A DNA stretch of 5,081 bases from an uncultured Spirochaetales bacterium (GTDB lineage Bacteria; Spirochaetota; Spirochaetia; Sphaerochaetales; Sphaerochaetaceae), in assembly GCA_947306375.1 (NCBI GenBank), contig CAMZGJ010000079.1, positions 1-5,081 of the forward strand, written 5' to 3'. A model generated the notes under the pieces. That model searched no databases. It saw only the letters and a list, made by a program, of their open reading frames with translations, and was not told the DNA's origin. The translations under genes were made by a program, and so were the position numbers. Shown piece by piece: positions 1 to 5,081 of the stretch. Position 1 is the first letter of the stretch, and each line of letters begins with the position of its first letter.

Positions 1-192
1 TACGCATTTCTCCTGATTACTTTGATGGGCAAAAGAGTGTCTTCTTTTCAAGCCATGTCTTGCCATTAGTGGTTTTTTGCAGGACGGACATTTGCAACCG
101 CATGCATTGCCGTTGGGAACTTTATCTACATGAACAAGAGTATCGTTTTCATTTAGAGCATAAATCATTAGTTTCTCGGTACTAATATTCAT
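1..192 (-). CDS. CoiA-like protein, N-terminal part (partial, 3' end off window)
   Basis: The minus strand is open from an ATG at 192-190 to base 1, giving 64 codons with no stop. Seen: a beginning of the form IYALNENDTLVHVDKVPNG (residues 10-28), then a cysteine cluster C31-x-C33-x-C35-x2-C38, then a basic stretch leading to RRHSFAH (50-56). Family knowledge: this order (YAL..G.LVHI..V..G..C.C.CP.C, then a basic HxFAH segment) is the N-terminal zinc-binding part of CoiA-like competence or nuclease proteins. The restriction-endonuclease-like domain would follow beyond the window. In streptococci CoiA acts in recombination of incoming DNA; many relatives lie in mobile or defence contexts and have no known role. 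The start is uncertain. No good ribosome site precedes codon 1 or the alternative ATG at codon 9 (168-166), and the frame stays open upstream to a TAA near 310. The AT-rich composition is unlike the genes to the right. Confidence 0.72.
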   Translation of the reverse strand, partial: MNISTEKLMIYALNENDTLVHVDKVPNGNACGCKCPSCKKPLMARHGLKRRHSFAHQSNQEKCV

Positions 193-343
193 GTTTTGAT
201 AATAACAGAGATGAAACACCTGATATATTCTTTTTGCTGACTTTTTCTGTGGTATGTTCCCATCCAAAAATTCATGCCCCGTTCTTTGGGAAAAATGTGG
301 TTGAAAGTAAGGTTTTTCCCATTACTAAAAAATATTTCTTTTC

Positions 344-349
344 TATAAT
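344..349 (+). promoter_or_regulatory. Candidate -10 box (TATAAT)
   Basis: A perfect TATAAT lies in an AT-rich stretch, about 7 bases before the start of the structured region. With spacers of 16-18 bases no good -35 hexamer is found (TTACTA at 322-327 is the best match), so the call rests on the -10 box and its position ahead of an RNA-like segment that ends in a terminator. The start of transcription would be near 356. Confidence 0.4.
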
Positions 350-355
350 AAAAAC

Positions 356-435
356 AGAGTCCGGCCAGGGTAGCGGCTGAGCCTTGAAGTGTTTTTTAGA
401 AAACTGCCTTCTAATCCAAGGCAGTTTATTTTTTT
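356..435 (+). ncRNA. Candidate small RNA or attenuator leader upstream of the deoxyribosyltransferase gene
   Basis: From the TATAAT box to the U-tract this would be an RNA of about 80 nt. By eye, 362-366 pairs with 375-379 (CGGCC/GGCTG, one G-U) around an 8-base loop AGGGTAGC. The loop bases 367-370 (AGGG) can pair with 382-385 (CCTT), which would make a compact H-type pseudoknot. The same downstream strand, 381-386 (GCCTTG), is complementary to 417-422 (CAAGGC), the 3' arm of the terminator. The folds therefore exclude each other, as in a riboswitch or attenuator. No clear promoter lies between the terminator and the gene at 514, so read-through control of that gene is plausible. It could equally be a free-standing sRNA. 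I cannot assign it to a known riboswitch class. Confidence 0.4.
401..435 (+). terminator. Intrinsic (rho-independent) terminator
   Basis: A perfect 10-bp stem, AAACTGCCTT (401-410) with AAGGCAGTTT (418-427), closes a 7-base loop and is followed by one A and a run of seven T (429-435). The plus strand is the terminating direction. It ends the candidate RNA starting near 356 and lies 78 bases before the next start codon, so it could act as an attenuator for that gene. Confidence 0.88.
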
Positions 436-486
436 AGCTGCTATCAGCACCTCAGAAAAACAACACAATTGTGGTATCCCTGAAAA

Positions 487-508
487 CCTGTTATCCTTAA
501 ACAGGAGA
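487..508 (+). promoter_or_regulatory. Hairpin overlapping the ribosome binding site of the deoxyribosyltransferase gene
   Basis: CCTGTT (487-492) pairs perfectly with AACAGG (500-505) around the loop ATCCTTA. The 3' arm includes the first three bases of the Shine-Dalgarno sequence AGGAGA (503-508), which lies 5 bases before the ATG at 514. The stem could lower ribosome access. Whether it forms in the transcript is not known; six base pairs, half of them A-T, is modest stability. Confidence 0.45.
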
Positions 509-513
509 AAGAA

Positions 514-999
514 ATGAAGGTTTATATCGGCGGACCCATGTTTGAAATCTCAGATGTCCTTTACAACAGAAGACTCAGAGATCTGTTGCTGGAAAAAGGC
601 TTTGAGGTTTACTGCCCAAATGACAACGAGGGAATAAACGACAAATCAAATACAGATATCACCGGAGAAAGAATCTACGAAGAAGATATCAAAAATCTGG
701 AAGACTGCAATGTGTTTCTCTGCAGGATGGTTGATGACAGCGGCACAATGTGGGAGGCAGGGTATATGGACTGCCTTGCAAGAAAGGTGAATCCTTCCAA
801 ATACTACGGCTGCATAGGACTTGCCACCGATATAAGGCTTAATACAACTCCGGATTCTTCCAAAAGCGGCATTGACAACCAGTCAATGTACCTGAACCAG
901 TTCATGGTAGGCGGACTGAAGCTCTCCCTGGGAGCGGCAATGTCAGAGCAGGAGCTGATTGAAAAACTCTGTAAGATAAGAGCGGAAAGAGAGGCGTGA
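514..999 (+). CDS. Nucleoside 2-deoxyribosyltransferase-like protein
   Basis: This 161-residue protein is of usual length for the nucleoside 2-deoxyribosyltransferase family. These cytosolic enzymes move or hydrolyse the 2-deoxyribosyl (or ribosyl) group of nucleosides or nucleotides in salvage. Seen: the N-terminal strand YIGGPMF (4-10) that precedes the nucleotide loop; acidic residues in YEEDIKNLEDCNVFLCR (55-71); the signature D75-S-G-T-M-W-E81-A-G-Y, in which E81 matches the catalytic glutamate; then a TDIR segment (105-108) and LNQFMVGGL (127-135) near the C-terminus, where the family has N-P-M-I-x-G-like residues. The ATG has AGGAGA five bases upstream. The gene stands alone on its strand, after a candidate attenuator and convergent with the MATE gene. 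The precise substrate cannot be told; hydrolase relatives of the 2'-deoxynucleoside 5'-phosphate type share the fold. Confidence 0.87.
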   Translation: MKVYIGGPMFEISDVLYNRRLRDLLLEKGFEVYCPNDNEGINDKSNTDITGERIYEEDIKNLEDCNVFLCRMVDDSGTMWEAGYMDCLARKVNPSKYYGCIGLATDIRLNTTPDSSKSGIDNQSMYLNQFMVGGLKLSLGAAMSEQELIEKLCKIRAEREA

Positions 1000-1016
1000 A
1001 ACCGGGTTTTCACACC
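993..1016. terminator. Candidate shared hairpin between convergent genes
   Basis: GGCGTGAAA (993-1001) pairs with TTTCACACC (1008-1016), 8 of 9 positions with one C-A mismatch, around the loop CCGGGT. It spans the 10-base gap between the two convergent genes and overlaps both stop codons. Neither side has a real T-tract, so termination is inferred from position and symmetry only. Confidence 0.4.
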
Positions 1017-2767
1017 TTAATTGTAAGAACATTCAAGCCCAGAATTCTCTTGTAACGGAAATCCTTTGCCACACTTGCCACAAGGCGGATACCTATGTTA
1101 CTGACGGGGTCAGAATTGTCCATCATCTCAGCAAACTGCTTGGGGTTGAAAGAGATACAGTCATCCGAGATTCTGAGGACCAGATTGTTGGACTTACAGA
1201 CAACGCGGATATCAATGGTGTGTTTTTTGTTGTCCGTGAAGCCATGTCTGACAATGTTGCCGGCCATTTCCTCAAGACAGACAGCAATGTGGTAGGCCCT
1301 CTTTCTGGGAATGCCCCGCTCAATGCAGAAATCCATTACATAGTCGGCGGTGTCTGAAACCTCCTCCATGCTTTGTATTGTAAGATCCACGCGCCTGTTT
1401 TCCGGTGTGCCGAAATTGTCCGGAAGGGCAATGAGGTCCGCATAACTGCGTGGAATTCTGCGGATTTTGAAGGATATGAAGGAGAGCACAAAAATTGCCG
1501 AGCCAATGCCGTCCGCAACAAAGGCAAGCCAGCCGCCGTCCGCTCCCATAAGAGGGATAAGAATGACGGATGCAATTGAGACCATGAGAAAACCGTCCAC
1601 AAAGGTCACGACAAGCGGGAATTTAATGAAGCCGCGGCTTTGCAGGTTGTTTGCAATGGTAAGGTTGAAGCACTGGAAAATCATGTAGGCTGACATACAG
1701 CGCAGGGAACCGGCAGTGAGGTTGATTGCGTTCACCTCGTCCGCAGTGAAGAAGAAACCTGCAATCTGTTTGGCAAAAACGGAGATTACAACCATGAACA
1801 GAACCGATGTACCCAGCCCCAGTGTCATTGCAACACGCACGGTTTCAAGAAGGCTTGTTCTGTCCTGCTCACCGGAATAGATGCTGGAAAGCACCCTTGT
1901 GTTGTCTATTGTGCCGTTGGAAGCTGCAAAGATTATGAAGGCAAAAGAAGAGCAGGCCGCAAAGGCGGCAACCGCATCTCCGCCGGAGTATCTGAACAGC
2001 AGGGTGTTGATCAGGACCGACCTGAGGAACAGGCACATGAACAGCAGAGCCCCGGGGGAACCAAGCTTGATCACTTCTCCCAGGTCGCTTATTTTCAGGT
2101 GTCTGAAATCAAGGCGGATTGTATGCTTTTTGGAAAGATAATGAGGCATTAGGATGAGAAGGAATACAACGTAGGCAAAGAACGAGGAAATGCCCAGACC
2201 GTAAAGACCCATGTTGTATTTTTTGAGGAAGACCACATCCAGCACGGCATTTGTAACGGTCATAAACGCAATTCCCACGTAGGAACGCTTTTCCGCATTG
2301 TCCATTTGAAGGAATGCGGATGCCTGGCTGCAGATCATTGTGGGAATGAAACTCGGAGCCATGCCGCGTATGTAATCCGAAAGACCGTCAACGGAAGAAC
2401 CGGAGGCACCCAGGAGATTTGCTATCTGACGGGGCGCTATAAGACATATGGCTGTTATTGTTCCGGAGATTACAAAAGAGGCAGTGATATCAAGGGTAAA
2501 GACGCTGTTTGAGCGGTCCAGGTTGTTTCTTCCAAGAAGGTTGCCGCACTTTATCTGGGAACCTCCCTGAAGCGCGTTGCCTATGGCAATGAGTATGCAG
2601 TTTATGGGGAAAAAGAAACCTATGGCCTCAATTCCGTTTACTCCAATCATCTTGCCGGCAATAATGCTGTCTACCAGGCTGTTCAAACCTCCCAGAGTTG
2701 AAAGCAACATGAAAATGGGAAACATCTTAATGAAAAGCCTGGTCGGAAGTCCGCTTTTATGTTCCAT
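1010..2767 (-). CDS. MATE-family transporter fused to a C-terminal HATPase (RsbW/SpoIIAB-like) domain
   Basis: The protein has 585 residues; a plain MATE pump has about 450. Residues 1-435 are about twelve hydrophobic segments of MATE type, with the typical first-helix region GGLNSLVDSIIAGKMIGVNG (27-45). MATE proteins in the cytoplasmic membrane exchange drugs or metabolites for Na+ or H+. Residues about 460-585 form a Bergerat-fold ATPase domain of the HATPase_c_2 kind: N-box LEEMAGNIVRHGF (498-510, with E499/E500 and N504), a G1-like box SDDCISFNP (534-542), and a G2-like NIGIRLV (557-563). The G1 glycine is replaced (DDC), so ATP binding or kinase activity is uncertain; DDC variants are, as I recall, common in such fusions. 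The start is chosen as ATG 2767-2765, with GAGGA eight bases upstream; GTG 2770 directly before it is possible. It is divergent from the AEC gene. The substrate is unknown, and the ATPase domain may sense or regulate rather than power transport. Confidence 0.9.
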   Translation of the reverse strand: MEHKSGLPTRLFIKMFPIFMLLSTLGGLNSLVDSIIAGKMIGVNGIEAIGFFFPINCILIAIGNALQGGSQIKCGNLLGRNNLDRSNSVFTLDITASFVISGTITAICLIAPRQIANLLGASGSSVDGLSDYIRGMAPSFIPTMICSQASAFLQMDNAEKRSYVGIAFMTVTNAVLDVVFLKKYNMGLYGLGISSFFAYVVFLLILMPHYLSKKHTIRLDFRHLKISDLGEVIKLGSPGALLFMCLFLRSVLINTLLFRYSGGDAVAAFAACSSFAFIIFAASNGTIDNTRVLSSIYSGEQDRTSLLETVRVAMTLGLGTSVLFMVVISVFAKQIAGFFFTADEVNAINLTAGSLRCMSAYMIFQCFNLTIANNLQSRGFIKFPLVVTFVDGFLMVSIASVILIPLMGADGGWLAFVADGIGSAIFVLSFISFKIRRIPRSYADLIALPDNFGTPENRRVDLTIQSMEEVSDTADYVMDFCIERGIPRKRAYHIAVCLEEMAGNIVRHGFTDNKKHTIDIRVVCKSNNLVLRISDDCISFNPKQFAEMMDNSDPVSNIGIRLVASVAKDFRYKRILGLNVLTIKV

Positions 2768-2790
2768 CACTCCATTCCTCTTGTCTTTAA

Positions 2791-2807
2791 GAATAACATG
2801 AATAACA
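2791..2807. repeat. Tandem direct repeat GAATAACA x2
   Basis: GAATAACA occurs at 2791-2798 and again at 2800-2807, a 9-base period, about 25-40 bases upstream of the MATE start. On the minus strand it reads TGTTATTC twice. It could be a regulator site or overlap the MATE promoter, but it could also be chance in an AT-rich segment. Confidence 0.3.
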
Positions 2808-2845
2808 GGGCAGGGGGATTTTTTAAGTATTTAATTATTGGTCCC

Positions 2846-2859
2846 GCTGTGTACACTGC
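2846..2859. promoter_or_regulatory. Near-palindrome, candidate operator of the divergent transporter pair
   Basis: GCTGTGTACACTGC is symmetric at 12 of 14 positions, with a perfect GTGTACAC core (2849-2856). It lies near the middle of the 129-base divergent region between the MATE and AEC genes, where a shared regulator would bind. No regulator gene is in the window and no clear -35/-10 pair was found for either direction, so this is only a candidate. Confidence 0.33.
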
Positions 2860-2896
2860 CCCAAAGGCCTGATAAGATGTGAAGTCGGAAGAAAAA

Positions 2897-3841
2897 ATGG
2901 AAGTAATGAAGATATCGGCGGCAGCCGTGTTTCCGCTTTTGGGATTCATGCTGCTGGGTTATTTTTTCAGGCGCAGGAGTTATCTTGATGAGGCCTCCAC
3001 AAAACAGCTCAATCTGATCTGTTTCAGGTTCTTTCTTGCCCTTACATGCGGGGAGACCATCTACAAGTCAGATATCAGGCATATAGCGGAGCCGCTTCCG
3101 CTTGTGATTGTAAGCGTGAGCATTGTGGCAACCTTCCTGCTGTCCTGGTTCATTGTCACGCGTTTTGTTAAGGATAGAACCCGGATTCCGGTTCTGATTC
3201 AGGGTGTCTACAAGACAAACTACACTCTGGTGGGCCTGAGCGTGGCAAAGAGCATCTGCGGTGAGAACAACGTGGGCATGGTCTCCCTGATTACAGTCCT
3301 TCTGGTGCCGCTGAACAACATTATTTCCGTCTATATTTTTGAGAAATACACGGGAAAGTCAGATTCCCGAGTGCCTCTGATAGTGCGCATAATAAAGAAT
3401 CCTCTGGTTCTGGGAAGCCTTATCGGAATACTACTCAATGTGACGGGTGTGGTAATTCCTCAGTGGATAATGACGGGCTTTGTTGCAAAACTCAGCGGAC
3501 TTACAACGCCGCTTTCCATGATAGCCCTGGGCGCGGCCTTCAACTTTTCAAGTTTTCCCAAATACAGGGCGGAAATTACCTGGGCGGTGCTCGGAAAGCT
3601 TGTATTCGTGCCCATGCTGGTCCTGCCGGTTGCCGTTTTACTCGGCCTCAGAGGACCATCTCTCATTGCAGTGGCAATCTTTGCGGTTGCTCCCAACGCG
3701 GTCAATTCCTACAACACCGCCGTGGCAATGGGAGGAGATGCGGATCTGGCCAACGGAATTGTGGTGGCCTCCGCCTTACTGAGCATCCTCACCATGTTCG
3801 GATGGTTCTGCCTCATAGGTTTCACCGTAGGCCTGAGCTGA
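2897..3841 (+). CDS. AEC-family permease (auxin efflux carrier type)
   Basis: The protein has 314 residues from the chosen start, normal for bacterial AEC transporters, which sit in the cytoplasmic membrane and export or exchange small organic acids such as malate or malonate. Seen: about ten hydrophobic segments in two groups; the N-terminal FPLLGFMLLGYFFRRRSYLD with the basic turn typical of the family; QGVYKTNYTLVGLSVA (102-117), matching the usual Q-G-x-x-R/K-x-N-x-x-L-x-G motif; and near the end APNAVNSYNTAVAMGGDADL (265-284), matching the conserved A-P-x-A-V-x-x-Y-x-x-A-x-x-M-G-G-D. The start at 2897 has GGAAG five bases upstream; GTG 2879 (+6 residues) and ATG 2906 (-3) are alternatives. 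It is divergent from the MATE gene. Its last 63 coding bases and its stop codon overlap the small gene on the opposite strand. The substrate cannot be told. Confidence 0.9.
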   Translation: MEVMKISAAAVFPLLGFMLLGYFFRRRSYLDEASTKQLNLICFRFFLALTCGETIYKSDIRHIAEPLPLVIVSVSIVATFLLSWFIVTRFVKDRTRIPVLIQGVYKTNYTLVGLSVAKSICGENNVGMVSLITVLLVPLNNIISVYIFEKYTGKSDSRVPLIVRIIKNPLVLGSLIGILLNVTGVVIPQWIMTGFVAKLSGLTTPLSMIALGAAFNFSSFPKYRAEITWAVLGKLVFVPMLVLPVAVLLGLRGPSLIAVAIFAVAPNAVNSYNTAVAMGGDADLANGIVVASALLSILTMFGWFCLIGFTVGLS

Positions 3842-4021
3842 GTTTATTCTCTCGGATTCTTCCTCAATCATGTCCTCAAAGCCGGTCAAAGCGGCAAACG
3901 GCGCAAAAATGGCCGCCCGGTCATATAGGCTCATCCGCGGGTGTTTTGAGGATACATGCGGAGGAAGGTCAATTATGTCTGCATAGATTCTGCGTGTTTG
4001 TGCTCTCTCACTCTCCTGCAT
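3776..4021 (-). CDS. Small polymerase-partner protein, apparently truncated, with overprinted C-terminal tail
   Basis: This 81-residue protein is translated just after the polymerase. Its ATG lies inside the end of the polymerase gene (14-base overlap) with AGGAGG five bases upstream. Residues 12-59 hold the pattern IYADIIDLPPHVSSKHPRMS ... DRAAIFAPFAALTG, which I recognise as the small protein found directly after Y-family polymerases in clostridia, probably analogous to YolD next to UvrX in Bacillus; its role is not known. From memory those proteins run to about 110-130 residues with a basic/acidic C-terminal part that ends in an E-I-P-I-x-D-I-x-x-I-like segment. Here that part is absent. 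Residues 61-81, rich in Glu, Ser, Ala and Gln, are read antisense through the end of the permease gene. Translation coupling to the polymerase is likely. Whether the short product still works is open. Confidence 0.72.
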   Translation of the reverse strand: MQESERAQTRRIYADIIDLPPHVSSKHPRMSLYDRAAIFAPFAALTGFEDMIEEESERINSAQAYGETYEAEPSEHGEDAQ

Positions 4022-5081
4022 TGTGACCTCCTATCTGCCTGTTTCTCTCTATTGTGGTGCCGCCGCGCTCAAGATTCATGCCCTTGAGAACGGCATTCTT
4101 TCCGAACTTCTGCTTCAGCTTCAAAGTGGCCTCCTGAACACGCTTTTCCCTGTCATCCGGCTCAGGGCGCCCGTCTGCGGAACCGGCAGAAGTCTCTGCC
4201 GATGCAAACAGGTCCGGCTGCACCTCTTCCTTTGAAGCCTTTTCCGCGCTCAGTATGTTCACCGCATTGACGGTGACACGCCTTATGAGAAGGCGAGGGT
4301 CAACAACCCTGTCAAAAATCTCCATGAAGGCCAGGGTTATGCGCCTGGAGGAACTGGTCCAGACTTCCATGTTTGCAGTTCCCTGTGCATGGGGTGGGGC
4401 GGGCCTTCCGTAGTAGTCAAGAGAAACGGGGCCGGTGTATTTTTCTCCGTTTGTTGAAAAGACATAACTCCCGCTCTCATCTTTTTTAAGGCTTTCCCTG
4501 TCAAAGTTTATGTAAAGAACAACCTGTTTTGTCACAAGACCCTTTCTCACAAGATCCAGGGCAAGGTTGTCTGCCATCTCCTTTACTATGAGACGGCCCC
4601 TGTCCGAGGGATAGGGCTCCTTGAGCACCTGGCCTGAGCTGAGGCTGTTGGTCTGCGGCCTGTAGGCCTTTATTGCAGAGATGAGGGTGGGTTCAACACC
4701 CCAGGCATGGTCTATCAGAAGCTCAGCATTCACACCAAGGGCCTTGTAGATCACATCTTCATTTACAGTGCTCAGGCGTGCAATGTCTCCCATTGTGTAG
4801 CACCCCAGGGCACGCATGCGCCTTGCAATTCCCGGACCGCAGCGCCAGAAATCAGTAAGGGGAGTGTGACACCACAGAAGTTCCCTGTAGGACTGCTCGT
4901 CAAGCTCCGCAATCCTTACCCCGTCCTTGTCCGCGGGTACGTGCTTTGCAACCACGTCCATTGCAATCTTTGCAAGGTACAGATTGGTTCCCACGCCGGC
5001 CGTGGCTGTAATTCCCGTGTTGTACAGCACATCCTTTATCATTGTCATGGCAAGCTCATGGGCCGTCATTGAATAGGTGTT
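4008..5081 (-). CDS. dinB: Y-family DNA polymerase (DinB/UmuC type), partial, 5' end off window
   Basis: 357 codons are visible; the frame continues past base 5081 (N-T-Y-S before the first internal ATG at 5069), so that ATG is not the start. The enzyme performs error-prone translesion synthesis past DNA lesions. Seen, numbered from the first visible codon: the end of the palm with GVGTNLYLAKIAMDVVAKH (29-47), the thumb helix-hairpin-helix TDFWRCGPGIARRMRALGCY (76-95), a little-finger domain (about 140-280, with TNSLSSGQVL at 144-153), a clamp-binding pentapeptide QPDLF (288-292), and the conserved tail KFGKNAVLKGMNLE ... ERNRQIGGH usual in the clostridial group. The N-terminal catalytic S-x-D-E motif lies outside the window, so activity cannot be judged. 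It forms an operon with the small gene downstream. Such genes are often under SOS (LexA) control, but the promoter is not visible here. Confidence 0.92.
   Translation of the reverse strand, partial: NTYSMTAHELAMTMIKDVLYNTGITATAGVGTNLYLAKIAMDVVAKHVPADKDGVRIAELDEQSYRELLWCHTPLTDFWRCGPGIARRMRALGCYTMGDIARLSTVNEDVIYKALGVNAELLIDHAWGVEPTLISAIKAYRPQTNSLSSGQVLKEPYPSDRGRLIVKEMADNLALDLVRKGLVTKQVVLYINFDRESLKKDESGSYVFSTNGEKYTGPVSLDYYGRPAPPHAQGTANMEVWTSSSRRITLAFMEIFDRVVDPRLLIRRVTVNAVNILSAEKASKEEVQPDLFASAETSAGSADGRPEPDDREKRVQEATLKLKQKFGKNAVLKGMNLERGGTTIERNRQIGGHNAGE
4027..4032 (-). promoter_or_regulatory. Strong Shine-Dalgarno for the small partner gene
   Basis: On the minus strand AGGAGG is read 5 bases before the ATG at 4021-4019, inside the last codons of the polymerase gene. 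It fixes the start of the small gene and supports coupled translation of the pair. Confidence 0.75.

Follow-up and report, generated by a model that had tools for sequence, protein, structure and literature searches.

The window, the whole 5,081-nt stretch analysed here, forms positions 1 to 5,081 of contig CAMZGJ010000079.1 from an uncultured Sphaerochaetaceae bacterium. Its positions 344-435 lie between a gene at 1-267 on the opposite strand and a nucleoside 2-deoxyribosyltransferase-like gene on the same strand, and contain or adjoin the following features:

344..349, + strand: TATAAT, the -10 element of the predicted RNA promoter (from sequence; start inferred at about 356)
356..435, + strand: predicted antitoxin-type RNA of about 78 nt whose 3' end is the terminator (R1 and R2 covariance-model matches in relatives; start inferred)
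357..385, + strand: outer stem P0, 357-359 with 383-385 (GAG/CTT; hand alignment of 17 rows)
362..379, + strand: stem P1, 362-366/375-379, with loop 367-374 (aligned copies)
367..410, + strand: candidate antiterminator pseudoknot of seven pairs, loop 367-373 (AGGGTAG) with the terminator 5' arm 404-410 (CTGCCTT)
401..435, + strand: intrinsic terminator 401-410/418-427 and T tract (folding; in toxin-linked relatives common to the facing ORF)
436..513, - strand: site of the facing toxin ORF in relatives, absent in the window (ORF check and alignment to toxin genes)
514..999, + strand: nucleoside 2-deoxyribosyltransferase-like gene (PF05014, E 2.2e-12), with a Shine-Dalgarno sequence at about 503-507

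A hairpin (CCTGTT/AACAGG, 488-507) overlaps this Shine-Dalgarno sequence. Further downstream, positions 1010-2770 (- strand) encode a MATE transporter (MatE) that carries a HATPase_c_2 domain at its C-terminus as a fusion, and within 3776-5069 (- strand) a Y-family polymerase-like gene (IMS_C) is overlapped at its end by a small frame with no Pfam match, an order also found in another genome of the genus (G002:C9).

A sequence-only reading of this region had proposed a riboswitch-like pseudoknot attenuator. All four complementarities that it described are present: 362-366/375-379, 367-370/382-385 (with one G-U pair), 381-386/417-422 and 401-410/418-427. The last is a strong terminator, as had been claimed, with a folding energy of -12.5 kcal/mol (z -5.0) that was equalled by 0 of 200 shuffled sequences. 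The folding of 356-400 is unremarkable (z +0.85; 163 of 200 shuffles equally good), so that conservation is the evidence that counts for this part. Here the proposed helices differed in their fate. The stem 362-366/375-379 is conserved, with all five pairs kept in the five close copies, the window included. The loop-to-tail pseudoknot 367-370/382-385 loses two of its four pairs in the same-genus relative G001, and the alternative pairing 381-386/417-422, present in the window, loses one of its six pairs there. The pairing of loop 367-373 with 404-410 is a further one of the same loop, outside the list of that reading.

The -10 element recurs at the same position in four close relatives as TACAAT, TATAAT, TATAAT and TATTAT. 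The -35 region is weak in the window, and by eye reads TTGACC, TTGATA, TTGAAA and TTGAAC in the relatives. Our promoter scan called no site at 344-349.

A DNA search of three genomes of the window's genus revealed one further copy, in G001, with 76 percent identity over 344-435, and an exact motif search of 139 family genomes gave matches in G000 and G001 only. A covariance model built from these two copies (R1) was searched in 138 family genomes and found strong copies in a second genus, two in G119 and one in G120 (59-85 bits, E down to 2.5e-17), together with decayed copies in G118 and G119. The RNA, whose conservation the sequence-only reading had named as a test of its proposal, thus recurs in other Sphaerochaetaceae. 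At E <= 1, R1 matched 19 of the 138 genomes, and 16 matches listed were judged; among these we kept the close copies, two decayed ones (L042 and L022) and, at a later stage, L024; the remaining places resemble other terminators or a tRNA region and were rejected. The training set of a second model (R2) was limited to two genera, that of the window and that of G119 and G120; with R1 and R2, the copies in G001, G119 (two) and G120 scored 59-120 bits. In an order-level search of 139 genomes from 22 genera, R2 matched 11 genomes at E <= 0.01. Five of its matches (L073, L074, L077, L078 and L079) were rejected as false by eye. In a separate R2 search at E <= 0.1, one match (E 0.009) fell on the opposite strand of the G001 copy; the terminator stem is palindromic, and the covariance model also matches it on the reverse strand. 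Eight matches of a genome scan comprised five known copies and three places rejected as chance (L082, L085 and L088). A 20-base match inside a gene of the window's own genome (C13) and five viral matches, taken as chance since by eye the surrounding RNA is missing, were likewise rejected. Viral scans with a toxin pattern and a hairpin pattern gave no matches.

We aligned 17 of the 25 hairpin places by hand, leaving out L095 (two), L111, L024, L075, L072, L080 and L042 and setting aside one A of the G001 row as a bulge. The P1 pairs are kept in 17, 8, 17, 17 and 17 rows and the P0 pairs in 14, 17, 16 and 17 rows. P0 is weak in the window and stronger in relatives (AGAG/CTCT, GAGG/CCTC). The tool's pair count over five rows contained no two-sided change, and exchanges between G-C and A-U at the first three P0 pairs and the third P1 pair appear in the hand alignment only, where they depend on its register, that of P0 being hand-chosen.

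What the homologous RNAs face on the opposite strand lay outside what could be seen in the window. Each of the copies in G119 (two) and G120 faces a hydrophobic ORF of 23-33 codons with a Shine-Dalgarno sequence, for example MTDYEILSLVILLLAILVAALKK; the ORF is convergent with the RNA and ends at the terminator of the RNA. Applied to 138 family genomes, a search pattern for such ORFs that was blind to the RNA gave 26 places, spread over 19 of the genomes, compared with two places for a reversed-pattern control; the window's genus (three genomes) had none. Of the 26 places, 22 are hydrophobic ORFs of only 22-33 codons, one of which (L112) is cut by a contig end and repeats L104; the places dropped were L091 (eight codons, broken) and the long frames L092, L106 and L108 (289-333 codons). 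Seventeen of the 22 face a hairpin RNA and terminator, the hairpin having been recognised by eye and placed by script. The other five have no listed hairpin (L093, L102, L099, L112 and L115), although L093 and L102, which share the same peptide and flank, carry a diverged hairpin visible by eye. Among 17 short-ORF loci from genera other than those used for its training, R2 matched the RNA beside 11, weakly, with E between 3e-4 and 0.08, and at E <= 0.1 had no match beside the remaining six (L093, L095, L099, L102, L110 and L111). A stricter pattern matched five of 392 phylum genomes; four were Sphaerochaetaceae, and the fifth was rejected as false (G202, a frame of 68 codons that lacks the RNA).

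At 12 of the 17 loci whose ORF faces a hairpin RNA, the ORF ends in Lys-Lys-stop, read from the T tract of the RNA. Among 11 toxin genes, differences at codon positions 1, 2 and 3 numbered 173, 28 and 398, and 292 of 468 differing codon pairs were synonymous; judged from this substitution pattern, the facing ORFs are under coding constraint. None of the 13 peptides scanned, out of 18 distinct ones, reached the cut-off of a Pfam or NCBIfam family, the Fst/Ldr family included. Below the cut-off, Holin_SPP1 (one peptide, E 0.004) and Heimdall-CTERM (E 0.005) were set aside as generic membrane-helix matches, PF00746 appeared in one peptide (E 0.071), and the best PHROGs match of five peptides had an E of 0.076. 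G119 contains several toxin-antitoxin units, two apparently in tandem (L047 1-360, L048 1-255, L059 1500-1760); at the L059 ORF, an unrelated terminator stands where the antitoxin would be.

Beyond the terminator, complementarity between the two predicted RNAs varies among loci. A second pairing region, corresponding to direct repeats, was equalled by at most 3 of 200 shuffles in three of the 17 loci and by 7-8 of 200 in two more, and was weaker in the other 12. This region has 19 of 20 identical bases in L094 and likewise in L096, and in L109 it is the start-codon region. In L037, the linker forms 16 pairs, G-U included, over the ribosome site (12 of 500 shuffles), compared with 289-475 of 500 for three other pairs; we rejected such pairing as a general rule, since it holds in one of four pairs. 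Linker-toxin complementarity is significant in a minority of pairs only. Where a comparison within the genus was possible, at 16 loci, cognate duplex energies rank top in three (L094, L113 and L021), and cognate pairs do not in general outdo non-cognate pairs.

Unexpectedly, in 16 of 17 pairs, L020 being the exception, the toxin leader and the antitoxin begin with the same 5' motif in the same sense, a likeness reached by no more than 2 of 500 shuffles. Its presence on both RNAs (L090-L113, L021, L037) means that inverted repeats lie at both ends of the DNA module, just inside the two predicted promoters. The window motif recurs in the toxin leaders of two loci from the genus of G119 and G120, L037 and L021 (0 of 500 shuffles each), and has no clear match in the leaders of two loci from further genera (40 and 49 of 500). 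Conceivably, the motif serves a common binding partner or the 5' stability of each RNA itself.

In the window and in G001, no antisense hydrophobic ORF faces the RNA. No clear toxin remnant was detected by comparison with the toxin genes, either at window positions 436-513 (78 bases), where 147 of 300 and 184 of 1000 shuffles aligned equally well, or in G001 (54 of 300 and 486 of 1000). Six more copies of the RNA have no facing ORF (L022, L042, L080, L024, L075 and L072), so toxin loss is common. Of the 138 family genomes, two have a deoxyribosyltransferase homologue (E <= 1e-10); they are the same two that have the orphan RNA, which in both lies upstream of that gene on the same strand. In G002, of the same genus and 78 percent complete, we found neither. 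The G001 contig (C59) carries two genes between the RNA and the deoxyribosyltransferase gene (L017 5641-7959, - strand), a SLFN_AlbA_2/HATPase_c_4 gene and a small frame named by eye as nucleotidyltransferase-like, and is matched by none of the other proteins of the six-protein window set. Several TTGAAGT-type repeats precede the AlbA_2 gene (L002 1410-1475).

Since this RNA family faces tiny membrane-peptide genes in relatives, the window RNA is likely a left-over antidote half. As the probable explanation we favour a predicted RNA gene that stands alone at 344-435 and is the orphan antitoxin of a type I toxin-antitoxin family in Sphaerochaetaceae, one that is par/Fst-like and as yet undescribed. 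The sequences themselves establish the RNA family, its hairpin, the common terminator, the facing ORFs and the lack of such an ORF in the window and G001. The RNA of the relatives would start with the P0/P1 hairpin, continue through a linker and stop at the terminator that it has in common with a convergent mRNA encoding a hydrophobic peptide of 22-33 residues. We infer that the RNAs are transcribed, that this peptide is toxic and that the RNA silences its mRNA by antisense pairing at the shared terminator, to which some loci may add pairing at the toxin ribosome-binding site or leader. The window RNA itself would now be a retained or decaying antitoxin whose action, if any, is in trans; the deoxyribosyltransferase gene is probably just a neighbour. 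Points against this reading are the lack of a toxin or clear remnant at the window, the linkage of RNA and deoxyribosyltransferase gene in two of two genomes, the linker-toxin complementarity seen in a minority of pairs, the cognate pairs that do not in general outdo non-cognate ones, the six loci without an R2 match and the R2 match opposite the G001 copy. As a further counterpoint, the RNA is still structured in two toxin-less genomes, which suggests another role.

Such a role might be that of an attenuator. The sequence-only reading placed one ahead of the deoxyribosyltransferase gene, and a conserved, structured and terminator-ended RNA on the strand of that gene has indeed been found; an attenuator role would use another antiterminator pairing than the one proposed there. 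An ex-antitoxin RNA could have become the leader of the deoxyribosyltransferase operon in the window's genus, with loop 367-373 and arm 404-410 as the antiterminator, an alternative that we regard as unlikely. No less unlikely is the course of events that it implies, in which the antitoxin RNA was rebuilt after toxin loss, so that the hairpin loop pairs with the terminator's 5' arm and polymerase enters the operon. The evidence for it, besides the same-strand linkage in both genomes (with neither RNA nor gene in G002), is the loop-arm pairing: the window and G001 have seven pairs each, a two-sided change in G001 replaces G370-C407 by A-T, G368 becomes A opposite T there, and the energies of -7.6 (window) and -6.5 kcal/mol (G001) compare with -2.2, -1.4 and -0.6 kcal/mol in the three closest toxin-linked copies, where the pairing is absent. 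Shuffled loops reached seven pairs in 346 and 179 of 20000 trials, and in 4 of 20000 for both together, a significance that is overstated because the two copies are related and several pairings were inspected before this one was picked. Moreover, the pairing is known from only these two sequences, the terminator (-12.5 kcal/mol) outweighs it, two genes intervene in G001, and window positions 436-490 do not align to the G001 contig.

The nucleoside-binding riboswitch of the sequence-only reading seems to us highly improbable. A small 5' hairpin followed by a terminator upstream of a nucleoside gene is what such an element would look like, but the loop-tail pseudoknot is broken in G001, the homologous RNAs face hydrophobic ORFs, and we found no evidence of a ligand. 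An Rfam scan of the whole window up to E 5 contained no riboswitch match, and none of its three matches came near the gathering score; the nearest, Mu-gpT-DE at 478-516, covers the ribosome-binding site of the gene that follows, with E 0.19 and 21.1 bits where the gathering score is 49. An ordinary terminator of the upstream unit preceded by a chance hairpin is improbable, if less so: the poor -35 element and a 356-400 segment that folds no better than shuffles would fit it, whereas the upstream gene (1-267) lies on the other strand, and the -10 element, hairpin and terminator recur together in another genus.

A 2025 paper (PMC12390103) states that, until its cyanobacterial case, knowledge of type I systems was confined to Proteobacteria, Firmicutes and Tenericutes. 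A broad literature search on type I toxin-antitoxin systems together with Sphaerochaeta or spirochaetes gave no report of such a system among the matches listed. A spirochaete family with a par-like layout, peptides below every Pfam and NCBIfam cut-off tried and a 5' motif on both RNAs would widen the range of type I systems, and its orphan copies would allow us to ask what an antitoxin RNA does after toxin loss. If the attenuator reading were true, a selfish toxin-antitoxin module would have given rise to a cis-regulator, with type I systems in Spirochaetota as the source family.

Compared with preQ1, 2'-dG, guanidine and other small riboswitches, the window RNA has a similar short hairpin and possible pseudoknot before a terminator, and differs in the Rfam result and in homologues that face short ORFs. 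In the Hol-Tox, BsrG/SR4 and TxpA/RatA systems of Firmicutes, the toxins are likewise small and hydrophobic, and the antisense antitoxin lies at the 3' end. The peptide start M-T/S-x-Y/F-E in our family presumably resembles that of the Hol-Tox, BsrG and TxpA toxins, Hol_Tox (PF16935) was listed for three of the 13 peptides (E 0.30-0.48; best 11.4 bits against a gathering score of 23.3), and the toxin strand of L021 weakly matched the Rfam BsrG model (E 0.32, 20.4 bits against 55). All of these matches are below the cut-off, however, and the present peptides have 22-33 residues and belong to another phylum.

In layout, the counterpart is par/Fst (RNA I/RNA II of pAD1), which PMC7472228 describes as convergent toxin and antitoxin genes with a shared bidirectional terminator, a short hydrophobic peptide with a Shine-Dalgarno sequence and a short antitoxin RNA. 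In contrast to par/Fst, the PxxxG motif of Fst is absent, the peptides having by eye no proline, direct repeats are clear in only three of 17 loci, a same-sense 5' motif is common to toxin leader and antitoxin, and the window copy has no toxin. The likeness lies in the layout of the relatives: convergent genes at 17 of the 22 short ORFs (with the window and G001 as orphan copies), a toxin stop at the antitoxin's terminator, a short hydrophobic peptide with a Shine-Dalgarno sequence, and a short predicted antitoxin RNA.
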